Positions 1-64,000 of a stretch of DNA of 64,000 nucleotides are shown here, piece after piece. How positions within the stretch are numbered: the first letter of the stretch is position 1; the number at the start of each line of letters is the position of its first letter. A program made the position numbers and the translations under genes. The stretch lies in contig SKVJ01000057.1 of assembly GCA_007129495.1 (NCBI GenBank), positions 1 through 64,000 on the forward strand. The letters are read 5' to 3'. This stretch comes from Dehalococcoidia bacterium. Its GTDB lineage: Bacteria; Chloroflexota; Dehalococcoidia; GIF9; AB-539-J10. The notes below the pieces were generated by a model, which did not search any database, was not told the DNA's origin, and saw only the letters and a program-made list of their open reading frames with translations.

Positions 1-34
1 CCAGCAGCAATGTGATACTATGAACTATCCCCAT
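1..34 (-). CDS. Possible start of a gene running off the left edge
   Basis: An ATG read leftwards opens a frame of 11 codons before the window ends (Met-Gly-Ile-Val-His-Ser-Ile-Thr-Leu-Leu-Leu). A good Shine-Dalgarno core, GGAGG at 46-50, lies 11 bases upstream of the ATG, and the next upstream gene, the ABC permease, is transcribed in the same direction. The hydrophobic start would suit a signal peptide or membrane segment. The product cannot be named from so short a piece; the call rests only on the ribosome site and the frame. Confidence 0.3.
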   Translation of the reverse strand, partial: MGIVHSITLLL

Positions 35-35
35 C

Positions 36-87
36 GGTGGTAAGACCTCCTTCCTTCAGCTTCCTCTGCTCCGGGAGTCTTACCACC
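36..87 (-). promoter_or_regulatory. Hairpin that can mask a ribosome-binding site
   Basis: Read on the minus strand, GGTGGTAAGACTCC (87-74) pairs with GGAGGTCTTACCACC (50-36) over 14 base pairs with one bulged G, around a 23-base loop. The 3' arm contains the GGAGG of the possible gene starting at 34, so the folded form would hide that site. There is no T-run after the stem, which argues against an intrinsic terminator of the exporter operon. A translational switch, r-protein-type control or a processing stem are all possible; the inference is structural only. Confidence 0.5.
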
Positions 88-201
88 TTCCTGCTTTTCC
101 ACTCAAATCAGCATACAGCCGTCCTGGTGCTACCGGGGTGTAGCGAGCGTGTGAACAGCGAGTCTGTGGATGACGATAACGCTGCCGGTTAGGCAACGGG
201 T

Positions 202-1002
202 CTACTCCTGCTTACCAAAAGACCATGTGGCAAGGAGCAACAGCACCAACCCGAATCCCGCGACAACCACCATATCCTGCAGTACCGTCATCGTGTGTCC
301 GAAAACGGTGACTCCGATGGCCTCCAGCGCGACCTGATCGCCTGCCAGGAACAGTTGTCGTACGGCGTCAACGCCATAGGTAAGTGGATTGAGCTTGGAG
401 GCGATTTCGAGCCATCCGGGAACGTTGTTCACCGGGAAGAAGATACCGGACAGGAATATGAGCGGAAATACCACCAGTTGTATCACGAGCTGGAATCCCT
501 GTTGCGACCGCATCCGTGATGCGATGAGCAATCCAAGGGCGGAGACCGACAATGAGATGATGATGAGCACTGGTATGAGTTGCAGCACCAGTAGCGGAGA
601 AACGGTGACACCGACGATTGGTGCGAGGACCAGCATCAATGTGCCCTGCATCACTGCGACTATCGCGGCACCTGTCGCCTTTCCGAGCACGATACCGCTT
701 CGAGCCAGCGGAGCCACCAGTATTTCTTTGAGGAACCCGAACTCGCGGTCCCATACCACGGAAAGACCTGACATGACAGAGTTCATCAGCACGGTCATCG
801 CGATGATACCCGGATATATGAACTGCACGAAGTCGACACCGGGCACAATGACGCCAATCGTTCTCGTGAATCCCGCACCGAAGATGACAAGGAAGAGCAG
901 TGGCATTGCGAAGGATGAGATCAGCCGTGACCTCTCCCGTATGAATCGAAGAATCTCGCGGTATGCGACGACATAGATAGCGACAAATATGTCTGACATC
1001 AT
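202..1002 (-). CDS. ABC-2 type exporter permease (DrrB-like)
   Basis: This 266-residue membrane protein is the permease half of an ABC-2 exporter. It has a cytoplasmic N-terminus with an arginine-rich segment, about six hydrophobic segments, and the family's conserved middle region (residues ~85-100, DREFGFLKEILVAPLAR) plus the late SGIFFPVNNVP...LNPLTYGVDAVR stretch. The gene begins directly after the stop of the ATPase gene. GGAAGG just before two consecutive ATG codons suits the second ATG better, so the protein may be one residue shorter. Such pairs export drugs, lipids or polysaccharide precursors; the substrate here is unknown. Confidence 0.88.
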   Translation of the reverse strand: MMSDIFVAIYVVAYREILRFIRERSRLISSFAMPLLFLVIFGAGFTRTIGVIVPGVDFVQFIYPGIIAMTVLMNSVMSGLSVVWDREFGFLKEILVAPLARSGIVLGKATGAAIVAVMQGTLMLVLAPIVGVTVSPLLVLQLIPVLIIISLSVSALGLLIASRMRSQQGFQLVIQLVVFPLIFLSGIFFPVNNVPGWLEIASKLNPLTYGVDAVRQLFLAGDQVALEAIGVTVFGHTMTVLQDMVVVAGFGLVLLLLATWSFGKQE

Positions 1003-1989
1003 CTACCTTCCGCGCCTGCGTCGAGACATGAATGCCCGCGCCTCACTCATCGGATCGGCTTCCTGTTCTCTGATCTCGTGTCCGGTGAGTTGGATGAACA
1101 CATCTTCCAGGGTAGGCCGTCGCAGGCTGACGCTGGCAACAGGATTGTCAACTCTTCGCAAGAGCCGTGGCAGGAGCTTTTCGCCGTGGTGAACGCTGAA
1201 TGTGAGGCCGCCCTCTTTGTATATCGGCTCAACGTGAAATTTCTCTCGCAGCTCTGTCGCTAACGCTGCAATGTCCCGGGTCTCGATAGTGATCACATCA
1301 CCGCCTAGCGTGTCTTTGAGGCTGTCCGGCGTATCCATCGCGACAATGCGGCCATGATCAATGATTCCGATGCGGCCTGCTACCTCTGCCTCATCCATGT
1401 AGTGTGTTGTCAGGAATATGGTGAGTCCGTGCTGCGCGCGCAATCTGAGTATGTGCTCCCATATATGCCTCCGAGTCTGTGGATCCAGGCCGAGTGTGGG
1501 CTCATCAAGAAAGAGGACTCGTGGATGGTGCAACAGACCGCGTGCTATCTCGAGCCTGCGTTTCATTCCTCCGGAGAAAGAGCGAACGCTGCTTTTCCGC
1601 CTGTCTGAAAGCTCCACCAACTCCAGCAGTTCATTTATGCGCTGTTCAGTTACGGCCCTGGGGATGCGGTACGCGTAGGCGTGGAAACGCAGGTTCTGCT
1701 CTGCGGTAAGGTGTTCATCCAGAGTGGAATCCTGGAACACGAGACCGATCGAACGGCGGACGTTACTGCGTTGTCTTACCACGTCGTAGCCGTTAACTGT
1801 GGCCCGGCCCATGGTAGGGGTTAGCAGGGTGCACAGCATGTTGATTGTGGTCGTCTTGCCTGCACCGTTGGGGCCGAGAAAGGCGAACAACTCTCCTTCC
1901 GCCACCGAAAACGACACCGAGTCGACTGCGGTATGCGAGTCGAAGCGCCGGGTCAGTGAGTCGACCTCGATGATGCGTTGTTCGGACAT
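1003..1989 (-). CDS. ABC exporter ATPase (DrrA-like)
   Basis: This 328-residue ATPase powers the adjacent permease. It carries Walker A (GPNGAGKTT, ~residues 39-47), the signature FSGGMKRR (~139), Walker B with the catalytic Glu (LFLDEPTLGLDP) and the H-loop (LTTHYMDEAE). The ~100-residue C-terminal extension and overall length fit the daunorubicin-resistance DrrA family. The gene lies 18 bases after the enolase-like gene and touches the permease gene, so all are likely cotranscribed. No strong Shine-Dalgarno precedes its ATG, which suggests translational coupling to the upstream gene. Export of a metabolite linked to the glycerate/enolase pair is possible but only inferred from position. Confidence 0.9.
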   Translation of the reverse strand: MSEQRIIEVDSLTRRFDSHTAVDSVSFSVAEGELFAFLGPNGAGKTTTINMLCTLLTPTMGRATVNGYDVVRQRSNVRRSIGLVFQDSTLDEHLTAEQNLRFHAYAYRIPRAVTEQRINELLELVELSDRRKSSVRSFSGGMKRRLEIARGLLHHPRVLFLDEPTLGLDPQTRRHIWEHILRLRAQHGLTIFLTTHYMDEAEVAGRIGIIDHGRIVAMDTPDSLKDTLGGDVITIETRDIAALATELREKFHVEPIYKEGGLTFSVHHGEKLLPRLLRRVDNPVASVSLRRPTLEDVFIQLTGHEIREQEADPMSEARAFMSRRRRGR

Positions 1990-2007
1990 TTCGCTGAACC
2001 CAGCCGT

Positions 2008-3282
2008 CTAGGGTTTGAACCCCTTCCTGCCGAGGAACGTAGCCTGCTCGCCCAGTTCCGCTTCTATTTCCATGAGACGGGTAGTGGCGTCGTCGAGTCC
2101 GCCCTCCCTCATGTGGCCTGTCTTCAGTCCCACCGCGTAGTCGGCGATGTCCGCACCCTCTCCTCGACTGTTGCAGGGCATGACTGCATAACCGTTTCGG
2201 TATGCGAGGTCGACCATGTCGAACGCCTCCGTAATACTTCCAATCTGATTCACCTTCAGCAACACTGCGTTGCAGGCGCCAAGGTCGATGCCATGCTGCA
2301 AACGCTCGGGGTTAGTCGTGAACAGGTCATCGCCAACAATCTGCACATCCAACTCTCTGGTCAGCATGGCGTGGCCGTCGAAATCGTCCTCATCCAGCGG
2401 GTCTTCCAGCATGACGAACGGAAATTCCTTCACTGCTGTATAGTACAAGGCAATCAGGTCGTCCCTGGTCTTGTCTTCTCGTGAGAAGAGTCCACGGTAG
2501 AGTCCGGACTTCTTGTCATAGTAACAGCCGGCTGCAATGTCCACCTGGATGCCGATGCGCCCCTCATTTCCGGACCATTCGATGGCCTCTGCCATCAATG
2601 CCCACAGCTCCCGGTCGTGTTCGAACACGCCCTCTTGGTCGATAAACAGCCGGTCTATCCTGAACGTATTGAGTCCCTTCTGCTCTCGAAGGATTGTTCG
2701 GAACGCCTGCCGGACCTGCCAACAGGCCTGCGAGGCATCAGTGAAGCTCTCGTAGCCGTGACAATAGAATGAGTAGGTCGGTTTTTCCCCTCCCCGCTCT
2801 CCCCCTCCATATCGTGATGGTCCAAGGACAGCGAGCACTCCGGGAGTTGGCATGACGCAGGCATTGGGTCCCCCGATGTACCGATACAGTGGGAGTCCGA
2901 CACTGGCCGCAGCCGCTTTGAGAACAGCTGCCGAGACGGCCCCGACGCAGTTACCGCCAAGCTTTGCCTTGTTCGGTGTGCCATCCATTTCAATCATGCG
3001 GCCATCTATGTCGCGCTGTCGGGTAGCATCCATACCGATGAGGGCCGGAGCGATGGTCTCCTGCACCATAGCAATGGCCTTCGCTACGCCGAGACCACCC
3101 CAGCGCGAACCGCCGTCGTGGAGGAACTGCACCTCATGCTGGCCCACAGACGTTCCGGCCTGGACCTGGGCCACGCCGAGCGCGCCGTTCTCGGTTATGA
3201 CCCGGGCTTCAAGCGCTGGGTGGCCACGCCAGCTCCACGCCTGAAGGGCAGTTATGGACTTAATCATCGAACCGTCGCTCAT
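2008..3282 (-). CDS. Divergent enolase-like protein
   Basis: This 424-residue protein has the enolase length and fold markers. It keeps the three metal ligands (D248 in QVD, E293 in LEDP, D318 in VGDD), the catalytic Lys (K343 in LLKVNQIG) and a DQEG match (215-218) to the general-acid loop. It departs from true enolase where substrate binds: the SGASTG loop reads AGTSVGQ (42-48), the HRSGET loop reads CNSRGEG (370-376), the Lys near the C-terminus that contacts phosphate aligns with Arg392, and the N-domain MNI(I/L)NGG motif is absent. It follows a glycerate kinase by 22 bases. Either it dehydrates 2-phosphoglycerate with an altered site or it acts on a different acid. A good Shine-Dalgarno (GAGGAG) supports the ATG. 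Confidence 0.8.
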   Translation of the reverse strand: MSDGSMIKSITALQAWSWRGHPALEARVITENGALGVAQVQAGTSVGQHEVQFLHDGGSRWGGLGVAKAIAMVQETIAPALIGMDATRQRDIDGRMIEMDGTPNKAKLGGNCVGAVSAAVLKAAAASVGLPLYRYIGGPNACVMPTPGVLAVLGPSRYGGGERGGEKPTYSFYCHGYESFTDASQACWQVRQAFRTILREQKGLNTFRIDRLFIDQEGVFEHDRELWALMAEAIEWSGNEGRIGIQVDIAAGCYYDKKSGLYRGLFSREDKTRDDLIALYYTAVKEFPFVMLEDPLDEDDFDGHAMLTRELDVQIVGDDLFTTNPERLQHGIDLGACNAVLLKVNQIGSITEAFDMVDLAYRNGYAVMPCNSRGEGADIADYAVGLKTGHMREGGLDDATTRLMEIEAELGEQATFLGRKGFKP

Positions 3283-3304
3283 GCGAATCTCTCCTCTATT
3301 GTAT

Positions 3305-4786
3305 CTATGCCGGTCCCATTATGAGTGCGACCGTGAGGTCGTTCAAGCTGATGTTCGGTTCCGCAAGGATGCCACTTCCGAGGTCCTGGAGGGCAGGGGT
3401 CGCGTCGTGCCTTCTCAACGCCGCGACGATGTCGACCCCGGTGGATGCTGCCTCCTGAAGTGTATAGCCATCGACGATGCCGCCGGCGAGGCAGGTGGTT
3501 GCATCCTCACCTGTGGCAAGCGGGACACCCGGACCGTCAGTCCCGTCAGTATCCACAGAGGCTATGATGATACGAGGGCTACCTGAGATTCGGCGGGCGG
3601 CCGCAAGCGCGAACTCCTGATTGCGGCCTCCGATGCCGCCATCTTTGCCGACAGTGACGACCATCTCTCCACTGGTGAAAAGGGCACAGGGAGACTGAAA
3701 GGGTTGATCGCGTCGTTCAACAGTCTTGGCTACTTCTGACAGGTAGGCTGCGGCCTGGCTTGCCTCGATGGCAGATACCTCTTCCCCCAGCAAATGTGGC
3801 TGGTAGCCGAGATCCTGGGCCTTGCGCATTGCCGCAGGAATCTTTGCGGTCTGGTAGGGCCCTGGCATCACCCCAAAGATGCGGTGGCCGAATCGTTCGT
3901 ACTCGACCGCCTTGACAGTATCCTGCGCTGGATCCCGCTTCATCAGAAAAAGACGGACAGAGGCAGGAACCTCGTCCCAAGCCCTCCAGGTCTTCAGGCT
4001 CTCTATCGCTTGGTCATACGTGGTGGCATCGGGGAGTGAGTGTAACCAGTAATTCTCATACATTAGCGCATCATAGTTGCCTGGCTCGATAGCGATGATG
4101 TGGATGGCCCGTGCCGGCTGCACATGGCGGGCGATTTGCCCTCCTTTCAGCATGTCCAGATGGTTGCGAACCGGGTTCAGGTCGTGCGTTGGCGCGCCGC
4201 GCTCTATCTGCATTATGCGGGTTGTGGTCTTCACATCGTCCAGCGTGACCCCCGGGACCGGAAGTGTCAGAAGGGACGAAACACCGTTGCTCACGCATGT
4301 GAACACGAGATCATCTTCGCGTAGATCCTGCAGCATCCTGAGCAGGCGCTGACATCCACGGACACAGTCCTCATCGGGCACGGGGTGGCCGCCGAGAGTA
4401 ACGCCGATTCGCTTCAGTATAACCGGGTGACCTTTCTTGTCGATGACGTGACCGCCGCTGAGGCGATCGCCCAGGACATCTTCGAGCGCACTGGCTACCC
4501 TCTGGACTCCCTTTCCAGCGCCGAAGACGAAGATGCGTCCCAGTTGTGACAGCTCATATGTTTCCTCTCCAGTTATCGGGGAACCCTCGGGTTCGAATTG
4601 CGTGCCACCAACCATGAGCCTGCCGCTGTCCACTCGAATCAGCTGGCGTGTATTCCAGTAGGGATCTGCTGCCTGCAGTCCAGCCTCAAGTATTTCGATG
4701 ACTGCTTTCCTGCCAGCAACGTTGCCATGGGAGGTGAGGTCGTGTGCGTTCTGTATCCTCATAGTACATTCTATCGCCGTTGGCAC
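3305..4786 (-). CDS. MOFRL-family glycerate 2-kinase-like protein
   Basis: The 493-residue product matches the two-domain MOFRL/DUF4147 kinases that convert D-glycerate to 2-phosphoglycerate. Visible family features are FGAGKGVQRVASALED (~residue 88), the asparagine-arginine-histidine stretch NPVRNHLDMLKGG, and the C-terminal GGRNQEFALAAA and DTDGTDGPG motifs. The usual SGGGSAL loop is altered to SNGVSSLL, so activity should not be taken for granted. The listed start is a GTG preceded by GGAG at short spacing; an ATG eight codons later is an alternative. It is the first gene of a leftward operon with the enolase-like gene and an ABC exporter. Confidence 0.82.
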   Translation of the reverse strand: MPTAIECTMRIQNAHDLTSHGNVAGRKAVIEILEAGLQAADPYWNTRQLIRVDSGRLMVGGTQFEPEGSPITGEETYELSQLGRIFVFGAGKGVQRVASALEDVLGDRLSGGHVIDKKGHPVILKRIGVTLGGHPVPDEDCVRGCQRLLRMLQDLREDDLVFTCVSNGVSSLLTLPVPGVTLDDVKTTTRIMQIERGAPTHDLNPVRNHLDMLKGGQIARHVQPARAIHIIAIEPGNYDALMYENYWLHSLPDATTYDQAIESLKTWRAWDEVPASVRLFLMKRDPAQDTVKAVEYERFGHRIFGVMPGPYQTAKIPAAMRKAQDLGYQPHLLGEEVSAIEASQAAAYLSEVAKTVERRDQPFQSPCALFTSGEMVVTVGKDGGIGGRNQEFALAAARRISGSPRIIIASVDTDGTDGPGVPLATGEDATTCLAGGIVDGYTLQEAASTGVDIVAALRRHDATPALQDLGSGILAEPNISLNDLTVALIMGPA

Positions 4787-5051
4787 CTACTCCAGCCGCA
4801 TGTAGTGGCGATAAGTCAGTTGGTATTGCGCGCTTGCGGCGTGTTGTGCTGCAAGTATGCCCTACTTGCGGCGCTTGTCTCAACTACAGGTGTCCTCCTG
4901 ACCGGGTGGTGATTTGAGTCTGATCCGACTGTTGGGGAGACGGAGCGGTGCTCTTTACAGGGAAGCACGGGATAGAGCATTTTAGACACCCTAAGGGTCA
5001 TGTAGAGAACCTGTGAGCCTTCGAGGTGGAGGATGAACACATACTCTGCTC

Positions 5052-5137
5052 GTGGGAAAAACCCACTGTCATGCTGGTTGAGACGGAACCACGACGGACT
5101 CTCTCATATGATTACGCACACCAGTACAGTGGGTGTG
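5052..5137. repeat. Overlapping, mutually exclusive inverted repeats
   Basis: Three pairings share bases: GTGGG (5052-5056) with CCCAC (5062-5066); CCCACTGT (5062-5069) with ACAGTGGG (5126-5133), a perfect 8-base match; and CACACC (5117-5122) with GGTGTG (5132-5137). Only some can form together. This resembles an attenuator layout, most usefully in the leader of the leftward kinase operon, but chance is not excluded. Confidence 0.4.
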
Positions 5138-5212
5138 ATAAGGCGATTCGTCACTGCCGTTCCTTGAATGCCGGTGAGTAAGTATATGTGTGAAAATACA
5201 TACGTAATGCGT

Positions 5213-5242
5213 TTGACAAAGAGGGCTCGGGTGCGTGATTAT
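5213..5242 (+). promoter_or_regulatory. Candidate promoter of the DegV gene
   Basis: A perfect TTGACA (-35) at 5213-5218 is followed after 18 bases by GATTAT (4 of 6 to TATAAT), with further TATATAT sequence overlapping. It lies about 70 bases upstream of the DegV start, which is a usual leader length. Confidence 0.45.
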
Positions 5243-5308
5243 ATATCGGATGCCGAGGTAGAATGGCCATGTGGCCTGAGAGATGACAAAGAGAGTGTGT
5301 GAAACGAC

Positions 5309-6190
5309 ATGAAGCGTAAGGTGGCTGTCATCGTCGATGCGCCTGCGGCCGTGCCACAGGAGCTAGTGGACGACTACGACATGGGGATCGTGCCATTGCA
5401 CGCGATCATAGACGGCAAAGACTACCTTGAGACTGACGTAGATATGGACTGGCTGCTGCGTCGCTTGAGGCAGAGAGGCGAGGTGCCAACGACTTCGGCT
5501 CCATCCATAGGTGAGGTATTTCGGGCTTATGAGTGGGCTGCGGAACGCGCCGAATCGGCCATATCAATTCACATGACCTCGGTTTTCAGCAAAGGCTATG
5601 GGGCGGCGCTCGAGGCTCGGTTGCTGGCGAGGGAAAAGTTCCCCGGAATGCGGATTGAAGTGGTTGACTCCCGTACAGTGGAGGCAGGAGAAATGCCGAT
5701 AGCAGTGGAAGCGGCCAGGCTCGCGATGCAGGGGGCGGACTTCGATGAGGTTGTACGGAAGACCTATGAGTTGCGTGATGCGATGTGCGCGCTCTTCTGT
5801 TTTGAAACGCTGTTCTATCGCGACAAGGGGGGGAGAATATTCAAGGCCAAGCCGTGGGCCGACGCCGAGAGTCACAGTGGAATGGGGTTCAAGGCGATGA
5901 TAGAGGTTGACCACTCCACGGAAGGTACGGTGCAACTCATTTCTCGAGCGAAGGCCAAGAAGCAATTGCTCAAGAAGATGGTGCAGACAGCATCGGAACG
6001 GCTCAAGGGGAGAGCATTTTCCGGTGCGATTGTACATGTGAATGCCGCACGGGATGCGGAGTGCCTCGCGCGCATGCTGAATGATGGACTGATGTGTTCA
6101 AATCTCCGTATCTCGCACGGTCGCGCGGTTACTGCAATTCAGAATGGCGAGGGGTTTGTCACATTCGGATTTCACCCGATCACCGATTGA
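5309..6190 (+). CDS. DegV-family fatty-acid-binding protein
   Basis: This 293-residue protein belongs to the DegV (FakB-like) family, which holds a fatty acid in a two-domain cleft and in Firmicutes presents it to a fatty-acid kinase. The sequence shows the N-terminal VAVIVDA strand, the VPTTSAPSIGEV loop (~residues 57-68) that contacts the ligand, the HMTSVFSKGY segment (~88) and the VVDSRTVEAGE turn. The C-terminal domain has a basic AKAKKQLLKKM helix. No FakA-type kinase is visible nearby. A weak GAGAG site precedes the ATG. Its relation to the transporter genes that follow is not evident. Confidence 0.85.
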   Translation: MKRKVAVIVDAPAAVPQELVDDYDMGIVPLHAIIDGKDYLETDVDMDWLLRRLRQRGEVPTTSAPSIGEVFRAYEWAAERAESAISIHMTSVFSKGYGAALEARLLAREKFPGMRIEVVDSRTVEAGEMPIAVEAARLAMQGADFDEVVRKTYELRDAMCALFCFETLFYRDKGGRIFKAKPWADAESHSGMGFKAMIEVDHSTEGTVQLISRAKAKKQLLKKMVQTASERLKGRAFSGAIVHVNAARDAECLARMLNDGLMCSNLRISHGRAVTAIQNGEGFVTFGFHPITD

Positions 6191-6197
6191 CAGGCAG

Positions 6198-6258
6198 GCA
6201 TCTGATTCCGAGGGGATGCTGCGCCGTGTATAAGCTCTTTTTTTTTCAGCTTCGCAGC
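6198..6258. repeat. Nested inverted repeat with a nine-T tract in the loop
   Basis: GCTGCG (6218-6223) pairs with CGCAGC (6253-6258) and AAGCT (6232-6236) with AGCTT (6248-6252), which places a run of nine T residues (6238-6246) in the loop. An alternative stem GCATC (6198-6202)/GATGC (6215-6219) overlaps the outer arm. This lies between the DegV gene and the binding-protein gene and may end the first transcript or attenuate the second; the T-run is not placed as in a standard intrinsic terminator. Confidence 0.35.
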
Positions 6259-6301
6259 GAGACCGCTGTAGCATAGAAGAATTCACACAGAGAGGAGACG
6301 C

Positions 6302-7504
6302 ATGAATACAGTGAAACGTGTCGGTATACTCGTGTTGGCTATAACGCTCATGGCTGCCCCGTCACTGGGGTGCAGGCAGGACAGTATCCCGGAAAGCTAT
6401 CGGGTGGGTGTTATTGCCTCGCAGACTGGACCGTACAGCGCCCTGGGATTACCCGCTATTGATGGCGCACGACTGATTGCGGAGCAGATCAACGATGCAG
6501 GTGGCATCAACGGAATGCCCCTGGAACTCGTCTTCTATGATGACAAGGGTAGCTCGACTGAGACGGCACTCGCAGCTCAGAAGGCGATTGATGTGGACCG
6601 GGTAGTGACCGTGGCATGTATGTCGGCTACTGGCTTGTCTCACAGCATGATATCGGTCGTCAACGATAACGAGATACCCGGAATCATCATGTCCGGCACA
6701 GGCCTCGTAAACGATCAACTGGATGCCTGGGCATTCAAGCCTATTGCCAGTGAGAGCAACTACATACCTCTGCCCCTCAGGTATCTCAGAGATGACCTTG
6801 GTCTAAGTACCACGGCCGCACTCATCGAAAACAGCGGTTATGGCGAAGGAGGCGAGTTCTTTCTCAGGATAGTTGCTCCTGAGGAACGGGTAACCGTGGT
6901 CAGCTATCAGCACTTTGATCCCGGCGCCACTGATATGACCCCACAGTTGTCCAACATAAAGGCGTCCGGCGCGGAATCCATCTTCATCTGGGGTAGTGGT
7001 CCTGCGGGCGCACTTGCGGTGAAACAGGCACGCGAAATGGGTATCATGGTGCCGATCGTTACCACACCTGCCCAGAGTTCTCCGGCATATTATGAGTCCT
7101 TCCAGCAGTATTATGAGATGCAGCCGTCGCTTGTGTCTCTTGATTCCAAGCTCACAATGTGGGAACAACTCCCAGCTGACGATCCGGATCGGGAAATGTG
7201 CAGGGAGTTCACCGAATCATTCGTCTCCCGGTACGGGCGCCCTCCCGCGATGTGGGAGGCCATTGGCGCTCAGATTATTCTGTTCATAGCCGATGGCCTG
7301 GAACGTGCTGATCCGGACCTGAGCGATATCACTGTCGCACGTAGCCAGGTGCGGGACGCATTTGAGACCACTGAGAATCTCAGCCTGTTTATGGGAACGT
7401 ACACTCTTTCACCCGACGACCATTACGGTCGTGAGATACCGAAGGAGGTGCTTGTTACGTTCAGGGATGGCGAGAAGATACTAGTTAAGACTATGGAGGA
7501 TTAG
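6302..7504 (+). CDS. ABC importer substrate-binding lipoprotein (branched-chain amino acid type)
   Basis: This 400-residue protein starts with a lipoprotein signal: basic N-terminus, hydrophobic core and lipobox SLGC, giving an acylated Cys24. The mature part fits the periplasmic-binding-protein type I family of LivJ/LivK-like receptors, with VGVIASQTGPYSALG at the start, INDAGGINGMPLELVFYDDKGS (a hallmark stretch, residues ~65-86) and ALIENSGYGEGG. A GAGAGGAGA site precedes the ATG. It is the first of five genes forming a complete importer. The ligand could be an amino acid, an amide, urea or an aromatic acid; sequence alone does not decide. Confidence 0.9.
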   Translation: MNTVKRVGILVLAITLMAAPSLGCRQDSIPESYRVGVIASQTGPYSALGLPAIDGARLIAEQINDAGGINGMPLELVFYDDKGSSTETALAAQKAIDVDRVVTVACMSATGLSHSMISVVNDNEIPGIIMSGTGLVNDQLDAWAFKPIASESNYIPLPLRYLRDDLGLSTTAALIENSGYGEGGEFFLRIVAPEERVTVVSYQHFDPGATDMTPQLSNIKASGAESIFIWGSGPAGALAVKQAREMGIMVPIVTTPAQSSPAYYESFQQYYEMQPSLVSLDSKLTMWEQLPADDPDREMCREFTESFVSRYGRPPAMWEAIGAQIILFIADGLERADPDLSDITVARSQVRDAFETTENLSLFMGTYTLSPDDHYGREIPKEVLVTFRDGEKILVKTMED

Positions 7505-7514
7505 CGACAAAGCT

Positions 7515-8393
7515 GTGGAGGCCTCCACCGTATTACAGTCGCTCATAAGCGGACTCACGCTCGGGTGCATCTATGCTGCACTCGGGCTGGGTTTGTATGT
7601 GGTCTATGGCGTCACACGTGTGCTCAACCTCGCCCAGGGCGAGTTCGTGATGCTTGGCGGCATGATTACGGTCAGCCTCACCGCATTTGGCGTGCCGTTG
7701 TTTCCGGCAATCTTTCTTGCGGTCTTCATCGTGTCATTGACGGGTGCCATCCTCTATCTCTTCATCATCTATCCCGCACGTCACGCATCCGGATCAACTC
7801 TCGCCTTTTTAACCGTGGGCTTCGCCTTCGCGGTCGAAGGTCTCACGCTGCTCGTTTGGGGCTGGGAGTATCGAACTCTGACGGCCTTTCTCGGCAGTCC
7901 AAGCATCCATCTGTGGGGCGCCACTATCTTCGGACAGGCTCCATGGGTCGTGGGCATGACTGTCCTTATGGTAGCGGGTCTGTATTACTTTTTCGGTCGT
8001 ACGATGCTGGGCAGAGCGCTTCGCGCCTGTGCTGATGAGCCTCTCGGTGCGCAGACGATCGGCATAAGTCCAGCCCGCATGGGCCTCTTGGCGTTCGTGA
8101 TTGCCGCCGCACTGGGGGCAGTTGCCGGTGCAACCATCACTCCACTGACAATGACTGCGTACAATGTTGGGATTCCCCTTACTATCAAGGGTCTCCTTGC
8201 CGCGTTCGTTGGTGGAATGCACCGGGCGGAAGGCGTCATCGTTGGCGGTTTGCTGCTTGGACTTACTGAAGCACTCTCAGCAGGTCTTATGCCCAGCGGT
8301 TACCATGATGCTATCGCACTCAGCATACTTCTTGCGGTCTTTCTCGCTAGGCCACGCGGTCTGCTACCTGCGCACGCGAACATCGAGGACTAA
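7515..8393 (+). CDS. livH: Branched-chain amino acid-type ABC permease LivH
   Basis: This 292-residue inner-membrane permease has the LivH pattern: N-terminal LISGLTLGCIYAALGLGL, the conserved LNLAQGEFVMLGGM region (~residues 41-54), GRALRACADEPLGAQTIGI (the coupling-helix region contacting the ATPase) and a C-terminal AFVGGMHRAEGVIVGGLLLGLTE. About eight hydrophobic segments are visible. It starts with GTG 10 bases after the binding-protein stop and has no strong ribosome site, so translation is probably coupled. Its stop shares one base with the livM start. Confidence 0.9.
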   Translation: MEASTVLQSLISGLTLGCIYAALGLGLYVVYGVTRVLNLAQGEFVMLGGMITVSLTAFGVPLFPAIFLAVFIVSLTGAILYLFIIYPARHASGSTLAFLTVGFAFAVEGLTLLVWGWEYRTLTAFLGSPSIHLWGATIFGQAPWVVGMTVLMVAGLYYFFGRTMLGRALRACADEPLGAQTIGISPARMGLLAFVIAAALGAVAGATITPLTMTAYNVGIPLTIKGLLAAFVGGMHRAEGVIVGGLLLGLTEALSAGLMPSGYHDAIALSILLAVFLARPRGLLPAHANIED

Positions 8394-9421
8394 TGGCATT
8401 ATTTGAAGGCGCTAACAGCGCGGTATCGAAGGTCGAAAGGCGGGCCATGGCTCGCCGGATTCCATGGATCGCTGGTGCGTTTGTCCTGTTCGCTCTGCCG
8501 TTCTGGGCCGGCGCCTACCCTGTCAGCATCGTAACGATGATCGGTTTTCACGCCATCATTGGGTTGGGCCTGGTGTTGCTTACCGGTCTCGCAGGGCAGG
8601 TATCCCTGGGACAGGCGATGTTCTATGGAATGGGTGCGTACTTCTCGGCGGTCCTTACTATGCGTGCAGGATTGCCGGGGTGGCCATCTATCGTGCTGGC
8701 TGCGTTGGTTACCGCTGTGTTTGCGGCGCTCGTCGGGCTCGCAGTACTGCGGCTTCGTGGAATCATCGTCGCTGGTGTCACGCTGACGGTGAATCTCATC
8801 TTCTTCTATCTTGTGATGAGCCTGGGGGCAGTAACCGGAGGGGCCACCGGCCTGAGCGGCATTCCCAGACTGCCCTACCCCAGCACCCTGTCATATTCGG
8901 CCTTTATGTTCATGCTGGTGTGGATGGTGGTGCTGACGCTGCTCATCTTCTCATTGAACGTTGCCCGTTCACGCAGTGGCAGGGCTCTACGTGTCCTCAA
9001 CGTACTTGCAGGAGGCAGCGAAGATACTGCGCAGATTCTTGCTATCAATACCATGAAGTACAAGGTGAGCGTTTTTGTGGTCGCCGCCGTATTTGCCAGC
9101 ATTGGAGGAAGCCTGTTTGCACATTACACGAGGGTCATTGAGCCCGGGACGTTCCACGTGCAACTGTCTGTGGTCGTTGCCATAATGGTTATCGTTGGGG
9201 GGGTAACCACCCCCTGGGGCGCCATCGTCGGTGCAGCCGTCATGATCGGCATAACTGAGGTGCTTCGTACAGTGGCTCCGATTGTTCTCGGCGGCCCGAC
9301 CGGCGCATACGAGATGGTCGCATATGGCGTTGTACTGGTGGCAACCCTTCTATTCCTGCCGGAAGGGGTTTGCTCTATTCCTGCGCGTATCAAACGGAGG
9401 AGGTCTCGTGGCTCGCACTGA
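8393..9421 (+). CDS. livM: Branched-chain amino acid-type ABC permease LivM
   Basis: This 342-residue permease partners LivH. The family's AIIGLGLVLLTGLAGQVSLGQAMFYGMGAY region (~residues 54-83) is clear, as are the GATGLSGIPRLPYP loop, the SRSGRALRVLNVLAGGSEDTAQILAIN coupling region and the VVAIMVIVGGVTTPWGAIVGA helix pair. The ATG overlaps the livH stop by one base (TAATG) and its end overlaps livG by 14 bases, so the genes are tightly coupled. Confidence 0.9.
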   Translation: MALFEGANSAVSKVERRAMARRIPWIAGAFVLFALPFWAGAYPVSIVTMIGFHAIIGLGLVLLTGLAGQVSLGQAMFYGMGAYFSAVLTMRAGLPGWPSIVLAALVTAVFAALVGLAVLRLRGIIVAGVTLTVNLIFFYLVMSLGAVTGGATGLSGIPRLPYPSTLSYSAFMFMLVWMVVLTLLIFSLNVARSRSGRALRVLNVLAGGSEDTAQILAINTMKYKVSVFVVAAVFASIGGSLFAHYTRVIEPGTFHVQLSVVVAIMVIVGGVTTPWGAIVGAAVMIGITEVLRTVAPIVLGGPTGAYEMVAYGVVLVATLLFLPEGVCSIPARIKRRRSRGSH

Positions 9422-10217
9422 ATTTACGACTGAGTATAGGGCGTCGACCAACATACCTGGTGCTCCCGTTCTCGAATTGCACCGCTTGTCGGCCGCCTAT
9501 GGGAATCTGGTGGTGCTGAGGGATGTGGACCTGCGTGTGAATTCCGGCGAACTCGTGTGCATCATCGGTCCCAATGGTGCGGGGAAGACGACCCTGTTGA
9601 AGCTTGTGAATGGACTGCTGCGACCTGCTTCAGGCGAGATCCTGTTTCGTGGTGAGCGTATCGATGGACTACCCGCTTACCGCATTGCCAGGCATGGCAT
9701 AACCGAATTGTTTCAGGATGTGCAGTTGTGCCCCACGCTCTCGGTCATCGACAACGTCATGACAGGGTGCCATGTATGGTCCATGGCTGGTTTCCTTGCA
9801 ACAGGCTTCAGATCGCGCCGCGCCAGACAGGAAGAGTCGACGATTCGAGATGTGTCGATGAAGCAACTGGAAGAGCTTGGCCTGGCCGGTCGCGCCCTCG
9901 CCGAGCCACGCGAGTTGTCATGGGGAGAACAGAAACTCGTCGGACTGGCGCGTGCGCTTGTAGCTCGACCCTCTCTCGTACTGCTGGATGAGCCGTATGG
10001 GGGGCTCATGCAGGACGAAATCGACAGGCTGAGTTCTCTACTTCGCAGGTTGACCGGGGATGGAATGACCGTATTGATGGTTGAGCATCTGACGGACGTG
10101 GTGATGGATGTCGCGAGCAGGGTAATGGTACTGCACTACGGGGAGAAGATCGCTGAGGGGTCGCCGCAATCCATACGCAATGATGAGAGGGTGGTGGCAA
10201 GCTATCTCGGTGAATGA
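9408..10217 (+). CDS. livG: ABC importer ATPase LivG
   Basis: The chosen GTG start is preceded by GGAGGAGG at a 4-base gap, giving a 269-residue ATPase that overlaps livM by 14 bases. Walker A (GPNGAGKTT), the signature LSWGEQKL, Walker B with an intact catalytic Glu (VLLDEPYGGL) and the H-loop (VEHLTDVV) are present. The ~40-residue insertion after the Q-loop and the C-terminal GEKIAEGSPQSI fit LivG rather than LivF. Here LivG keeps a standard catalytic centre while its partner LivF does not. Confidence 0.92.
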   Translation: MARTEFTTEYRASTNIPGAPVLELHRLSAAYGNLVVLRDVDLRVNSGELVCIIGPNGAGKTTLLKLVNGLLRPASGEILFRGERIDGLPAYRIARHGITELFQDVQLCPTLSVIDNVMTGCHVWSMAGFLATGFRSRRARQEESTIRDVSMKQLEELGLAGRALAEPRELSWGEQKLVGLARALVARPSLVLLDEPYGGLMQDEIDRLSSLLRRLTGDGMTVLMVEHLTDVVMDVASRVMVLHYGEKIAEGSPQSIRNDERVVASYLGE

Positions 10218-10235
10218 ATCGCAGGAGAAGCACAC

Positions 10236-10967
10236 ATGACAACTGGTATTCCGGATCCGGTACTCGAAATGAAGGATGTACATGCCTCCTACGGGCCGTT
10301 TGTGGCACTGCAAGGTGTATCTCTTGGAGTAGCGCATGCGCAGATTGCCGCTCTGGTCGGTCCTCATGGAGGTGGGAAGAGTGCGACTCTCAAGGCTGTT
10401 TGCGGTCTGTTGCGTGTCACTTCCGGGGAGATAGTTTTTGAAGGTGAGCGCATAAACGGACTTGCGGTCGAGAAACTTGTGGAACGAGGCATCGTCTATG
10501 TTGACGAACGACGGCTGATCTTCGCATCCATGAGTGTGATGGACAACCTGCTTCTTGGTGCGTACTCCCGGAGGAGGCGCAACGGAAGCAGCAAGGTAAG
10601 TGACGATATCGAGACAGTAATGAAACTGTTTCCGATTCTTGGCGAGCGCAGGCGGCAGAGTGCGGGTACACTGTCTGGTGGGGAGAAGCAGATGCTGACC
10701 ATCGGCCGTGCGTTCATGTCGGCACCGCGGTTACTTTTGCTTGATTGCCCTTCTCTCAGGCTTGCGCCCATCCTTGTGAAGCGAGTGATGAGCGCTATTT
10801 CCGAGCTTCGCGAGCACGGTATCACCACGCTCCTGGTGGAACAGAACGTCAAGGCGGTAAGCCATATTGCGGATCACGGCTATTTCATGGAGAAGGGACG
10901 GGTGATTGCGCGCGGGAGCCCTTCTGAGCTTCTGTCTCGGTCCAATGGCAGCCGTCTGGTCACCTGA
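10236..10967 (+). CDS. livF: ABC importer ATPase LivF with a non-standard Walker B
   Basis: This 243-residue ATPase is the second nucleotide-binding subunit of the importer; GGAG sits upstream of its ATG. Walker A reads GPHGGGKS (42-49) and the signature is LSGGEKQ (147-153). The Walker B motif reads LLLLDCPSLRLAP: Cys171 replaces the catalytic glutamate (codon TGC) and Arg replaces the Gly of the usual SLGLAP. The usual YVPEGR loop is YVDERR. In known ABC proteins loss of this Glu makes a site hydrolysis-poor, so the LivF/LivG dimer may have one active and one degenerate site. The rest of the reading frame is intact and shows no sign of decay. Confidence 0.9.
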   Translation: MTTGIPDPVLEMKDVHASYGPFVALQGVSLGVAHAQIAALVGPHGGGKSATLKAVCGLLRVTSGEIVFEGERINGLAVEKLVERGIVYVDERRLIFASMSVMDNLLLGAYSRRRRNGSSKVSDDIETVMKLFPILGERRRQSAGTLSGGEKQMLTIGRAFMSAPRLLLLDCPSLRLAPILVKRVMSAISELREHGITTLLVEQNVKAVSHIADHGYFMEKGRVIARGSPSELLSRSNGSRLVT

Positions 10968-11038
10968 AGCATTCCTGAGAAGTGCGGGATTCCTTCATCC
11001 CATCTGCAGTGTGCCGGCGCCGAGTGCGGTTCGTGGCA

Positions 11039-12079
11039 CTAGCAGATACGTGGAAGCAGTTCGCCGGCAAGCATCTGCACCAGCCTGGTGGGCCCCATGC
11101 GGGTGCGCATCATAACCCTGCCGCTCTTTTCGCTGATGATTTCTCCGACGATGGTGGCATCATTGCCCAGAGGGTGACGGCGCATCGCTTCGATCATATC
11201 CTCTGCCTGTTCCTCCGCCACGACGGCCACCAGTTTCCCCTCATTTGCCACGTAGAGTGGGTCGAGGCCCAGCATCTCGCATGCCGCTCGCACTTCCTGG
11301 CGGACAGGGATGGCGGATTCGTCGATGACGATGCCCACGCGTGACTGTGATGCTATCTCGTTGAGCGTCGTGGCCAATCCTCCACGCGTCGGATCACGCA
11401 TGGTATGTACGGCATCTGTCGATTGTGCCAGCATCGCGCACACCAGTCCATTGAGCGGAGCACAATCGCTGATTACAGTTGTCGAGAACGACAGCCCCTC
11501 ACGGGCGCTCATGATCGCTACTCCGTGTTCTGCGATACTACCGCTCAGTATGACTTTATCGCCTGTCTTCGCTCGTCTGCCGGATATGTCGAGGCCCTCC
11601 TGCACGAATCCAATGCCTGATGTGGTGATGAAGAGGCCGTCTGCCTTGCCGCGGTTGACGACCTTCGTGTCTCCCGTGACCACGCGAACCTTCGCTTCGA
11701 CACACGCCTTGTGTACCGATTGCATCACAACGTCCAACGTGTGAAAGGGAAGGCCTTCCTCAATTATCAGTGCAAGGCTCAGACAGACGGGTTCTGCACC
11801 AACCATAGCCAGATCGTTCACAGTCCCGCACACCGCAAGCCTGCCTATATCGCCACCTGGGAAGAGGATAGGTGACACTACGTAGCTGTCGGTCGTAAAG
11901 GCGATACGGGTCGCAGAATTCAGCACCGCGGAGTCGTCAAGTCTATCCAAGGCCGCGTTCGAGATTTGTGCGAGTAGTCGCTTCTCGACCAGCTCGTGAC
12001 TCATCGTCCCGCCGCTGCCGTGTGCCAGCAGCACAACATCGTCGGACCCGTAGCCGTTCACTTGAGTGTGAATTCCCAT
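11039..12079 (-). CDS. hypE: Hydrogenase maturation protein HypE
   Basis: HypE accepts the carbamoyl group from HypF on its C-terminal cysteine and dehydrates it to the cyanide ligand of [NiFe] hydrogenase. The 346-residue product has the ATP-site start LLAHGSGGTMSHELVEKRL, the TGDTKVVNRGKADGLFITTSGIG core and ends with the required PRIC tail (Cys346). Its start overlaps the end of the preceding uncharacterised gene by 22 bases. It closes a long leftward run; the next gene downstream, livF, converges on it with a 71-base gap. Confidence 0.95.
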   Translation of the reverse strand: MGIHTQVNGYGSDDVVLLAHGSGGTMSHELVEKRLLAQISNAALDRLDDSAVLNSATRIAFTTDSYVVSPILFPGGDIGRLAVCGTVNDLAMVGAEPVCLSLALIIEEGLPFHTLDVVMQSVHKACVEAKVRVVTGDTKVVNRGKADGLFITTSGIGFVQEGLDISGRRAKTGDKVILSGSIAEHGVAIMSAREGLSFSTTVISDCAPLNGLVCAMLAQSTDAVHTMRDPTRGGLATTLNEIASQSRVGIVIDESAIPVRQEVRAACEMLGLDPLYVANEGKLVAVVAEEQAEDMIEAMRRHPLGNDATIVGEIISEKSGRVMMRTRMGPTRLVQMLAGELLPRIC

Positions 12080-12609
12080 TTACAGCACATTCCCTGTTTG
12101 TCCTCGCGGGGAGGGAGGACGAGGGGTTCCACCCTGATGTCGGGGTTGAAAAACGCGGCGTATTTCCCAAGCACAGCGGCATCCACCTCGCTGCAGATCT
12201 GGCTCTCGCGGCCTTGCCCCTCCTTCTCCATGCCCTCAAGGATAGAGCATTTCGTAACGGTCATGAGACCCCGTTTGGGAGACTCCAGTTCAAGGTGGTA
12301 CTCGGCTACATGCATCCATGGTACGATCTGCAGGAATTTGAACAGCGCATCTATGCCGTTGCCCTCGATGCCTGCAAGCGGGACCAGCCGTTTCAACTCG
12401 TAACGAGTCGACTTATCCCAGACCCAATGATCTACCGTCAGCGCGGTCTCGTTATCGATGTGTTCTTTGACTCCGATGTACCAGAATCCATCGATAGCCA
12501 TGTACGTTCTGCCGTAGAAGTGGAGCAGTTCGGTCAGGAATTCCTTGGAGAAGTCGGAGAACCGCAAATCAGGACGAAACTCGCCGCTATAGTCCTTAAG
12601 CTCGCTCAT
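12058..12609 (-). CDS. Uncharacterised cysteine-containing protein in the hyp run (DUF6125-like)
   Basis: The ATG chosen here is preceded by AAGGAGG with a 12-base gap and gives 183 residues; an upstream open extension overlapping hypD looks non-coding. The N-terminal half is mixed helical with aromatic residues. The C-terminal half has Cys121 in a TVTKC segment, Cys139, and a Cys-Cys pair (175-176) in the ending GMCCKWEFTLK, plus a VLPPRED turn. This pattern resembles what I recall of DUF6125-type proteins, with moderate trust. It sits between hypD and hypE, spaced 49 bases from the first and overlapping the second, so it is translated with the maturation genes. A role in metal-centre or hydrogenase biology is only inferred. 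Confidence 0.75.
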   Translation of the reverse strand: MSELKDYSGEFRPDLRFSDFSKEFLTELLHFYGRTYMAIDGFWYIGVKEHIDNETALTVDHWVWDKSTRYELKRLVPLAGIEGNGIDALFKFLQIVPWMHVAEYHLELESPKRGLMTVTKCSILEGMEKEGQGRESQICSEVDAAVLGKYAAFFNPDIRVEPLVLPPREDKQGMCCKWEFTLK

Positions 12610-12658
12610 GATGGCCGGATGCCTCCTTATAGTGCGGATTGGGGTCTCAGACAGTATG

Positions 12659-13747
12659 TCATGCGTGTAACGAATATGCGAAGTGAGCAGCACACGCTCC
12701 CTCCTGTGAGACCATGCAGGGGCCGACCGGACGCTGGGGGGAGCAGGCAGCGCCGAACAGCGGGCAATCTGAGGGCAGCAAGCTTCCCCGCAGCACATCG
12801 CCGCAACGGCAGCCCGGCGGTTCCGCGGCCATCTGGACATCTACTTCGAATATGGCCAGCGCATCGAACCTCTCGAATTCATGTCGAACTCCGAGTCCGC
12901 TAAGCGGCACCATGCCTATTCCTCGCCAGTCCGCGGTGCAGGATGTGAAGACTCGCCCCATGTGTTCCTGCGCTGCCTTATTGCCTTCCGGTGTGACAGC
13001 ACGTGTGTAGGTATTTGCTACTGACGGTGTGCCGCTCTCATGCTGCTGCACTAGCAGCTCAATGGCCCTGAGGATATCGAGTGGCTCGAATCCAGCGACA
13101 GCGCATCCCACGCCGAATCGGGCGGGAAGGCTCTCATACGGCTCTGTTCCGGTGACGACGCTCACATGGCCGGGACAGATGATGCCGTCGATGTGCACCT
13201 CACCAAGAGAAAGCAGGGCCTGAATCACCGGCGGGGTAACTTTGAGCAATGAGAGTATGTGGTAGTTTCGCAGTTGCCTGCGAGACGCCTCGAGGACCGA
13301 GGCCGCCACGGTGGGTGCGGTGGTTTCGAATCCTATGCCGATGAGGATGAGTGGTCGCGACGGGTTTTGCTCGGCGATGGCTAGGGCGTCCCTCGCTGAA
13401 TAGACTACCCGAACATCAGCGCCGGCTGCTCTCGCTTGTTCCAGGCTGCAGTGACTGCCCGGAACCCGTACCAGGTCGCCATACGTAGCGACTATGACGC
13501 CAGGAGTCATTGCCAGGGCGATTGCCACATCTATGTCATGCGTTGAAGTGACACATACAGGACAGCCGGGACCGGATCTCATGGTAATGGTAGGTGGCAA
13601 CAACTCGCGGATTCCATGACGTAACAGCGCGTGCGTGTGACTGCCGCAGAACTCCATGAACTGTGCCGGCTTCGTGGAGGTTCGGGCTATGCGCTCCGAA
13701 ATGCTGCGTGCGATTGCCGGGTCGTGAAACCCGTCAATGAAAGTCAC
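12659..13747 (-). CDS. hypD: Hydrogenase maturation protein HypD
   Basis: HypD forms the HypC-HypD scaffold on which Fe(CN)2CO is built. The GTG chosen as start overlaps hypC by 14 bases and gives 362 residues, the usual family length. Conserved elements are FMEFCGSHTHALLRHGI (scaffold Cys), GPGCPVCVT, GFETTAP and a C-terminal cysteine cluster for the [4Fe-4S] centre (C-R-C, then C-P-L-F, then GPCMVSQEGACAA). All expected cysteines are present, so the protein should be functional. Confidence 0.94.
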   Translation of the reverse strand: MTFIDGFHDPAIARSISERIARTSTKPAQFMEFCGSHTHALLRHGIRELLPPTITMRSGPGCPVCVTSTHDIDVAIALAMTPGVIVATYGDLVRVPGSHCSLEQARAAGADVRVVYSARDALAIAEQNPSRPLILIGIGFETTAPTVAASVLEASRRQLRNYHILSLLKVTPPVIQALLSLGEVHIDGIICPGHVSVVTGTEPYESLPARFGVGCAVAGFEPLDILRAIELLVQQHESGTPSVANTYTRAVTPEGNKAAQEHMGRVFTSCTADWRGIGMVPLSGLGVRHEFERFDALAIFEVDVQMAAEPPGCRCGDVLRGSLLPSDCPLFGAACSPQRPVGPCMVSQEGACAAHFAYSLHA

Positions 13748-13961
13748 TGAGTTCCGCCATTTCCCTGAACAACGCCAGAGTCTCTTCAGCTTCCTCCGGC
13801 TTGAGGATGCCGATCGAGTATCCAGTGTGCAGCAAGACGTAATCCCCAACCTTAACCTGGGGAGTCAGCATCGTACCTATAGTCCTGCGAAGTCCGCCGA
13901 TGTCGACCTCGGCGCTGTCGTCGTGCAGAGAGAGTATTAGTGCGGGAATCGCAAGGCACAT
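13734..13961 (-). CDS. hypC: Hydrogenase assembly chaperone HypC
   Basis: The start at MCLAIPALI gives 75 residues, the normal HypC size, and places the essential Cys at position 2. The small beta-barrel sequence continues with AEVDIGGLRRTIG and VKVGDYVLLHTGYSIGILKPEEAEETL, all typical. There is no clear Shine-Dalgarno before this ATG; a 78-base gap separates it from hypF. The 3' end overlaps hypD by 14 bases. Confidence 0.93.
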   Translation of the reverse strand: MCLAIPALILSLHDDSAEVDIGGLRRTIGTMLTPQVKVGDYVLLHTGYSIGILKPEEAEETLALFREMAELSDFH

Positions 13962-14039
13962 AACGAAGACATTGTAGCCCGCTTGATATGCCCTGTACAA
14001 ACCAAACGCGCTGTCCCGACTTCCGCACGTGTGTCGCAA

Positions 14040-16400
14040 TTACTTGAAACAGGCTGCCGTGACTGCCTGTCCCAGTGATACGCAGCCATCGTTAGGAGGG
14101 AGATGACGGTGCCGTATCACTTTAAATCCGTCGGCGCGCATTTGGCGTGACACCATTTCAAGGAGAATTGTGTTCTGAAACACCCCGCCACTCAGGGCGA
14201 TGGTTCGGATGCCGGTGTCACTTGATATCAAACGACAGACTTCACAGGTGATGACGCTTACTGATTCGTGGAAAGCAGCTGCGATCACCGGTATACCGAC
14301 ATCATGTTCGATGTCTTGCAGCACCGCTTCGAGCACATCCGCTATTCTCAGGAGGTATCCTTCATCCGTGCGGTCGATACCGAAGTGGTAGCGGTCAAGT
14401 GGTGACACCGCGTGGCATTTATGCGCCTGCATTTCCAATTCGATGGCTGCCTGTCCATCGTAATCTATGGTGCCTCTGACGCCGGTGAGAGCGGCAATTG
14501 CGTCGAACAGGCGTCCCATGCTCGATGTCAGCGGGGTGTTGAGGTGGCTCTCGATCTGACGGAGAATCGTCTCCCGCTCCACAGTTGCCGATGAGAGTCT
14601 CAGCGCACTACTTCGCTGCAGGGACTGCTCACCCAGGAGTGTTGCCAGGTATGCTGTTGCGGTACGGTATGGACGAAGGATTGCAGCGTCGCCACCGGGT
14701 AACGGCAGGTACTCGAGGTGGGCGGCGCGTCTCGAGGTCGAAAGATCGGCGACCAGGAACTCGCCACCCCAGATGTGGCCATCACTTCCGAGACCTGAAC
14801 CATCGAAGGCAACGCCTATAACGGGGTCCTCAACCCCGTTTTCCACCATACAGCTGGTGATATGCGCATGGTGATGCTGCACCGCAACACTCTTCAGCCC
14901 GGTCGCAGCCAGTTGTCGCGCATATGTGGTCGATGCGTAGTCAGGATGGAGATCGTGGGCGATGATCTCTGGCTCGATGCCGAACAGCCTTCGGTAGAGT
15001 GCGATCGTCGTCTCGAAGTGGTCCAGAGTCTCGATGCTGTCGAGGTCGCCTATGTGTTGAGAGACAAATGCGCGATGTTTGTGTGCGAGGCAGAATGAAT
15101 TCTTGGCCTGCGGGCCCACGGCCAGAACCGCGGGAGAATCCAGGGGGAGCTGGATGGGGTAGGGAGCATAGCCTCTTGCCCGACGGAGTATGTGCGGTTC
15201 GTCATCGGTAATCATTGCAACACTGTCGTCATACCGGGAGTGGATTTGCCGGTTGTGAAGGAGGAAGTAGTCGGCGATAGTATGAAGGCGCGATAGCGCC
15301 TCTTCATTCTCTGCAGCTATGGGTTCCTCACTCAGATTGCCGCTTGTCATAACAAGCGGACAGTCGAGTTCTCTCAGCAATACGTGATGTAGTGGTGTGT
15401 ACGGCAGCATGATGCCGAGGAACGCGAGACCGGGGGCCACGTCCGGGCAGATAGTCGACTCCGCCTTCCATCGGGAGAGCACGATGGGAGCGGCGTGAGA
15501 CAGCAGGAGAGTCTCTTCCTCCGTGGTCAGTTCGCAATGCATCCGAGCTGTCTGAATATCGCGTACCATGATGGCGAAGGGTTTCGACGGGCGCTGTTTC
15601 CGCTGGCGCAGCTCTTGTACGGCCGACGATGCGGTCGCATCGCAGGCGAGCAGGAAGCCCCCCAATCCCTTTACCGCAACGATACGGCTGTCGCGAAGGA
15701 GCGTTGCCGTTCGTGCAATGGGGTCGACGACGTGCACAGCTTCTCCGCTGCTGTCAACCAGGCTCAGTTGGGGGCCGCACACCGGACAGGCATTCGGCTG
15801 CGCATGGAAACGGCGATTGGCCGGATCTTCGTATTCCTCACGGCACTCCGGACACATGGTGAAGTTCGCCATTGTTGTGTGTGCCCGGTCATACGGCATG
15901 TCGGTGATGATGGTGAATCGTGGGCCGCAATTAGTGCAGTTGGTGAATGGATAGCGGTAGCGACGGTCTTTGCAGTCCAGCACCTCGGCCATACACTCGG
16001 TGCACGTGGCAACATCGGGCGAAATGAGTTGGCCTTTGTCCGGTGCGAACTGGCTCTCCAGAATCTCGAAGCGTGTTGAACCCTGCGCACCTACCCTCTC
16101 GGCCTCAATGTGGTGAATACGTGAAAGCGAAGGTGCTGCTGTCCGGAGGGAATGGATGAACTGCTGCACGCTCTGGTGTGGCCCCTCCACCTCGATACGT
16201 ACATCCTGGGACGTGTTCCGCACCCATCCGGTTAGTCCGAGTTGTGTGGCGAGACGGTACACAAAAGGGCGGAAACCTACGCCTTGAACGACACCCTCGA
16301 TATAGAGCCGGACGCGGTTGCGACCGGGAGCTCCGCTGTCAGAGCGTGCGTCACGCGAGTTCAATCCGCCGGATGCTGATTTCGCAGCCATGTTACCCAT
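14040..16400 (-). CDS. hypF: Carbamoyltransferase HypF
   Basis: HypF makes carbamoyl-adenylate from carbamoyl phosphate and passes the carbamoyl group to HypE. The 786-residue protein has an acylphosphatase domain (~28-115, EGVVQGVGFRPF), two zinc-finger units (CTEC...CTNCGPRFTI and CPEC...CPVCGP, ~133-210), a YrdC-like domain (~225-410) and a Kae1-like C-terminal domain with HHHAH and the GVAFDGSGLG motif. It lacks nothing expected of full-length HypF. Its first 40 bases overlap the end of hypB; an ATG three codons in is an alternative start. Confidence 0.95.
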   Translation of the reverse strand: MGNMAAKSASGGLNSRDARSDSGAPGRNRVRLYIEGVVQGVGFRPFVYRLATQLGLTGWVRNTSQDVRIEVEGPHQSVQQFIHSLRTAAPSLSRIHHIEAERVGAQGSTRFEILESQFAPDKGQLISPDVATCTECMAEVLDCKDRRYRYPFTNCTNCGPRFTIITDMPYDRAHTTMANFTMCPECREEYEDPANRRFHAQPNACPVCGPQLSLVDSSGEAVHVVDPIARTATLLRDSRIVAVKGLGGFLLACDATASSAVQELRQRKQRPSKPFAIMVRDIQTARMHCELTTEEETLLLSHAAPIVLSRWKAESTICPDVAPGLAFLGIMLPYTPLHHVLLRELDCPLVMTSGNLSEEPIAAENEEALSRLHTIADYFLLHNRQIHSRYDDSVAMITDDEPHILRRARGYAPYPIQLPLDSPAVLAVGPQAKNSFCLAHKHRAFVSQHIGDLDSIETLDHFETTIALYRRLFGIEPEIIAHDLHPDYASTTYARQLAATGLKSVAVQHHHAHITSCMVENGVEDPVIGVAFDGSGLGSDGHIWGGEFLVADLSTSRRAAHLEYLPLPGGDAAILRPYRTATAYLATLLGEQSLQRSSALRLSSATVERETILRQIESHLNTPLTSSMGRLFDAIAALTGVRGTIDYDGQAAIELEMQAHKCHAVSPLDRYHFGIDRTDEGYLLRIADVLEAVLQDIEHDVGIPVIAAAFHESVSVITCEVCRLISSDTGIRTIALSGGVFQNTILLEMVSRQMRADGFKVIRHRHLPPNDGCVSLGQAVTAACFK

Positions 16401-17023
16401 TCTGCCACGCCCTCGCCGGTCTTACACGATAGTTGGAAGAACTGGACGCGTGCATTCAGGTTGCGCACTGCCTGGGTGAACCTGTCTATGTCAAAATCAA
16501 CGTATGGCAGGAGGTCGGATTTGTTGATAATGACTGCATCTGCCTGAGCGAAGATGACCGGGTACTTCAACGGCTTGTCATCGCCCTCGGGAGTGCTTGT
16601 AATTACCACTTTCAGATGCTCACCCAGATCAAACTCCGAGGGGCAGAGAAGGTTACCGACGTTCTCAATGAGCACGAGGTCGAGTTCGTCCAGGGGCAGC
16701 CGGGCAAGCGCGACCTGGACCATATCTGCGACGAGTGCGCAGCTCTCAGGCATCCCTTTCGTATTGATCTGCACGACCGCATTGGCGACATCGTTAACCT
16801 TTTCAGCGTCCACCGTGGAGACGACATCGCCCTCGATGACGCCGATGCGAGTATCTTCATGCAGCGCCTCGATGGTGCGAAGTATGAAACTGGTCTTCCC
16901 TGCGCCGGGAGCGGACATAATGTTGACTGACACGCATTTGTGCTGGTCAAGAACCGCGCGGTTGCCCTTGGCAGTTGCTTCGTTTGCATGCAGGATTCCC
17001 TGCACTATCTCGATCTTCCTCAC
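16361..17023 (-). CDS. hypB: Hydrogenase nickel-incorporation GTPase HypB
   Basis: This 220-residue SIMIBI-class GTPase delivers nickel to hydrogenase with HypA. It shows the P-loop (SAPGAGKTS, ~38-46), the switch region IENVGNLLCPSEFDLGEH and the NKSD base-specificity motif (NKSDLLPYVDFD). The N-terminal CxxCGC metal motif and the His-rich tract of some HypB proteins are absent, so only the GTPase-domain metal site remains. It overlaps hypA by four bases (ATGA). Confidence 0.94.
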   Translation of the reverse strand: MRKIEIVQGILHANEATAKGNRAVLDQHKCVSVNIMSAPGAGKTSFILRTIEALHEDTRIGVIEGDVVSTVDAEKVNDVANAVVQINTKGMPESCALVADMVQVALARLPLDELDLVLIENVGNLLCPSEFDLGEHLKVVITSTPEGDDKPLKYPVIFAQADAVIINKSDLLPYVDFDIDRFTQAVRNLNARVQFFQLSCKTGEGVAEWVTWLRNQHPAD

Positions 17024-17361
17024 GATACTTCCATCTCCTTAATGTAGAGTTCGCGGCCACCCTCGATGTCCGCTTCGGAGGAGCCGCATACCGGGCACGT
17101 CCATTCCCTGTCGGCGGGTATGAATACTTCGGAACAGACCCGGCAGCGAAGTCTTACTGGAAGCTCTTCGAACTCAAGCCTTGCCCCCTCCGCTATGGTG
17201 TTCTTGCTCATGGTCTCATAATAGAACTGAATGCAGTCTGGCACAAAACCTGTGAGGGCGCCGACAACTACACGTATCGTCGCCACTTTGGTGACGCCAG
17301 CTTCTCTTGCTCTGTCTTCTACGATCTGCAGAAGACTCTCGGTGATTCCGTATTCGTGCAT
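17020..17361 (-). CDS. hypA: Hydrogenase nickel metallochaperone HypA
   Basis: The start at MHEYGITESL gives 113 residues with the nickel-binding His2/Glu3 directly after Met1. GGAG lies nine bases upstream. The zinc site is complete: CRVC and CPVCG separated by 13 residues (~74-94). It lies 22 bases after nusB, which links the maturation genes to the housekeeping genes upstream. Confidence 0.94.
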   Translation of the reverse strand: MHEYGITESLLQIVEDRAREAGVTKVATIRVVVGALTGFVPDCIQFYYETMSKNTIAEGARLEFEELPVRLRCRVCSEVFIPADREWTCPVCGSSEADIEGGRELYIKEMEVS

Positions 17362-17383
17362 ATTCACTATCTCCGCATTGCAA

Positions 17384-17809
17384 TCACTGAACACCGCGTG
17401 TCTGGCTTCTGTTCTGATCTGCGACGGAGCCCAGCACGCCATGTACCAGCCTGGGAGAGGCGTCCCCTCCGAACTCCTTCGCAAGTTCGACCGCCTCATT
17501 GATCACCACCTTCAGAGGATTCTCATCTGTGAAGATCATCTCGTAGAGCGCAATACGAAGGATGGTACGGTCGACGGGCGCCATCTGGGCGACGGGAAAT
17601 GCGGGCGCGTGCTGCTGTATGATGGAGTCTATCTGCCGTTGATACCTGCGAACTCCTGTGACCAGGGATGTTACGAAGTCGTAGGTGTCCTCCTTGATGC
17701 TGTCGTCGTAGGCGAGACGGGCAAGGACCTCATCTTCCTTATGGGCCGTGTAGTCCAGTTCGTAGAGGATCTGGACGGCGATGCTACGCGCTCTGCGACG
17801 GGAGGTCAT
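17384..17809 (-). CDS. nusB: Transcription antitermination factor NusB
   Basis: NusB joins NusE, NusA and NusG at boxA in rRNA antitermination. The 141-residue protein begins with SRRRARSIAVQILYELDY and has the VDRTILRIALYEM and VVINEAVELAKEFGGD helices, all diagnostic for the family. It starts two bases after the fabD stop and precedes hypA, in the middle of a leftward run. Confidence 0.94.
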   Translation of the reverse strand: MTSRRRARSIAVQILYELDYTAHKEDEVLARLAYDDSIKEDTYDFVTSLVTGVRRYQRQIDSIIQQHAPAFPVAQMAPVDRTILRIALYEMIFTDENPLKVVINEAVELAKEFGGDASPRLVHGVLGSVADQNRSQTRGVQ

Positions 17810-17811
17810 GC

Positions 17812-18759
17812 CTATGCTGACGATGCCGGTTCGTTGAGTGCGACAATGTCGTCCACGCCCGATATGTTGATAGTTTGGGCATCCGGACTGATTCTCTTGA
17901 TGAGGCCGCTGAGAACTGTGCCCGGTCCTATTTCGTAATATGTCGTAACATCATGAGATGTCATGAACTCCACTGATGCCTGCCACTGAATGCAGCGCCG
18001 CAACTGCGCAAGTAACTCGTTGCGGAATTCCGTGCCATTAATCAGGGGCAGGCCTGTGACATTTGAGATGATCGGCACTTGAGGAACGCGAAAGTCGAAG
18101 TTGTCAAGGACATGGCTGAACTCCTCAACCACGGGATCCATTAGTGTCGAATGGAAGGCACCGCTGACATTGAGTGGTATGAGCTTTCGTGCACCACGCT
18201 CCTTGGCCAATGCCGCTGCTTGTTCGAGTCTGTCTTTGGCTCCACTGATAACGAGCTGTCCCGGTGCATTGATGTTGGATATTTCAACTCCGGCCTCGTC
18301 ACAGACCTCCTGGAGAGGACCTCGGTCAAAAGCAATAACCGCCATCATGCTGCCAGACGCTTTGATGCCAGCCTCATACATGAGGCGGCCGCGCTCCCGC
18401 ACAAGTCTGAGTGTGTCGGCCAGTGAGAGTGCCTCCGCTGCGACAAGTGCGGTGTACTCACCGAGGCTGTGTCCGGCGAGGAATGCCGGTGTCGGCAGTT
18501 TGGACGCCAGAACCTCACGTGCGCCTGCAAGACACGCGATGCTGGTGGCAACCAGTGCAGGTTGGACGTTGACCGTCTTGGTCAGTTCTTCTGCGGGACC
18601 CTCAAAGCACAGTCTTGAAACTGGAAACCCGAGTGTGGCATCAGCTTCTTCGAATACCATCCTCGACGACTGGTAATCGTTGTATACACTCAAACCCATG
18701 CCAACCTTCTGAGAGGCTTGGCCCGGGAATACGAATGCAGCGCATGCAGCCATTGTCAT
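17812..18759 (-). CDS. fabD: Malonyl-CoA:ACP transacylase FabD
   Basis: FabD loads malonyl groups onto acyl carrier protein for fatty-acid synthesis. The chosen ATG overlaps the rpmF stop in an ATGA, giving 315 residues. The N-terminal FVFPGQASQKVGMG, the nucleophile elbow GHSLGEY (Ser98) and the catalytic His203 in GAFHS are present. Other fab genes are not seen in the window. The gene order yceD-rpmF-fabD is a common fatty-acid gene neighbourhood. Confidence 0.94.
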   Translation of the reverse strand: MTMAACAAFVFPGQASQKVGMGLSVYNDYQSSRMVFEEADATLGFPVSRLCFEGPAEELTKTVNVQPALVATSIACLAGAREVLASKLPTPAFLAGHSLGEYTALVAAEALSLADTLRLVRERGRLMYEAGIKASGSMMAVIAFDRGPLQEVCDEAGVEISNINAPGQLVISGAKDRLEQAAALAKERGARKLIPLNVSGAFHSTLMDPVVEEFSHVLDNFDFRVPQVPIISNVTGLPLINGTEFRNELLAQLRRCIQWQASVEFMTSHDVTTYYEIGPGTVLSGLIKRISPDAQTINISGVDDIVALNEPASSA

Positions 18760-18953
18760 TGCTTCTTGTTCTTTTTCGTCGTGATAACGACGGCCTGTCG
18801 GCCATTGTACATCCCGCATGTAGGACATACGCGATGGGAAGCCTTCGGACTCTTGCAACTCGGACACAACATGAGAGTAGGGCCACTGAGCGCCTGATGA
18901 CTCCTGTGTTTACCTTTGCGGGATTGCGATCTTTTCTTCTTGGGTTCAGCCAT
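18756..18953 (-). CDS. rpmF: Ribosomal protein L32
   Basis: This 65-residue protein is bL32. It has the basic start AEPKKKRSQSRKGKHRSHQAL and a four-cysteine zinc ribbon (CPSC, CPTCG). The length is normal. It overlaps the end of the upstream DUF177 gene by eight bases and the fabD start by four. Confidence 0.95.
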   Translation of the reverse strand: MAEPKKKRSQSRKGKHRSHQALSGPTLMLCPSCKSPKASHRVCPTCGMYNGRQAVVITTKKNKKQ

Positions 18954-19422
18954 CGGGGTGCATCTCCTCCAAGCCGGGACAGTCTGTCCGGCATAATGGT
19001 TTAAAGGGCACGTGCAACACGATATGTTGTCGTATTATCTCGCCCAAGTCAAGTGTGTGATTACGGCTGATACGCACCTCTCCAAGTGTTTCGAACCCGT
19101 CCGCGCCACGCCTGTCAGCAAACCCGGGCTCGGGATGCAACTCCTCCTCAATTGTGAAAACAAGGTGCTCACAGTACTCATCAAGACAGCGCATGCATGT
19201 CAGAATGACATTTGCAGTTCCGGCGCCGGAGACAGTCATACCGCGGCTGGTATGTGTCAACGTAACGGCGCCTGTCACCAGAGGAGGCTCGGTTGACCTC
19301 AACATTTCCTCGATACGGCAGGTCACTGCAGTACCCACGGGCTGCTGCAACAGGCTGCTGACATTAACCAGAGCATCCAGTGGATGTCCGGCTAGAGATT
19401 CTGCAGAAAGCGTTCGTTGCAT
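18946..19422 (-). CDS. yceD: DUF177/YceD-family protein
   Basis: The ATG chosen (MQRTLSAESL) is preceded by AAGG at about ten bases and gives 158 residues. The family's CMRCLDEY segment and the C-terminal KPLCRTDCPGL ending are clear and supply a four-cysteine cluster. YceD is almost always encoded just before rpmF and has been linked to 23S rRNA metabolism in plants and bacteria. It is the first gene of the leftward run that continues through rpmF, fabD, nusB and the hyp genes. Confidence 0.87.
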   Translation of the reverse strand: MQRTLSAESLAGHPLDALVNVSSLLQQPVGTAVTCRIEEMLRSTEPPLVTGAVTLTHTSRGMTVSGAGTANVILTCMRCLDEYCEHLVFTIEEELHPEPGFADRRGADGFETLGEVRISRNHTLDLGEIIRQHIVLHVPFKPLCRTDCPGLEEMHPDG

Positions 19423-19533
19423 ACGTAAAAGTACCTTATAAACGTATGATGGCGCAAACACATCATTCTTGTGTTCTTTGTGTCGGGCCGACTGAAGGGA
19501 TTTCGTGAATCTGTTACCATTGCGGTGATATTC

Positions 19534-20463
19534 ATGAGTTACCAAGTAGTGGTCATTGGCGGAGGGCCGGCCGGTCTGTCAGCTGCGATGTACGCCGCTC
19601 GCTCGGGATTCTCGACTGTTGTTCTGGAGAAAGCTCTGCCGGGGGGGCAGATAGTCAACGCATCGCGTGTTGAGAATTATCCCGGTCTTGTGGACGGCGT
19701 TTCCGGCATGGAACTGGGTCAGAAGATGCACCGCCAGGCTGAAAGACAGGGTGTGGAAACGTTGATGACGGATGTTACAGGATTCGAGCCTGCAACAGGT
19801 GAGTCCAGCGAGCGCCTTCATACTGCGAAGACCACCGATGGTGACGTGCAGGGCGTGGCAGTGATTATCGCCACCGGTTCACGTTACCGCACATTGGATG
19901 TGCCAGGAGAGTCGGAACTGACCGGCAAGGGCGTTTCTTATTGCGCCACGTGCGACGGACCGTTCTTTCGTGGCAAGAAGGTAATGGTAGTTGGCGGAGG
20001 AGACACTGCAATTACCGATGCTCTTGAACTGACCGCTTCTGCGAATGAAGTCACAGTGGTTCACCGGAGAGAAGGACTGCGTGCCAGCATGGCTCTGCAG
20101 GCAAACGCCCTAAAATCGCCGAAGATCAGGTTCACATGGAATACGGTCGTCGAACGCATAGAGGGGCATCCTTCGGTTAGTGTGGCCCATCTTCGAAATG
20201 TCAAGGATGGTATAATCACTGAGGTTCCGGTGGATGGGATTTTCGTTGCCATCGGCTCTGTTCCATTGACTGATTTCCTCGGAGGCACAGTGGCGCTTGA
20301 CGAATTCGGATATGTCATCACCGATGATGAGATGCAGACTGGTATCGCGGGGTTGTTCGCCGCTGGAGATGTGCGCCATAACTCGGCGCGTCAGGTAATC
20401 ACCGCGGCTGGTGATGGTGCGACCGCGGCACTCTCGGCAAGGAGGTACATCAACTCATTATGA
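19534..20463 (+). CDS. trxB: Thioredoxin reductase
   Basis: This 309-residue flavoprotein has the FAD-binding GGGPAGLSAAMYAARSG at its start, the redox-active CATCDG (~residues 133-138), the NADPH-binding VVGGGDTAITDAL and the C-terminal GLFAAGDVRH motif. These define the low-molecular-weight thioredoxin reductase family. The gene is divergent from the yceD run across 111 bases. The first codons extend upstream without a ribosome site, so the internal ATG with GGTGAT upstream is preferred. It overlaps rplI by four bases. Confidence 0.93.
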   Translation: MSYQVVVIGGGPAGLSAAMYAARSGFSTVVLEKALPGGQIVNASRVENYPGLVDGVSGMELGQKMHRQAERQGVETLMTDVTGFEPATGESSERLHTAKTTDGDVQGVAVIIATGSRYRTLDVPGESELTGKGVSYCATCDGPFFRGKKVMVVGGGDTAITDALELTASANEVTVVHRREGLRASMALQANALKSPKIRFTWNTVVERIEGHPSVSVAHLRNVKDGIITEVPVDGIFVAIGSVPLTDFLGGTVALDEFGYVITDDEMQTGIAGLFAAGDVRHNSARQVITAAGDGATAALSARRYINSL

Positions 20464-20918
20464 AAGTCATCTTAGTGAAAGATGTTGCAGGCACCGGCGA
20501 AGTCGGTGACGTGAAAGAAGTGGCCCGCGGTTACGGGCGCAACTATCTAATACCTCGTGGCCTCGCTGTTGAGGCGAGTGCCGGTGCGATGAAGCAGGCC
20601 GAAACCCGCATCAGGCAGGAAAAGGAGCGAAAAGAGCAGGAGTCGAAGCAACTTGAGTTGCTCGCCAGCCGGATTCAGGGACAGGAATTGCATTTCAAGG
20701 CTCGTGTGGGTGCCGAAGACAAGCTTTTCGGATCTATCACAGCCGCGCATATCGCCGACGAATTGAGCAAGGCCATTGATGCACCAGTTGAGAAGCGGCA
20801 TGTTGTACTGGAACGGCCCTTGCGTGAGGTAGGAATTCACGAGGTGCCGGTCAGGCTCTCCGGTAGAGCGGAAGCGACAGTGACCATCCTCATCGAACCA
20901 GAAACTGACGGATCGTAG
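20460..20918 (+). CDS. rplI: Ribosomal protein L9
   Basis: This 152-residue bL9 starts with MKVILVKDV and the L9 signature GTGEVGDVKEVARGYGRNYLIPRGLA, followed by the long charged connecting helix (EKERKEQESKQ) and the C-terminal domain with FGSITAAHIADEL. It overlaps trxB by four bases and precedes dnaB, as in many bacteria. Confidence 0.95.
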   Translation: MKVILVKDVAGTGEVGDVKEVARGYGRNYLIPRGLAVEASAGAMKQAETRIRQEKERKEQESKQLELLASRIQGQELHFKARVGAEDKLFGSITAAHIADELSKAIDAPVEKRHVVLERPLREVGIHEVPVRLSGRAEATVTILIEPETDGS

Positions 20919-20927
20919 GCAGTTGTC

Positions 20928-22313
20928 ATGGTGGAACAGAGTAAGCTCCCACCGCACGACGTCGAGGCGGAAGAGGCGCTGCTCGGGTCGTTGCTTATCG
21001 ACCCGGATGCCATTCTGAAGGTCGTTTCCTTTCTCAAGGCAGAGGACTTCTTTGATGAACTGAATGCCTCTGTGTATGGTGCATGTGCAAACCTCTATCG
21101 CCGCAGCGAGGCAATAAACCAGATCACCGTTGCGCATGAATTGATGCGCCTGGGCTTGCTTGAGCACAGTGGAGGAGCATCAAATCTCAATCGCCTTATC
21201 GGCAGTGTGCCGACATCCCTGCATGCAGAGTTCTACGGACGAATCGTCGAACGGATGTCGCTCATGCGCAAACTCATAGTGGCCGGCCGGCGGATTGCCG
21301 CCATCGGATATGAGGCTGGTTCTGATACCGATGAAAGTCTGAGCCAGGCCGAGGAGGCGCTTTTCAAGGTTCGCTCCCGTGACAGTACGCGAGATTTTGT
21401 GTCCATTCGTGACGTCCTCGATGGTTATTTCAACGATGCCGGTCGTGTAGTGGATGAAGCTTCGGAAGGTCTGGCAAGTCTTAAGACAAGTTTCCCAGGT
21501 TTGGATGGTCTGCTGGGGGGGTTACAGCGTTCCGATCTCATTATCCTGGCTGCACGGCCCAGCATCGGCAAGACAACGCTGGCGCTCGATATCGCACGCA
21601 GGGCGGCAGTGGAACAGAAGGCCTGTGTTGCCCTTTTCAGCCTCGAAATGTCGGCGGAGTCTGTGGTTCAGCGTATGCTGTCTGCAGAATCCGATGTGGA
21701 TTTCTGGCAGGTCAGAATAGGTAAGTTCTTTGAACGTGAGGAACGGAAAATCATGGATGCCGCGGGGGTACTATCCGATGCAAGCATCTACATCGATGAC
21801 ACTCCCCAAGTCGGTACTATGTCTGTCCGGAGCAAAGCGAAGCGATTGGACTTCGAGCGGCGTCTCGATCTCGTCATCGTCGATTATCTCCAACTCATCG
21901 AAGGTGAAGGAAGACGGGAAACCCGTGTACAGGAACTGAGCCAGATCACCCGCTCGCTCAAGCTGCTTGCCCGCGAATTGAATGTTCCGGTCATCGCCGT
22001 CTCACAACTGAGCCGTGCGGTCGAATGGCGTGCGTCGCATGTACCGCAACTCGCAGATTTGCGGGAATCCGGTACAATCGAGCAGGATGCCGACATCGTC
22101 TTGTTCATTTATCGAGAGGATAAATATGTGAGCGAAGAGGAGTGGAACCGGCTGCATGACATTATGGGGGAGCCTTATCCACGGGGAATTGCCGATGTCA
22201 TTGTGGCCAAGCATAGAAACGGACCGCTCGGACAGGTGAAGATGCAGTTCGTGGATCGGGTAGTACGCTTCGATCAGTTGGGGCAGGGCGCTACCTCGTC
22301 ATCGATGATTTAG
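20928..22313 (+). CDS. dnaB: Replicative DNA helicase DnaB
   Basis: This 461-residue hexameric helicase has the N-terminal PHDVEAEEALLGSLLIDPDAI domain, a P-loop ARPSIGKTTLALDIA, the SLEMS motif, the Walker B DYLQLIEG and the arginine-finger region KHRNGPLG. The length and motif order are normal, and no intein is present at the P-loop. It lies 9 bases after rplI and 17 bases before the DnaD-domain gene, which groups a helicase with primosome partners. Confidence 0.95.
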   Translation: MVEQSKLPPHDVEAEEALLGSLLIDPDAILKVVSFLKAEDFFDELNASVYGACANLYRRSEAINQITVAHELMRLGLLEHSGGASNLNRLIGSVPTSLHAEFYGRIVERMSLMRKLIVAGRRIAAIGYEAGSDTDESLSQAEEALFKVRSRDSTRDFVSIRDVLDGYFNDAGRVVDEASEGLASLKTSFPGLDGLLGGLQRSDLIILAARPSIGKTTLALDIARRAAVEQKACVALFSLEMSAESVVQRMLSAESDVDFWQVRIGKFFEREERKIMDAAGVLSDASIYIDDTPQVGTMSVRSKAKRLDFERRLDLVIVDYLQLIEGEGRRETRVQELSQITRSLKLLARELNVPVIAVSQLSRAVEWRASHVPQLADLRESGTIEQDADIVLFIYREDKYVSEEEWNRLHDIMGEPYPRGIADVIVAKHRNGPLGQVKMQFVDRVVRFDQLGQGATSSSMI

Positions 22314-22330
22314 CCTCTAGGCGATGTGAT

Positions 22331-23005
22331 ATGACTGGCCGTGTCTCGTATTCTGCAGCGCAGCCTGGTTTATTTGTCCAGGTTCCGGGAGCCTATGTTA
22401 CTCTGGTGATGCGCCAGGTTGACCGTCTTGCAGAGCTGAAAGTCACGATACTCGCCTTCCACTTGCTGAGCAGGTCGCGAGACTATCCGGGGTACGTAAC
22501 GCATGCGGATCTGGTATTGAGAAGTGCCTCAGTGCTGGGCATTGAGGAAACCGAGTGCAGTGACGCTATTGAGGCAGCTGTTGGCCGCGGTGTCTTCTTG
22601 AAGATCGAGTTGATTTTGGAGGGAACCACTGCGGTGGCGTACTTTGCCAATGTAGAAGCTGATCTTGAGGCTATTGAGCGGCTGAAGGCATCGGGTTTCT
22701 CCGGTGGCGGAGGAGTTGCGGGGGCGCCGAATATCTTTGAATTGTATGAACAGAATATCGGCGTTATCACGCCTATGATGGCGGAGGAGTTGAAGGATGC
22801 ACAGAAAACATATCCTGCGGGATGGATTGAAGAGGCATTTCGGGAGGCCGTGAAGGCGCGCAAACAGAACTGGAGATACGTTAGCAGGATTCTCGAACGC
22901 TGGACTGCAGAGGGTAAGGTAAGTGGAGCACATAGACCGGGTGCTGGCCCGGATGACCCGGATAAGTACGTCAAAGGCAGATACGGACGCATCGTCCGAC
23001 GCTGA
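22331..23005 (+). CDS. DnaD-domain replication protein
   Basis: This 224-residue protein has an N-terminal winged-helix-like region (~25-100) and a DnaD/DnaB_2 domain (~130-190) with the motif IFELYEQNIGVITPMMAEEL, PAGWIEEAFREAVKARKQNW and YVSRILERW. The tail is basic. DnaD-type proteins help load the helicase at origins and restart forks in Firmicutes. Its position between dnaB and a DnaC-like loader supports such a role. Its 3' end overlaps the loader gene by 83 bases. Confidence 0.87.
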   Translation: MTGRVSYSAAQPGLFVQVPGAYVTLVMRQVDRLAELKVTILAFHLLSRSRDYPGYVTHADLVLRSASVLGIEETECSDAIEAAVGRGVFLKIELILEGTTAVAYFANVEADLEAIERLKASGFSGGGGVAGAPNIFELYEQNIGVITPMMAEELKDAQKTYPAGWIEEAFREAVKARKQNWRYVSRILERWTAEGKVSGAHRPGAGPDDPDKYVKGRYGRIVRR

Positions 23006-24308
23006 CGCCGCGATCGTTTCGCGACAAGACTCACGCGGCGACAGGGCTGTCCAGTGCAGTGTGTGTCGGGATGTGGGCTTTGTACATCCGGTGTCATCCT
23101 CCGGACAGCCGGACTATTCACGGGCTGTTCCCTGCGTCTGTCGCACGCAGGCACTGGTGCGGCAGAAACAGACCTTGCTTGAGCGATACAGCAACCTCGG
23201 CTATCTTGCACACTACTCATTTGAAACGCTCCAAACTGCGGGACGGACCCAGTCGATCCAGGGCTACCCCACGGCCTGCGAGGCTGCTCGCCGCTATGCG
23301 GCGGAACCGCTGGGCTGGATCATACTGGTTGGACCGATGGGCAGTGGGAAGACTCATTTAGCCTGTGCTATTGCAAATGCGAGGCTAGCGCAGGGGCAAT
23401 CCGTCTTCTACATAAGCGCGGCCGACTTGTTGGATCACCTTCGGGCCGCCTTTAGTCCGGGCAGCGATATCAACTATGACGATCTATTCACCCAAGTTCG
23501 AAATACACCGCTTCTGGTGCTCGATGATGTGAGAGCGGAAGGTTCCAGTGAATGGGCTCGCCAGAAGCTCGAGCAGATTCTGAACCACAGATACAACCTC
23601 AAACTGCCAACTGTGATTACGACAGATGCAGTGCCTGATGAACTCGATCCTGTGGTTGGTGCCAGATTCGTCGACTCCACACTTTGCTCGGTCCTGATGC
23701 TCGGCCAGACACGTAACAGCGGATTGGAGACACCTGCTCTTCCCGAAGGCTTGAAACTAGAGACATTCGAGAATTTCGATTACCATCGCACAGAGCTTTC
23801 GCGTGAGCATCAGCACAATCTTGAGATCGCCTACGAGCTTGCGTTCGAGTTTGCCCGGCAACCGGAAGGCTGGCTGATGTTTCAGGGTACCCATGGGTGC
23901 GGGAAGACGCATCTTGCCGCAGCGATTGCCAATTTCCGTCTTGCATCCAATGAACCTGTCTTCTTCGTCGTCGTGGCTGACCTGCTCGATTATCTGCGAT
24001 CTGCATTTGGCCCGGACAGTCGTGTGTCCTATGCCAGATTCTTCGAGGAAGTGAAACAGAGCCCACTGCTGATCCTCGACGATTTTGGCGAACAATCAAG
24101 TACTTCATGGGCTCGATCCAAGCTGTTCCAGCTCATCAACCACCGCTACAACGCCCGGCTGCCGCTGGTCGTTACGACGTGTCTGTCTCTTGACGAGATG
24201 GAGGTCCGTATCAGTTCGCGATTCGCGGATCCCAGGTTCGGGACTGTGTTCAATATACTGGCTCCACACTACAACGTAGATGTGTACGATCACCGTCCTC
24301 TTCCCTGA
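22923..24308 (+). CDS. Tandem DnaC-like AAA+ helicase loader
   Basis: This 461-residue protein carries two DnaC/IstB-type AAA+ modules in one chain. Module 1 has Walker A GPMGSGKT (137-144) and Walker B LLVLDD (197-202); module 2 has GTHGCGKT (322-329) and LLILDD (382-387). Each is followed by a matching helix with WARxKL and LINHRYN/ILNHRYN, so the second arose by duplication. The N-terminus has a Cys cluster (C45, C48, C71, C73) like the zinc-binding region of DnaC-type loaders. Both P-loops look intact. Start is a GTG with AAGG upstream; an ATG ten codons later is an alternative. Its place after dnaB and the DnaD gene points to helicase loading. Confidence 0.88.
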   Translation: MEHIDRVLARMTRISTSKADTDASSDADAAIVSRQDSRGDRAVQCSVCRDVGFVHPVSSSGQPDYSRAVPCVCRTQALVRQKQTLLERYSNLGYLAHYSFETLQTAGRTQSIQGYPTACEAARRYAAEPLGWIILVGPMGSGKTHLACAIANARLAQGQSVFYISAADLLDHLRAAFSPGSDINYDDLFTQVRNTPLLVLDDVRAEGSSEWARQKLEQILNHRYNLKLPTVITTDAVPDELDPVVGARFVDSTLCSVLMLGQTRNSGLETPALPEGLKLETFENFDYHRTELSREHQHNLEIAYELAFEFARQPEGWLMFQGTHGCGKTHLAAAIANFRLASNEPVFFVVVADLLDYLRSAFGPDSRVSYARFFEEVKQSPLLILDDFGEQSSTSWARSKLFQLINHRYNARLPLVVTTCLSLDEMEVRISSRFADPRFGTVFNILAPHYNVDVYDHRPLP

Positions 24309-24349
24309 ACCTGCCGAATGTGGGGTTGTGCAGGTCGCAGAGTGAGTCC

Positions 24350-25039
24350 ATGGGCAGTATCCTGCTGTTAACGTTTGGGTATTTCCTTGGCGCGCTCCCG
24401 TTCGCTGTTGCGCTTGCTGCTGCCAATGGGATGGATCCGGCTAGGGAGTATGACCTGCACGCCGCTCTGCAACAGCGGTTGGGGTGGTTACCGGCAATGG
24501 CAGCAGTGGCGGTGGATTCTGCCAAAGGTGTGTTTCCCGTCCTGATCGGATTTGGTTTCTCTCTGTCTCCCGGGGTGATATCAATGGCAGGTCTTGCAGC
24601 CGTCGTCGGTCAGATGTGGCCTCCTTTGCGCGGTCACGGAGTAAAGGGCAACAGCACTGGCGCTGGTGCGCTTATTGCTCTGGCTCTTGTCTACCAGACC
24701 TATGTGGTGCTGCTGGCGCTGGCCTTTTTTGCCCTCGGAGTTGCAATAAAGGTCACGACGATGTCCTCGGAAGCACTTGAACACCATGACTCAGGGCATC
24801 CCCTGTCTCTCGCACTCCCTCTTTGCATGCTCCTGGGATTCATTGTCGCACCAGTGTTCTCATGGTTGTCCGGTGCTCCTCACTGGCTGACTATCGGACT
24901 CGCTCTCATACTGGGCGCCATCACAGCCAAGCGGCTGACTACAGGACTCAAGGTGGATTTATTGGTGGGGGCTAGCGTGTGGCGAGTGCTTGTTCGCCGA
25001 TGGCTTTTCGATCAATCACTTGCCGGGCGTGACTCATAG
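24350..25039 (+). CDS. Divergent PlsY-like membrane acyltransferase
   Basis: The ATG chosen gives 229 residues with about six hydrophobic segments. Length, topology and the N-terminal LLTFGYFLGALPFAVALA resemble PlsY, the acyl-phosphate:glycerol-3-phosphate acyltransferase. The matching motifs are eroded: motif 1 (normally GSGNxGATN) reads REYDLHAALQQ, the D-x-x-KG loop survives as DSAKG, and the GH...FKGGKG motif reads GQMWPPLRGHGVKGNSTGAG. It could be a diverged acyltransferase or a paralogue with another role. It closes the trxB-to-loader run. Confidence 0.6.
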   Translation: MGSILLLTFGYFLGALPFAVALAAANGMDPAREYDLHAALQQRLGWLPAMAAVAVDSAKGVFPVLIGFGFSLSPGVISMAGLAAVVGQMWPPLRGHGVKGNSTGAGALIALALVYQTYVVLLALAFFALGVAIKVTTMSSEALEHHDSGHPLSLALPLCMLLGFIVAPVFSWLSGAPHWLTIGLALILGAITAKRLTTGLKVDLLVGASVWRVLVRRWLFDQSLAGRDS

Positions 25040-25624
25040 CTGCATGAACTCACTCGCGTTCCTCCGTGACAGTCTTGCTGCTCTCCATTTGTCAGGGAGA
25101 ACAAATACTGGTCAACTGGGTATGACGCCAGCGTGATCCGTGAGCATTTGGCAGTGTAAATATGGGCCGGTTCTACTCCGACGAACGGGGAATGTGGTTG
25201 TTTGACTCGCGCCCGGGCGCATTCGATGAAAACGATTAACCGCCGGGCGATCAGTTGGGCACGGCTAATGACCTTATTGGTACTGAACGAGTATCACGCA
25301 GGTGTTCAAGGCCATCCAGTATGGGATACGCCCGGGTCGTGTGGAGTACGGCGGGCATCGTCGGTCGCACTTCGTGACACAGAGGGTATGCCACAAGTCG
25401 AAGCGGCTTTCAGTGTTGTTATTCTGAGCAGGCGTAGCCGCGGAATTTGATAGTAAAGAGGCGGATCTTGAGCGCGATGATGTTCACGAGAGTATTCATA
25501 TGGGTTCGCGTGGCCTTGACCGGAAATGCTGGTCGGCGAGGTGGTATGCGATACTATTCGGGCGCATTTCGGTTGAATCCGCCGTTGAGGCAATCTTACG
25601 ATTCTCAGACTGGAGGAAGAGAAG
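25040..25624. other. Intergenic region, 585 bases
   Basis: This stretch lies between the PlsY-like gene and the first SDR gene, both rightward. Short open frames exist on both strands, but their predicted proteins look non-natural and lack ribosome sites. A weak dyad TCTCC...GGAGA (near 25082-25100) with TTTGT...ACAAA follows the PlsY-like stop. I see no RNA gene. Confidence 0.5.
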
Positions 25625-26425
25625 ATGGTTGACATGAGTGCGTATTCGCTCGACGGACGAACCGCCATAGTGACGGGTGCCGGTTCCGGTATTGGCCGCG
25701 GTACCGCATTAGAGATGGCGAATGCCGGCGCCGATGTCGTCATCGCGGAATGGCGCCGTGATACAGCGGAAGAGACTGCGTATATGGTCCGCGAACTGGG
25801 TAAACGCGCGCTGGTCGTCACTACCGATGTGACGAGTGTTGAGAGCGCGGAGGCGATGGTGACAGCTTCGCTTCGTGAGTTCGATAGAGTCGATATCCTG
25901 GTGAATAATGTTGGTGGGCTCGGTCCGCAGCCGAAGAAAACCACCATTATCGAGCTGGAGCTTGGTGAGTGGGAATCACTTATCCGCCTCAACCTCACCT
26001 CTCAGTTCATCTGCTGCAAGGCCTTCATCACCATGTTGGTGGACAGGGGTATCAAAGGTAACATTGTAAACATTGCGTCGCTGGCCGCGCTGGTACCTTA
26101 TGAGACATCTGTTGTATATGGCGCTGCGAAGGCAGGTGTTGTGAGCATGACACAGACGCTTGCTGCGGAATATGGAAAGCATGGTATCCGCGTAAATTGC
26201 ATTGCTCCAGGTCATGTGAGGACGCCGATACCCGAAGCACTCTACAGAAACAGAGAGGAATTGCGCGCTGCTCAGGATAGAATCATTCCGGTTGGACGGT
26301 GGGGTGAGCCGGAGGAATTGGGGCGTCTGGCTGTCTTCCTCTCCTCGGATGCATCCAGTTACGTTACCGGCCAGACAATCGTGGCCAGTGGTGGCATGAC
26401 GTACTTCCTTACCAAGCTTCCGTAG
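25625..26425 (+). CDS. SDR-family oxidoreductase
   Basis: This 266-residue short-chain dehydrogenase has the cofactor motif TGAGSGIG (17-24), NNVG (94-97) and the catalytic triad Ser152, Tyr165, Lys169 (YGAAK). The strong GGAGGAAGAG site supports the ATG. The acidic/arginine pattern after beta-2 (EWRRD) would accept NADP, but this is uncertain. The C-terminal GRWGEPEELGRLAVFLSSDASSYVTGQ is typical of the FabG/3-oxoacyl reductase-like group. Substrate unknown. Confidence 0.9.
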   Translation: MVDMSAYSLDGRTAIVTGAGSGIGRGTALEMANAGADVVIAEWRRDTAEETAYMVRELGKRALVVTTDVTSVESAEAMVTASLREFDRVDILVNNVGGLGPQPKKTTIIELELGEWESLIRLNLTSQFICCKAFITMLVDRGIKGNIVNIASLAALVPYETSVVYGAAKAGVVSMTQTLAAEYGKHGIRVNCIAPGHVRTPIPEALYRNREELRAAQDRIIPVGRWGEPEELGRLAVFLSSDASSYVTGQTIVASGGMTYFLTKLP

Positions 26426-26507
26426 CACTGCGACACACGTGGCCGCACCGATCGTAAGTGGTTGCGGGGCATTTAGCCGGTTGCTAGAATACTCGGAGGT
26501 CACCCGT

Positions 26508-27068
26508 ATGGTAGACGCTCCTGTACTTGTCCTGAATCAGGGCTTCGAGCCACACGACGTGTGTCGTACCCGTCGTGCAATTGTGCTGGTGTATTGCGGA
26601 AAGGCTGAACTGGTTGAAGACAGCCGGGGTGAGGTACACACCGTGTCTGCTTCGTTCGCCATTCCTTCTGTCATCCGTCTTACTCAGCGCGTTAGACGGC
26701 CTTTCCATCAGCGCCGCCTCACCAGAGTCGAGGTGTTCCTCCGTGATGGCTATGCGTGCCAGTACTGTGGGCGTGAGACGCGAGAACTGACGCTGGATCA
26801 TGTAGTGCCGCGCAGTCAGGGAGGAGGACACTCCTGGGAGAATGTGGTGAGTGCCTGCAAGCTGTGCAATCGACGGAAAGGCGGTCGAACGCCTGAGCAG
26901 GCATCCATGAAGCTGCTGAACGAGCCTAGAGCACCGCGGGGGTTTGGGTACCACGTTCCTCTACACTACTTCTGCTCGCACATCGAATGGCAGAAGTACG
27001 TTGCCCAGAAACCAGAGTTCACCCGTGGCTCTCGGATATCTGGACCTCATCAGGACGTAGCTCTTTAA
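26508..27068 (+). CDS. HNH endonuclease family protein
   Basis: A GGAGG eight bases upstream supports this start, giving 186 residues. The C-terminal half carries a standard HNH zinc nuclease: CQYCG, then LTLDHVVPRSQGG (catalytic His), then CKLCNRRKGG. The N-terminal PVLVLNQGFEP is shared by a widespread family of free-standing HNH proteins of uncertain function. No phage or restriction genes are close. Its last 50 bases overlap the 3' end of the opposite-strand PSP1 gene. Confidence 0.87.
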   Translation: MVDAPVLVLNQGFEPHDVCRTRRAIVLVYCGKAELVEDSRGEVHTVSASFAIPSVIRLTQRVRRPFHQRRLTRVEVFLRDGYACQYCGRETRELTLDHVVPRSQGGGHSWENVVSACKLCNRRKGGRTPEQASMKLLNEPRAPRGFGYHVPLHYFCSHIEWQKYVAQKPEFTRGSRISGPHQDVAL

Positions 27069-28032
27069 CCATTGTCTCCAATTGAACTGATATAGTCCCC
27101 TTGAGAACGTTCACCGCGATGACCCGGCCCTTGCCGAACTCTGTATCTACGATTCGATTCACTTTCGGCATGTGAGACTTCGCATCGACATACATCTGCT
27201 GCTCGTAATTCAGACAGCAGAGGAGGCGTCCGCAGACACCGGATATCTTCATCGGATTGAGCGCGAGTTCCTGTGTCTTTGCCATCTTGATGGAGGACTG
27301 AGTAAGCGGGCCCAAGAACGTCCGGCAGCAGAGCGGGTAACCGCACTTCCCGACAAGGCCACATAGCTTACCCTGTTCACGGGGTCCGACCTGCCGCAAT
27401 TCGATACGAGCATGTAGCTGTCGGCTCAACTCTCGAACGAGCTTGCGAAAGTCGACCTTCTCTTCCGATCGGAAGAATATGATGACATGTTTGTCCCCTT
27501 CCCACCGGGCAGCGAGCGGACGCATCCGGAGGTGGAACTGCTTGGCTTTCTCTCGACAGATCGCCAGCGCCCTGAGTGACTGCTCGTCTGTGCCGGCTTT
27601 GAGGCACACTCGCGAACATGGAGCCTCAGCGTGTTCTGGCTGTCGCTCCTCAGATTCGGCACTCGGCCGAACCTCCTCGTCAGTCGCTTCGGAAGCAGTG
27701 GATTCAATATCTTCAGTCTCGCCCACGACGATACCTGATGCTGTGGCCTCTCCCGATTTCTGATCGCGCTTGATGACGATAACAGGTATGCTTTCTATGA
27801 TAGTAGTGTCGGCGGCATAACGAGTTTCGTCGTCCGGCTCCGCCGCTTCGCCGGGCTCGCATCCTTCGTCCGATTGTTGGGGGCGTTGTTCGAGTACTAC
27901 CTCATCGGTAGGCTCGTTCCCTGTGGGGGGACCCTCCTCCGGCCCCTGTGCTGAACTGACACTTGGCTTCGTCAGTTCGTCGTCCGTACCTTCCTCCCAC
28001 TTCCTATTGTTGTTGTGATGCTGTTCATTCAT
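27019..28032 (-). CDS. PSP1-domain protein (RicT/YaaT-like) with an acidic N-terminus
   Basis: The C-terminal ~190 residues match the PSP1 family: EEKVDFRKLVRELSRQL, ARIELRQVGPREQGKLCGLVGKCGYPLCC, and SGVCGRLLCCLNYE, including the cysteines that in Bacillus YaaT/RicT hold an Fe-S cluster. In place of the usual ~60-residue N-terminal barrel, about 145 residues rich in Glu, Ser, Thr and Pro precede it and look disordered. RicT works with RicA and RicF in RNA processing and signalling in Bacillus. It overlaps holB by four bases, a common pairing (holB-yaaT). Confidence 0.85.
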   Translation of the reverse strand: MNEQHHNNNRKWEEGTDDELTKPSVSSAQGPEEGPPTGNEPTDEVVLEQRPQQSDEGCEPGEAAEPDDETRYAADTTIIESIPVIVIKRDQKSGEATASGIVVGETEDIESTASEATDEEVRPSAESEERQPEHAEAPCSRVCLKAGTDEQSLRALAICREKAKQFHLRMRPLAARWEGDKHVIIFFRSEEKVDFRKLVRELSRQLHARIELRQVGPREQGKLCGLVGKCGYPLCCRTFLGPLTQSSIKMAKTQELALNPMKISGVCGRLLCCLNYEQQMYVDAKSHMPKVNRIVDTEFGKGRVIAVNVLKGTISVQLETMVKELRPDEVQISESHG

Positions 28033-29123
28033 TGGGTCTCGCTTCTATCCTGGAGCACAACCGGCTGAACACCGGGGCCACGCGCAGGCATTGTGATGCG
28101 CGGCATCGTGTACACCAGCGAATCAAACACAAGGCGGGCTATGAGGTTGAGATCGAGGTCGCGCCTCGCCTCAGTGAGCTTCCCGATGTAGTCACGAATC
28201 TGCTCGAGACTCAGGCGTTGCGCCTGTTCGTTCATGTCGTGGATATAGTCTATGTTGGCTACGTTTTCGGCGCAACCCGTCTTCACAAGCAGTAGGTCGC
28301 GCCCCCAAGTGGTCCATTGGTCCAGTGTGTCGATCACGCTTCTCGGGTCTCTGCGATACATGGCGTCTAATTCTCGAGAGACCTCGAACCGTGCAGCATA
28401 GGTCATGGAGAGGAGTTGGATGGCGGTTTCGAGTCGCCCCGCTCTTTCTTTGAGCAAAGTTTCGTCAGCAAGTGCCTGTAATGCCCAGCCGCTGCGTCCC
28501 CGAGATATTCGTGCGAGCAACTTGGCTTGTTCCGGAGATGCACCATATCCCTCCAGCAGGTAACCTTCAAGCTGAGCGACCGGTACTTCACGTACATCGA
28601 TTCTCTGGCATCTAGAAACCACGGTCTCCAACATGCGGCTTTCATTCTCAGCCAGCAGCATCCAAACCACCTGTGGCGGTGGTTCCTCAAGTACTTTCAG
28701 TATGCGATTCGCTGCCTCATTGGTCATACGGTCGGCATGCTCTACCAGCATTACCTTGAATCGACCCTCATAAGGCGGAAGTGTCGAGGCGTGCTGAAGA
28801 TCTTCTATCTGCTCGGTGAGTATGCGCGTGCGACGTTTTCGTCCCTCCTCCTCGATTTCGAGATCCTCGGCGGAACCGACGTCGTCCAGCGTGATGGCAT
28901 GTATGTCGGCATGTTTGCCATCAAGAATCCGAATGCAGGCACGGCAGGCGCCGCAAGGGACGCCGTCACCGATGCAATTGAGAGCACACGCCAGATCGAT
29001 GGCGAGCGTCCGCTTGCCCACGTGTTTTGGGCCCAGGAACAGGTACGCGTGATGGGTGATTCCCTCGGCTACGCCGCGCGAGAGTCGCTCAACTGTGCTT
29101 TGCTGGCCGATTGTGCGCCACAT
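28029..29123 (-). CDS. holB: DNA polymerase III delta' subunit
   Basis: This 364-residue clamp-loader subunit has HHAYLFLGPKHVGKRTLA (a P-loop-like segment), the zinc module CGACRAC with a preceding cysteine, VMLVEHADRMTNEAANRILKVLEEPPPQVVWMLLAE and the VSRCQ motif. These define HolB/DnaX-like proteins; the short length and missing gamma/tau C-terminus favour delta'. It sits two bases after lysA and overlaps the PSP1 gene. Confidence 0.9.
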   Translation of the reverse strand: MWRTIGQQSTVERLSRGVAEGITHHAYLFLGPKHVGKRTLAIDLACALNCIGDGVPCGACRACIRILDGKHADIHAITLDDVGSAEDLEIEEEGRKRRTRILTEQIEDLQHASTLPPYEGRFKVMLVEHADRMTNEAANRILKVLEEPPPQVVWMLLAENESRMLETVVSRCQRIDVREVPVAQLEGYLLEGYGASPEQAKLLARISRGRSGWALQALADETLLKERAGRLETAIQLLSMTYAARFEVSRELDAMYRRDPRSVIDTLDQWTTWGRDLLLVKTGCAENVANIDYIHDMNEQAQRLSLEQIRDYIGKLTEARRDLDLNLIARLVFDSLVYTMPRITMPARGPGVQPVVLQDRSETQ

Positions 29124-29125
29124 TA

Positions 29126-30457
29126 CTAGGGTATATCCAGCCGGTACAGGTCCTCGAGTGTCTCCCGGCGGCGTACTATTCGTGCGCGGCCTCGATCGAC
29201 GAAGACGATAGCTGGGCGTGGGGTCGCATTGTAATTACTGGACATGGGGATGCAATACGCCCCGCTTGTTGGCACAGCAAGCACATCTCCAGGAGCAACT
29301 CGTGGTAACTGGATATCCCTTATAAGTATATCACCGGATTCGCAAAGCTTGCCCGCGACAGTGACAGTGTGAACGTCCGGCTCAGCCGCCCGGTTGGTAA
29401 CCAGCGCCTCATATTTCGCACCGTAGAGCGGTGGACGGATGTTGTCCGACATACCTCCGTCGATGCAGACGAACTTACGTACGCCAGGTATCTCCTTCGT
29501 TGCTCCGACAGTGTAGAGAGCGACACCCGACCGTGCGACGATGGCGCGACCCGGTTCGATAGTAAGACGTGGAGGCATCAGGCTTTGTTTGAGCAGCAGA
29601 TTGGTAAGCGTAGTAATTATGGCGTCTGCGTACACACCCATCTGTGGGTATGAGTCAGCCACAGAGTATGCCACTGGGAAGCCGCCTCCGACGCTCAACT
29701 CGACCATGTCGAAGTCGCACTTGTGCTTCATGTCGTGCGCGAATTCTATAAGAACACGCAGGGCCGACTCGAATGGCTGCGTGTCCGGAATGGGGGAGCC
29801 CAGATGAAAATGTAGGCCCAGAAGGTTCACGCCTGCAAGGGTCATCGCCTCCTCGAGTGCTTCCTCAGCCTGCCCCGTGCTCATGGGGAAACCGAACTTG
29901 CTGTCCAGCACACCAGTTGTGGTGAACTCGTGAGTGTGGGGATCCACATTCGGGGTGAGCCGGAGCAGGATATCCTGCGTTGTGTTCCTCTTTCGGGCCA
30001 GATGATCGAGTAGTCGTAGTTCATGAATGCTGTCGACCACCACGCGGCCGATGTCCCAGTCGATGGCTTGTGCCAGTTCCTCGGGAAGCTTGTTGTTGCC
30101 ATGAAAATAGACTCGTTCAGGCGGGAATCCAACCGAACGCGCAATGGCGAACTCACCGATGGATACCACGTCGAGTCCCAAGCCCTGGTCCATGATAAGC
30201 TTTGCGAGGGCCCTGTTGAGGAATGCCTTGGCGGCATAACAGACGACTGTGTCCGGGTAGCGGCTACCGAATCGTTCCAGGAACTCGCGGCACTGGTGGC
30301 GCAGCGTATTCTCGTCGAAGACATAGAGGGGAGTGCCGTATTCCTTTGCCAGGTCGTAGGCGTCGCAGCCACCAATTGTCAGATGGCCGGCGGCATTCAC
30401 ACTCGTATCTCTGGGAAACAGGTGCAGTCTGGGTATGCGTTGAGTTGGTGTTGACAT
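29126..30457 (-). CDS. lysA: Diaminopimelate decarboxylase
   Basis: LysA makes lysine from meso-diaminopimelate with pyridoxal phosphate. The 443-residue protein shows the PLP-lysine motif YAAKAFLNRAL, ELSVGGGFPVAY, EPGRAIVARSG and the dimer-interface catalytic stretch CESGDILIRD with AYCIPMSSNYN. No Shine-Dalgarno precedes the ATG; instead a near-consensus promoter ends six bases upstream, so the mRNA probably has no leader. It heads the lysA-holB-PSP1 operon. Confidence 0.94.
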   Translation of the reverse strand: MSTPTQRIPRLHLFPRDTSVNAAGHLTIGGCDAYDLAKEYGTPLYVFDENTLRHQCREFLERFGSRYPDTVVCYAAKAFLNRALAKLIMDQGLGLDVVSIGEFAIARSVGFPPERVYFHGNNKLPEELAQAIDWDIGRVVVDSIHELRLLDHLARKRNTTQDILLRLTPNVDPHTHEFTTTGVLDSKFGFPMSTGQAEEALEEAMTLAGVNLLGLHFHLGSPIPDTQPFESALRVLIEFAHDMKHKCDFDMVELSVGGGFPVAYSVADSYPQMGVYADAIITTLTNLLLKQSLMPPRLTIEPGRAIVARSGVALYTVGATKEIPGVRKFVCIDGGMSDNIRPPLYGAKYEALVTNRAAEPDVHTVTVAGKLCESGDILIRDIQLPRVAPGDVLAVPTSGAYCIPMSSNYNATPRPAIVFVDRGRARIVRRRETLEDLYRLDIP

Positions 30458-30492
30458 GAACAGATAGTACCGTCGGCTGGCAGCCGCGTCAA
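30458..30492 (-). promoter_or_regulatory. Promoter for leaderless lysA mRNA
   Basis: On the minus strand TTGACG (30492-30487) and TACTAT (30469-30464) are separated by exactly 17 bases. Only six bases lie between the -10 box and the ATG, so transcription would start at or within one or two bases of the initiation codon. The lack of any ribosome site agrees with this. Confidence 0.7.
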
Positions 30493-30869
30493 CGGGAGAA
30501 TCTACGGATCCTGCGTGTATGGCTTACGACTGCCCAGGCAGTGGTCGGTGGCGTGTAATTCGCAGATTGAAGATTCGCTGAGTATCCAGATGAGCCGCAC
30601 ATCGCTTGTCTGCTAAGGGATCATAGAGTGGCGGGAAAGATGTAAGCCGTTGTTCCGCTGGTGATGTCCGGCGGGAACACATCCTGGCCGCCTGCAGAAT
30701 CGTGTCCGGCAAAGGAGTGGGTTGGACGGCTGAATTGCGTGCCCTTAGGTGGTCCCTGATGAGATGCTGGCCCGCCGTTCTGCGGGGGTGGGCTCTCTGT
30801 GCGTGATGCTGGCAGTGGCCATTGCGTGGCCAGCCAGGCTATGTTGACATAAGCTATTGCGATGAAGCT
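30493..30869. other. Intergenic region upstream of lysA
   Basis: This 377-base stretch lies between the lysA promoter and the 3' end of the VOC gene. I see no convincing gene, RNA or repeat in it. Confidence 0.5.
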
Positions 30870-31352
30870 CTAGACCCTAACCTCGGGGTCGGTATCAGGC
30901 TGGAGGTTCGCATCTTTCGGAGCCTCCGTAATCTCAAGCGTGATGCCGTCAGGTCCTCTTAAGTAGCTGATGGTCCAGCCCTTCAGTCTCCCCTCTTTCG
31001 CCTGCTGTGGCGGATTCACGAACCGAACACCTTTTGCCTTGAGGCGGCGGTATGTCTGTTCGATGTCATCCACCGTGAATGCGAGGTGCGCCACACCTGT
31101 ATTGCACGTCGCAAGATCGAGCTTCTTTCCCTTGGGCGACAGGTATTCGACGAGTTCAATATTGCTGAGGTCTGACAGAATCACATTCGCGGTTCGCATG
31201 TGGATGCCGGGAAATCCGAGCATCTTCTCTACTTCCTCACCGCTCAAGTCACGTACCGGGGTTGCGTCCAATTCGAGTTTCTCCACGAAGAAATCGCGTG
31301 CTTTCTGGACATCACTAACTGTATAGCTGATGTGCTGGATGCCGGTTATCAT
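30870..31352 (-). CDS. VOC-superfamily (glyoxalase-like) protein
   Basis: This 160-residue protein has two beta-alpha-beta-beta-beta halves typical of vicinal-oxygen-chelate enzymes. Likely metal ligands are His7, Glu66 or Glu69, His89 (VAHLAFTV) and Glu140 (ITLEITE). The sequence resembles glyoxalase I and methylmalonyl-CoA epimerase relatives, but the residues that separate them are not decisive here. GAGGAAG precedes the ATG. Possible jobs include epimerisation, ring cleavage or methylglyoxal removal. Confidence 0.85.
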   Translation of the reverse strand: MITGIQHISYTVSDVQKARDFFVEKLELDATPVRDLSGEEVEKMLGFPGIHMRTANVILSDLSNIELVEYLSPKGKKLDLATCNTGVAHLAFTVDDIEQTYRRLKAKGVRFVNPPQQAKEGRLKGWTISYLRGPDGITLEITEAPKDANLQPDTDPEVRV

Positions 31353-31423
31353 GTATCTTCCTCTATTCCTTTCATCATTCTGCTGGTTTAGGAATCACTG
31401 TACCATAGCCCTTGCTGTTTGGT

Positions 31424-31438
31424 GTAGTACAGCACTAC
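31424..31438. promoter_or_regulatory. Palindrome, possible operator
   Basis: GTAGT-ACAGC-ACTAC is a 15-base near-palindrome with only one mismatched pair near its centre. It lies in the 291-base region between the leftward VOC gene and the rightward methyltransferase gene, a usual place for a dimeric repressor site. Confidence 0.3.
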
Positions 31439-31643
31439 GTGCCGGACGAAATGTCCTGTCAACCAACCTGTGTGTGTTGCTTATCCTGCAGAGCTGTGTT
31501 ACGGTGCCTCGCAAGAAAGTTCAGTGCACAATCTGTTCAATCCCCGGTACCATTCATGGCTTACTATCATTTCAGCAGGCTTCGTCCAGGTCATGATCCG
31601 AGGCCTGGCTTGCGAATGATTTGTGGTCAGACAGGAGGCTAAT

Positions 31644-32273
31644 ATGGCAGACGCGGAAAACAGAGTACAGTGGGTGTATGATGCCCCCGACAAAGATGAG
31701 CTTCAACGGCGTTATGATATCTGGGCAGAAGAGTACGATGGCGACCTGGAACGTGACTTCGATTGGCATGGTCCTTCCCTCGCTTCCGATTACTTGGATA
31801 AGTATGTGCCGCATTCGGCTTTGGTTATGGATGCGGGTGCCGGTACGGGGCTGGTTGGAGTAGAACTTCGGAAACGTGGCTTCGATAACGTGGTCGGATT
31901 AGACATGTCGATCGGCATGCTCGAAGAGGCCAACAAGAAAGGTGTCTACCGGAAGTTGGACCAGATGGTGCTGGGAGAGCGTCTCAACTACCCTGACGGG
32001 GAGTTCGATGCGGTCATCAGCGTTGGCGTGCTCACCCTCGGACATGCACCGGTGCATTCACTCGATGAGATGATCCGTATCACGCGAAGGGGCGGCTACA
32101 TCGTTTTCAGCCTGCGCCCTGACGTGTATCTGCAGTATGGATTCAAGGAAAAGCAGGCAGAACTGGAGGCGAGTGGTAAGTGGAAGCTGGCGGAGGTCTC
32201 GCCCGAGGTGAAGTTGTTGCCCAAGGGCGAACCGGAGGTCACGCATCAGGTGTGGGTCTACCGGGTGAAATAA
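31644..32273 (+). CDS. Class I SAM-dependent methyltransferase
   Basis: A GGAGG five bases upstream fixes this start, giving 209 residues. The AdoMet-binding motif I DAGAGTGLVG (~residues 62-71), the acidic end of beta-2 (GLDMS) and motif II FDAVISVGVLTLGH are clear. The N-terminal DELQRRYDIWAEEYD is typical of WBSCR27/ubiquinone-like small-molecule methyltransferases. The acceptor is unknown. It is followed 61 bases later by a C_GCAxxG_C_C protein. Confidence 0.9.
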   Translation: MADAENRVQWVYDAPDKDELQRRYDIWAEEYDGDLERDFDWHGPSLASDYLDKYVPHSALVMDAGAGTGLVGVELRKRGFDNVVGLDMSIGMLEEANKKGVYRKLDQMVLGERLNYPDGEFDAVISVGVLTLGHAPVHSLDEMIRITRRGGYIVFSLRPDVYLQYGFKEKQAELEASGKWKLAEVSPEVKLLPKGEPEVTHQVWVYRVK

Positions 32274-32334
32274 CGCGATCCATTTCCGATAATGTCCGAA
32301 ACCAGGCTAATCAAACATAAGGAGGACACCACTG

Positions 32335-32853
32335 ATGCCTGCTGAATTGGACAGACAGCGGTTGTTAGAACACATAGAGTTGGAGGCGGCACAACTGCAG
32401 CGTGAACTTCATGCATGTGCGCGTTGTACGTTGTTAGCGGTCGGCCATAACCTTGGTCTTGCCGATGATGCATGCCTGGAGGTAGCGTTGAAGGCAGCGA
32501 TACCACTGAGCGGCGGTATTGCTGGTACCCGGAACGAATGCGGTGCCCTGATCGGCGGAATAATGGCTATTGGGCTAGGAATGGTGAAGTACGATGCTCG
32601 CACTGCCAACCCTGAAGCAAGGAAACCTGTCATGGCTGCAGCGAAGCGCTTTTACCGGTGGTTCGAAAAGGAGGCCGGCCACGCTGATTGTTACGATATT
32701 CGGGATATACATCTGGGACGGTTCTTCGATATGGCAGATCCGGAAGAGGCAAAGAAATTTGAGGCGGCAGGCGGTGTCGATCTCTGCGCAGGTCTTGTAG
32801 GGAAAGCATCGCGCATGGCAGCGGAGATCATCCTGGACGCGCAGCAGTCCTGA
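32335..32853 (+). CDS. C_GCAxxG_C_C-family redox protein
   Basis: This 172-residue protein fits the C_GCAxxG_C_C family, with cysteines at 28, 31, 47, 69, 119 and 151 and the defining segment ECGALIGGIMAIGL (68-81). Family members are thought to bind a metal or haem-type cofactor and often occur in anaerobes. AAGGAGGAC precedes the ATG. It stands between a methyltransferase and a convergent diguanylate cyclase gene. Confidence 0.83.
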   Translation: MPAELDRQRLLEHIELEAAQLQRELHACARCTLLAVGHNLGLADDACLEVALKAAIPLSGGIAGTRNECGALIGGIMAIGLGMVKYDARTANPEARKPVMAAAKRFYRWFEKEAGHADCYDIRDIHLGRFFDMADPEEAKKFEAAGGVDLCAGLVGKASRMAAEIILDAQQS

Positions 32854-32890
32854 TGTGCCCGAAGCTGCGAGGTGTAACCGCATGTGGTAA

Positions 32891-33529
32891 TTACGCCTGG
32901 CTGGAGAGCGGTAAGGGAGCGACTTCGACGCGGTTGCGGCCCATCTCCTTTGCGAGGTAGAGTGCGGCGTCGGCCCGTGAAATGATCGAGTCGTCGTCGT
33001 CACTCTCATAGCGTTCTGTAATTCCCACGCTGACTGTCAGAGAGAATGTCCCGCCTGTAGGGTCGACTGCAGGGGTTTCCGCCAACCCGGCTCTAATGCG
33101 TTCTCCCATTATTGCAGCACCGACGGCGTCTGTCCCTGGCAGGATGACGAGGAACTCTTCCCCACCGTATCGTCCCAGGTAATCAGTCTGTCGTATGCTG
33201 CCTCGAAGAATTCTTGCGACGTCGCACAAGACTCTGTCTCCAACGCAATGACCGCGGGTGTCGTTCACGTGCTTGAAGTGGTCTATGTCGAGCATCGCGA
33301 TGCTGAGTTTCGTGCCGTAGCGCTTCACATGGGCGAGCCATTCGCCCAGCTTGTCCATAATCGCATGGCGGTTCAGAAGGCTGGTAAGCGCATCATAGTA
33401 TGCGAGCCGCTCCAACTCGAGGTTCTTTCTCTCGAGTTCACGTTGCATGGTCAGGAATCGGCTATTGAGCCTGGTCAACGCCGCGTAGACGTCATGCCTA
33501 TCGTTATCTGGCAGAGCATACTCTGGCAT
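32891..33529 (-). CDS. Diguanylate cyclase (GGDEF domain)
   Basis: The protein makes cyclic di-GMP. It has a short coiled-coil start (QRELERKNLELERLAYYD) followed by a full GGDEF domain with the metal-binding LDIDHFK, the active GGEEF and an inhibitory RxxD site (RQTD) exactly five residues before it. No sensor domain is attached, so input must come through the coiled coil or a partner. An upstream GTG would add 40 residues that look non-coding; a TATACT box eight bases before the chosen ATG hints at a leaderless message. Neither start has a Shine-Dalgarno. Confidence 0.85.
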   Translation of the reverse strand: MPEYALPDNDRHDVYAALTRLNSRFLTMQRELERKNLELERLAYYDALTSLLNRHAIMDKLGEWLAHVKRYGTKLSIAMLDIDHFKHVNDTRGHCVGDRVLCDVARILRGSIRQTDYLGRYGGEEFLVILPGTDAVGAAIMGERIRAGLAETPAVDPTGGTFSLTVSVGITERYESDDDDSIISRADAALYLAKEMGRNRVEVAPLPLSSQA

Positions 33530-35070
33530 GTAGCAGTAGTATACTAATCCCTTGACGAAAGTGGTATGGGGCGGCTTGGAGTCTCTCCGGTATTTCGGTA
33601 CCTGCTTCCTGATATACGCCGCTCTCGAATAGCAGTGATCTATATTCACCGGTTTTTCGGATATGCGTTGTGGTTAGAACGGTCCCGTATTCCTGACGCA
33701 ATCTCTGGCCTGGAAAAGATGTGATAGATGCTATCCGGAAATGGCCTTGTGGCCGTAGAAGAGGCATCCGGTGCGTCCAGGCCGCCGGTAGTGCTCCTTT
33801 TCCTCGTTCTTTCGTTTATGGTTGGTAATGTATCCCTCTCTTGCAGTTTCGACAGATCCAGGCAGTTACTCCTCTCCGCTATCTTTCAATCCGTTACTGA
33901 CGCGGCATGACACGATCCTCAATCGTCCTGCCTGGCTGCCGAATCAGTCGATGTAGAGTCGGCACGTGTGCAGTTGTTTGCTGGGGTAGAGCAGTGGTCG
34001 TCTGGTGCGACTAGACAGTTGATCTGTACTCGCCGGCCCATTTCGCAGCGACATAAATATAGAGGGGAACTCATCAACGGCGATATCCCCGGACATGTCG
34101 TACTTCTGAGAAGTGCATCTCAGACTGGATCGGCCTTCGACAACGTGCTAAAGATCGTCGCCGGCAAGCCTGAAGTGTAGGTGCCCGGCCATGTGCAGCG
34201 GGCGAAAGGACGGTTTTTTCAACGACAGATGACGGCCGAGCGGGCGGGCGGCGATAGAGGGCAGAGCGCATCACGGTCCACGACGTCGCGGTCTCTTCAG
34301 TCGCAGGTTCTCCTACGGCTTTCACTGGAGGGAGTACTGTCGCGCCACGGCGGTCTCGGCGATAATGACGGTGTGCTCTCGCAGTTCGTCGACTGCTCGT
34401 GCGGACACCTCTCTCATGCCGATTTCTTTCCCGTCATGGCGCGACAGTTTCAAGGAGGTGAAGTGACCCAATGCTACACCTGTTTGAGTATGCCCGCCAG
34501 TTCTCGCATTTACTTATCCGTGGCGCATACCTTACCAACTACATAGAATATTCTCTCTGGCCTCTTAGATGGACATTATCGCTGGACACCCACACATGAG
34601 TGAAAGCGTTCCTTGACAGTGCGTGGCAGATGGTTCATCTTGGCAGTATCCTCACAAAGCTGAATCTGCGGAATCGCCAGCAGATTGCAAGCTGTGTCGC
34701 CCTTCGGGGTGCACTTCCGGACGTCCCCTTCGGCCACCATAAGAGCTAGTACTGCTGGCGCCTCGTTATTGGTTCCGTATCCACTACCCCCTTCGCAGGC
34801 TGAGCATAGCTCTTCAGGGCACGAATATATATCGATGCGGGGGATGCGAGCCGACAATCCACTGGTTCATAATTCCTGCGTGGTCGGTACGAAGATAACA
34901 ATGCCAGGTTGACGTGGGTGGGAAGTAGCAGTGGATGGTATTGTGCTCGTGCACGATCAAATATAAATGGCAGAGCCGAGTTCTTGTGGAGTCTCGTGAT
35001 CTGGAGGGGTAGTGGATGAAGATGTGAGGAGAATTCGGGTTACCATGTGTGATGGCTCTGTCGATAGAGG
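33530..35070. other. Gene-poor region of about 1.5 kb
   Basis: No gene can be assigned with confidence in this unusually long gap. A minus-strand open frame near 34325-34500 (about 58 codons ending VARQYSLQ-stop) has coding-like codon use but lacks a start and seems cut by an upstream stop. A second minus-strand frame (34576-34857) would give a Cys-rich product but can only start at TTG without a ribosome site. These may be remnants of decayed genes. I see no tRNA, tmRNA or RNase P signature. Confidence 0.5.
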
Positions 35071-35268
35071 GTGGAAGGCTACGCAGCGACGGTGCTGGCG
35101 GAGCGCCGTGGCTGGGTTGTCTTCCGCTCGTCCGAATCCGGGAGATTTACGAAAGGGGAGTTCGTGTTCTCCGGTCCGGTTCGTTTGTTTCAGGCGCATG
35201 TAATCAAATGTGGTGTGATTGTTTCATCAACCCCTCTGTTCGGTGCAGATGATGTGTCGGAACAGTGA
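35071..35268 (+). CDS. Possible small protein before the PocR sensor
   Basis: This 65-codon frame starts with GTG and stops 51 bases before the sensor gene. The predicted product has alternating hydrophobic stretches (GWVVFRSSESGRF, GEFVFSGPVRLFQ, KCGVIVSS) like a small beta-rich domain and third-position GC similar to nearby genes. The GAGG immediately before the start is too close to be a good ribosome site. It may be a real small gene or the end of a decayed one. Confidence 0.3.
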   Translation: MEGYAATVLAERRGWVVFRSSESGRFTKGEFVFSGPVRLFQAHVIKCGVIVSSTPLFGADDVSEQ

Positions 35269-35319
35269 GGTCGCTCAGTATTGAGACCGCAGGCGCGCGG
35301 TAGGGAGGAGGTGAATGCG

Positions 35320-36954
35320 ATGCATATCTCTGAGGTGATAGATGCGGCGACTGTAGAGCAACTGAATTCGTCTCTTGATAAGGCATTTGGCATGCAGGTG
35401 GTCTTGCTGGATACCAACGGTGCGTCGATTATCGATTATCCGAGAAATTGGCATCTTGACAGGGAGAATGTCCCGGTCGCCGCCACGGTGGGGCGTCATC
35501 GTACGGCGGATGACCCTGAAGTGGTGAAGGTCGCATGCGCTTCTGCCAGGTCCGCACCATCGGACTGCGGAATCGATTGTTTCTCCCACTCAGGCGTTCC
35601 GATTCATGTGGGTGAGCAGCAGATCGGAAGCTGGTACCTTAGGCGGTGCTCTTCAGATAACGGCAATGGAAAAGGGAGCGGGTCAAAGCTGTATACACAG
35701 GACACAGAGATAGCTGAGGAGGAGTCAGCCGCGCACGACAGTGCATTCGCAATCGTTTCGGCCACGATGCGACTCGTGACTGATATGGCCTCCAAGAATG
35801 TGCGTTCTGAGGAACAAGTACGCGAACATGCTGCCCTGGCCCTCAACGCGAGAAGGCAACACATTGCACTGGAACGAATCATCGACAGTGCACCTGTAGG
35901 CCTGGTTGAGGTGGATCGTAAGGGCCACATCATTTGGAGCAACCAGCAGGCACAGAGGTTAATGGGCTTCTACTTGGGTGAGGCATTCCTGTCAGGAACG
36001 CCGGCGGCCCGATATACGATCGACGGTATATATGAGGATGGTTCAGGCGGGCGTTATTTCAGTGTCGCCCGACGTCTCCTCAAAGGTGAGGCGGTGACCG
36101 ATATTCGGTGCGTCCTACGCAGGTCAGATGGCACCTCGCTCGGGTTGCGGATAGAGGCAGCACCCTCTCTTTCTCCGAAGGGACGGCTTGAGCGTGTGAC
36201 ATATTCGCTGCACGAGGATTTCCCGAGAAGATCGGAGCCAGGGGCTTCTGAGCCATCAGCAGATGAACGTCTTTCATTCCCCGGTGATATGGCTGATCAA
36301 TCCATTGCGAAACGTGTGGAAATCGCTGCCGATTTTGAGCGTAGTGTTATGAGCCCTCTTCAGAGCGCGTGGATTGAACTGGATTCACTGCGCTGGGACG
36401 AAAGTATTGCCGGTGAACCGATGGTGGCGGGTCGCCTCAATTCGGTCGCGTGTTTGCTTCACGAGGCCGCAGGCAATGCTGCAACGGTGTCCTCAAGGTG
36501 CTGGCCTCTTCTGTTTGATGATCTTGGGATTGGCTCAGCCATAGAGCGGAGACTCCGTGACCTGGAACAGCAGACCGGCCTGTCCTGGTCATTCGAGGAG
36601 CGAAATCAGGATGCATATGTATTGGAGCGTCCCCGACGAGCCGTGCTGTATCAGGTCGCAGAAGAACTACTGACTGCAGTCGCTGCAGATACTTGTCATG
36701 TCACCGTGGTACTGACGGCCAATAAGTATTACTGGCTGCTAACCATCTCTGTTCACGTCCACGAATCCGCGCCGTCACCATTTGGTGGGGCATTGACTGC
36801 ATTCGTGCGAGAGCAATTGCGGCCGCTGGGCGGCAGTCTCGAGACCGTGAGGAGCGATGATGGCGTGATCGATCAATGCGTGATCGTGCCCTCGACGCGA
36901 CACGATCTCTCCCTACTGCCAGTGTTGGAATTCTGCGGTGGATCAGACAGATAG
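35320..36954 (+). CDS. PocR-like/PAS sensor with a degenerate histidine-kinase core
   Basis: AGGAGG eight bases before this ATG fixes a 544-residue protein. Residues ~5-110 resemble the PocR ligand-binding domain, with the paired cysteine segment CGIDC (83-87) and the following FSHSGVPIHVGEQQIGSWYL. A PAS domain follows (~182-300, IDSAPVGLVEVDRKGHIIWSN). The C-terminal part (~335-525) aligns in layout with NarL-type kinases, including LLFDDLGIGSAIERRL and VLYQVAEELL, but the phospho-acceptor His is missing (FERSVMSPLQSAW) and the N and G boxes are not recognisable. It is probably a non-catalytic sensor or adaptor. A small CxxC protein and korAB lie downstream. Confidence 0.78.
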   Translation: MHISEVIDAATVEQLNSSLDKAFGMQVVLLDTNGASIIDYPRNWHLDRENVPVAATVGRHRTADDPEVVKVACASARSAPSDCGIDCFSHSGVPIHVGEQQIGSWYLRRCSSDNGNGKGSGSKLYTQDTEIAEEESAAHDSAFAIVSATMRLVTDMASKNVRSEEQVREHAALALNARRQHIALERIIDSAPVGLVEVDRKGHIIWSNQQAQRLMGFYLGEAFLSGTPAARYTIDGIYEDGSGGRYFSVARRLLKGEAVTDIRCVLRRSDGTSLGLRIEAAPSLSPKGRLERVTYSLHEDFPRRSEPGASEPSADERLSFPGDMADQSIAKRVEIAADFERSVMSPLQSAWIELDSLRWDESIAGEPMVAGRLNSVACLLHEAAGNAATVSSRCWPLLFDDLGIGSAIERRLRDLEQQTGLSWSFEERNQDAYVLERPRRAVLYQVAEELLTAVAADTCHVTVVLTANKYYWLLTISVHVHESAPSPFGGALTAFVREQLRPLGGSLETVRSDDGVIDQCVIVPSTRHDLSLLPVLEFCGGSDR

Positions 36955-37052
36955 ACTCATCCCGCACTCAAGCGAGGGCGGCCTATCTGCCGGTGAGGGA
37001 CATTGATTCATAGTTAGGGTTCGGAAAATCAATTCGAGGAGGAGGTGTCGAT

Positions 37053-37247
37053 ATGCTACCAAACAACACATACAACCTGATGGCGCAGATGGTTGAGGAA
37101 AGTCAGTCGATCTGGCGACTTAAGACCCACTACCAGCCGGAAGCAGGAGACTGCGATGAGTGTCTCACTTTCTGGAATAAGTTACTTGCCGAAAAGGAAC
37201 GGACCCTGGAAGAATTGCAGCGCCTCGTGAAGTCTCATTTGACGTAG
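37053..37247 (+). CDS. Small CxxC protein
   Basis: This 64-residue protein has a very strong ribosome site (GAGGAGGAGG) and sits 98 bases after the sensor gene. It is helical, with MAQMVEESQSIWRLKTHY at the start, a central GDCDECLTFW motif (two cysteines spaced CxxC) and a Lys/Glu-rich C-terminal helix. I recognise similar short proteins from Chloroflexota but know no function. The cysteines could bind metal or be redox-active and might serve the sensor or the oxidoreductase next door. Confidence 0.75.
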   Translation: MLPNNTYNLMAQMVEESQSIWRLKTHYQPEAGDCDECLTFWNKLLAEKERTLEELQRLVKSHLT

Positions 37248-37444
37248 AAGATACGCTCAGATACGGAACTGATGGGTCACTATACGGTCCCCTGACCATT
37301 AAGATGGTGGGCGCCGGGTGGAGTCGTGTTGTCGAGGATGCCGATTCTGGAGGCAGACTCCATCTGGCACACCTTCGTTCGCGTAACGTGGTTGTCGTCG
37401 AGATCGCCGCAGGCTCGATGAGAACCTACTGGGGTGGGCACTAG
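37247..37444 (+). pseudogene. Open reading frame without a start, overlapping the end of the small CxxC gene
   Basis: A frame shifted by -1 relative to the small gene stays open from an upstream TAA near 37184 to a TAG at 37442. From about 37247 it reads like a real protein, with segments LRYGTDGSLYGPLTIKMVG, RVVEDADSGGRLHLAHL and NVVVVEIAAGSMRTYWGGH. There is no ATG, GTG or TTG before codon ATG at 37304, and that one has no ribosome site. It may be the tail of a decayed gene or need an unusual start. No database match is claimed. Confidence 0.45.
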
Positions 37445-37649
37445 CAGCTTGAGTCAACGAGACGTTGGTCGGCGCAGATCACGTTTTCCCGGGCGGAGAT
37501 GTTCTGCATGCGCGTATCACCGGTTAAGATATTGAGGTCTTGCCTTTACGAAAGTTCGGGTGTGGTGATGACTGAGAGATAACGAGGCCCGTATGAGATT
37601 TCCGGGCTGGGAATCTCTAGTATGGACCGGTGACCTGCAGGGAGGATGC
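37445..37649. other. Intergenic region before korA
   Basis: This stretch holds no visible gene. It should contain the korA promoter; I cannot pick out a convincing -35/-10 pair. Confidence 0.4.
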
Positions 37650-39368
37650 ATGACCGAAGCAAGAATTATGATTGGTGGTGAAGCCGGACAGGGGGTGCAA
37701 TCGATCGGATTCGTCTTGTCCAAGATATTCGCCCGGGGCGGTTATTACGTTTATAGCGATCAGGATTACGAATCTCGAGTAAGGGGCGGACATAATTTCT
37801 TTCGCGTGCGCGTCAAGGATTCTGAGGTCGGTGCTATTGATGAATCCCTGGATATCCTTTTGGCTCTCAATCAGGAAAGCATCGATCTGCATCGAAAAGA
37901 GGTCGTGCCCGAAGGTGCGATCATCTTCGATCAGGAAAAGGTGTCAGACGTGCAAGGTGAAGGATTCTTTGGTGTCCCGCTGGGACACCTCGCTGAGCAG
38001 TCTGCCGGCAATAAGATAACGGCCAATACTGTGGCCTTAGGCGCCTGTCTTGGATTGTTGGGCTACGAACCTGAACCAGCCGAGGTCTTATTGAGTGAAG
38101 CCTTTAGCAGCGAAGCCAAAGACGCCAATATCAGAGCACTCCACGCGGGATACAGGTACATGAAGGAGAATGGGACTCGCGAGTTTCCTATCCAGTTGCG
38201 TCAACGAAGCAGACCTGAGGGTCTGTTACTTAACGGCAATGAAGCGCTGGCTTTGGGAGCCGTGGCAGCCGGCTGCAAGTTCATGTCTGCCTACCCGATG
38301 ACCCCGGCAAGCTCAATTCTCGAGTACATGGCATCGAAGGCGAAGGAGATGGACCTCGTGGTCTTGCAGCCGGAAGATGAGATAGCCGCAGTCCATATGG
38401 CCATTGGTGCCGGCTATGCCGGAGTGAGGGCGATGACCGCTACTTCAGGAAGCGGTTTCTGTCTTATGGTTGAGGGGTTTGGCCTTGCCGGACTGACCGA
38501 GACTCCCGTAGTAATCGTCGACGGACAGCGTCCGGGCCCTGCTGTAGGTCTGCCCACCAGAACAGAACAGGGTGACCTGCAGTTCGTGCTTAACGCGCAT
38601 CACGGAGACTTTCCCCGGGCGATACTCGCACCGTCAACTGTGGAGGAGGCATTCTACCTGACAGTCAAAGCATTCAATCTGGCAGAGAAATACCAGACGC
38701 CGGTGATAATACTGACCGATCATCTGCTGGCTACGTCGTACCAGACGGTGTCAAACTTCGACTTCCGAAAGGTGAGCATACAGAGAGGCGACCTCTATCA
38801 GGCCGGCGAAGGAAGCAATGCGGAGGAGTACCTGAGACATCGCGTTACCGACTCAGGGATTTCGCCGCGAGCATTTCCCGGATTGAGCGAGGCCTTGGTG
38901 GTGACGGATTCAGACGAGCACGGCGAAGGTGGACATCCCATCGAAGATGGTGGGATTCGTACGAGCCAAATGGACAAGCGGCTGCGCAAGTATCGTGGTC
39001 TGCGGGCGGATATCGCCGCGCCGGTAGTCTATGGTGATGGCAAACCGGAGGTTACGCTCATTAGCTGGGGGAGTACCTTCGGAGCAGTGCGTGAAGCTGT
39101 TGACATGCTCAATGCGGGTGAGATGCGGGTTAACATGCTCCATCTGAGCGAATTGTGGCCGTTCCCCGGCAAAGAGGTCGTTGAGGCGCTGAGCAACGGA
39201 CAGACAAGCTATGTCGTCGAAGGTAATGCCAGTGGACAGATGGCGCGTCTTCTCCGGGCTGAGACGGGCATCACCGTTACCGGGAAGATACTCAAGTACG
39301 ATGGCCGGCCCTTCACGCCGGGATATATAGTCGAGAAAGTGAACAAAGGGGAAGTGTCAACATGGTGA
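37650..39368 (+). CDS. korA: 2-oxoacid:ferredoxin oxidoreductase, fused gamma-alpha subunit
   Basis: GGGAGG before this ATG gives a 572-residue protein. Residues 1-190 form the gamma domain (MIGGEAGQGVQSIG, QDYESRVRGGHNFFRVR); residues ~200-572 form the alpha (pyrimidine-binding) domain with NEALALGAVAAGCKFMSAYPMTPASSI and LQPEDEIAAVHMAIGAGYAG. With KorB it oxidises a 2-oxoacid, commonly 2-oxoglutarate, to the acyl-CoA and reduces ferredoxin, or runs in reverse. The substrate is not decided by sequence. No delta ferredoxin subunit is present. It overlaps korB by seven bases. Confidence 0.92.
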   Translation: MTEARIMIGGEAGQGVQSIGFVLSKIFARGGYYVYSDQDYESRVRGGHNFFRVRVKDSEVGAIDESLDILLALNQESIDLHRKEVVPEGAIIFDQEKVSDVQGEGFFGVPLGHLAEQSAGNKITANTVALGACLGLLGYEPEPAEVLLSEAFSSEAKDANIRALHAGYRYMKENGTREFPIQLRQRSRPEGLLLNGNEALALGAVAAGCKFMSAYPMTPASSILEYMASKAKEMDLVVLQPEDEIAAVHMAIGAGYAGVRAMTATSGSGFCLMVEGFGLAGLTETPVVIVDGQRPGPAVGLPTRTEQGDLQFVLNAHHGDFPRAILAPSTVEEAFYLTVKAFNLAEKYQTPVIILTDHLLATSYQTVSNFDFRKVSIQRGDLYQAGEGSNAEEYLRHRVTDSGISPRAFPGLSEALVVTDSDEHGEGGHPIEDGGIRTSQMDKRLRKYRGLRADIAAPVVYGDGKPEVTLISWGSTFGAVREAVDMLNAGEMRVNMLHLSELWPFPGKEVVEALSNGQTSYVVEGNASGQMARLLRAETGITVTGKILKYDGRPFTPGYIVEKVNKGEVSTW

Positions 39369-40216
39369 CTATGGAGCATTATGCCGGACTGCAACCAGCC
39401 TGGTGTCCCGGGTGTGGGAACTTCGGCGTCCTGCGCGGCGTGAACAAAGCTCTGGTGGAGTTGGGTCTGAAGCCACACGAGGTGTTGATGGTCTCGGGAA
39501 TCGGCCAGGCGGGGAAGCTGCCTCACTACTCCAAGGCGAACGTGTTCAATTCGTTGCATGGCAGATCACTGCCAGTGGCCATCGGAGCCAAGCTGGCCAA
39601 TAGTGGGCTTGTGGTAATTGCGGTAGGTGGTGACGGTGATGGTTATGGAGAAGGAGGGAATCATTTCCTTCATGCTATGCGCCGCAACCATGACATAACC
39701 TACATGGTGCACAATAATCAGGTATATGGACTGACCAAGGGACAGGCATCACCCACCAGCGATGAAGGCTTCATCACCAAGACGACTCCCGAAGGAGCTG
39801 TCTCGGCACTCAACCCACTGGGGCTTGCGCTGGCAGGAGGCGCCTCGTTCATCGCTCGAAGCTTCGCCGGGGATATAGATCATCTCGCCAGGATGATTCA
39901 GGAGGGGATCAAGCACAAAGGATTCTCGCTCATCGATGTACTTCAACCGTGCGTCACATTCAATAAGAAGAACACATTCCAGTGGTATGGCGAAAGGGTA
40001 TATAAGCTGGATGAGGAGGGAAATTACGATCCAACTGACAAGCGGCAAGTCAGGGCTAAGGCTGAGGAATGGGGCGATCGGATACCTTTGGGGATCATCT
40101 ACAGAGATGACCGAGTCAGCTTCGAGGAAAGGCAGCCCGCATTGAAGAAAGGGGCATTGGTGAGCCAGGAGATTGACAGCCTGCGGGCTAAGGCACTAGT
40201 GGAAGCGTTCCGCTAG
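39362..40216 (+). CDS. korB: 2-oxoacid:ferredoxin oxidoreductase, beta subunit
   Basis: This 284-residue subunit binds thiamine diphosphate and an Fe-S cluster. The N-terminal PAWCPGCGNFGVL supplies the conserved CxxC, GIGQAGKLPHY is family-typical and VGGDGDGYGEGGNH is the TPP/Mg motif. A further Cys occurs in LQPCVTFNKKNT, where the beta subunits place a cluster ligand. An ATG three codons later is an alternative start. The next gene encodes superoxide reductase, so the locus joins an oxygen-sensitive enzyme with oxygen defence. Confidence 0.92.
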   Translation: MVTMEHYAGLQPAWCPGCGNFGVLRGVNKALVELGLKPHEVLMVSGIGQAGKLPHYSKANVFNSLHGRSLPVAIGAKLANSGLVVIAVGGDGDGYGEGGNHFLHAMRRNHDITYMVHNNQVYGLTKGQASPTSDEGFITKTTPEGAVSALNPLGLALAGGASFIARSFAGDIDHLARMIQEGIKHKGFSLIDVLQPCVTFNKKNTFQWYGERVYKLDEEGNYDPTDKRQVRAKAEEWGDRIPLGIIYRDDRVSFEERQPALKKGALVSQEIDSLRAKALVEAFR

Positions 40217-40394
40217 TTGAGTCGTCGCCCCCAGCCCCGAGGAGCAGTGCTGATGGTGCACAGTGCGTTTCGGCAGACGGTGCATAACACTTCGGTATTG
40301 CAGTTCAGTTGATCAGGTGGCAAGTCAGCAACTCGGTCCTGCGATGTCAGGAAAACGATAAGCGCTATTAAAAGTGTATTGGAGGAAATAGAGG

Positions 40395-40790
40395 ATGAAG
40401 CAATTTGGAGAATTCTTTCAGACGGCTGATTGGAAGACGGAGAAGCATGTTCCGGTAATCGAGTGCCCGGATCGCGTGAAGGCCGATGAGATGTTCCCTG
40501 TCAAAGCCAGCCTTGGCAAGGAGGTAGCACATCCCAATACCACTGCGCACCATATTCGCTGGATCTCAGTCTATTTTCACCCGGAGGGGGAGAAGTTTCC
40601 GTATCAGATAGGTCACTTCGAGTTCTCTGCTCACGGAGAATCCACCGACGGCGCGGATACCAGTTCGGTCTACACTCACCACGAGATAAGTTTGTCGATG
40701 AAGACAGGTAAGCCGGGAACTCTTTATTCCACCGCACTATGCAACATACACGGCCTGTGGAGGTTTGAGAAAGAAATAGCTATCGGCTGA
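40395..40790 (+). CDS. Superoxide reductase (neelaredoxin type)
   Basis: The 131-residue protein reduces superoxide to hydrogen peroxide at a mononuclear iron centre. It has the class II signature: Glu-Lys-His in KTEKHVPVI, HPNTTAHHIRWI, and the C-terminal CNIHGLWRFEKEI with the Cys and His ligands. There is no N-terminal desulforedoxin domain, which sets it apart from two-centre desulfoferrodoxin. GGAGG is upstream. It suits an organism facing low oxygen and follows korAB by 178 bases. Confidence 0.9.
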   Translation: MKQFGEFFQTADWKTEKHVPVIECPDRVKADEMFPVKASLGKEVAHPNTTAHHIRWISVYFHPEGEKFPYQIGHFEFSAHGESTDGADTSSVYTHHEISLSMKTGKPGTLYSTALCNIHGLWRFEKEIAIG

Positions 40791-41190
40791 GCCTGTCGGC
40801 GCAAGTTCGGGAGTGGTTTAGATGATGAACTTCCAGGCGCGTGCCTGTGTGGCGGGCGATGATACTGGGATGTCGGAATCATAACCAGGGAAATGTGGGG
40901 GGCTTTCCTCATACAGAATTTCTGTTGGGGGAGGCCCCTGGTGCTGTACGATTCATGTGTGCGGAGTCATCGGTCATTCCGCCACCGAAGAGGGGACACA
41001 GTCAGGTAGACTGCATCCTCTTGGACACTGGGCGACACCTGCCTGTGGGTTCCCGCGACACATTCTCAGATGACGTTTAGCACAGGCGCGCCATCTCCGG
41101 CACTCGTCGTGGTGGGGACGTCCGAAATCAGCACTCTCTTGCAGTCGCTCCAGGGTCCGGGCCAATCGTCCCGTCCCTGGACCCACTGCC
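40791..41190. other. Convergent intergenic region, 400 bases
   Basis: This gap lies between the superoxide-reductase stop and the cyclophilin stop on the other strand. It holds a 13-base palindrome ACAGAA-T-TTCTGT near 40915-40927 and a GC-rich hairpin at 41149-41181, listed separately. No gene is evident. Confidence 0.5.
41149..41181 (-). terminator. GC-rich hairpin after the cyclophilin gene
   Basis: TCCAGGG and CCCTGGA enclose an inner GGG/CCC pair, ten bases downstream of the cyclophilin stop on the minus strand. The position suits a 3'-end structure, but no T-run follows, so it may protect or end the message by a route other than simple intrinsic termination. Confidence 0.35.
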
Positions 41191-41757
41191 CTACGATTCT
41201 GTGATTCGTATTGCCGTAATCACGTCGCCCTGCTCGATCTGCTGAAGGACGTCCATTCCTTCGACAAGTTGACCGAATACGGTGTGGTTGCCATCGAGAT
41301 GTGGCTGAGGACTGTATGTAATGAAGAACTGGGAGCCATTGGTGTTCGGGCCGGCGTTCGCCATGGAGAGTGCACCGGCTCCATGCCCGAGGTCGGTTAT
41401 CTCATCTTCGAACTGGTAGCCTGGACCACCTGCGCCTGTTCCTGTAGGATCTCCGCCCTGTACCATGAAGTCAGGAATCACGCGGTGAAAGGTGACGCCA
41501 TCGTAGAAACCCTCTCTTGCGAGAAAAACAAAGTTGTTCACTGTGATGGGAGCGTCAGCTGCGAATAACTCGCAGATAAGGTTACCGCGGTTGGTTTGAA
41601 TGGTGGCTGTGTAGGACCTCCCGGTATCAATAGTCATCGGTGGTGGTGCATCGTATGTCAACATTGCGTCCTCCTCTGTCGCTGTGCATGCGGCAAAAGT
41701 GTATGTGAACGCAATCACTACGGCTAATGCTGCGAATCGAATAAACCTGCTCGTCAC
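41191..41757 (-). CDS. Lipoprotein peptidyl-prolyl isomerase (cyclophilin)
   Basis: A GTG with AAGGAG nine bases upstream gives 188 residues. The N-terminus is a lipoprotein signal ending at Cys24 (FAAC), followed by a short linker and a cyclophilin domain with [27 protein letters not shown] and HTVFGQL. These keep the active-site Arg and Phe/Gln residues. It should act on folding outside the membrane. It lies 182 bases after the DUF2273 gene, in the same direction as the Asp23 operon. Confidence 0.88.
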
Positions 41758-41939
41758 GTCTTGAGACTCCTTTCGTTGTGATGGAAGACTACGGAAGAAC
41801 TCGCTCTCAAATGGCGAACCGTCGCCCAGTCCGGTCATATGCCCGTTCGGAGAGTCATGCCCGGACATAGTGAAACGCAGAAGGTTATTATCGCTATGAG
41901 GCACCCATGGCACTTGCAAATGACCAGCGCACACCCACT

Positions 41940-42143
41940 TCAGTCGCGAGTCCTCCGTCCCCGCTCTGACCGAAAGCGTTCGTAAGCATCGAGGAGATCG
42001 ATCTCTCCAAGATACACCTTGGCCACGAACCAGCCTATCAGCCCACATAGAACGACCCCAAGGAATGCTGCGAATCCGAGCCACGCGATAATTATGCCCG
42101 CAATCAGGCCTCCAAGGATACCCATCAATTTCGGATGCATCAT
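41940..42143 (-). CDS. DUF2273-like small membrane protein
   Basis: This 67-residue protein has two adjoining hydrophobic segments ([20 protein letters not shown] and [14 protein letters not shown]) and an amphipathic acidic/basic tail ([24 protein letters not shown]). Short proteins of this kind accompany Asp23 and AmaP in many Gram-positives. It lies 16 bases after the amaP-like gene. Confidence 0.75.
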
Positions 42144-42159
42144 GATTGGTCCACTCCCA

Positions 42160-42732
42160 TCACCTTACCGAAACGTGCCCACGCTTATCGGCTTGATACT
42201 TGAACTTCACATCGATGCGGGCCACAGAAAGTCCGGTTAGTTGCTGGATGGCCTCGCGCACCTTCACTCTCATCTCGGGATTGATCTCCAGGAGATTGGA
42301 GCCCAAAGAGACTCGGGCGTTGCAGCGGATCCTCAGACCATCCTGCCGCTCGCGGATGATGCAGTGAACGTCACGGACACCGTGAATGGCTTCTCCAGTA
42401 CGTTCTGCCAGAAGACAAAGGCTGTCGTTTTCTATAGTGGCTATCCCTTTCTCTGTCACACTGAGCGTATGTACCATTGTCTCACGCAGCGGCGTGATCT
42501 CCGCGATAAGCAGAGCGAACATTCCAGCGGCTACAATGGCGGCTAGGGCAATGATAGCGACCATTGTGGCTCCGGGGGCCTCAGCGGCCGTCTGCAGTTG
42601 TGGTTGAAACCAACCCATTAGTATGTCGGACGGCCAAGCCTGAATCGTCACTCCGATAGTAACTATAGCCCCGACCAGAACCGCCAGGGCGGCTACTATG
42701 GCCAGCATCCGGTTGAACACCGAGATTATCAT
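42160..42732 (-). CDS. amaP: AmaP-like alkaline-shock membrane anchor
   Basis: This 190-residue protein has two transmembrane segments (~8-30 and ~58-80) and a C-terminal domain related to Asp23 (EKGIATIENDSLCLLAERTGEAIHGV, with VREAIQQLTGLSVARIDVKFKY). In Staphylococcus AmaP tethers Asp23 to the membrane. The order Asp23, AmaP, DUF2273 supports the same complex here. Its divergence from the staphylococcal protein is large. Confidence 0.78.
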   Translation of the reverse strand: MIISVFNRMLAIVAALAVLVGAIVTIGVTIQAWPSDILMGWFQPQLQTAAEAPGATMVAIIALAAIVAAGMFALLIAEITPLRETMVHTLSVTEKGIATIENDSLCLLAERTGEAIHGVRDVHCIIRERQDGLRIRCNARVSLGSNLLEINPEMRVKVREAIQQLTGLSVARIDVKFKYQADKRGHVSVR

Positions 42733-42819
42733 CTCGCGCCTCCGCTGTTCTCAGGCGTTTCCTCTATCAAGATACTCAACCCACTCTGGCGGTGTGATGC
42801 CGTTCATCCACACCGTTGT

Positions 42820-43215
42820 CTACTGGACCTTGGGCTGTGGCTTCTGGGGCTGGACATCTATCCCCACGACGCGGATATTGATTTCTTTGGCGATCAATCC
42901 GGTGAATTCCAGGAGCCGAGCCGCGACCTTCTTTCGGACCTCGTTGATTATGCTGGGAATACTGTAGCCATAGTGTACGTTCAATTGCAGATCGACAATA
43001 CACTCGCGCTTTCCGACTTCAACGGTGACGCCGGATCTGGCTTTCTCGGCTGCATCGGCGTACCATCCAGTGAGAGCCCTGCGTACTGTACTGCGACCAA
43101 GGTTGCCGACCCCGGGAATCTCCTGCGCGGCCATACCGGCGATGGACGCAACCACTTCATCACCGATGATCGTCTCGCCGACGAACCCGTGCTCGGGCTT
43201 TCTTTCCTCTGCCAT
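42820..43215 (-). CDS. Asp23/Gls24 envelope stress protein
   Basis: GGGAGG seven bases before this ATG sets a 131-residue product. It matches Asp23/Gls24 with GETIIGDEVVASIAGMAAQEIPGV, GVTVEVGKRECIVDLQLNVHYGYSIPSIINEVRKKV and INIRVVGIDVQ. These proteins form membrane-near filaments or patches in cell-envelope stress. It is the first gene of a short leftward operon. Downstream, after 87 bases, lies amaP. Confidence 0.9.
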   Translation of the reverse strand: MAEERKPEHGFVGETIIGDEVVASIAGMAAQEIPGVGNLGRSTVRRALTGWYADAAEKARSGVTVEVGKRECIVDLQLNVHYGYSIPSIINEVRKKVAARLLEFTGLIAKEINIRVVGIDVQPQKPQPKVQ

Positions 43216-43810
43216 ATCCTGACCTCCCTGTTGATTTGTGTCTGCGGTCTGCACCAAGGCGCTCGCAAGACAACCATTATGCCACACAATAAGCATTACG
43301 CCGGGAATACCAGGAAATCCGCTCAGGAGATCTCTTCACCAATTCCTCTCCGATTCATCCATCCCTGCCGGAGGAGAGTCTGGTGAAACTGCGGCTCCGT
43401 CTGGTCCTGTAGCCAGTTTAGTCTGAGGCACAGACCATGTCAAGGAGTATAAACATGAGTGTAAAGAACTGCCAGCTCATGTCGGATGGTCTGCGTCGCT
43501 TGTTCACGTGGAATCCTGCGGGCTCCATGTCCGGTCGGCCGCCAATGTGAGTACGATCGAAGCGAATGAGTCGAGTGCCAAGACCAGTTGCCACATTCAG
43601 GCCTGATGGTGTGCCTTCCTGCTTGACTGGGCACACACAAATTGTATCTCTTCTCACATTGTTTGGTGCCCGGGTCAAACTTCCAGGTGCAGTGGTTAGA
43701 GATAATTCCATGCGGCCACCGAATGGCTGATGATCCTTAGCGATAGGATATCCCGCCACAACTCGACAAACTCCAGTCCGGATCAAGGTCAAGTGACGCA
43801 CCTGTTTCTT
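43216..43810. other. Intergenic region, 595 bases
   Basis: This gap lies between the Asp23 gene and the 3' end of an MFS gene. A minus-strand frame of about 127 codons (43418-43801) is present, but its third-position base use is mixed and it has no ribosome site, so it is not called. A CATAAT box near 43268 on the minus strand may belong to an Asp23 promoter. Confidence 0.45.
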
Positions 43811-45163
43811 CTATGATGCGTCGTGCTCGAAACGTGGACCACGGCGTGGCTCACGCAGTAGCAGCGCACCAATGAAACCCAGTGCCATGAGCGCGGCGGG
43901 AAGGAATATCGCCTGTTGAAATGCCTCCACGGGATAGTGTCGGATGTCGCCCATCATTTCTCCCCTCCAGTTGAGATCGAGGACATACCCGAACAGGGGC
44001 TGGACGACGGCAGCCCCGGCAAATCCGCCCATGTTGATGAGACCGGATGACATACCCCTGACATCAGGTGCGGCAAGGTCACGCACCGTAGCAAATGCAA
44101 CTGGCATTGCCCCGATATTGAACCCGATTATGAATGAGATCGGCCAGAAAGCGGGAAGAGGCGGCCGGCCGCCGTTCCAGAATGCGATCAACAAGAAGCC
44201 AACAAGCGATATGAATGTGGCAGTGATGATTGGAATACGCCGGCTGTGAATCCGATCGGAGACGAACCCGAGTGCGGAGGTGCCCAGGATAGCACCCACC
44301 GCAGAGACGAGTGCGAAAGAGGCTGCATGATCCCTGGTGATCCCGTACGTCTGCATAAGGTAGACCACGAGCCAGTTGAGAAAGAACGTAGCGTAGGAGC
44401 CGTACGTGCCCATTGCGATGAGAAACAGGGGCCAGAGTCTTTTGTTGCGAAATACATGGTTCAAACGTTGGCCCATCGTCAGTTGTGCCGCCGCGCGGGC
44501 GCGTTGTGCATCTGTCCCTTCGCCTTCGAGTTCAGCGATTGAAGGAAGCCCAACCTTCCGCGGCGTGTCCTTCACGATGAACCAGTTCAACAGAGCTACT
44601 ACAAGGCTGACGGCTGCGGCAGTCATGAAGGACATCCGCCATCCTACTGCAATAATGAGCAGGGCGAGCGGCGTTGCCGCAAGCAACTGGCCGCTATTGT
44701 TGATGGCTCCTGAGAGTCCGGTGACCGTGGCGACCTCGCGTGAACGAAACCAGTTCATGATGATCTTAAGTACGCTTAACCACGCGAGGGAGGCGCCGAA
44801 GCTGACGAGAACACGGCCCAGATAGAGCACACTGAAGCTGGGCGCAAGCCCCATAACAACGCTGCCTATGGTGGTACACAGGAGACCCCCGGTTATCGTC
44901 CTGCGGGGGCCCAGTGTATCCGCAAGCGTACCCGACGGCAGTTGCATGGCGGCGTAGACATAAAAATATATGGCACCTAAGCTGCCGAACGCAGCTGCTG
45001 TGAGGTCGAAATCAGCCATGATACGGTCGGCCATTGGAGCCATAGCCGCCCTGTGGAAGAGCCCTACCGAGTGCGACAGGACCGCGACAAACCAGATTCG
45101 CCACCTCTGGCTGTAGGCCTTAGCCATCATCTCAGTCCAGCGCGGATGTTGTGCAATCGTCAT
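43811..45163 (-). CDS. MFS transporter
   Basis: This 450-residue carrier has twelve predicted membrane segments and MFS motif A (GTLADTLGPRRTITGG) after segment 2, with a second basic loop (GFVSDRIHSRRIP) between segments 8 and 9. It is closest in style to the anion/cation symporter (hexuronate, phthalate) group. No clear ribosome site precedes the ATG; an internal ATG twelve codons in is possible. The aldolase and dehydrogenase genes that follow suggest a sugar acid or aromatic acid, but this is inferred. Confidence 0.87.
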   Translation of the reverse strand: MTIAQHPRWTEMMAKAYSQRWRIWFVAVLSHSVGLFHRAAMAPMADRIMADFDLTAAAFGSLGAIYFYVYAAMQLPSGTLADTLGPRRTITGGLLCTTIGSVVMGLAPSFSVLYLGRVLVSFGASLAWLSVLKIIMNWFRSREVATVTGLSGAINNSGQLLAATPLALLIIAVGWRMSFMTAAAVSLVVALLNWFIVKDTPRKVGLPSIAELEGEGTDAQRARAAAQLTMGQRLNHVFRNKRLWPLFLIAMGTYGSYATFFLNWLVVYLMQTYGITRDHAASFALVSAVGAILGTSALGFVSDRIHSRRIPIITATFISLVGFLLIAFWNGGRPPLPAFWPISFIIGFNIGAMPVAFATVRDLAAPDVRGMSSGLINMGGFAGAAVVQPLFGYVLDLNWRGEMMGDIRHYPVEAFQQAIFLPAALMALGFIGALLLREPRRGPRFEHDAS

Positions 45164-45211
45164 TGTATGTTGGGCTGCCTGCTGCGAAGCTGCGTGCCTT
45201 GGGATCTGTGC

Positions 45212-45964
45212 TTACGTGCGTGCAGCATCCAGTGCCATGCGGGCACCGCGTAGCAGAAACGCATCTGATTCGCCCACGAGTAGAGCCCGATGGCCCAGTC
45301 CGATCAACCACGGGATACGGTCAAGTTCGTTCGTGAGCGTTCCCGCAGCTTTCCCGGTCGTTCGTGCGGCCTCCGAAAGGCGTTCGTATGCTCGGACATA
45401 TCGTGGTTCGTCCCATCTAAGGGGCGAGCCGAAGCCCATGTCGAAGGAGAGATCGAAAGGTCCTATCAGTCCAGCGTCGATGCCTGGTACAGAGAGAATA
45501 TCCTCTGCGTTCTGGATTCCCCTCTCCGTTTCCAGGAGCGCCACGATAAGAAGCTGGTCCTCGACAGTCGAGAGGTAGTCGGGGTCGATCTTGAGAGGCC
45601 GCCTCGGTCCGAAACCTCTCACGCCACGTGGCGGATAGTGACAGTAACGTACAACCCGCTCCGCGTCGTCTCGGGTACTTACCATAGGGGCTACGATTCC
45701 GAACGCACCAAGATCGAGAATGCGCTTGAACTCTATTTCGTTGTTCGTCGGTGGGCGGACGACGGGTGTGCATTCCGTCCCTTTCATTGCCTGCATCATG
45801 CGTTGGACCATCTCGAAAGAGAGAGGCCCGTGTTCCATGTCCAGAATTAGCCAGTCAAATCCCAAGTGTGCCAACCACTCGCACACATCCGGATGTGGAT
45901 AGGATATGAACGCTCCAATGATAGTCTGGCCCGCCTGTAGCTTCTGTTTTGCGTAGTTCTTCAT
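45212..45964 (-). CDS. HpcH/HpaI-family aldolase
   Basis: GGAGGAG upstream of this ATG gives 250 residues, the usual size for class II pyruvate aldolases. The family's DWLILDMEHGP, VVRPPTN, GAFGIVAPMV, and LLETERGIQNAEDIL...GLIGPFDLS motifs are all present. They include the Mg-binding Glu and the substrate arginine. Such enzymes cleave 2-keto-3-deoxy sugar acids or 4-hydroxy-2-oxo acids to pyruvate and an aldehyde. It follows the MFS gene's upstream side and is likely read with it. Confidence 0.9.
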   Translation of the reverse strand: MKNYAKQKLQAGQTIIGAFISYPHPDVCEWLAHLGFDWLILDMEHGPLSFEMVQRMMQAMKGTECTPVVRPPTNNEIEFKRILDLGAFGIVAPMVSTRDDAERVVRYCHYPPRGVRGFGPRRPLKIDPDYLSTVEDQLLIVALLETERGIQNAEDILSVPGIDAGLIGPFDLSFDMGFGSPLRWDEPRYVRAYERLSEAARTTGKAAGTLTNELDRIPWLIGLGHRALLVGESDAFLLRGARMALDAART

Positions 45965-46351
45965 TTGCTGCTCCTCCCTTCTGCTCTCACACTGGTCTAT
46001 ACCGTTAGGCGTCTGTGCCTGCGGCGCAAAGAATTGCTTCAGATGGGTATCCGGGGAGTCGTTGCTGCCAGCGGTGGACTGCAGGATAAACCACGCCACG
46101 CCGATTGAGTGCCGAATGTGAACATAGGCCCGAACACATGTTTGCCGCCAACTGCTGGCATTCCTGCTGGTCGAGGCGTGTAGTCTTCCTGTGTCCGGGA
46201 TGATCGTAAATGCACTCGCGGCTATTCTACGCCATCAGTAGTCGAAAGGCCACTCAAGTCTGTTCCCGGGGTCGTGTATAATCGCCGTGACTGCTGCCGG
46301 ACAGGCGGCTGGCACGGCGGTGTGCCACTAATGATATAAGGAGGCATGCAC
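45965..46351. other. Divergent intergenic region, 387 bases
   Basis: This region separates the leftward aldolase gene from the rightward SDR gene. It carries a perfect TATAAT at 46277 (listed separately). No gene is seen. Confidence 0.5.
46277..46317 (+). promoter_or_regulatory. Candidate -10 box and leader hairpin of the SDR gene
   Basis: A perfect TATAAT lies at 46277-46282, about 70 bases before the SDR start; the -35 side is poor. The message would fold at once: CCGTG (46285-46289) pairs with CACGG (46313-46317), and inside it CTGCC pairs with GGCGG with one G-T pair. The stem may be an attenuator or part of an operator. Confidence 0.4.
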
Positions 46352-47122
46352 ATGGGAATACTTGATAAGTTCAGTCTTGAGGGGAAGACTGCCCTGGTGA
46401 CCGGAGCTAAGCGCGGGCTAGGCATGGGCATGGCGCTCGGCCTGGCGGAGGCAGGAGCGGACATAATAGCAGTAAGTGCGACGTTGGAGGAGTCGGGAAG
46501 CGACCTGGAAAGGGCAGTATCTGCACTCGGTCGCCAGTGCAAATGCTATCGTTGTGACCTGTGCGACCGCACGGCACTGTATGAATTCATAGGCAAGGTA
46601 AAAGCAGACGTTCCGGTGGTGGATATATTAGTAGCGAATGCTGGTACGATTGAGCGCAAACCTGCATCTGAACACACCGACGAGCAATGGGACAGGGTAA
46701 TCGAACTTAACCTCAATTCCCAGTTCATAATCTCCCGGGAATTCGGGCGGGAAATGCTGGCGCGTGGATACGGAAAGATTGTTCTCCTGGCTTCATTACT
46801 GTCCTTCCAAGGGGGCTTTACCGTACCTGGATACGCTGCTTCAAAGGGTGGCATCGCACAGCTCACCAAGGCGCTTGCAAACGAGTGGGCGAGCAAGGGA
46901 GTGAACGTCAATGCAATTGCGCCGGGCTACATGGCGACAGAGTTCACCGAAGCGCTGCAGAACGACCCGGTTCGTGGCCCTTCCATCACTGCGCGAATAC
47001 CTGCCGGAAGATGGGGCACACCGGACGATATGCAAGGAGCGGTACTGTTTCTCTGCTCTGATGCTGCGAGCTACGTTCACGGGGTTGTCATGCCGATTGA
47101 TGGTGGCTGGATGGGACGGTAG
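46352..47122 (+). CDS. SDR oxidoreductase (KduD-like)
   Basis: AAGGAGG seven bases before this ATG gives 256 residues. TGAKRGLGMGMA is the cofactor motif, NAG follows, and the active site is Ser~147, Tyr~162, Lys~166 (YAASKGG). The opening LDKFSLEGKTALVTG and IPAGRWGTPDDMQGAVLFLCSDAASYVHG resemble 2-deoxy-D-gluconate 3-dehydrogenase (KduD). With the aldolase it could process a deoxy sugar acid. An upstream ATG lies too close to the Shine-Dalgarno to be used. Confidence 0.9.
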   Translation: MGILDKFSLEGKTALVTGAKRGLGMGMALGLAEAGADIIAVSATLEESGSDLERAVSALGRQCKCYRCDLCDRTALYEFIGKVKADVPVVDILVANAGTIERKPASEHTDEQWDRVIELNLNSQFIISREFGREMLARGYGKIVLLASLLSFQGGFTVPGYAASKGGIAQLTKALANEWASKGVNVNAIAPGYMATEFTEALQNDPVRGPSITARIPAGRWGTPDDMQGAVLFLCSDAASYVHGVVMPIDGGWMGR

Positions 47123-47376
47123 CCCGGGCGGACCCTGGGGCATACCGGACGCGCTGCCGATGTACGGTGCACAGTCCTGTTATACGTTCGAAAGATCAGG
47201 ACGAACAAGACGATTGCAGCCGTGATTTCGGTTGTCCGAAAACTAAGGTCATCTGGAGGATCAGGCACTTGTATGCGGGCGGTTATTGATAGACGCCTGA
47301 TATTCGCGGAGATGACCGGCGACATGTTGAAAGAAACGGATGCCGTTGCGTGGTATTCCTTAAACACGGCAGGGTA

Positions 47377-48780
47377 TCAGGCATCGACTGAGTCCTGATG
47401 CTCGGACTTTGGCCCCGAGGGTTCTTCGCGCAAGACCCGCCAACTACGTAGCCTCATAGCGATCTCTCGTTCATACCCTTGATCGCTTGGTGTGTAGTAC
47501 CGTCTGCCCCGCAGACCTTGTGGAAGGTGTTCCTGCTCCACGATGTGTCCCTCATAGTCATGCGCGTACTTGTATCCTCTGCCGTATTCCATCTGGCGCA
47601 TCAATCCGGTCACAGGATTTCTCAGATGTAGTGGTACCTGTTCGTTTGGTCCTTTGCGTATGTCCGCCTGCACGGCGGAGTAACCGGCATAGAGTGCATT
47701 GCTCTTGGGTGCAGTTGCGAGGTAGACCGCTGCTTGTGCAAGTGCGAGATTTGCTTCAGGCAGCCCGACAAAATGTACGGCCTGCTGTGCCGCCATCGTG
47801 ATCACAAGTGCGTGGGGGTCCGCCATGCCAACGTCCTCCGAAGCGAATCGAACCAGTCGCCGCGCGATGTACAGCGGATCCTCTCCTGCCTCGACCATTC
47901 GGCCGAGCCAGTAGAGACCTGCATCGGGGTCGGAGTCGCGCAGCGACTTATGCAGCGCCGAGATGAGATCGTAGTGCTGATCCCCGGCGCGGTCGTAGAG
48001 CAGCGTTCGACTCTGCAGCGCATCACGTATCTCATCGACTCCTACGTTCTTCCTACCCGCAGCATCTGCCGTTGTTGAGCCTGCAGCCATTTCCAGAGCG
48101 TTGAGCGCGATCCTTGCATCGCCGCTCGCAACCGCAACGAGTTCTTTAAGGGCATCCTCCGATAGCTGCACGTGCTGTGCACCCAGTCCGTGTTCCGTGT
48201 CGTCTAATGCTCGTGTGAGAATCATCTTCAGATCGTCCAGACTAAGGGGCTCCAGCTTGAACGTGCGCGACCGCGAGAGCAGCGGAGAGATAACCTCGAA
48301 GGAGGGGTTTTCGGTGGTTGCGCCGATGAACGTTACCGTGCCGTCCTCAACAAAGGGCAGGACGGCATCCTGTTGCGCTTTGTTGAACCGGTGTATTTCA
48401 TCAATGAAGAGTATCGTACGCTGCCCAGAGAAGGACCGCCGCTTCCGGGATTCGTCGATGACACGGCGCAGATCGGCGACGCCGGCCGTGACTGCGCTGA
48501 GTGGTGAGAAATGAGAGCGCGTGGTCCGTGCTATGATGCGGGCGAGAGTGGTTTTTCCTGTGCCCGGCGGCCCCCATAGTATGATCGAGGGCATCGTATC
48601 CGCTTCGATGCTGCGTCGAAGCACCCGGCCCGGGCCGACCACGTGCTGTTGTCCGACGAACTCGTCGAACGATCGTGGTCTCATACGTGCCGCGAGCGGT
48701 ACAACTGCCTGATTCACGCGTGGGCACTCCGGCTCCTCGCGCGGCGAGAACAGAGGACCACTCCCGCCTGTCTGCGACAT
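47377..48780 (-). CDS. rarA: Replication-associated recombination protein RarA (MgsA)
   Basis: This 467-residue AAA+ protein acts at stalled replication forks. It shows LAARMRPRSFDEFVGQQHVVG, Walker A LWGPPGTGKTT, Walker B FIDEIHRFNKAQQD, sensor 1 GATTENPSFE and the RarA-specific C-terminal domain (ALYAGYSAV, VPLHLRN, GYKYAHDYEGH). An AT-rich box (ATTATATAA) ends four bases before the ATG and no Shine-Dalgarno is present at proper spacing, so this message may also be leaderless. It is flanked by catabolic genes. Confidence 0.93.
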   Translation of the reverse strand: MSQTGGSGPLFSPREEPECPRVNQAVVPLAARMRPRSFDEFVGQQHVVGPGRVLRRSIEADTMPSIILWGPPGTGKTTLARIIARTTRSHFSPLSAVTAGVADLRRVIDESRKRRSFSGQRTILFIDEIHRFNKAQQDAVLPFVEDGTVTFIGATTENPSFEVISPLLSRSRTFKLEPLSLDDLKMILTRALDDTEHGLGAQHVQLSEDALKELVAVASGDARIALNALEMAAGSTTADAAGRKNVGVDEIRDALQSRTLLYDRAGDQHYDLISALHKSLRDSDPDAGLYWLGRMVEAGEDPLYIARRLVRFASEDVGMADPHALVITMAAQQAVHFVGLPEANLALAQAAVYLATAPKSNALYAGYSAVQADIRKGPNEQVPLHLRNPVTGLMRQMEYGRGYKYAHDYEGHIVEQEHLPQGLRGRRYYTPSDQGYEREIAMRLRSWRVLREEPSGPKSEHQDSVDA

Positions 48781-48943
48781 ACCTTATATAATCCACCACC
48801 CGGTGGCCTCACGCATAGTGCCCCCGGACCTTCATTGCATCAGGGCAGCCCGTACATGGGTTTCATTACCCTTTCGGCGCAACTACCGTGTTCTGTCGCC
48901 CCTCTATGGTTTCTCGTCGAGTACACTCTCTGTGAGGAGGCGC

Positions 48944-49738
48944 TTATGGACGCGGAAAGCTTACAGTATTGGTGTGCTGCGCCCAGCCGCCATCAACCCT
49001 GAGAGATTCTCCAGTGATGAAGTCGGAAGCATCGCTGGCGAGGAACATCGCCGCTCCAGCCAGATCGTTTGGCTGGCCCCACCGTCCCAGTGGGGTGCGT
49101 TCTTCGACGAATTCCTGCAAGCCGGGCAGATCACGCTGCGCCGCGGTTGTCAGCGGGGTGACTATCCATCCTGGAAGGATGCAATTTACATTGATGCCCT
49201 CGCGTGCCCACGCCAGTGCCAGTGAATAAGTCATGGAGAGCAGCCCCGCCTTGCTACACGCGTACAGCAGGGCTTTGCCGATGCCGAAGAGCGAGGTCAT
49301 CGAACCGATGTTGATGATCTTCCCCTTGCCCTGCTGCTTCATCGCCGGATACACTGCCTGACACAGGAGAAAAGCGCCCTTGAGGTTGGTGTTCATCACC
49401 GCGTCCCACTCCTCCGGGGCATACTCCTGCGGCATCTTGCGGATGTTCATGCCAGCATTGTTCACGAGAACGTCAACGCGGCCGTATTCCCGCATGACGT
49501 TCTCGATCCCGCTGTCGATGCTCGCCTTGTCAGACACGTCCAGTGATATGCCGGAAGCCCGGACGCCGAACCGGGAAGTGATGTCTTCCACGGCCACGGC
49601 CGTCTTCGCCTCGTCGCGTGCAGCGACAACGATAGCACTACCTTTCGTCGCCAAGGCATCGGCGATACCCTTGCCGATGCCACTGTTACCTCCCGTGACA
49701 ACGGATACTCTGCCTTCAAGGTTGAACAGATCGTTCAT
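48944..49738 (-). CDS. SDR-family oxidoreductase (gluconate dehydrogenase-like)
   Basis: AAGGAGG upstream of this ATG gives 264 residues. It has TGGNSGIGKG, NNAG, the Ser/Tyr/Lys triad (GSMTSLFG...YACSKAG) and the C-terminal GRWGQPNDLAGAAMFLASDASDFITGE. It is the third SDR in the window and closest to the gluconate 5-dehydrogenase/FabG-type group. With the aldo/keto reductase and MFS genes it fits the catabolic island. Substrate unknown. Confidence 0.9.
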   Translation of the reverse strand: MNDLFNLEGRVSVVTGGNSGIGKGIADALATKGSAIVVAARDEAKTAVAVEDITSRFGVRASGISLDVSDKASIDSGIENVMREYGRVDVLVNNAGMNIRKMPQEYAPEEWDAVMNTNLKGAFLLCQAVYPAMKQQGKGKIINIGSMTSLFGIGKALLYACSKAGLLSMTYSLALAWAREGINVNCILPGWIVTPLTTAAQRDLPGLQEFVEERTPLGRWGQPNDLAGAAMFLASDASDFITGESLRVDGGWAQHTNTVSFPRP

Positions 49739-50050
49739 GCTTCTCAACTCCTCCTTGCTTGTGCCGCACGGACCTGGCGTCAGGACAACCCGCGAGTAGA
49801 TCCTGTGACGGCCCATTGTACATTACCATGGATTCTGCTTCTAGCTGGACCGGAGGTTGCGCGGGATTCTCGGGATGGAATGTGAGAATGGGTTAACGCC
49901 GTGAGGCAGATCGTTCCATACTCTGTCACACCGGGTGTCTACGGGAGAGGCAGCTTTCAGTCTTCTTTCGGCAGGTACCGAATGTAGCTGTCGGTGGCGC
50001 CATGCTCCTGCGCAGGGACTTCCGGACTCCCGTCCGACGTCGCTCAGCAG

Positions 50051-51028
50051 TCATCGTCCGTAGAAGAATCGCAATGGCCTGAGCTTGTACCACACCTCAT
50101 CGCATTTGGCGCGTTCGTCCGCCGACAGTGTGACTACCGTGGCTGCCATGTTATGGGAGACGTGTTTCATAGAGGTGGCGCCTATGATGATGGAGGTGAC
50201 CGCCGGATTAGTGAGTATCCAGGCAAGCGCCATCTGTGCCATATCCTTACCCGCTTCCGCTGCAATAGCTCTCACCTGTTCAACGGCGGCAAAATTCGAT
50301 TCGTTCCAGTACCGGTCGTAATACATCCTGCCCATAGTGTCAGTGGCAAAGCGTGTCCCGGTGGCTGGAGGTTTCGAAGGGTCGTGTTTGCCTGTAAGGA
50401 GTCCTCCGGCAAGAGGGTTGTATACACACACCCCCAGCCCTTCTTCTACACATAGCGGCAGCAACTCATATTCAATATCGCGAGTCAGCAGATTATAGGG
50501 TGGCTGAATAAGGTCGAAACGGGCAAGGTGCTGCACGTCGCTGAGCCACAGCGCCTTGGAAAGCTGGAATGCCCGGTAATTGGAGCAGGCCAGGTAGCGG
50601 ACCTTGCCCTGCCGCACGAGATCATCGAATGCTCGCAGTGTAGAATCGATCGGAGTTGTGTAATCGGGGCGATGTGCATAATAGATATCAAGGTAGTCAG
50701 TGTCCAGCCTGCGCAGGCTATCCTCGACGGCCCGCATGATATTCTTGCGTGACAATCCAACGTCATTCGGATTCGCGCTCATTTCGATGCCCACTTTGCT
50801 TGCAAGTACTACGTCATCTCGCCTGCCTGCGATGGCCTTCCCGACAATCTCCTCAGATCGACCTTTGACGTACATGTTGGCCGTGTCGATGAAGTTGACC
50901 CCCTGGTCGAGCGCGGTCCTCGTTATGGATATGGCGTCGGTCTCACTAACCTGATCTCCGAAAGTCATCGTGCCGAGGCATACTTCCGAAACTTTGAGTC
51001 CTGTCCTGCCGAGTGTCCTGTATTGCAT
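50051..51028 (-). CDS. Aldo/keto reductase
   Basis: The ATG chosen (MQYRTLGRTGLKVSEVCLG) has GAGGAGG 12 bases upstream and gives 325 residues. The catalytic tetrad is visible as FIDTANMY (Asp, Tyr), LASKVG (Lys) and YYAHRPD (His). The NADP-binding C-terminal segment (SIIIGATSMKHVSHN) is present. The sequence is of the YajO/Tas-like AKR group. It starts 124 bases downstream of... no other gene on its strand; it lies just left of two MFS genes read the same way. Confidence 0.9.
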   Translation of the reverse strand: MQYRTLGRTGLKVSEVCLGTMTFGDQVSETDAISITRTALDQGVNFIDTANMYVKGRSEEIVGKAIAGRRDDVVLASKVGIEMSANPNDVGLSRKNIMRAVEDSLRRLDTDYLDIYYAHRPDYTTPIDSTLRAFDDLVRQGKVRYLACSNYRAFQLSKALWLSDVQHLARFDLIQPPYNLLTRDIEYELLPLCVEEGLGVCVYNPLAGGLLTGKHDPSKPPATGTRFATDTMGRMYYDRYWNESNFAAVEQVRAIAAEAGKDMAQMALAWILTNPAVTSIIIGATSMKHVSHNMAATVVTLSADERAKCDEVWYKLRPLRFFYGR

Positions 51029-51151
51029 CAGATGTATGTTCCTCCTCGTTCGAGATAGAAAAGGCAAGGATCTCCACTCGCAAGCTTATCGATGCGCGGT
51101 TATGGTGTCAACAAAGCAGCAATCCGTTCATCGCTTCGTGGTTAGTCGCGG

Positions 51152-52402
51152 CTATCGCGGCATCGCTGAAGCTCTGGTGGCAAAGAGCATCAGTACGGCT
51201 GCCATCACAAGGAAGACCTGTACGAGCAGAAACACTGTCTGATAGCTGCCCGTGATGTCGTGCAGCAAGCCCCCAAGCCAGGGGCCCAGGGCACCACCGA
51301 TAGAGATAACGAGTATTATCGTGCCGTGAATGGCGCCGTAGTTCCTGCCGTGAAACCGGTCGGCGACGGCTGCAAAGCACGTGGGGGGAGTGACGCCAAG
51401 TCCCCAACCGGCCGCTGCTGCGAACAGGTATGGTATGAATGAGGAACCGGGATCTGATGCGATGTTGAGCAGCAGGATGCTGGCGGCAGTTGCCAGACAG
51501 CCGGCTACGAAGAACGGGACTCTCCCGAACTTGTCGGAGAGCAGGCTTGAGATGTTTCCTGACGCAAAGGCGATTCCGTACACGCTGAATATGCTCGCCG
51601 CAACCATTGGCTCAAGACCGATGTCCTGCAGGAAATAGACTTGGTGGGCAATGGTGACCTGTTGAGCGAATCCCATGTTACAGAATCCGATTGCGAGGAA
51701 GAGCTTGAATGAGCGCGTACGGAGAGCCTCGCGAACTGTCCACTGGTGTCGGTGAACGATCTCATACAAAGCAGGCGGATCCCGCTGCGGTGTCCCGGAG
51801 TGCTGATCGATCAATTCCTGCTGTTGAGGGCTGCGACGCATGAGAAAGAGACTCACTGGTACTATGGCGGCGATAGCGAACAGGCCTATCTGAGCGTAGG
51901 CCATGCGCCATCCGTAGCCGGATATAAGCCACTGAAACAGTGGGGCTGAGACCAGGCTCACGCCGAACCCGGCCCCAAGCAGACCGAACACCATACCCCC
52001 TCGTTTGCTGCCAAACCAGTGTGAGAGCACGGAAACCAGGGGCGTAATGCCTATGAGGCTGAGTCCGATGGCTGCGACCACGCCGTAAACAATGTAGAAG
52101 TACGTGACAGAAGTAGCCAGACTGCATAGGGCAATGCCGCCTCCGATTACAAGGCCTCCTGCGGCGAGGACATACTTCGGATGAAACCTGTCGGCAAGGC
52201 GTCCCGCAACGGGGGAGAACAGGCCGTAGGCCAGAAGGGTAAGAGAGTACATCAATGCCGTGCCGCCCCGGGTCCAGCCGAAGTCTGAGACGATGACCGG
52301 ATAGAAGACCGAAAAGGTGTTGCGCATGGCGTAGCCGACGAGAATGATGGCGAAGCCACCCGCAAGGACGATCCAGCCGTAGAAGATGGAGGGACGGCCC
52401 AT
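51152..52402 (-). CDS. MFS transporter, tandem copy 2
   Basis: This 416-residue carrier has twelve membrane segments and the monocarboxylate/oxalate-formate-type start FYGWIVLAGGFAIILVGYAMRNTFSVFYPV. Motif A reads GRLADRFHPKYV. The GFCNMGFAQQVTIAHQVYFL and FHGRNYGAIHG stretches recur in the neighbouring copy. It begins four bases after the other MFS stop, with GGGAG about ten bases upstream. Likely an organic-acid carrier. Confidence 0.88.
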   Translation of the reverse strand: MGRPSIFYGWIVLAGGFAIILVGYAMRNTFSVFYPVIVSDFGWTRGGTALMYSLTLLAYGLFSPVAGRLADRFHPKYVLAAGGLVIGGGIALCSLATSVTYFYIVYGVVAAIGLSLIGITPLVSVLSHWFGSKRGGMVFGLLGAGFGVSLVSAPLFQWLISGYGWRMAYAQIGLFAIAAIVPVSLFLMRRSPQQQELIDQHSGTPQRDPPALYEIVHRHQWTVREALRTRSFKLFLAIGFCNMGFAQQVTIAHQVYFLQDIGLEPMVAASIFSVYGIAFASGNISSLLSDKFGRVPFFVAGCLATAASILLLNIASDPGSSFIPYLFAAAAGWGLGVTPPTCFAAVADRFHGRNYGAIHGTIILVISIGGALGPWLGGLLHDITGSYQTVFLLVQVFLVMAAVLMLFATRASAMPR

Positions 52403-52406
52403 CAGA

Positions 52407-53708
52407 CTAGCTGCTCCCTTCCGGACGGAGGGCATTCAATGCCGCTACGGGTCTGAGCTTGCCCGGAGCAATCAGCGCCACCAGTATCGATGCCAGCACA
52501 AGCGCGGACACCGCGATGGCCACTGACGTTGAATAGCTTCCAGTCAGGTCGTGCATATAGCCGGCAAACCACGGGCTGAATGCACCACCGATTGAGAATC
52601 CCATTACCATGAACCCTTGGATAGTTCCGTAGTTGCGTCCCTGGAATAAGTCAGCAACTGTCGCAAAGAATGTTGTCACCGCAGCTCCCATTCCCAGACC
52701 GCAGAAGAACATTGAGGTGAATGCCAGCCACGCATGTGACGGGTCACGGATTACGAACAGCATTGAGGTAGCCGCCGCAGCTACGAGACAACCGGGGATG
52801 AGAACCCGTTCACGCCCGAACCGATCGGAAAGAAAGGCGAAGAGGTAGCCTATGGTGATGCCGACACCATAGAAGCTAAACGAATTCGCGGCAAGCTGCG
52901 GCGCGAAGCCACTGTCGCGGAACAGGTAGACGCTGTGTGCGATTACCATCTGTTGTGCAAGTCCCATGAGACAGAGGTTGAATGCGAACATAAGCCAGAA
53001 CTGGCGCGTGGCCATCGCCCGCCTTAGCGTCCAATCAGTGCGCATCCAGATGGTCTCCATGCGAGCTCGGACGGACCCGTCCAATGGCGATGGTGGCACC
53101 GGGATGCCGTCCGGTGTTGTGCCCTTCTCCTCGGGCGTTCTTCGCACGAATAGGACAACGAGCGGCACAGCGATGAGTATGGCCAGCAACCCTATTGTGA
53201 CGTATGCTTGCCGATGGCCAAGGTTGGAGATGAGCGACTGAACGATGGGAGATGCAAGCAGGCTGAGACCGAAGCCCATGTTGAAGAGTCCGAAAGCGAG
53301 CGCACGTCTCCGCACGAACCATCTGGCGATGAGTGCACTCAGCGGGGTGACTGCAGCCATGCTCAACCCCATGGCTGCCAGGACTCCGTACAACAGGTAG
53401 AACTGCCACTGCTCTGTGGCAAGGCTGCAAAGGGCGATAGCGCCTCCCATGATGCAGACGCCGGCTGACAGGACGACTCGTGGATTGAAGCGGTCTACCA
53501 GTCTTCCGACAAACGGTGCCGTGATGCCGTACACGACGACATTTATGGAGAACATGAGTGCAGTGGCGCCACGGTCCCACCCGAACTCGTCGACCAGCAC
53601 GGGATAGAATACCGCGAAGGTGTTCCGCAGAGTGTAGCCGACAGCCATCAACGTCAGGGCGATTACTACAATCACCCAGCCATAGAAGAAGCGCGGCTGT
53701 CCAGTCAT
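52407..53708 (-). CDS. MFS transporter, tandem copy 1
   Basis: This 433-residue protein is a close paralogue of the next gene: FYGWVIVV, VGYTLRNTFAVFYPV, FGWDRGATALMFS and FQGRNYGTIQG occur at the same positions. Twelve membrane segments are predicted. Duplication followed by divergence is clear. No obvious ribosome site precedes its ATG. Both copies may serve related organic acids handled by the nearby dehydrogenases. Confidence 0.88.
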   Translation of the reverse strand: MTGQPRFFYGWVIVVIALTLMAVGYTLRNTFAVFYPVLVDEFGWDRGATALMFSINVVVYGITAPFVGRLVDRFNPRVVLSAGVCIMGGAIALCSLATEQWQFYLLYGVLAAMGLSMAAVTPLSALIARWFVRRRALAFGLFNMGFGLSLLASPIVQSLISNLGHRQAYVTIGLLAILIAVPLVVLFVRRTPEEKGTTPDGIPVPPSPLDGSVRARMETIWMRTDWTLRRAMATRQFWLMFAFNLCLMGLAQQMVIAHSVYLFRDSGFAPQLAANSFSFYGVGITIGYLFAFLSDRFGRERVLIPGCLVAAAATSMLFVIRDPSHAWLAFTSMFFCGLGMGAAVTTFFATVADLFQGRNYGTIQGFMVMGFSIGGAFSPWFAGYMHDLTGSYSTSVAIAVSALVLASILVALIAPGKLRPVAALNALRPEGSS

Positions 53709-53883
53709 TCGTTTGCGAGGGGCCCTGGACGATGGCTCACTGCGGTGCAGGATGCCGTCCGTGGCTCACTGTCGAGGGGCTGCAATGCCAGACCGAGTGC
53801 AGACCCGAGCCAGTATAGCAGCCGGATTCATAACGTCTCAATTCCGTTCCTGAGGACCCGATGCGCGAGGTGGCGGCGGTATT

Positions 53884-56800
53884 TCAGTGATCGGTTGCAG
53901 TACGCACTGCAGAGAGCTCGTGCGTTATGCCGGTCGTGGTAAAGACGAGTACTGTATGTATGAGAGGTGCGGCAAGGGATAGTATCCGCTGCAGTGCGAC
54001 CCTGTAGATCTCCATCTGCGAGCGGTATAGCTCGGCGCGTGTTGCCACAGCCTTCGCAGGCACGTCGTCGGTCTTGAAATCGTAGATGGTTGCTGACTGT
54101 GGTGTGTCGTTGGCATCCATCTGTATTACCACGCGGTCGAAGCTGCCCGTGATCCACCGGTTGCCCAGCACAACGTCGAAGCGACGCTCTCGCCACAAGG
54201 TCGCGTTACCGCCGGGATGGCGCAACACGTTTCGCAGTCCGGGGAGCTTCATCGCGTGATCAAAATGGTCCAGCGCGCTACGTCGCACGTCTTCGTCGGC
54301 GGTCGTTTCGCGACTCCACTGCGTCGTAACCGACTTGACGTTTACCTCATCCTCCCACGTGACCTTTCGCATCAGCTCGTGTACTGCGATACCGGCATCG
54401 AGACGCCGCCTGCGTTCGGGGCTGAAGAGTTCGGCAGCACTTTCCTCGATCATCTCGGAGTCGGACGGCCGTATCGCAACAAGACCGGCCCTGTATGAAC
54501 GCCGGTGTGCGAGTCCTATCGTTGCGGGCGCTGGTTCGATGGATGGTGCCGGGGTTGGACGGATCGGAAACTCGTCGAACCAGCGCTCATCTGCATCTAC
54601 TCCGGTCACCGGATAGAGACAGGTGAAGACCTCACCACCGAGGTTGAGTGGCCGTCCGTCTTTCTCAGTCGCCTTCATGTTCCCGACGAGACGTTCCTTG
54701 ATGAGGGTGGCCTGGTTAAAGGCCGACGCGGTCTTCCCAGGGAACGACGTTACGATGTATAGTCCGCGCCTCGCGCGTGTCATAGCCACGTACAGGAGAC
54801 AGAGCGACTCGAATGTGGTATTGGCATCCGCTTCCTCGATCTCTGCGCGCAGCGTTTCGTCACACTCCGCTACAGCCCGCCGCGGAATCTCCAACGCCCA
54901 CCTCGGTTCCTGGGTGGACGCGTCTCGCGAGAGGATGAAATTGAGATCTCTGGTCTGCAGCATGTTGTGCTTGTCCAACTCCGGAAGGACCACGATATCA
55001 AAGCCGAGCCCCTTGGCTTGGTGCACGGTCATCACTCGTATGACATCTCTGGCTCCGGTGTCGTGGAACTCGTACCGGTCGATGTGGCTGAGAAACTGGT
55101 TACAGTCCGAGCTGCCGCCACGGTCGTACTCTCCTGCGGCAGTCAGCAACTGCTCCACACGCAGCCGCCCGAATTCGTCGAGGGGGTGGGCCTTGTCAAG
55201 ACGCCCTGACCAGTCGCGCAGCGTCGATTGAAAACCTTCTGTCTGAACCTGCCGCAGAACAAGCAGGGTTAGCGAATCCCGGTCGAGACCAAGGTCAAGA
55301 AGTACTGCGCCAAGCGGACTCATCTGAAGATGCCGCCATGCGAACAGGTCGCCGGGGTGTGCTGCGCACGAGATGAGGGAGAGCAGCACCGCGACCACCG
55401 GGTTGTCCTTGATTGCCGCCCGTCCCTCGTGGATGATAACACTGCCGGGAAGATTCTGCCTCAGGTAGTTTACCAGGGTCTTTCCCTGCTGGTTGGAGCG
55501 TACGAGGATGGCAGTCGACAGTCCTCTCCTGAGCGGATCTATCTCCTGCAGCAGTCGAACGACAACCCGGTATCTGTCCTCGGTTCCGGGAGTGAGATTG
55601 CCGCTGTCACAGGGTGGCTCGATCACCGCGGCATAGCCTCGCTGCGGCACGTGGCCATGCGCACATTCGTGCGTCTGCCAGAACCTGTTCCACCAGTTGA
55701 CTGTATGGTCCGGAATGCTCGACTCCGCAAGATTGTCAAAGATCCTGTTCACCATGTCCATTACCGGTTGGCAAGAGCGGAAGGACTTCGTGAGCGGAAC
55801 CATCTCTATCTGCCCCGGATAGCGGTTGAGCGGTACATCGAACAGGCGGGGATTGCCGCCGCGCCACCCATATATGGCTTGCTTGACATCACCGACATAG
55901 AAGAACGTGCGGTGTCCGCTTCCATCCTGCAGTACCTCATCCACGAGGTTGCTCAACACCTCCCACTGCAGGTCACTCGTATCCTGGAACTCATCCAGCA
56001 GCCAGTGGTTAAGACGTGCATCGAGACGGTAGTCTATGTACAGGCGATTGTCCTCTCCGTCCACGCTGGTGAGCCTGGCACCTCCACTCAGTGTGTTACT
56101 CCCCGTCAGCAGGTATTGCGCATCAGTGAAGCTGATACGGCCATCTCGTCGCATTGCCTCGTCATATTGCTGCTCGTAAATCGCAAGCATTCGGTATATG
56201 CCCTGCGTTCTTGCCAGGGCTGCCTCTATATCGGTTCTGATGAGGTGTGTGGTGAGGGAAAGCACGTGGCGGGCCACGTCACCGGTCAGGTTGTACTTCG
56301 TCCGGTTCAGCTTCACGGTGGCGCTGCCCTCTCGCAGGTCGCTGATGCAGAGGCACAGCTTCTCGAACAGGTACTTGATGTCATGTGTCCATCCAGAGTT
56401 TATGCCGTAGTTCTTTGCTGCGGCGATGAAGGCATCCCAACGGGTCGCCGCATCCTCCGCCAGATTCAGTTCGGACAGGGCGCGCCGCAACTCCGTTGCT
56501 GACTGGCCGACATCTGTGGATCCGTCCATCCATGGTGTGCCGCAGGGCCAGATTGCCTCTTTGTGTCCCCAGAGGCCGGGGTCCGGAAGAGCGCGAATAT
56601 GTGCCTGGTATCGCGAGATGAATGCCGCGAGGTTTTCCTCGACCTGTTTGTTGCGTCGACCCAGGCTGGCCTGCTGGAAGGCGGACACGAAATCCCGTCG
56701 CGTCCGATTGTCACTACCGGTTCCAAGCCTGAAGATTTTGTCCAATATACTCTGCTGGACGGTTGTTGCTGCAGCGCCTTCAGAGTCCATCATCTCGAAG

Positions 56801-57177
56801 GATGGGGGAATCCCGAGCTCGAGAGGGAAACAGCGAAGAATGGCTGCTGTGAAGCTGTCGAGCGTTCCGACGCGTAGACGATGCAGGCTGTCGAACAGTC
56901 TGCGCAGTATCTCCGTGGCCTCTGCCGGGGTCAATCCCGGCCGGTTGAGTTGTGTTCCAAGCCTGGAGGCTGCCTCGCCGGACGAGGCGGCATTACACAG
57001 GTATGCCACAATGGAGTCGAAGATCTCTCCTGCTGCCTTGCGGGAAAATGTCAGTGCGACGATCTCCTCGGGCATCGCACCGCTCGCGAGCAGTCGTAAA
57101 TAGCGATGTGCGAGTTGGAACGTCTTTCCTGATCCAGCGGAGGCGGAGATGGCCTGGTGCCCGAGTTGCCCCGTCAT
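53884..57177 (-). CDS. addA: AddA-like UvrD helicase with C-terminal nuclease
   Basis: This 1097-residue protein combines a superfamily 1A helicase with a RecB-type nuclease. Helicase motifs are ASAGSGKT (12-19), LLDEFQDTSDLQWEVL (II), GDVKQAIYGWRGG (III), VMTVHQAKGLGFDIVVLPEL (V) and YVAMTRARRGLY (VI). The nuclease has AVHELM, GSFDRVV, IYDFKT (D1033, K1035) and SQMEIYR. It should unwind and resect double-strand breaks with its partner. It overlaps the AddB-like gene by four bases (ATGA). Confidence 0.9.
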   Translation of the reverse strand: MTGQLGHQAISASAGSGKTFQLAHRYLRLLASGAMPEEIVALTFSRKAAGEIFDSIVAYLCNAASSGEAASRLGTQLNRPGLTPAEATEILRRLFDSLHRLRVGTLDSFTAAILRCFPLELGIPPSFEMMDSEGAAATTVQQSILDKIFRLGTGSDNRTRRDFVSAFQQASLGRRNKQVEENLAAFISRYQAHIRALPDPGLWGHKEAIWPCGTPWMDGSTDVGQSATELRRALSELNLAEDAATRWDAFIAAAKNYGINSGWTHDIKYLFEKLCLCISDLREGSATVKLNRTKYNLTGDVARHVLSLTTHLIRTDIEAALARTQGIYRMLAIYEQQYDEAMRRDGRISFTDAQYLLTGSNTLSGGARLTSVDGEDNRLYIDYRLDARLNHWLLDEFQDTSDLQWEVLSNLVDEVLQDGSGHRTFFYVGDVKQAIYGWRGGNPRLFDVPLNRYPGQIEMVPLTKSFRSCQPVMDMVNRIFDNLAESSIPDHTVNWWNRFWQTHECAHGHVPQRGYAAVIEPPCDSGNLTPGTEDRYRVVVRLLQEIDPLRRGLSTAILVRSNQQGKTLVNYLRQNLPGSVIIHEGRAAIKDNPVVAVLLSLISCAAHPGDLFAWRHLQMSPLGAVLLDLGLDRDSLTLLVLRQVQTEGFQSTLRDWSGRLDKAHPLDEFGRLRVEQLLTAAGEYDRGGSSDCNQFLSHIDRYEFHDTGARDVIRVMTVHQAKGLGFDIVVLPELDKHNMLQTRDLNFILSRDASTQEPRWALEIPRRAVAECDETLRAEIEEADANTTFESLCLLYVAMTRARRGLYIVTSFPGKTASAFNQATLIKERLVGNMKATEKDGRPLNLGGEVFTCLYPVTGVDADERWFDEFPIRPTPAPSIEPAPATIGLAHRRSYRAGLVAIRPSDSEMIEESAAELFSPERRRRLDAGIAVHELMRKVTWEDEVNVKSVTTQWSRETTADEDVRRSALDHFDHAMKLPGLRNVLRHPGGNATLWRERRFDVVLGNRWITGSFDRVVIQMDANDTPQSATIYDFKTDDVPAKAVATRAELYRSQMEIYRVALQRILSLAAPLIHTVLVFTTTGITHELSAVRTATDH

Positions 57178-60017
57178 GGCTGCCAGGTCTCCATGAACTT
57201 TGTGAGGGAATCACCATCCACGTATCGGGAGGCATCCACCGGGAAGAGACTTTCGAAGTCTTCATGCCGCACCCTGGGCGAGGGGGGCCAGAAGCGGCGG
57301 TCTTGGATATCGGCTACGAGGCCATCGGCGCAGGCTCTTGCGGACCGCTGCAGAGGTTCGAGAAGACTTTCCCATGTGTCGACCGCCGTAGCCGACGTTT
57401 CTTTGGGTAGCTGGAAGTAGCCGGACGTGATCACAGCGTCGTTGCCGAGTTTCTGGGCAAGCATCATCACATAAAGCGGTAACTGCAGGTCAATCCACCG
57501 CCGTGGTTTTCCATCGACCTGTACGCGGGAGTACTCTGGCGCATCCTCTGTTTCGTTTGATAGGTGCTGTTCATGAGGCGTCTCGGGTTTGTCGGAGGTC
57601 TTGTAATCGAGAACACGGATTACCCCGGATGTGCGGTGGCGGTCGACCCTGTCTATCCTGCCACGCACGTGGACTGCACCGATGATTATCTCGGCCTGCT
57701 CCTCGTAGAGTATGATCTCCCAGCCCTGGGCCACCTGATCCGCCTGCACCCGCGCGGCAGCTTCGAGCCGGTCGCGCACCACGTCCAGTTGCAGTAAGAG
57801 ATGAAGGGGTGGATGTTGCCCGAAGCGCTGCCATGTCCATCTGTCCACCTGCCGGTGCAGAAAACCACGCAGGGCGCGTACGTCGTCACAACATCGCATC
57901 TCCACGTCGGCGGCCATTGAAGCCAGTGCTTCATGAACCACTGTGCCAAAGTCCCTCATGTCCATCTCCCTCTTTGTGTCTGTAAGCGGTTCCATGCGCA
58001 GCACGTGTTTGAGATAGAACCTGAATGGACACGCCAGATAGTCTCGGAGCGAAGTCACCGCCAGTCGGTCGGGCGGCCTTATCGAGACATCCTGCTCCAG
58101 CGGTTTTGACGGTTGAAGTGTGAAGCTGACGCTGGAAGGGACGCTGGGCTGTGTGTCATCCGGGTCGCCGAACAGCCGGAGTGCACGTTGGGGCAAGTCC
58201 TGGTTACTGCATCTCAGGAGTATTCGGGATGGCTTAAGTGGCTCTCCAGCCGGACCGTACTTGCCTGTGATGATGTACAGCCGACCGGAGTTGCGTCTTG
58301 ACTCGACCAGTGTACGGGTGAGGAAAATGTCGCGGGCAAGCCGATCGGATTCGCTTCGCAGTCCCAGCGTGCGCCTGAGCGACTCCGGCATGAATGCCTC
58401 GTCGCCGAGCTGCTGGGGAACTGCGCCGTCGTTCATGCCGGTGACTATCAGCAGCGGCGCGTCGTTCCATGCGATCTCAAGCCAGCCTTCAAGGTCGATG
58501 GACCCCGGCGGCCGTTCGGGTACATATCTGCCCTGCGCCAGATGTTCGAGCATCACATCGGTGGATTCGTGCGGTGTGAGCGGGAGCAGGGGCACACAGC
58601 CGGTGGAAAGCAGCGTCAGTGCTTCGTCGATCACGTCGGCAACAATTCGGAACTCCTGGTCGTCGTCCACCTCTGGAAGCAGCATTCTCGTGGAATAGAC
58701 CGTCTGCAGCAATGACCGGAGCATGGATTCCGGTGCCTCCTGTGATGCCCGTTCAAGCAACGGAAGGACTACCTTAATCATTTTGGTCAGTGCCGGCCAT
58801 GCGGGCGGATCTGCTCCATGCGGCGACACCCGCTCGATGATGTCATGAACGGTTTCCGGCAGGTGGGTATTCTGGAATGTGTCAAGCTCTGTGAGGAGTG
58901 TCTTGACGCCGATTCCGTGTTCGTCTTTCAGGTAGTTCATCGCATCGGGGTGGCGCAGAAAGCCAGACAGCGCTACGTACGACCATTCCGTGGCGAGCTT
59001 GTGAAACGCAGCCAGCAGCCTGAATAGGGGGTGTCTGGATAGTGGTGACCCGGAGGGGTTGAATATACGCACCCCGTGTTCTGCGAGGGCCGACTCCAGG
59101 TATGGAGCGACTGAGCTGTCGGGTACACCAAGTGCGGTGTCTCCCGGGCCGTACTCCTCCTGTTTCAGTATTCCGAGCGCGAGGATTGTCTGTCCTGCCG
59201 GAGAACTGGCAAGTTTCAGTGTGCTGTGGGGATCGGTCAACTCCACAGTTTCGTTCGTCCACATTCCTGCCACGGGGCGTCCCCATAGATCGAAGTAATC
59301 GGCCATAGTCTCAGGTGCGTGGATGAGCACATCCACGGGTATCATCTCTGACAGGTGTTCGAGCGCATGCAGCGAAAGCGGCGCGGGATCCGGCACACAT
59401 GCCAGAATGATTCGGTTAAACGTCTCGGGAAGCTCAGGCTGCCGGGCGCGGCGCAGGGTTTCGCTGCAGGCATCTGCCAGTCCTAGTTGCTGCAGATGTG
59501 AGACTACCTGCTCCTCCATTCTTGCGATATCCGTCCAGCGCGCGATCTCCTCGAGACTATCGCCGAACTGATCGACCACAGAACGTACGCTGTAGCCCTG
59601 TTCGGAGAGGGTCTCTCGTACTGACTGCAGCATTGCCCCGATGCGCAAAGCCCAGCGGAAATCACCTTCAGGCGTGGCGGCAGGAAAAAGACCCGGAAGC
59701 TCGGACGGGTCGATGCGCTGAAGCAGCGTAGCCCACACGGCAGCAACATCGAGGGGACTCGCGATGGATACGGCGGCATCATCGATCTGCAGAAGACGCG
59801 AGGGCGTCCGCAGCGATGGCGCCAGAAGGTAGGTTCCATATTCGGCGCAGAGTAGCGTCAGCGCCTCTCGGAGCCGCCTGCCAGCCTGCTGGGTTGGCAA
59901 CAGTACCAGGATGCTGCGGAGGTCAACAGGACCACCGGGATGCTCCGGGACGAGATAGTCCCGCACCTTCCGAATCACAGGTGCGTCCCATCCCAGGAAA
60001 TGGCGTTCCAACGTCAT
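57174..60017 (-). CDS. addB: AddB-like nuclease subunit without P-loop or Fe-S tail
   Basis: This 947-residue protein is the partner of AddA. The N-terminal half has an inactive helicase fold: the start LVLLPTQQAGRRLREAL has no Walker A. A SF1-like remnant appears at VTGMNDGAVPQQLGDEAF. The C-terminal third is a PD-(D/E)XK nuclease: LRDYLACPFRFYL, FGTVVHEAL, GRIDRVDR, VLDYKT (D804, K806) and QLPLYVMM. The three C-terminal cysteines of Firmicute AddB that bind Fe-S are missing. It resembles the alphaproteobacterial AddB type more than Bacillus AddB. No strong ribosome site is visible. Confidence 0.85.
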   Translation of the reverse strand: MTLERHFLGWDAPVIRKVRDYLVPEHPGGPVDLRSILVLLPTQQAGRRLREALTLLCAEYGTYLLAPSLRTPSRLLQIDDAAVSIASPLDVAAVWATLLQRIDPSELPGLFPAATPEGDFRWALRIGAMLQSVRETLSEQGYSVRSVVDQFGDSLEEIARWTDIARMEEQVVSHLQQLGLADACSETLRRARQPELPETFNRIILACVPDPAPLSLHALEHLSEMIPVDVLIHAPETMADYFDLWGRPVAGMWTNETVELTDPHSTLKLASSPAGQTILALGILKQEEYGPGDTALGVPDSSVAPYLESALAEHGVRIFNPSGSPLSRHPLFRLLAAFHKLATEWSYVALSGFLRHPDAMNYLKDEHGIGVKTLLTELDTFQNTHLPETVHDIIERVSPHGADPPAWPALTKMIKVVLPLLERASQEAPESMLRSLLQTVYSTRMLLPEVDDDQEFRIVADVIDEALTLLSTGCVPLLPLTPHESTDVMLEHLAQGRYVPERPPGSIDLEGWLEIAWNDAPLLIVTGMNDGAVPQQLGDEAFMPESLRRTLGLRSESDRLARDIFLTRTLVESRRNSGRLYIITGKYGPAGEPLKPSRILLRCSNQDLPQRALRLFGDPDDTQPSVPSSVSFTLQPSKPLEQDVSIRPPDRLAVTSLRDYLACPFRFYLKHVLRMEPLTDTKREMDMRDFGTVVHEALASMAADVEMRCCDDVRALRGFLHRQVDRWTWQRFGQHPPLHLLLQLDVVRDRLEAAARVQADQVAQGWEIILYEEQAEIIIGAVHVRGRIDRVDRHRTSGVIRVLDYKTSDKPETPHEQHLSNETEDAPEYSRVQVDGKPRRWIDLQLPLYVMMLAQKLGNDAVITSGYFQLPKETSATAVDTWESLLEPLQRSARACADGLVADIQDRRFWPPSPRVRHEDFESLFPVDASRYVDGDSLTKFMETWQP

Positions 60018-60204
60018 GATTCAGCCGTGGATGTAACAGCCATGGGCTTGTCGGACCCACTAGCATAAGCCAATGGTATCACGGACGTGTTGTGGCAGTG
60101 CGCGTCGACTATCCTTCCGGCCAAGATCGACGCATGCTGTCTCATCGGTCGGTAGTTCAGGCACGCTGGTGCCTTTCCGAGTTGTGTGGCGTGCAGAGGA
60201 GTCG

Positions 60205-60555
60205 CTACAGAGCACTGCAGGAGTCTTCGCCACGCAGAGGCACCATGCATACGAAGCGGAGAATGTCTTTGCCCGTATTCAGCAACTGGTGTTGTTCATT
60301 CGCTGGCACGAACAGTGCAGAGCCCTCCACCAGGGGCGATTCACCTGATTCACTCTTGAGCACGCCCTCTCCCTTAAGAATGAGTACCTCATGCTCGAAA
60401 TCATGGCAGTGGTCGGAACTGCCGCCTCCGGGGGGAACATCGAAAATGCGCATGGCAAATGTGGGCGCGCCGTCCTTCTTGCCGAATACAACACGTTTCT
60501 CTGCGCCTTGTCCATAAGGAACCGATGGTATTTCGCCTATATTGCGTATCAGCAC
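60205..60555 (-). CDS. Cupin-domain protein
   Basis: GTG with GGAGG six bases upstream starts this 116-residue single-domain cupin. Motif 1 is SSDHCHDFEHEVLILKGEG with the His, His and Glu ligands, and motif 2 is ALFVPANEQHQLLNTG with the second-site His. Such small cupins are sugar isomerases, dioxygenases or binding proteins. It lies 51 bases upstream of nothing recognisable and follows the epimerase gene on the same strand by about 50 bases, so cotranscription is likely. Confidence 0.87.
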   Translation of the reverse strand: MLIRNIGEIPSVPYGQGAEKRVVFGKKDGAPTFAMRIFDVPPGGGSSDHCHDFEHEVLILKGEGVLKSESGESPLVEGSALFVPANEQHQLLNTGKDILRFVCMVPLRGEDSCSAL

Positions 60556-60606
60556 GGGAATCCTCCAATCGAGAATAGTCTGTCAGCAGCGTCGCGGCTC
60601 TCGAAG

Positions 60607-61560
60607 TTACGGTATGTTTGGGTGGCGCGTTGTCTTCACAAAGTCCGCGACCGCTTCATCGAGATTGAAAACGGGCTGCCACCCCCAGTCGGTCCGCGCA
60701 AGTCTGTCGTCCAGTTTCTGCGGAATCGACCTGATAAAGGTCGTGATCTGGTCATCGGGATCGAAGCTGACTTGCGCATCAGGAACATGGCGCCTTATGG
60801 CGTCAGCTAGTTCCTGGGCTGTCACCACGAAACCATGGAGATTATAGCACCGGTGCGTGAGCGATGCATTATCGGCGGCAGCTATATCCATGAGGCTGCG
60901 AGCCGCATCCCGAATATAGAGCACTCCGGTAGGAGTCTCGGGAACCACGGGCATGGCGAAGGGGCGCCCCAGGGCTGCTTCCTCTACCGCCACAGAGGTA
61001 AACGCGGTCAATCCGGATGAAGCGGCGCGGCCAAGTCCGAATATCGGAGGGAAGCGGACGGCGCGGAAATCGAGATTGAAGCGGCGATGGTAGTACTCGC
61101 CCAATCGTTCACTGCAGACCTTGCTCACACCATACATGCTGGTTGGGTGCTGGGCGAAGTCGTTGGGCACCAGGTCGCGGGGAGCATCCGGGCCGAAGGA
61201 GGCAACACTGCTTGCATAAACCACCTGTTTGATGTCGCAGAGGCGGGCTGCCTCAAGGATATTGTAGGTGCCCGTGATGTTTACCTCGAATGCTGCTTGT
61301 GGTGTGGCTTCGCTCGTTGGCGGGAGCATGGCACCGGAATGGACCACTTGGTCAGGCTTGGCGGTAACCACGGCGTCCATGACTTCCGCCCAATTAGCGA
61401 GCGACCCCTTGAGGGACGTCACCTGTCCTGTGCTTTGCTGCACGAATGCATCGTCCGAGAGTATGTCTAAGAGGACGACCTCTCCTCCCGAGTCTGCCAA
61501 CATCTGAGCGAGGTATCTGCCAATGAATCCGAAGCCGCCGGTAATCAGGGTACGAGTCAT
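60607..61560 (-). CDS. NAD-dependent epimerase/dehydratase (extended SDR)
   Basis: GGAGG four bases before the ATG gives 317 residues. It shows the Rossmann motif TGGFGFIGRYLAQ, the acid after beta-2 (LLDILSDD), ASSVASFG, and the catalytic YGVSK. Overall pattern resembles UDP-sugar epimerases and the L-threonine 3-dehydrogenase-like group. The C-terminal half has FPPIFGLGRAASSGLTAF, which suggests substrate-specific loops, but no named substrate is supported. It precedes the cupin on the same strand. Confidence 0.88.
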   Translation of the reverse strand: MTRTLITGGFGFIGRYLAQMLADSGGEVVLLDILSDDAFVQQSTGQVTSLKGSLANWAEVMDAVVTAKPDQVVHSGAMLPPTSEATPQAAFEVNITGTYNILEAARLCDIKQVVYASSVASFGPDAPRDLVPNDFAQHPTSMYGVSKVCSERLGEYYHRRFNLDFRAVRFPPIFGLGRAASSGLTAFTSVAVEEAALGRPFAMPVVPETPTGVLYIRDAARSLMDIAAADNASLTHRCYNLHGFVVTAQELADAIRRHVPDAQVSFDPDDQITTFIRSIPQKLDDRLARTDWGWQPVFNLDEAVADFVKTTRHPNIP

Positions 61561-61615
61561 CGAACCTCCATTGTCGATAGCATGAAGACTGGTGTTAGAT
61601 GGTACACACGGTGGA

Positions 61616-62398
61616 TCATGCCACAGTCCCGGTTGCTGGCGTGTCGTGCGCGGCAGGCTTCTCCAAGCCTACGCGCCGATAATACATCTCAGGTATCTTG
61701 TCGGGATCTTTGTAGAAGAGCAGTGTACACGGCTTGTTCGGGTCGTGCGGATCGTACTCTTCGACGAGCCTCGTCGGTACACCCGACGCTTTCATCGCCA
61801 TTAACTCGTGCCATACTGAACAGTGGAGACAGTAGTACGAGACGTTCTCCTTGCCCCACGACCACGGGTAGGCCTTCTTCGTTACCCCAAGGTTGAACGG
61901 AGGGTCCGTTCGTGGAGGTGTGCCGTCAACGGGGCTGCCGCGGCGCATGCGTCCACCTGCTCCACAGGGGTCGCACGAGATCACGAACCTGTCCTCCTCT
62001 TCGCGTACCGTCAGTGCTCCCTGCTCGCCGGGACCCGAGCGATGCGCGCGCATCTGCTCGGTGTACCACTGCACCAGTTGTTTCTTCGTTTTGAGGTTCG
62101 TCAGTTGGTTCAGAAAGACGGCCGAGATCATCTGTTTTGAGTATTGCAGCACGTCCAGCAGACGTTCTTCGCCGCAGTTATCTGCGATCCACGTGAGCAA
62201 TCCGTACACCCAGTCGCAGTACAGATCATGCAATCCCTTCCCCTCGAGCTGTATGTAGTCAATCAGCGCGAGTGCGCTTTCCATGTCCCCGGCCTTCACT
62301 GCCTCGCGCAGCCTGTCGTACGAGCTTATACCAAGCTCTTCGATCGGTTCATCGACGCGCAGCGGTCTGCCGAGTAGTTCGTAGTCGATCTTCAGCAT
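61616..62398 (-). CDS. Uncharacterised double-CxxC protein
   Basis: This 260-residue protein starts with GGGAG seven bases upstream, three bases after the stop of the DRE-TIM gene. The N-terminal ~120 residues are helical. The C-terminal part has two cysteine pairs, CDPCGAGG (142-145) and YYCLHCSVWHE (190-193, with His197), and Cys224, so a zinc or Fe-S site is likely. The segment AYPWSWGKENVSYYC looks like a conserved core. I have a faint recollection of such proteins in Chloroflexota but no named family or function. Its operon neighbours make ketopantoate- or homocitrate-type products. Confidence 0.72.
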   Translation of the reverse strand: MLKIDYELLGRPLRVDEPIEELGISSYDRLREAVKAGDMESALALIDYIQLEGKGLHDLYCDWVYGLLTWIADNCGEERLLDVLQYSKQMISAVFLNQLTNLKTKKQLVQWYTEQMRAHRSGPGEQGALTVREEEDRFVISCDPCGAGGRMRRGSPVDGTPPRTDPPFNLGVTKKAYPWSWGKENVSYYCLHCSVWHELMAMKASGVPTRLVEEYDPHDPNKPCTLLFYKDPDKIPEMYYRRVGLEKPAAHDTPATGTVA

Positions 62399-62401
62399 GG
62401 A

Positions 62402-63631
62402 CTATCTCCCGGCCTTCACCGTGTGTGCGATATCCTTGAACTCTTCCTCGGTGAGCTGTCGCTTCACGTCGTGTGAGAAGAGCTTCACGCGCTTCAGGAC
62501 CTCGGCTCCCTGGTCCTTGTCGAGGTCCAGGTTGAGCTTCTCGGCCCACATGGCAACGGAGTCGATGCCGCTCTTCTTTCCCATGACATAGCACGGGTCT
62601 CGGTGTCCGACCAGTGAGGGTAGTATCGGCACGGTCTCGGTGGGATACTCGCTTCTGCTGTTGCGGTGCCAGCTCACCACCATCCCTGATTCGACGTCGT
62701 ACGTCTCCTCGCCTACGAACGGGCGATTGGGTCCCCGGCCAGCCAGCGTGGTGACCAGGTCGGAGAGTTCTGTCAGCATCTCGTACTTCAATCCTGCGTC
62801 TACGCCGTACAGGATTCGCAGCGCCATCACGGCCTCGATCATGGGACAGTTTCCTCCACCCTCGCCAATGCCGGTGACAGTGGAGTGAATCACCTCTCCC
62901 CCTTCGAGGACGGCCATGATGGTATTGGCTACTGCCATGCCGAAGTTATTGTGGAAGTGAATTTCGAGGGGCTTGCTGATTCGTTTGCGCATTGTGCGCG
63001 TATAGTATGAGGCGCCGTGGGGCGAGAGGACTCCGAATGTGTCCACGAGTCCGAGCGCATCCATGTGGCCTTCGGCAGCGACCCGCTCTATGAGCTTCAG
63101 AAACCAGTCGATATTCGAGCGCGTCGCATCCACCGGAAAGAAGGAGACGTAGAGTCCCTGTTCATGCGCAAACTGAGTCGCCTTGATGGAAAGGTCCGTG
63201 GCCTTCTCCATGGTCCACTTGTAGGAGTGTTCCACGAGGTGCTCAGATGACGGTATCTCGATAGTGACGCCGTCAACGCCGCAGTCGACGGCGCGTTTGA
63301 CGTCGTCGATCATGCACCTGCTCAGCACGAATATCTCGGGGCCGAGTTTCCGCCTTACGATCTCCTTGATGGCTGCCTCATCATTGGGTGAGACCGCCGG
63401 TGTTCCGGCCTCGACGCGGTGAATGCCTGACTCTGCCAGCTTCTCCGCGATTCGTATCTTCTCATCCCTGGTGAATACAATGCCTGCCTGCTGCTCTCCG
63501 TCGCGAAGAGTAACATCATGAATCCGGAGTTGCGCGGGAGGATTGAAGCCTGCCGTCACCTCATCAACGAAGTTCCATGGGCTCACGAACCAGTTGTCAG
63601 TCTTCCAGGGTTGTGATGCCTCTTGCCTCAC
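62402..63631 (-). CDS. DRE-TIM metallolyase (homocitrate/isopropylmalate synthase-like)
   Basis: A GTG with AAGGAG seven bases upstream starts this 409-residue enzyme. The TIM-barrel shows the DVTLRDGEQQAG motif, the VEAGTPAVSPNDE and the metal-binding IHFHNNFGMAVANT, followed by GIGEGGGNCPMIEAV. This places it among aldol-condensing enzymes that use pyruvate or acetyl-CoA type donors. The C-terminal extension (~330-409) is unlike LeuA's regulatory domain and resembles the end of homocitrate synthase-like proteins. It is 22 bases after panB and precedes the double-CxxC gene, giving a three-gene operon. Confidence 0.85.
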   Translation of the reverse strand: MRQEASQPWKTDNWFVSPWNFVDEVTAGFNPPAQLRIHDVTLRDGEQQAGIVFTRDEKIRIAEKLAESGIHRVEAGTPAVSPNDEAAIKEIVRRKLGPEIFVLSRCMIDDVKRAVDCGVDGVTIEIPSSEHLVEHSYKWTMEKATDLSIKATQFAHEQGLYVSFFPVDATRSNIDWFLKLIERVAAEGHMDALGLVDTFGVLSPHGASYYTRTMRKRISKPLEIHFHNNFGMAVANTIMAVLEGGEVIHSTVTGIGEGGGNCPMIEAVMALRILYGVDAGLKYEMLTELSDLVTTLAGRGPNRPFVGEETYDVESGMVVSWHRNSRSEYPTETVPILPSLVGHRDPCYVMGKKSGIDSVAMWAEKLNLDLDKDQGAEVLKRVKLFSHDVKRQLTEEEFKDIAHTVKAGR

Positions 63632-63653
63632 GGTACGTCTCCTTCGTACTGGA

Positions 63654-64000
63654 TCAGTCGAGGTTCTTGGCCAGCTTCTCCAGTTTCTCCGCCTCTCCCT
63701 CGATCATCTTGTAGCAATGTGTGTCCTCCGGGAATCGGCCTGACCGCACATCGTCCACGTATTCCGCAATTGCCTTCACCGACGTATCGGCAAGCTCTGC
63801 GTAGCGTCGGATGAACTTCGGTTTGAATGCCTCCCAAATGCCCAACACATCGCTCACGATCAGCAGCTGGCCATCGCAGAGTGGTCCGGCACCGATACTG
63901 TAGACGGGGATGTCCAGGTCTTTGGCGATGAACCCCCCAACTTCAGGAGTCACGGCTTCCAGCAGGATCATAGCTGCGCCTGCATCGCGCACCGCACGTG
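63654..64000 (-). CDS. panB: Ketopantoate hydroxymethyltransferase, 5' end off-window
   Basis: Only the C-terminal ~115 residues are in the window. They include the catalytic segment DAGAAMILLEAVTPEVGGFIAK, IGAGPLCDGQLLIVSDVLGIW, PKFIRRYAEL and the ending YVDDVRSGRFPEDTHCY, all typical of PanB. PanB transfers a hydroxymethyl group from methylene-THF to 2-oxoisovalerate for pantothenate. The usual Glu in ECVPAE is shown as EAVTPE. It is read through the right edge and heads, in view, a leftward operon. Confidence 0.85.
   Translation of the reverse strand, partial: RAVRDAGAAMILLEAVTPEVGGFIAKDLDIPVYSIGAGPLCDGQLLIVSDVLGIWEAFKPKFIRRYAELADTSVKAIAEYVDDVRSGRFPEDTHCYKMIEGEAEKLEKLAKNLD

Follow-up and report, generated by a model that had tools for sequence, protein, structure and literature searches.

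The window, a 64,000-nucleotide stretch of Dehalococcoidia DNA, carries on its minus strand a hydrogenase maturation operon with the gene order hypABFC-D-X-E, where X denotes an additional gene lodged between hypD and hypE. Pfam matches confirm hypA (17020-17499 as listed, with an internal true start), hypB (16361-17023), hypF (14040-16400), hypC (listed at 13734-14039, with translation probably beginning at the internal MCLAIP), hypD (12659-13849 as listed; the true start is internal, probably near 13730) and hypE (11039-12079), the last also recognized by TIGR02124 (E 2e-133) and ending in the canonical PRIC C-terminus. The X reading frame (12058-12609) comprises 183 codons from an ATG at 12609 to a stop at 12058 on the same strand and encodes a DUF6125 protein of 183 aa with conserved cysteines at 121, 139 and 176. 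The ATG is preceded, at a distance of 12 nt, by a Shine-Dalgarno-like AAGGAGG that was read by eye (12622-12628, minus strand). Given that hypD ends at 12659 and hypE starts at 12079, X follows hypD after a gap of 49 nt and is overlapped by hypE over 22 nt; the preliminary description was correct both in this arrangement and in naming the cyanide-ligand machinery as the neighbourhood of the gene. X is present as a single copy in its genome and is probably translated together with hypE.

Orthologs of X were sought in 100 relatives and in 52 genomes of its Dehalococcoidia family. A close ortholog was recovered in nine genomes of the family, and eight of these, six in the window's genus and one in each of two other genera, preserve the order hypC-hypD-X-hypE. 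The orthologs in this slot are 66-90% identical in five further genomes of the window's genus and 49-52% identical in the two other genera; X is therefore no chance reading frame, and both the gene and its operon are real. Seven of the eight genomes retain the 22-nt overlap with hypE, whereas the eighth (G020, locus L098) has a 15-nt gap instead and, after hypE, a hydrogenase maturation protease-like gene. The ninth family ortholog (L010, genome G013) sits behind a 2-oxoacid:ferredoxin oxidoreductase and outside any hyp operon, and one incomplete assembly of the window's genus (G001) contains neither HypD nor X. HypD was found in 71 of the 100 relatives. X is missing from all 30 hyp loci examined in relatives whose genomes lack a hyp-linked copy, 29 of these loci being from the same order: no DUF6125 gene lies between hypD and hypE in 29 of the 30, and the remaining locus is cut off by a contig end ahead of hypE. 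X is thus not needed for maturation in general. Checked as the preliminary description had proposed, the gene stays inside hyp operons in eight genomes of three genera and is absent from the 30 other loci.

Specificity of X for one hydrogenase type was considered and rejected, as the large subunits of the X-carrying genomes differ and none is shared among them that other genomes lack. The highly conserved HypD loop that usually reads TTFGDM, and that adjoins the residue equivalent to E. coli D98, reads ATYGDL in each of the six genomes of the window's genus that bear hyp genes. This variant was likewise rejected as a HypD signature of X, being confined to that genus: L098 carries X together with the usual TTFGDM, and L097 has an intermediate loop. 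HypD proteins of the window's genus also have the lowest Pfam scores among the full-length HypD proteins of the relatives. Elsewhere in the window, on the plus strand, a single reading frame at 22923-24308 encodes a tandem pair of mutually similar DnaC/IstB-like AAA+ halves (GWIILVGPMGSGKTHLACAIANARLA... and GWLMFQGTHGCGKTHLAAAIANFRLA...) and lies directly behind a gene for a dnaB-like replicative helicase (20928-22313); it is possibly a duplicated and fused helicase loader.

Pfam assigns X to DUF6125 (PF19620) with 62.3 bits against a cut-off of 27 (E 7.3e-17), covering positions 2-164 of 164, which bears out the family resemblance noted earlier. X scores above the gathering threshold over the whole domain and keeps DGxW, D60, W64 and the three cysteines, but differs from other DUF6125 proteins in its placement in a hyp operon. 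No NCBIfam family matches X, no match was returned when solved structures were searched by sequence, and the literature searched yielded no paper on DUF6125. Sensitive profile comparison, which the preliminary description had proposed, links X to the ATC-hydrolase family and only weakly to V4R. Against ATC-hydrolase family members, hhalign comparison gave probabilities of 86-88% (E 3e-6 to 5e-6) in one set-up and 73.5% (E 3e-5) in another, with 60 shuffled controls and the reversed ones all at or below 0.5%, and the three X cysteines line up in the alignment. Judged from these profiles, X is homologous to the ATC-hydrolase family, sharing with it the C-terminal half, the spaced cysteines, an NP motif and a final C-x-[WF]. 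However, X finds no match to the ATC-hydrolase model PF14196 in Pfam at E up to 1, and an ATC-hydrolase activity of X would be hypothetical. Direct membership in V4R was rejected: Pfam gives no match to PF02830, and the profile link reaches at best 5-7% probability (E 0.005-0.008), which is not significant.

The AlphaFold model of X (pLDDT 92.8) returned, among its top Foldseek matches against the PDB, mostly H-NOX proteins, V4R sensor domains (MopR, DmpR and PoxR) and TRAPP/Bet3, with probabilities up to 0.99, E-values of about 0.02 (best 0.016) and TM-scores of 0.4-0.57. With moderate confidence, these matches indicate a fold class rather than a close relative, the predicted fold of X appearing similar to that of the V4R domain of the phenol sensors. 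HNOB, V4R, ATC hydrolase and MetOD1 have been united in one group by their fold and three conserved cysteines (PMC5847659), and X fits this grouping. The likeness to MetOD1, a domain of methanogen signal proteins with three conserved cysteines, is drawn by description only (PMC5847659). Profile comparison and the AlphaFold/Foldseek results together place X, at moderate strength, in the H-NOX/V4R/ATC-hydrolase superfamily.

Alignment of 49 sequences revealed W43, A56, D60, C121, C139, P156 and C176 as invariant, and D40, G41, Y44, W64, R134 and W178 as nearly invariant. The cysteines singled out earlier as conserved-looking (121, 139 and 175-176) thus include three that are invariant and one, C175, that varies, being mostly Y, F, W or H in many relatives. 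No histidine occurs among the invariant or nearly invariant columns, so that the heme-ligating residue expected of an H-NOX protein has no conserved counterpart. In distant members of DUF6125, L021 for one, the pattern is C-x22-C-x2-C-x10-C, where X has C139-x22-P162-x2-L165-x10-C176; in all hyp-linked members the middle two cysteines are gone, replaced by P or Y at 162 and by L (V in one) at 165, while the outer two remain and C121 and C175 are present. The MopR sequence has the spacing C155-x22-E178-x2-C181-x7-C189, and these four residues we take to be its zinc ligands. Their count agrees with the three cysteines and one glutamate that hold the MopR zinc (PMC10715001). Set against the V4R spacing C-x22-[EC]-x2-C-x(7-10)-C, the first and last zinc-ligand cysteines have counterparts in C139 and C176, but P162 and L165 occupy the middle positions, and the V4R zinc site is incomplete in X. 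The three-cysteine site that does persist may be functional.

A scan for X in one genome per species (84,980 species) detected 45 loci, nearly all in Chloroflexota, and of 151 genomes drawn evenly from the phylum only four contained any DUF6125. Relatives of X elsewhere are 31-49% identical to it, lie outside hyp operons and carry the same conserved residues, with D40, W43, C121, C139 and C176 present in nearly all. Outside the family of X, none of the 45 loci lies inside a hypCDE cluster; hypB/hypA-like genes occur 3 kb from a broken copy in a Syntrophaceae bin (L131), behind ETF genes. A search of viral contigs found no relatives. Neighbouring genes, identified by eye from translations, recur inconstantly and include acyl-CoA dehydrogenase, enoyl-CoA hydratase, CoA transferase, SDR, nitroreductase and 2-oxoacid:ferredoxin oxidoreductase. 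DUF6125 stands beside acyl-CoA dehydrogenase and enoyl-CoA hydratase in L106, beside SDR in L100, L105 and L110, beside CoA transferase and ETF in L131, and beside 2-oxoacid:ferredoxin oxidoreductase in L010/L077, where the nearest non-hyp relative within the family is the last gene of the oxidoreductase operon (L077:9702-12846). Tandem DUF6125 pairs were seen at L107:7001-8107 and L125:7001-8109 and could mean paired subunits in other lineages. A block of P-loop NTPase, archaemetzincin-like protease, DUF6125 and Rossmann-type protein genes recurs in relatives of the same order (L129:5900-8809 and L134:5888-8733, probably also L123). A tie between X and hyp genes as a general rule is accordingly not supported, since 30 hyp loci lack X and relatives beyond the family group are not found inside hyp clusters. 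The preliminary description had held that a widespread family without a hydrogenase connection would refute its proposal; such a connection is lacking for DUF6125 at large and present in this sublineage, as follows from the eight-genome hyp slot on one side and the 30 loci without X and the relatives outside hyp operons on the other. The association of X with hydrogenase genes is local to one sublineage of one family of anaerobic Dehalococcoidia.

Synonymous divergence was saturated in most pairs, and L004/L005 provided the one young pair with unsaturated dS. In this pair dN/dS was 0.18 for X, 0.14 for hypD and 0.19 for hypE, from which it is clear that X evolves under purifying selection much like its two neighbours. 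Between the window and L002, dN was 0.059 for X, 0.168 for hypD and 0.151 for hypE, making X the slowest of the three in the window's subgroup, whereas the order is reversed in L004/L005 (0.061, 0.029 and 0.046, respectively). HypD and HypE (11039-13849, minus strand) therefore change faster than X in the window's subgroup. The X tree splits the hyp-linked sequences into two groups, and the AU test does not reject their union in one clade (p 0.25). Nor are the X-carrying rows monophyletic in the HypD+HypE tree, for which a single clade comes close to rejection (p 0.065). Both tree tests allow one early insertion with losses or two arrivals. The simplest account would be an early insertion of X in the family followed by losses.

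The reading we favour, at a rough probability of 0.45, is that X assists the HypCDE step as an accessory that is particular to this lineage and not essential. In that step, cyanide ligands are formed on the HypE C-terminal cysteine as thiocarbamate and then thiocyanate, and are passed to iron on HypCD (PMC12130793). Encoded between the scaffold HypD and the cyanide donor HypE, X would work as a stand-alone DUF6125 protein whose putative C121/C139/C176 thiolate site may bind a small ligand or a metal ion; it would tune, protect or repair Fe(CN)2CO assembly without forming an obligatory step. Conserved place, gene overlap and constraint make an accessory the simplest reading, and the wide distribution of DUF6125 makes it simplest to regard X as non-essential and its basic chemistry as not specific to hydrogenases. 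The retention of hypC-D-X-E in eight genomes of three genera, though X diverges to 49% identity, argues for a role on HypCDE, where X presumably acts. Against this stand the 30 hyp loci of relatives without X, the non-hyp relatives (31-49% identical) with the same residues, the faster change of X than of hypD in L004/L005 and the non-exclusive hydrogenase types of the X-carrying genomes; moreover, a gene position can be inherited without functional contact. The hydrogenase or metal accessory role suggested in the preliminary description accordingly stays at the level of inference. A partial parallel is offered by HypX, a much larger protein that supplies CO under oxygen. HypX takes part in hydrogenase maturation as an extra protein that not every system has (PMC12134894); X resembles it in this respect, but has 183 aa and belongs to another family.

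The main rival, which we rank below an accessory role and hold only tentatively, is that X keeps a general DUF6125 function, possibly one in the anaerobic metabolism of carbon linked to CoA esters or ferredoxin, and is carried in an operon whose expression suits it without contacting Hyp proteins. The non-hyp relatives adjoining ferredoxin oxidoreductase, acyl-CoA, SDR and CoA transferase/ETF genes with the same conserved residues speak for it, as does the lack of X in most hyp operons of the family; yet the neighbours of those relatives are diverse, with no constant partner, and X has retained its hypD-hypE slot and the 22-nt overlap even as its identity has fallen to about 50%. It is unlikely that X is instead a V4R-type redox, metal or small-molecule sensor controlling hyp expression or HypCDE activity. 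The Foldseek resemblance of X to V4R and H-NOX sensors would suit such a role, as would its three conserved cysteines; the methanogen regulator MsvR, whose V4R cysteines control DNA binding, is a precedent (PMC3729527). However, Pfam reveals no DNA-binding or output domain in the 183 aa, the conserved heme histidine is missing, the V4R zinc ligands are incomplete and the V4R sequence link is weak.

An S-cyanylated cysteine can cyclise to an aminothiazoline ring, and we know of no described hyp system with a repair or clearing step for the HypE cyanylated cysteine or for aminothiazoline. Since aminothiazoline is the substrate of the related ATC hydrolase, X might hydrolyse it, or thiocyanate itself, when either arises through breakdown of the C-terminal HypE cysteine in its S-cyanylated form. 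The product that ATC hydrolase forms from L-ATC is S-carbamyl-cysteine (PMC10821248), which by chemical analogy corresponds to the carbamoylated C-terminal cysteine that precedes thiocyanate on HypE (PMC12130793). This correspondence and the significant profile similarity, with three aligned cysteines, are set against the absence of a PF14196 score, the occurrence of relatives without hyp genes and the abundance of hyp systems without X. That X is an enzyme dedicated to repair or clearing in [NiFe]-cofactor synthesis, acting on the cyanylated cysteine or on released aminothiazoline, is speculative and, in our estimate, highly improbable. We give practically no weight to a spurious or decaying reading frame, as X is intact in eight genomes, has low dN and a dN/dS below 0.2, is preceded by a good ribosome site and is predicted to adopt a confident fold (pLDDT 92.8).

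Anaerobic synthesis of the Fe(CN)2CO group is ascribed to the six Hyp proteins as a set. An additional conserved gene that lies between hypD and hypE, and whose product is kin to an enzyme that opens the aminothiazoline ring, is a concrete candidate for a hitherto undescribed accessory or repair step, and X offers a first functional hook for DUF6125.
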